Source: Capniomyces stellatus (lineage: Eukaryota; Kickxellomycota; Harpellomycetes; Harpellales; Legeriomycetaceae). From it: 11,421 nt of DNA. The notes under the pieces are model-generated. The model was not told the origin of the DNA. It searched no databases and saw only the letters and a program-made list of their open reading frames with translations. The stretch's first letter is position 1. Every line of letters starts with the position of its first letter. This document shows, piece by piece, positions 1 through 11,421 of the stretch. The translations under genes were made by a program, and so were the position numbers. The stretch covers positions 137,141-148,561 of the forward strand of contig LUVW01000038.1 of the NCBI GenBank assembly GCA_001661515.1, given 5' to 3'.

Positions 1-342
1 CCTTTCCCCCCCCCCCCCCCCAATTTCTTTTCACTCATCAAAGTTGAATATCACGTACATCCAACAACGTAAACAACCGTTTATACTTTTGTACTCTTAA
101 ACTCCTTTATTTATTCAGCATAATTTTTACGTTACTAGGTCTTAGCCTGGAAAAAGCAAAAGATTGACCCCAATATAAAAAATAGTGGTAAACTGATTAC
201 AAGAATACTCCAAAGTGAAGGAAACATTAAAAAAAATATGCAAACATACTTGATTATAACAAAAAAAAAAGTACCATAACTATCAAATAACACATCCCCC
301 CCACTTTTACTTTCTCCTGACTCGTTTACTATTAAAACGTGT
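1..342. other. A+T-rich 3' flank, no gene seen
   Basis: This stretch lies downstream of the minus-strand gene ending at 343. It holds short A runs and a C7 run at 296-302. A 74-codon minus-strand open frame (135-359) overlaps the stop end of the neighbouring gene, is dominated by low-complexity Phe/Ile/Leu codons and resembles no family I know, so I do not call it. It probably contains the 3' UTR and polyadenylation region of the 343-1053 gene. Confidence 0.6.
6..21. repeat. C16 homopolymer at left edge
   Basis: Sixteen consecutive C residues lie five bases inside the left edge. Read outward on the minus strand this is a G run, mirrored by the G13 run at the right edge. The pairing suggests contig ends rather than a functional element. 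Confidence 0.9.
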
Positions 343-1053
343 CTACAAGCCGAAATCATCGTTATCTACGCTACACTTATTCACCAACTCTGTTACACCA
401 AACTCTTTATTATCTCTTTCTTCTCGTTCGTCCTCTGAGTCGCGGTACTCTTCTTCTTCCAATTTCTTCAACATCTTTCTTTCCTCTATTTCTCTTATGC
501 GCTGCTCGTAAAACTCTATATCGTGCAGTTCGGATGCAGTGTAGAACTCTTTTGGAAAGGTTTTATTTCTTTTGTAGCTTTCCAAGCCATTTTCAGTTAA
601 ATGCCGCACAACTTCACCCAACACCAAGTCGGATTTCTTCAGATTTAGATTAACCAACACATAAGAGTGTAGAGTCAAGAATTCAGTACTTTTAATAATC
701 GGCGGTAAATACACAAGTATTGTAAAGAAGATGGCCTCCTCCTCCTTACTCAGCTCTATTAGCTTTAGTTTTTCATCAAAACATTCATCAAGCGGATCTT
801 TGAATCCGCCTATGGTGTACCGCTCTTCTTGACTCGATCCATAGTCATAATTGTACTCTGAATCCTCGTCTCTTGTACTCTTCGCCTCTTTTACTTTAAG
901 CCTGTTCGTTTGAAACGTGTTTAATTGTTCATAAAACTTTGGACCAACACTGCTTTTAGGAATTTTGACCTGCAAAATGTGATTGTGATAATCAACTACT
1001 TTTCCAAATGGAATCTCGTTTGTAGGTAGCTTGCCATAGCCTACAAGTGACAT
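343..1053 (-). CDS. Unrecognised 236-aa acidic protein with charged C-terminal helix
   Basis: Uninterrupted 236-codon frame starting at the ATG complementary to 1051-1053; I do not recognise the family. Residues 1-35 (start MSLVGYGKLP) look folded. Residues 55-80 are a charged, Tyr/Ser/Glu-rich linker. Residues 95-160 mix hydrophobic and charged segments and could form a small helical or winged-helix-like fold. Residues about 175-216 form a highly charged Glu/Arg/Lys helix, probably coiled coil or disordered. There is no signal peptide or convincing membrane span, so a nuclear or cytosolic protein, perhaps a subunit of a larger complex, is plausible (inference). The mixed amino-acid composition and length argue for a real gene despite the A+T-rich setting. 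A T9A9 block lies about 40 bp upstream, where a nucleosome-depleted promoter would be expected. It is divergent from P450-1 across about 1.5 kb. Confidence 0.7.
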   Translation of the reverse strand: MSLVGYGKLPTNEIPFGKVVDYHNHILQVKIPKSSVGPKFYEQLNTFQTNRLKVKEAKSTRDEDSEYNYDYGSSQEERYTIGGFKDPLDECFDEKLKLIELSKEEEAIFFTILVYLPPIIKSTEFLTLHSYVLVNLNLKKSDLVLGEVVRHLTENGLESYKRNKTFPKEFYTASELHDIEFYEQRIREIEERKMLKKLEEEEYRDSEDEREERDNKEFGVTELVNKCSVDNDDFGL

Positions 1054-1092
1054 TTCTCTAGAAGTTGGTAGCTCTTGATTGATTCCTTGTTG

Positions 1093-1110
1093 TTTTTTTT
1101 TAAAAAAAAA
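1093..1110. promoter_or_regulatory. T9A9 palindrome upstream of the 343-1053 gene
   Basis: Nine T are followed directly by nine A, a perfect 18-bp palindrome ending about 40 bp from the ATG at 1053. Poly(dA:dT) tracts are known to exclude nucleosomes in yeast promoters; that role here is inferred from position. A similar T11A9 block occurs at 10976-10995. Confidence 0.4.
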
Positions 1111-1347
1111 CTGAATAACAGAAAATATTAGAAACGATGGCTTCCACTATTGAAAATTAAAAATACAAATCCTACTAAACAGGATAAAAAAAAAGCATAA
1201 TTGTCACAGGTGGATTTGAATGAATTGAATTTGTACAAAAAAGCCTCAACGGAACAGTTTTGCCGACGGCAATGGTCAATACTACGATTATCCTTCCCGC
1301 CTTGCGTAAGAAGAAAAACTTTGATTAAAGAAAAAAAAACCAAATAA

Positions 1348-1451
1348 AAATGCAATTAAAATCAATAAAAAAAAGTAAATGCAATTAAAGAAAATGCAAT
1401 TAAAGAAAATGCAATTAAAGAAAATGCAATTAAGGAAAATGCAATTAAAAT
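1348..1451 (+). repeat. 15-bp tandem array (five units) plus one offset copy
   Basis: The unit core tgcaattaaa starts at 1351, 1380, 1395, 1410, 1425 and 1440. The last five are exactly 15 bp apart; the first is 29 bp before the second. The block atgcaattaaaatcaat occurs both before the array (1350) and at its end (1439), as if the array grew by repeated slippage inside a duplicated segment. Confidence 0.9.
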
Positions 1452-1552
1452 CAATAAAAAAAAAAGAAAATACAAAGGAAAATACAAAGGAAAATACAAA
1501 GGAAAATACAATTAAAGTGATAAACCAAAAGTATACAAATAAAACGCATTAG
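1379..1552 (+). CDS. Possible 57-aa repeat-encoded small ORF
   Basis: The frame opens at the ATG of the first regularly spaced 15-bp unit, directly after an in-frame TAA, and ends at TAG 1550-1552. The 15-bp units encode repeated Met-Gln-Leu-Lys-Lys (the fourth has Arg), with an ATG in each. After a short Lys-rich joint, the 12-bp units encode repeated Glu-Asn-Thr-Lys, then a 13-residue unique tail rich in Asn, Lys and Thr. Both periods preserve the frame, which would be expected under coding constraint but can also arise by chance. There is no homology I recognise, no clear promoter, and the composition is extreme. Noncoding minisatellite is at least as likely. Confidence 0.2.
   Translation: MQLKKMQLKKMQLKKMQLRKMQLKSIKKKENTKENTKENTKENTIKVINQKYTNKTH
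1466..1513 (+). repeat. 12-bp tandem array (four units)
   Basis: Unit gaaaatacaaag occurs at 1466, 1478, 1490 and, with a changed end (gaaaatacaatt), at 1502. The last unit runs into attaaag, the tail of the 15-bp unit, so the two arrays may share an origin. The period is a multiple of three, like that of the 15-bp array. Confidence 0.9.
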
Positions 1553-1911
1553 CCCGTTTTTACAAATCTTTGTCCTATCTTGGTAATTATCCAAAATTTG
1601 AGTGATATTTAAATGTATGGACTTTTTGTAACAATAATTCGCGAGACTGCAAAATTAACGCTTTTTGTAACCTGCTATCCAATCATCCTATCTGACTCTG
1701 GTTTTACCAATTATTATGATTTGACTTTAAATGTCGGTGCCGATTTTTGCGTACACCTTTTTTACTTTACTAAGGACGACTCCTGGTATTAACACCCAAT
1801 CGTTGCTTTTATCCAGGTAGTGTTGTCTTGTTAGAAGCAGCATCTGCCTTATTGAGAATATTTAAAGGCGAGTATTGATGGAAGTAACACCGGTCGGTTA
1901 CATGTCAATAA

Positions 1912-1925
1912 ATACACAAGTGTAT
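1912..1925. promoter_or_regulatory. Dyad ATACAC-aa-GTGTAT upstream of P450-1
   Basis: Two inverted 6-bp half-sites are separated by 2 bp, about 600 bp before the P450-1 ATG. The same TACAC/GTGTA pair with a 4-bp spacer lies about 340 bp upstream of P450-2 (7220-7233). A shared dimeric transcription factor site is possible. Chance is not excluded in A+T-rich DNA. Confidence 0.2.
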
Positions 1926-2528
1926 CATCTCTTTAAATAAAATTATGAAACAACTGACAAATTTTTAAAGTCAGTCAGTCCAAAACTCGCCGTTAGACCA
2001 AGCTACGTAATGCCGTTAACTGAGCTGGAATAAATTTAATTTAACACAGCGAATGTGATGAGGTTCGATTATTACTTTTGTAGGCATTCGATTTAGTGAA
2101 ACGTCAAATTCGATTGCTCGATATTAAAATTTACCTCGATTGTTAAATACCAATGGTGTGCAAGAAAAGACAAGGTAAAGGCAGTATGAATAATAAAGGA
2201 TTTACGACTTATATACAATTTACTCGACTTGTTGTAAAAATCAATTTTAAACATGTGGTGAATCCATTTTGTTTTCATCAAGTTCAAACTTGAATTCTGA
2301 AATGCCAAAGGTATGTAGATTAGATCACATGGGTACTGAATCAAACCAGTTCCTGTTTTTTTTTCACCTCTCTTTGACATTCAAATCTTTTTTAAAGTCA
2401 AAAGGTGTATACTTAAATCAATACCAACCGTGTCTTTAAACATCAGATACGTAGGCAACTTGAATCACTGATATGTATTGTAAATATCTTCAATTATAAA
2501 CACAAAAAAACTATACAATACAATAAGA

Positions 2529-4609
2529 ATGACCGTCAAAGAGTTGATAATCCGGTTTGCCGCCAAGCAAGTTATTATAGCCGCGATAACTTCACTTGCT
2601 GTCGTGAAGGTAAAACTGCCGCTGCCATGTACTTTTTCTCTCTCCTTGTTTTGCGTTTTATCTTTTGTTTAAACAAGTCGGTAGACCATGATTTATTGTA
2701 AAACGCATACTCCGAGTATTACCAAGTAACATCAATCTTTCTTTGCTTCTTTTTTTACTTTAAAATAAGATCATTTATGCGTACTTCTTTGACAAACTCA
2801 GAAATGTCCCTGGACCATGGTGGGCTCGATTTACTGCGTTGCCTTACTATAAGTCCCTTGTCACAGGCAAATCGACTAACTTTTGCAACAGCATAAGGCT
2901 CGAGTATGGAGAAATAGCCAGAGTGGGTATGTATACAGCAAATCACCCTGTGGTTTTGGATTAGGGTTTAATTAAGCTAAGTCGATATATCTTTGAGAAG
3001 GTTGAGATATTGTTGAGATAATCAATGTTGTTTCGGAACTTCATGTGAACTTGGTTGTATATTTTGCTTAAACAAGTACTATACACTACAATGCGAATAA
3101 ATAGGCCCAAAAAGCCTGATTATCTCTGATAGTAAGGAGGTCAAGAGGTTCCTTTCAGGGTATAGATTCAGAAAAACCAAACTTTATGAAAGCAAGTTGG
3201 TAGCAGAGAACACGTTTACAACAAGGAGTGAAGAGTTCAATAGGATGAGAGTAAGCGTTGACATTATTTAAACACCGTCCCAGCTGGTTTTACGACTTGG
3301 AAACACAGGATTACAACATACTTTTTATATTTACATACAGAGACGCCAGATCGGAGCCGTATTCACAGTCAATGGGCTAATGGCGATTGAAGACCTGATC
3401 ATGGATTCTGGGGTAGTAAGCCTAAAGAAAAGGCTGGATGATGACATCAAAAGCGGTCACGGAGTGGCAAAAGTCAACTACTTTGATTACTTTCAGAACG
3501 TGACTGCGGATGTTATAGGCGTTCTAGCCTACGGAAATACTTTTGGAGCAGTTAAAAACAACGGGCATCCAGTAGTCAGCTGGGTTGATTCAATAATGAA
3601 ACTCATTGGAGTGGTAAGATTTTTTTACTTATTTTTTGAATACGGTATCCCTTAGTGTCCAAGAAAGCGAAGTTTTCCAGTGGCAACATAACTAGCCAAA
3701 CTGATCTTTACAATGTCCAAATAGACAAGAATCATCACCAACGCCAGATACCTGCCTCTTGGACTTAAACATGACTTTGATAAGAGAGATGAATTTTTCG
3801 AATACACAATCGACTCAATAAACAAGAGACGAAAATTGATTGAAAACAGAGAGAAGCCCATCCGAGTTGATATTTTGCAAATATTAATGGATGCCAAAAA
3901 CAACGATGGAAGAAAGCTATCTGAACAAGAGCTAATATCCGAGTCAATTCTCACACTAGCTGCCGGTGTTGATACATCAAGCGTCACCATGGCATGGTTG
4001 GTGCAGTTCTATCTACTATATCCCAGCGTATACAAGCGCGTGGTTGAGGAAGTTAGAACAGAGTTTCCTGACAGGTCGCGTTTGATACACTTTCAAGAGG
4101 CTCGCAAAAAACTGCCTTATACTCTGGCCACAATCTATGAAAGTATTAGGATGAAATCGGTTATAGGTGGATGTCTGCCAAGGGAGTTAACTGGCGAAGG
4201 AGTTGATATTAGTGGCTACTATATTCCACCAGGAGTGACTTTAGGACTCTTTATCGACGGAGCACACAAAGATGCGTCGGTTTGGGACAGCCCAGAGTCG
4301 TTCAATCCAGACAGATTCATGGGGGCTGAGGGCGAGCTGAAGCAGAAGGATGTTTTGGGGTTCTCGTTTGGTGTTAGGATCTGTCCTGGGAGAAACTTGG
4401 CGTGGATGGAGATTCTAACGGTTATTCCAAATCTGGTTCGAGACTACGATCTGGAACTGCCTAGTGATTCACTACACTCACCCAGTACTATTGATCAAAA
4501 CCGGTGCAACGAGCCGCTGCTATTTGAAGACATATCTTTGTTTACGAGAAATCCAGCCAAGCCATCTCGTGATTGTAACGTGATAATAAGACCTTGTCAT
4601 TATTACTAA
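2529..4609 (+). CDS. Microsomal cytochrome P450 (P450-1), five exons, 513 aa
   Basis: Class II fungal P450: a heme-thiolate monooxygenase, expected in the ER membrane with a reductase partner. Substrate unknown. Exons by my splicing: 2529-2609, 2770-2926, 3105-3250, 3341-3613, 3725-4609. Introns are 160, 178, 90 and 111 nt (donors GTAAAA, GTATGT, GTAAGC, GTAAGA; all end in AG), phases 0, 1, 0, 0. The 513 aa is normal for the family. In order: membrane anchor about 10-34; hinge PGPWW 41-45; I-helix AGVDTS 299-304 with the acid-alcohol pair D302/T303; K-helix ExxR E358/R361; NPDRF; heme loop FSFGVRICPG with ligand Cys439. All catalytic hallmarks are intact, so this is not a pseudogene. Exon coordinates are supported by exact exon-length agreement with the inverted paralogue P450-2. 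Relative to that copy, TAA replaces a CAA codon and trims four C-terminal residues. The last exon appears recently converted by, or to, P450-2. Confidence 0.9.
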
Positions 4610-4645
4610 AAATGCCACTTAATGCTATACCGAAGCACAGAATAT
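3985..4645 (+). repeat. Left arm of the P450 inverted repeat
   Basis: This covers the 3' part of the P450-1 last exon plus its 3' flank. It matches the minus strand of 4851-5510. In 3985-4606 I count 21 mismatches in 622 bp; identical blocks run 3985-4154, 4174-4298 and 4300-4521. Seventeen mismatches fall at 4155-4173 and 4522-4551. The match resumes in the 3' flank, with 4622-4645 identical to the reverse complement of 4851-4874. Upstream of 3985 similarity drops sharply. Confidence 0.93.
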
Positions 4646-4752
4646 TCGACTTGAAAATTTTTATTTAAGTTTTTAATTATTTTTTTATTCTGATTTTTAT
4701 ATGTTTTACTGAAATGTTTGGTTGTTTTTATATTTGTTTAATTCGGTGTGCT

Positions 4753-4792
4753 AATAAAATAACCTTTATCATCTCCAATAAAATAACCTTTA
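4753..4792 (+). terminator. Repeated AATAAA-bearing element, likely P450-1 polyadenylation region
   Basis: The 16-bp block aataaaataaccttta occurs twice, at 4753-4768 and 4777-4792 (24-bp period), in the spacer between the two stop codons. Each copy holds an AATAAA, a known yeast and fungal positioning element for 3'-end formation. On the minus strand, TTTATT at 4660-4665 gives an AATAAA for P450-2, so the two 3' UTRs probably overlap. Function is inferred from position. Confidence 0.45.
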
Positions 4793-4850
4793 ATATACTA
4801 AGCGCCTAGGATAAAACACATCCTGACACTTGGCAGAATTTCCAAGTCGG

Positions 4851-5510
4851 ATATTCTGTGCTTCGGTATAGCATCAAAGAGCGTTTTGGTAATAAGGACA
4901 AGGTCTTATGATCAAGTTACAATCACGAGATGGCTTGGCTGGACTTCTGATAAAAACGGAAATGTCCTCAAACAGCAGCGGCTCGTTGCACCGGTTTTGA
5001 TCAATAGTACTGGGTGAGTGTAGTGAATCACTAGGCAGTTCCAGATCGTAGTCTCGAACCAGATTTGGAATAACCGTTAGAATCTCCATCCACGCCAAGT
5101 TTCTCCCAGGACAGATCCTAACACCAAACGAGAACCCCAAAACATCCTTCTGCTTCAGCTCGCCCTCAGCCCCCATGAATCTGTCTGGATTGAACAACTC
5201 TGGGCTGTCCCAAACCGACGCATCTTTGTGTGCTCCGTCGATAAAGAGTCCTAAAGTCACTCCTGGTGGAATATAGTAGCCACTAATATCAACTCCTTCG
5301 CCAGTTAACTCCCTTGGCAGATCTCCGCCTACTATTGATATCATCCTAATACTTTCATAGATTGTGGCCAGAGTATAAGGCAGTTTTTTGCGAGCCTCTT
5401 GAAAGTGTATCAAACGCGACCTGTCAGGAAACTCTGTTCTAACTTCCTCAACCACGCGCTTGTATACGCTGGGATATAGTAGATAGAACTGCACCAACCA
5501 TGCCATGGTG
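4851..5510 (-). repeat. Right arm of the P450 inverted repeat
   Basis: Reverse-complement partner of 3985-4645, covering the end of the P450-2 last exon and about 25 bp past its stop. Weak similarity continues a few bases further into the spacer. The unmatched spacer between arms is roughly 180-205 bp. Confidence 0.93.
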
Positions 5511-6884
5511 GCGCTTGTTGAGTCAGCACCAGCAGCCAACATAAGCATGGTTTCCGAAACCAACTCAGACTCGGACAATTTGTTTCCATTGTTGTTTTTG
5601 GCATCAATAAATACTTGCAAAATATCAGACCTGCCGGCCTTTTTATTGCTCTCGACTAAATTTTGTCTTTCAGCTATTGCTTGTGCCGTACACTCGTAAA
5701 AAACTCTTCTGCTTTCAAAGTCCTGCTCAAGTCCAAGCGGAAGATATCTTGCAAGCGGGATATTTCCTACCTATTTTTACAGATACCAAGTTTCAACCCA
5801 TTAGAAAATATAGAAATTTAAAGCATATAACTTTGTCAAATGCAAACCAAAAGGGGTTTACCATTGCGCCAAGTCTGATAAAGGATTTGACCCATCCGAT
5901 CACTGGGTGGCCATTGTCTCTGACAGCATTAAATGATTTCCCATAAGCCAAAACTCCGATAATGTCTGTTGTCAGGTTATGGAAGTCGCTGTAATAATTT
6001 ATTTTTGCCACTCCGTTGCCGCTCTTAATAACAGCGTCCAATTTATTCTTCAAGCTAACAATTCCAGCGTTTTCAACCAGGTCTTCGACTTCCAACAACC
6101 CGCCAATAGCGAAAATGGATCCCATTTGGCGTCTCTGTTAACATACATTTAACGAATAATTTCAAGTGACTCTTCTTTTTTTTTTGGAATCAATACTATC
6201 AGTCTGTTTTATATTTACTTTCTGTTGTACTTGGTGTATTTACTCACCCTCATCCTGTTAAAATCTTCATTTTTTGTCGAGAACGTATTTTCGTGCACTA
6301 GGTCGTTGTCGTAAAGCTTCGTTTTCCGGTACTTGTAGCTAGATAATAACTTTTTGACTGCTTTGCTGCCCGAGAATAACACAAAGTCTGGGCCTACAAC
6401 ACAAGTATTAAAATATTCGCATACATGTCTATAAAAACACTAAAACTTGTATTGTCTTTACTGTGATGTTGAAATTCCGTGCCGAACACACACGTCAAAA
6501 ACGTCAAAGTTAGGTTAGGTATCTTGAACAACCGTGTTTACCTATTCTGACAACGTCGCCATATCTGAGTCTCATGTCGTTACAAAACTGTGTTACACTG
6601 CCGGTGATAACAGCTTTGTAGTATGGTAACTTGGTGAATCGCGCCCACCATGGCCCAGGTATGTTCTTCAGACTGTTGAAAAAGTACGCCGATATGACCT
6701 ATTTGGCGCATATAAATAAGTTACAGGTTTATGTCATTGTTTTATAGGCAAAAAAGAATAGCTACGGCTATATTTTGATAGCCTGTAGAGTAAAAATTAC
6801 TTTGACAACGGCTAGAGAGGTAAGAGTGATAATGACCACTTGTTTTAAACCAAAGCTCTTCACTATATCCTTAGCTTCCATCAT
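4874..6884 (-). CDS. Microsomal cytochrome P450 (P450-2), five exons, 518 aa
   Basis: Paralogue of P450-1, facing it tail to tail. Exons in coding order: 6884-6801, 6698-6542, 6393-6248, 6134-5862, 5770-4874. Introns are 102, 148, 113 and 91 nt with donors GTAATT, GTAAAC, GTGAGT and GTAAAC, and all end in AG. Intron phases match P450-1 exactly. Two tandem ATGs open the gene (6884 and 6881); the second aligns with the P450-1 start, giving 517 or 518 aa. Visible: N-terminal hydrophobic anchor, PGPWW hinge, I-helix AGADST (Ser directly after the acid where P450-1 has Thr), ExxR, NPDRF and the FSFGVRICPG heme loop with Cys440. The C-terminus ends QNAL, four residues longer than P450-1. Exon 4 is about 55% identical to P450-1 (50 of 91 residues by hand), but the last ~205 residues are about 95% identical. 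Expected to be an ER monooxygenase; substrate unknown, perhaps different from P450-1 because the differing residues cluster at substrate-contact positions. Confidence 0.9.
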
Positions 6885-7219
6885 GGTATATCCCTAGTTG
6901 GTAACTGTGTTTTTGTGTGTGAATTTATGTTTGCAAAGTTATATTTAAAAATGAATTTTTAGCGTAAATCTAAAGACAAACTATAGAGAGCTCGAGTTTG
7001 ATAGTTAGTAGTATATCTTTTTTTTAAACTTTTAACTAGGCTTTTATATCTCTAGGTTTTAGTTTATCTCTACTTTTTTTTGATCATTTTAATAAACTCG
7101 CTATTAAATAACATAGCTACACATCCCAAGAGTAAACAGTCACGGCTTTTACTGTTTACAAGCACATGCTGTTATATAAAGTGAACTTGTTTGACAAAAT
7201 ACTTTTATAGTTATAGTAT

Positions 7220-7233
7220 TACACATAAGTGTA
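7220..7233. promoter_or_regulatory. Dyad TACAC-ataa-GTGTA upstream of P450-2
   Basis: Inverted 5-bp half-sites with a 4-bp spacer, about 340 bp upstream of the P450-2 ATG. The half-sites match those at 1912-1925 upstream of P450-1, with a spacer two bases longer. A co-regulatory site is possible but unproven. Confidence 0.2.
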
Positions 7234-8044
7234 CTAATTCAGGAACAGATAGGCGTTCAAGCGTGCACCAAAGCGTGTTTAATATCTGCTCCACGGGCCA
7301 ATATAGTTGGTTAATAGTCCAGAATAAAAATTACGCCGTGGCTAAATAAATACAGGTGTGATAAATCGACTGATATATGAGAAGGCGTAGTAACTGGTGG
7401 TCCTGGACAATTCATTTGTAAAGACAGAACAAAACTGGCATGCAACAAAAACTAGGCAAAAGAAACCCCCAGCCTAGTGCGTAGATCGGTGGTTTTTTAT
7501 AAACTGCTGGGCCATCAATCAAGATATAACAGACATTTTTCGAATTAAACCTAAATATTTATAGTGTGGATAGGTGTCACAGTATTTTAATCCCTGTGAA
7601 CCTAGCTTATTTCACTAGGAGTTTTGTTCATAAAACAGTAAACACTTTATTATATTGATGCTGTATAGTTACTAGCTAATTTTTAGCTTATTTTATTATC
7701 CTAATTATGGTGTTGCCTTTAAGTTTGTTTGTTATCTTTGTTTTTTATTTTAGTTTTCCTTTTTTAAACTCAATAATAATACTTCAAAATATATCTTTTT
7801 TACCTTTTGTTTTATTTTCACACTCTTTTTCGGTTTGGACACGATCCAAGCCTTTTATATTCCTGTATAAACTGAAGCTAATAAACTGGTAACTAAACTC
7901 TGCTTTCTCATTTTTTCACAAAGAGAAAATTGGGAAATCGCCTTTTACTTTTAGCTTTCAAAGACATTTGTGACATCTGGTCGTAGTTTTACACTGCGAC
8001 ATAGGCCGAGCTTTTTATTATTTAGAAACCCGGTATAGACAGCT

Positions 8045-8068
8045 GATTAAATGATTAAATGATTAAAG
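8045..8068 (+). repeat. Three 8-bp tandem units
   Basis: Unit gattaaat occurs twice, followed by gattaaag, in the 3' flank of the mannosyltransferase gene. It is a minor microsatellite. Confidence 0.8.
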
Positions 8069-8204
8069 AGTAACAATATAAATAATAGAAATAATCTAAG
8101 TTCAGCACTCCAAGCGCCAAAGCGAATATAAATAGAAACAGAGACAGAAGAAAGAAAGAAAAAGTATGCACTGCTCTGGCCACAGCCAATCTACTAAGTG
8201 TGTC

Positions 8205-9290
8205 TTACAATCTTCCCAGAAACATTTGTTGGTACTTGACTCTGCACTCATGAAGCTCACCGCGGTATTTGATTGGCTCGCAGACGCAGTTTCCTATAGT
8301 ATCGGAGAGTTTGGGGCAGTAGCCTAGGTTTGGGTGGAAATAGCCGAAATCGTTAAATAAATGCACCTGGGATTTATCCAAAAACATAGACACGGCGATG
8401 GAGCGGACGGGAGCGTCGCCCCACCGTTCATAAAAGAAGCCGCCAGCTTTGTCGAGATAGTTGAAGAAGTCTGAGTATGCTTCGGACCTGAAAAAGTCGA
8501 GGTCGGCTATTTCAAAGTTTGTCCAGAACTGGCAGCCGTTGTAGTTGCCATGGCTATCAAGAACCCAGTCAAGCATGTTGTTCTTGTTGACGTGGTGTGG
8601 GTAGACCTGAATAAAGTCGGATACGGTGTCTGCTAGGGTTTCTGTTGTTTCCGAGACTTCCTTTGGTGACATGATCCAGCCGTACTTTTTGTTGTTTACC
8701 TTCATAAACTTGAAGGGATCGTATAGTATGTCACAAAAGAATTTGGCGTCAGGTTCTATTCTCCAAGAGTATTTGAGGTTTTTCAGCAGCGGGTGCTTGT
8801 AGAAAAGCCCAGACTGGAACCTGCTCATGAACCTGAAATTCTCGCTGTCTGCGTACGAGTAGTTTTTCGTTTTTCTTACATACGCGGCCCGTTCTTGGTT
8901 GATCCACTTTGGGTATCCCCAGGACTCGTTTTCTAAAGTTCCGAACGTCACATTTGCCTTTATCAACTCCCTAACGCCGTCTTTAAACTCATTGGTAAAC
9001 TTTTGGTAGTTTAAGAATATGTATGGGTAGTTATGTCTGCGATTAAATCTGTCTTCGACTTGTCTCACGGTATTTATTATTCCGTCCAAGTCAGAGTTGC
9101 TGACTAGTGTCACAAACGCAGCATTCTCTTTAGGGCTTCCATCGTAATCAAAGTCGTATTTGCCGTACAGAAATCTCTCGTCGCTCTGTTTACTGCTGTA
9201 GTTAAGTCGCACTTGTCTATAGCCAAGTACCTGGTTTAAACTTCCTACTAAATATAGCGTGGCGGTAACTATGGCCACAAAGTTGACCAT
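8205..9290 (-). CDS. Kre2/Mnt1/Ktr-family (GT15) alpha-1,2-mannosyltransferase, 361 aa
   Basis: Golgi-type glycosyltransferase expected to move mannose from GDP-mannose to O- or N-linked glycans of secreted and cell-wall proteins, with Mn2+. A signal-anchor at residues about 3-23 gives type II topology. The catalytic domain starts near residue 55. Visible family motifs: YPYIFLN (88-94), W-R-I-E-P-D with the EPD acidic motif at 179-181, FWTNFEIADLDFFR (256-269) with E260 at the position of the proposed catalytic Glu of Kre2, GGFFYERWGDAPV (283-295), and the His/Cys segment near 319-325. Lumenal Cys 186, 253, 325, 335, 337 and 349 fit disulfides. N-glycosylation sequons lie at N29, N113, N121 and N143. 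The protein is shorter than Kre2 (about 440 aa) because the stem between anchor and catalytic domain is short. The ATG at 9290 is the only one available in frame: the frame stays open upstream to a TAA at 9423-9425 without another ATG. Which KTR subfamily member it is cannot be decided by eye. Confidence 0.93.
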   Translation of the reverse strand: MVNFVAIVTATLYLVGSLNQVLGYRQVRLNYSSKQSDERFLYGKYDFDYDGSPKENAAFVTLVSNSDLDGIINTVRQVEDRFNRRHNYPYIFLNYQKFTNEFKDGVRELIKANVTFGTLENESWGYPKWINQERAAYVRKTKNYSYADSENFRFMSRFQSGLFYKHPLLKNLKYSWRIEPDAKFFCDILYDPFKFMKVNNKKYGWIMSPKEVSETTETLADTVSDFIQVYPHHVNKNNMLDWVLDSHGNYNGCQFWTNFEIADLDFFRSEAYSDFFNYLDKAGGFFYERWGDAPVRSIAVSMFLDKSQVHLFNDFGYFHPNLGYCPKLSDTIGNCVCEPIKYRGELHECRVKYQQMFLGRL

Positions 9291-9422
9291 GTTTGACTTT
9301 TTAATCTGCCTTGACTTTTTATGTATTGATTTGTTGGGTGTTGGTTTTTTTTTTTTTTTTGGCTTTGTAATACCAGCTGGCTTATTGTACCTATCCGATG
9401 AGTGTTTTTGCTGTGTTGTATA
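9291..9422 (-). other. Open, Lys-rich frame upstream of the mannosyltransferase ATG
   Basis: Forty-four codons in frame with the gene lack both a stop and an ATG. They cross an A16 run (T16 on the plus strand, 9345-9360) and end in a basic stretch, HKKSRQIKKSN, immediately before the annotated Met. A basic cytosolic tail before the anchor is typical of type II Golgi enzymes. This could be a spliced or non-AUG-initiated extension, or a plain 5' leader. The length of the A16 run is also a sequencing risk for the frame. Confidence 0.25.
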
Positions 9423-10548
9423 TTAATGTATCGATTATGTTGAGTATACTCGATGTATGATAGAAAGGTGTGGTGGACAAAAAGGAGGGTAAACTTGAGT
9501 CAAATATATAGTCAAAATTTCAAAATAATATCAACAAGTGCAAATATTGTTGAAGCAAGAGTAAAAAAACAGTAAAATACTGCCCTACAAGCATCATGTT
9601 GTCAGTGATCTGTGGAGATATGGATGTTTAGGGTATTTAAAATTGAAATGTGCGGAGAGTGTGTTTAGCTGAAATTTTGCAACTATACAGCAATGACTGA
9701 TATTATTCAGGGACATGGCATTGTCCGGGTAGAAATATAATGGTATAAAAAGATCACTAATTGTGGTCAAAACAGAATAGCATAAATGAAAGAATTAAAA
9801 AGCGACCGATCTTTTTCAGGTAAAGACAATTTAAATGATTTGAATACAAAATAAATGGATTTATGTAAATCGACACTAGGATCGTTTTGTTTCAAATTTA
9901 GTTGACATAATTGTTATATATTTTTTCCAATTCTTTTTATATGCTTGCTAGTCGTTTTAGCTTTAACCTGGAGCTGTGGTGTGAATGTGCATGCGGTTGT
10001 TAGAAGTTGGTTGTGGGTGGTAATGATTGTATATAAATATGCGTTATTTGGATAAAAAGATAATGGGTAGATCAGTAGTAATAAATATAGAGGTGGGGCC
10101 TACAAAGAAAAAAAAATTTAAGGTGACGTGTTATGGTTAAAGTGGGTATATACAGAGATACAAGTTTGTACAGATAAGCCAGGGCGACATGAGGCATGAA
10201 AAAGGCGTTAGAACCAAGAACGTTGGTATTAACGGGGTGCATGAATTGGGAGCAGAAGTTATCAGAGAACAGTGATTGAAGCAATTGATGCCAAAATTGC
10301 GAGGAGAGTGGATTTGTTTTTGGCCAAGCCACCAAAATAAAAAGTGGATAGTTGGATTCAGTAAAGAAAATAAAAAGTAAAATGGTTGAATAAAAAAATC
10401 ACTAGAAATTTGTGTAATCGACTATTCGATAAACTTGAATAAAGTTAAAAGTTATAAAAGGAAAAAAGGAGATATTCTTCCGTCTAAACAAAACCACGAT
10501 TGTATTGTGATGATAAGCTGTGCTGATTTGAATTATCAAATGCAAAAT

Positions 10549-10583
10549 GAGGAAAAAAGAAAAGAAAGAAAGAAAAAGGGAGA
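10549..10583 (+). repeat. 35-nt pure purine tract
   Basis: Uninterrupted A/G tract with gaaa-type microsatellite units and no pyrimidine. Such tracts can exclude nucleosomes or form triplex structures; no function is shown here. Confidence 0.75.
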
Positions 10584-10975
10584 CATAATATAAGAGTGAA
10601 TCATAATCAAAAGAACTAGATGGAACAAAAATGTAATTGGCAGCGATCAAATAAGAATAATGATGCTACCAGCATGAAGAAAAGAAAAAGGACAAGAAAA
10701 AAAAAAAGTAAAGTCAAAAGTTGTTTACTCTTCAATAAATAATTGGTGAATTAACCAGATGGCTTTTTTAAGGGTTGAAAAACAAAAACAGAAAAATGGA
10801 AGATAAAGTGGAAATTAAAAGGGAAAAAAAAGAAACCAATTAATGAAAAAAAAAATATGCTAAATCAGGAACAAGTGGCAAGGCCCAACTAAACCAAAAT
10901 TAAGAATTATTACGAGGGTGTTCTGGGTATGAAACAGACCAGGAAATAAGCCAAGAAATAAAACAAAAAGAATCG

Positions 10976-10995
10976 TTTTTTTTTTTAAAAAAAAA
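10976..10995. repeat. T11A9 palindromic homopolymer pair
   Basis: Eleven T followed directly by nine A. It resembles the T9A9 block at 1093-1110 but has no recognised gene next to it. If it marks a promoter, the gene would lie beyond the window. Confidence 0.7.
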
Positions 10996-11222
10996 GCAAA
11001 AGCTTGAGAATAGTATGGTCAATGGAATTAAAGCTGAAATAAAAATTTAAAAAAAAGAAAAGCATCAGGAAACAGAAGGAAAAAGTGTTAGTTGAATGAA
11101 GAGCAAAATAAAAGATATATTGGTAATCTAGTTGTTTTTTGCCTTTACATTTCAGGAACATACTTTTTGAATATTTTTTTCTAAATTTATTTCTTATAGT
11201 AGGAACTATATTTGGAACAGAT

Positions 11223-11263
11223 ATAGAAGCTAGATAAAAAGGGATAGAAATAGAAGCTAGATA
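11223..11263 (+). repeat. Direct repeat of 14 bp with 27-bp period
   Basis: The block atagaagctagata occurs at 11223-11236 and 11250-11263 in purine-rich DNA. It is a minor local duplication. Confidence 0.85.
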
Positions 11264-11408
11264 GAAGGAAATAGCAAAGAGAAATTAGGCAAGAAAAATC
11301 AAGAACGCAAGAGCAAACAAATAACAAACAAGGCAAGAAATTAAGAATTTAAAAAACAGAGGCAAGTAGCATCAGGTAAGCCAAGTTGATGAAGGAAGAG
11401 TGCGAAAA

Positions 11409-11421
11409 GGGGGGGGGGGGG
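11409..11421. repeat. G13 homopolymer at right edge
   Basis: The window ends inside a run of at least thirteen G. With the outward-reading G run at the left edge, this suggests the window is a whole contig broken at homopolymers, or trailing poly-G sequencing artefacts. Confidence 0.85.

What the first reader, a model, noticed from the sequence alone, without database searches (positions are those of the whole stretch)
3985..5510. Gene conversion between two inverted P450 genes leaves divergence concentrated at substrate-recognition segments
Seen directly: over 622 aligned bases there are 21 differences. Eight lie in 19 bp (4155-4173) and nine in 30 bp (4522-4551); only four lie in the other 573 bp. 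The first patch encodes the residues just after the K-helix ExxR (K-S-V-I-G-G-C versus I-S-I-V-G-G-D), the textbook SRS5 position. The second lies in the C-terminal hairpin region that carries SRS6 (L-F-T-R-N versus V-F-I-R-S). The conversion tract also stops right at the I-helix/SRS4 motif. Conversion of the heme scaffold while substrate-contact patches stay different would produce two enzymes with a shared core and distinct specificity. The selection part is inference.
Basis: partly seen in the sequence, partly recalled or inferred. Interest (0 to 1): 0.75.

Follow-up and report, generated by a model that had tools for sequence, protein, structure and literature searches.

The report
Patchy gene conversion between P450 genes
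In a fungus that appears related to insect-gut fungi, one cytochrome P450 gene has overwritten most of the catalytic half of its mirror-image neighbour but left short old stretches that code for likely parts of the substrate pocket, a neat new example of a known evolutionary pattern whose cause (selection or chance) is still open.

Summary
Two intact five-exon P450 genes lie tail to tail, A (+) and B (-). Conversion is well supported and its direction can be given: upstream, B is sister to a third paralogue (C13); in the tract A is as close to C13 as B is. So B was donor and A recipient, recently: 0 of about 122 silent sites differ. The patches keep old silent divergence (pS 0.55 and 0.71; upstream 0.81), so they are unconverted sequence, not new substitutions. 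They lie at SRS5 and SRS6; two random islands do so with P about 0.006. But under stricter segmentation patch 2 is only the tract's 3' edge, and one island in SRS5 alone has P 0.06. pN/pS in the patches is below 1, and a second P450 pair had SRS4 and SRS5 converted, its tract ending at SRS6. Selection is plausible, not shown. New member of a known kind: divergence peaks under gene conversion.

The parts
2529..4609 (+). P450 gene A (recipient), 513 aa, exons 2529-2609, 2770-2926, 3105-3250, 3341-3613, 3725-4609
   Evidence: Splice sites chosen by hand (GT-AG), spliced frame open, same intron positions as B, C13 and C35; PF00067 on most of the last exon E 3.4e-49
4874..6881 (-). P450 gene B (donor), 517 aa, exons 6881-6801, 6698-6542, 6393-6248, 6134-5862, 5770-4874
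   Evidence: Splice sites chosen by hand, frame open; PF00067 on most of the last exon E 1.5e-46
3725..3984 (+). Unconverted 5' part of A exon 5, holds the I-helix AGVDT motif (3962-3976; SRS4 by recalled borders)
   Evidence: 94 differing columns against B
3985..4154 (+). Converted segment 1 in A (partner in B 5510-5341)
   Evidence: 0 differences
4155..4173 (+). Unconverted island 1 in A: residues 363-369, R+2 to R+8 after ExxR (SRS5); partner in B 5340-5322
   Evidence: 8 differences, pS 0.55; loop after the K helix in the model of a 49% identical homologue
4174..4521 (+). Converted segment 2 in A, holds the haem Cys-439 codon (4382-4384); partner in B 5321-4974
   Evidence: 1 difference, at 4299; Cys number
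4522..4551 (+). Diverged patch 2: residues 485-495, C-terminal beta-hairpin (SRS6); island or 3' edge of the tract; partner in B 4973-4944
   Evidence: 9 differences, pS 0.71; hairpin in the model
4552..4579 (+). Identical segment 3 (partner in B 4943-4916)
   Evidence: 0 differences in 28 bp
4580..4621 (+). Third diverged patch: last codons, stop codon of A and start of the 3' UTR; not a substrate-recognition segment
   Evidence: 10 differing columns
4622..4645 (+). Identical 3' UTR stretch, inside a second inverted repeat (arms 4609-4659 and 4837-4887)

Best explanation
A and B are two intact, tail-to-tail P450 paralogues whose 3' ends form close inverted arms (272 bp between the main arms). 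Recently, sequence of B was copied into A by non-reciprocal recombination, from just after the I-helix motif to the start of the SRS6 hairpin and, patchily, beyond (shown by sequence comparison). The two genes stayed different in the SRS4 end, in a 19-bp piece of SRS5 and in SRS6 (shown). A is therefore a hybrid: its own N-terminal half and likely substrate-contact segments on the catalytic and haem-binding core of B. Inferred: conversions that also replaced these segments were removed by selection, because they would have made A a functional copy of B. The conversion part I hold at about 0.93; the selection part at about 0.5; the confidence below is for the whole statement.
For: Direction: upstream of the tract third-position differences are A-C13 171/305 and B-C13 121/305; in the tract both are 75/179 (Fisher between regions: A-C13 p 0.0035, B-C13 p 0.63); quartet site support flips from B+C13 (58 of 115 informative sites, bootstrap 0.9985) to A+B (46 of 46). 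Recency: 0 silent differences at about 122 sites in the tract. Patches old: pS 0.55 and 0.71 against 0.81 upstream and 0.67 in the adjacent part of the exon. Position: random placement of 19- and 30-bp islands puts both at least half inside SRS5 and SRS6 with P 0.0056. The patch windows are not outstandingly divergent in three unconverted paralogue comparisons (13-44% of windows are at least as divergent), so a local homology block is not forced. No other copy of either patch version was found in the genome at up to 3 mismatches. A second pair, C12a/C12b, has a tract with 0 differences at about 130 silent sites (20-codon bins from codon 61 to 260) that ends within two codons of the start of patch 2.
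Against: pN/pS in the patches is below 1 and in patch 2 below the upstream value. Strict segmentation leaves only one bracketed island; one random 19-bp island is at least half inside SRS5 with P 0.062. A third diverged patch lies at the stop codon and 3' UTR, where no substrate contact exists. C12a/C12b had SRS4 and SRS5 converted, and in mammalian CYP1A1/CYP1A2 conversion homogenised SRS1 and SRS5 (PMC3199271, passages). In patch 2, of 6 sites where A and B differ and one equals C13, B matches C13 once, against 64% upstream (P 0.026; both patches 5 of 13, P 0.056): in patch 2 it is B that looks changed, which the plain 'old A piece' reading does not predict. Sharp edges and equal recency of the segments also fit a single patchy event. 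The SRS choice was made after seeing the patches.
Confidence: 0.5

Rival explanations
1. Neutral patchy conversion: one recent event (or a few) between strongly diverged copies, with patchy mismatch repair or strand switching, left short recipient stretches at places that happen to code for SRS5 and SRS6. The tract edges may lie where local divergence was higher.
For: Sharp island edges, all main segments equally recent, a third patch outside any SRS. One bracketed island in SRS5 is not rare by chance (P 0.062). SRS5 and SRS6 are the faster-evolving parts of the C-terminal half also in the less similar pairs (difference rates 0.61 and 0.63 against 0.47 elsewhere). Another pair has a near-identical stretch that ends about 30 codons after ExxR (L030/L033; SRS not mapped there).
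Against: Two-island coincidence with SRS5 and SRS6 P 0.0056; patch windows only moderately divergent in unconverted pairs, so windows at least as divergent were converted through.
Confidence: 0.39
2. Assembly or phasing artefact: identical segments longer than the reads were joined wrongly, so that patch versions are assigned to the wrong gene or the tract is copied twice.
For: Identical runs of 170 and 222 bp; runs of N next to other near-identical P450 copies in this assembly (L019, L034), though the tool says N may also mean withheld sequence.
Against: No N anywhere in the window; both versions of each patch are present once each; a true copy about 35% diverged would not assemble into an identical one (inference).
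Confidence: 0.06
3. Patches, patch 2 of B above all, brought in by micro-conversion from a third P450 gene.
For: Several related P450 genes exist; B matches C13 in patch 2 at 1 of 6 informative sites, fewer than expected (P 0.026).
Against: Neither version of either patch was found elsewhere in the genome at up to 3 mismatches in 31 or 38 bases. A lost, more diverged or unassembled donor is not excluded.
Confidence: 0.03
4. Full conversion followed by rapid adaptive substitution at SRS5 and SRS6.
For: Of 10 amino-acid differences in residues 306-505, 7 lie in the two segments.
Against: Silent differences in the patches are about as dense as in unconverted DNA, while the rest of the tract has none. 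Selection on protein does not do that.
Confidence: 0.02

Closest known systems
Human red/green opsin genes, exon 5 (Teshima and Innan 2008, as described in the review PMC3924837; passages read; the 2008 paper itself is not held)
   Same: Duplicates under gene conversion with a local peak of divergence around residues that set specificity
   Different: There two primates are compared and the residues are known to shift colour sensitivity; here one genome, sharper edges, direction known, function unknown
GOT1p1/GOT1p2 in the copepod Tigriopus (PMC3728101; abstract and outline seen)
   Same: Mosaic of low- and high-divergence segments in paralogues with apparent ongoing conversion
   Different: Several populations there; one genome here; enzyme family differs
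CYP1A1/CYP1A2 of mammals (PMC3199271; passages read)
   Same: Neighbouring, oppositely oriented P450 genes (head to head) with conversion; an SRS5 residue sets specificity
   Different: There conversion homogenised SRS1 and SRS5, the opposite of this case
Helicoverpa CYP6B pairs (PMC7830528; passages read)
   Same: P450 paralogue pairs shaped by duplication and polar conversion
   Different: 5'-polar there; here the 3' half and with islands
P450 tandem duplication in the zygomycete Conidiobolus coronatus (PMC6032100; search listing and start of abstract only)
   Same: P450 genes multiplied by tandem duplication in an early-diverging fungus
   Different: 'Gene conversion' has 0 occurrences in that listing row

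Membership tests
Cytochrome P450 (PF00067) | Profile match above the curated cut-off | tested here: met
   168.3 and 159.6 bits against a cut-off of 22.8 for last-exon parts of A and B
Cytochrome P450 (PF00067) | I-helix AGxDT, K-helix ExxR, haem-loop Cys | tested here: met
   AGVDT 299, ESIR 358, Cys 439 in A
Cytochrome P450 (PF00067) | P450 fold | tested here: met
   Not A itself but its 49% identical homologue P0001: pLDDT 90.1, TM (query) 0.73 to CYP3A7 and 0.75 to CYP505A30
Gene-conversion pair | Tract whose tree differs from the flanks | tested here: met
   Quartet support flips at the tract
Gene-conversion pair | Non-reciprocal transfer | tested here: met
   Tract of A has the distance to C13 that B has upstream
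Divergence peak maintained by selection under gene conversion | Peak at functional sites | tested here: inconclusive
   Positions fit SRS5/SRS6 (borders recalled); contact with substrate not measured
Divergence peak maintained by selection under gene conversion | Peak recurs in independent conversions or species | tested here: inconclusive
   C12a/C12b agrees at SRS6, disagrees at SRS4 and SRS5; Smittium culicis P0007/P0009 are mosaic with differences at residues 361-400 among others, protein level only
Divergence peak maintained by selection under gene conversion | Excess of replacement over silent change in the peak | tested here: not met
   pN/pS 0.59 and 0.22; not strictly required by the model, since linked silent sites are retained too, so the claim is left open and I do not file the case as a member
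Divergence peak maintained by selection under gene conversion | Fixed difference in a population sample | not testable with these tools
   One genome held, no relatives

The most novel reading that the evidence does not exclude
In this fungal lineage P450 paralogues are repeatedly rebuilt by conversion of the I-helix-to-haem core while N-terminal halves and pocket segments stay private to each copy, so that conversion works as a standing device that keeps the catalytic core in repair and lets specificity segments drift apart. A/B, C12a/C12b, and the identical or near-identical C-terminal stretches of L029/L034 and L030/L033 in this genome, and P0007/P0009 in Smittium culicis, would be instances.
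Probability: 0.12. Interest if true: 0.6.

Novelty: new member of a known kind. Interest (0 to 1): 0.38.

Why it matters
If selection kept the patches, the genome itself points to the seven residues that separate two P450 specificities on a shared core, a ready-made minimal chimera experiment; in the one Harpellales genome paper I looked into, the term P450 has no occurrence (PMC5954228, term count). It would also be a P450 case opposite to CYP1A1/CYP1A2, where conversion erased SRS5 differences. If neutral, it is a clear, datable example of patchy conversion between copies about 35% diverged in their unconverted parts, in a tail-to-tail inverted arrangement.

Tried and rejected
Third-donor origin of the patches: four genome searches found each version only at its own place; not fully excluded, because patch 2 of B is less like C13 than expected. 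New adaptive substitutions after full conversion: set aside on silent-site density. Strong local homology block as a forced cause: patch windows only moderately divergent in three paralogue pairs; not excluded. L010/L019 as a further conversion pair: identical through the 3' end but one copy abuts a run of N, so set aside. L025/L026: 2,659 bp identical on two contigs, no information. L028, L029, L030, L031, L033, L034: distant P450-like family, used only for stretch positions; SRS not mapped on them. SRS6 could not be aligned residue by residue to a solved structure: the HMMER alignments shown end before it, so that placement rests on the predicted hairpin and on recalled numbering. SRS borders (CYP2C9 numbering after Gotoh) and the place of CYP1A residue 382 relative to ExxR are recalled; that residue 382 lies in SRS5 and sets specificity is. 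A genome-wide control of how often P450 conversion edges fall in SRS was not possible with so few pairs. Literature: in the listed rows (20 of 48; 15 of 246; 15 of 21; 15 of 40; 10 of 36) no title or abstract start reports this pattern in Harpellales P450s; that is all I can say on print. I read passages of PMC3924837, PMC5954228, PMC3199271, PMC7830528 and two places of PMC3229566; abstract and outline of PMC3728101; outline and one section of PMC4974312.

Full report
What is there. The window carries two intact P450 genes in mirror-image, tail-to-tail order. A (+) has exons 2529-2609, 2770-2926, 3105-3250, 3341-3613 and 3725-4609 (513 aa); B (-) has 6881-6801, 6698-6542, 6393-6248, 6134-5862 and 5770-4874 (517 aa). 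Splice sites were chosen by hand; both spliced frames read without a stop and share intron positions with two other paralogues, C13 (L017) and C35 (L016). Last-exon parts match PF00067 at E 3.4e-49 and 1.5e-46. The 3' ends form inverted arms 3714-4611 and 4884-5781 with 272 bp between them, and a second short pair in the 3' UTRs.

Where it comes from. The genome held has 24.5 Mb in 59 contigs. The best outside homologues of A are Smittium proteins (best 49% identity; 38 proteins at E <= 0.001 among 7,993 scored candidates), and the neighbouring mannosyltransferase gene is also closest to Smittium (57-59% for the first four listed). So this is most likely a member of the Harpellales, insect-gut fungi, or near them. 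Capniomyces stellatus (24.8 Mb, 72 scaffolds, GC 37.8%; PMC4974312, section read) would fit in size, and the window's GC is 36.6%, but this identification is a guess.

The observation. Before 3985, 94 columns of exon 5 differ. Segmentation at switch probability 0.01 gives: identical 3985-4154; diverged 4155-4173; identical but for one site 4174-4521; diverged 4522-4551; identical 4552-4579; diverged 4580-4621; identical 4622-4645; diverged after that. At 0.001 and 0.0001 everything from 4522 on is one diverged block. So the first patch is a true island; the second is an island or the 3' edge of the tract.

Conversion and its direction. Upstream of the tract (305 codons) A-B differ at 0.370 of sites, A-C13 at 0.348 and B-C13 at 0.261: B and C13 are sisters. 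In the tract (179 codons) A-C13 and B-C13 are 0.246 and 0.248. At third positions A-C13 falls from 171/305 to 75/179 (Fisher p 0.0035), B-C13 hardly changes (121/305 to 75/179, p 0.63), and the three comparisons with C35 do not change (p 0.50-0.92). Informative quartet sites upstream are 26 for A+B, 58 for B+C13, 31 for A+C13 (bootstrap for B+C13 0.9985); in the tract 46, 0, 0; in the two patches 0, 0, 3. The tract is of B type, so B was donor and A recipient. No silent difference at about 122 silent sites makes it recent (rough upper 95% bound on pS 0.025).

What the patches are. Silent divergence in patch 1 is 3 of 5.5 sites and in patch 2 is 5 of 7.0 sites (pS 0.55, 0.71), like the adjacent unconverted part (0.67) and the whole upstream region (0.81). 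Replacement divergence is 0.32 and 0.15. Silent sites would not differ so much if the patches were new changes under selection on the protein. They are old differences that the conversion did not remove. Four genome searches found each version once only. One result does not fit neatly: in patch 2, B equals C13 at 1 of 6 informative sites and A at 5, although upstream B equals C13 at 182 of 285; P is 0.026 for patch 2 and 0.056 for both patches together. So in patch 2 it may be B that changed, by fast evolution there or by a transfer from an unknown gene.

Where they lie in the protein. Patch 1 is residues 363-369, positions R+2 to R+8 after the ExxR arginine 361. The ungapped alignment with a solved CYP2B chain sets it against SDLIPIG. 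In the model of the homologue P0001 (pLDDT 90.1) this is the loop between the K helix (359-371) and the next strand (378-382); patch 2 falls on a hairpin formed by strands 497-499 and 502-505 of P0001 (my residue mapping). The model is a P450 fold (TM 0.73-0.75 to the first two hits). By recalled Gotoh borders these are SRS5 and SRS6, and the tract begins right after SRS4. Residue 382 of CYP1A, an SRS5 specificity switch, is R+5 by recalled sequence; A has Ile and B has Val there. Distances to the haem could not be measured with these tools.

Chance or selection. Random placement of two islands of these sizes puts both at least half inside SRS5 and SRS6 with P 0.0056, and lets each touch an SRS with P 0.023. 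If only the bracketed island is counted, P is 0.062. These numbers were computed after the pattern had been seen. In three unconverted pairs the patch windows are moderately, not extremely, divergent (13-44% of windows reach the same level), so a simple homology block is possible but not compelling. Against selection: pN/pS is not raised above 1, a third diverged patch lies at the stop codon, and the main segments look equally recent.

Other pairs. C12a/C12b (same strand, same contig) share a tract with 0 differences at about 130 silent sites from codon 61 to codon 260 of 295 in 20-codon bins; it ends at the codon equivalent to residue 487 of A, at the start of SRS6, but it includes SRS4 and SRS5. 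In a distant P450-like family L029/L034 have no silent difference from codon 321 to 520 and L030/L033 one from 261 to 420. Among 31 sequences (A, B, C13 and P0001-P0028), 12 pairs with enough overlap have a C-terminal half more than 78% identical. Apart from A/B, 9 of 11 have more differences per residue in SRS5+SRS6 than elsewhere and 6 of 11 reach a one-sided Fisher p below 0.05; P0004/P0012 and P0018/P0024 show no excess (SRS6 is not covered in the latter), and the pairs share members. Less similar pairs show a weaker excess (0.61 and 0.63 against 0.47). So these segments evolve fast in general. P0007/P0009 of S. culicis, listed on contigs of the same length (30,908) and so presumably on one contig, are mosaic: near identical in residues 121-200 (3 of 80 differ) and 321-360 (0 of 40), very different in 211-240 (18 of 30), 361-400 (21 of 40) and the N-terminal part (A numbering); without their DNA I cannot tell conversion from selection there.

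Compared with what is known. Peaks of divergence kept by selection while conversion homogenises the rest are described for primate opsins, and mentioned for Drosophila and yeast genes (PMC3924837, passages); mosaic divergence under conversion is reported for copepod GOT1 (PMC3728101, abstract). P450 conversion is known too, with the opposite result at SRS5 in CYP1A. This case is a new member of the kind 'local divergence peak in a converted pair', with unusual clarity on direction and age, and without functional or population data; I do not file it under 'maintained by selection'.

Verdict. The finding is real and the conversion reading right. The statement that it makes two enzymes with a shared core and distinct pockets is a fair inference. 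That selection did it stands at about even odds against patchy neutral conversion.

Noticed in passing
L015 (G000:C12:873500-881500): A second P450 pair, same strand, with a conversion-like tract of several hundred bases without silent differences that ends at the start of SRS6.
   Followed up: partly
L011 (G000:C5:672300-674800): P450 paralogue with an in-frame stop inside the I-helix motif; looks like a pseudogene. Left as it is.
   Followed up: no
L025 and L026 (G000:C28 and C38): 2,659 bp 100% identical in inverted sense on two contigs, with a P450-like gene: very recent duplication or an assembly effect.
   Followed up: no
L025-L034: Divergent P450-like proteins of about 545-565 aa with long open frames and near-identical copies; some pairs have silent-identical or near-identical C-terminal stretches.
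   Followed up: partly
L010 and L019 (G000:C23): About 850 bp nearly identical 3' ends of P450 genes roughly 12 kb apart; one copy abuts a run of N.
   Followed up: partly
window 4522-4551: In patch 2 gene B, not A, is the copy that departs from C13 (1 of 6 sites shared).
   Followed up: partly
window 8205-9290 (-): KTR-type alpha-1,2-mannosyltransferase gene (PF01793), closest to Smittium.
   Followed up: partly
window 1347-1535: Repeats of AAAATGCAATTAAAG-like 15-mers in A+T-rich intergenic DNA.
   Followed up: no
window 7-21 and 11410-11421: The window begins with a long C run and ends with a G run.
   Followed up: no
window 343-1053 (-): Open frame of 236 aa without a Pfam match at E <= 0.001.
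   Followed up: no
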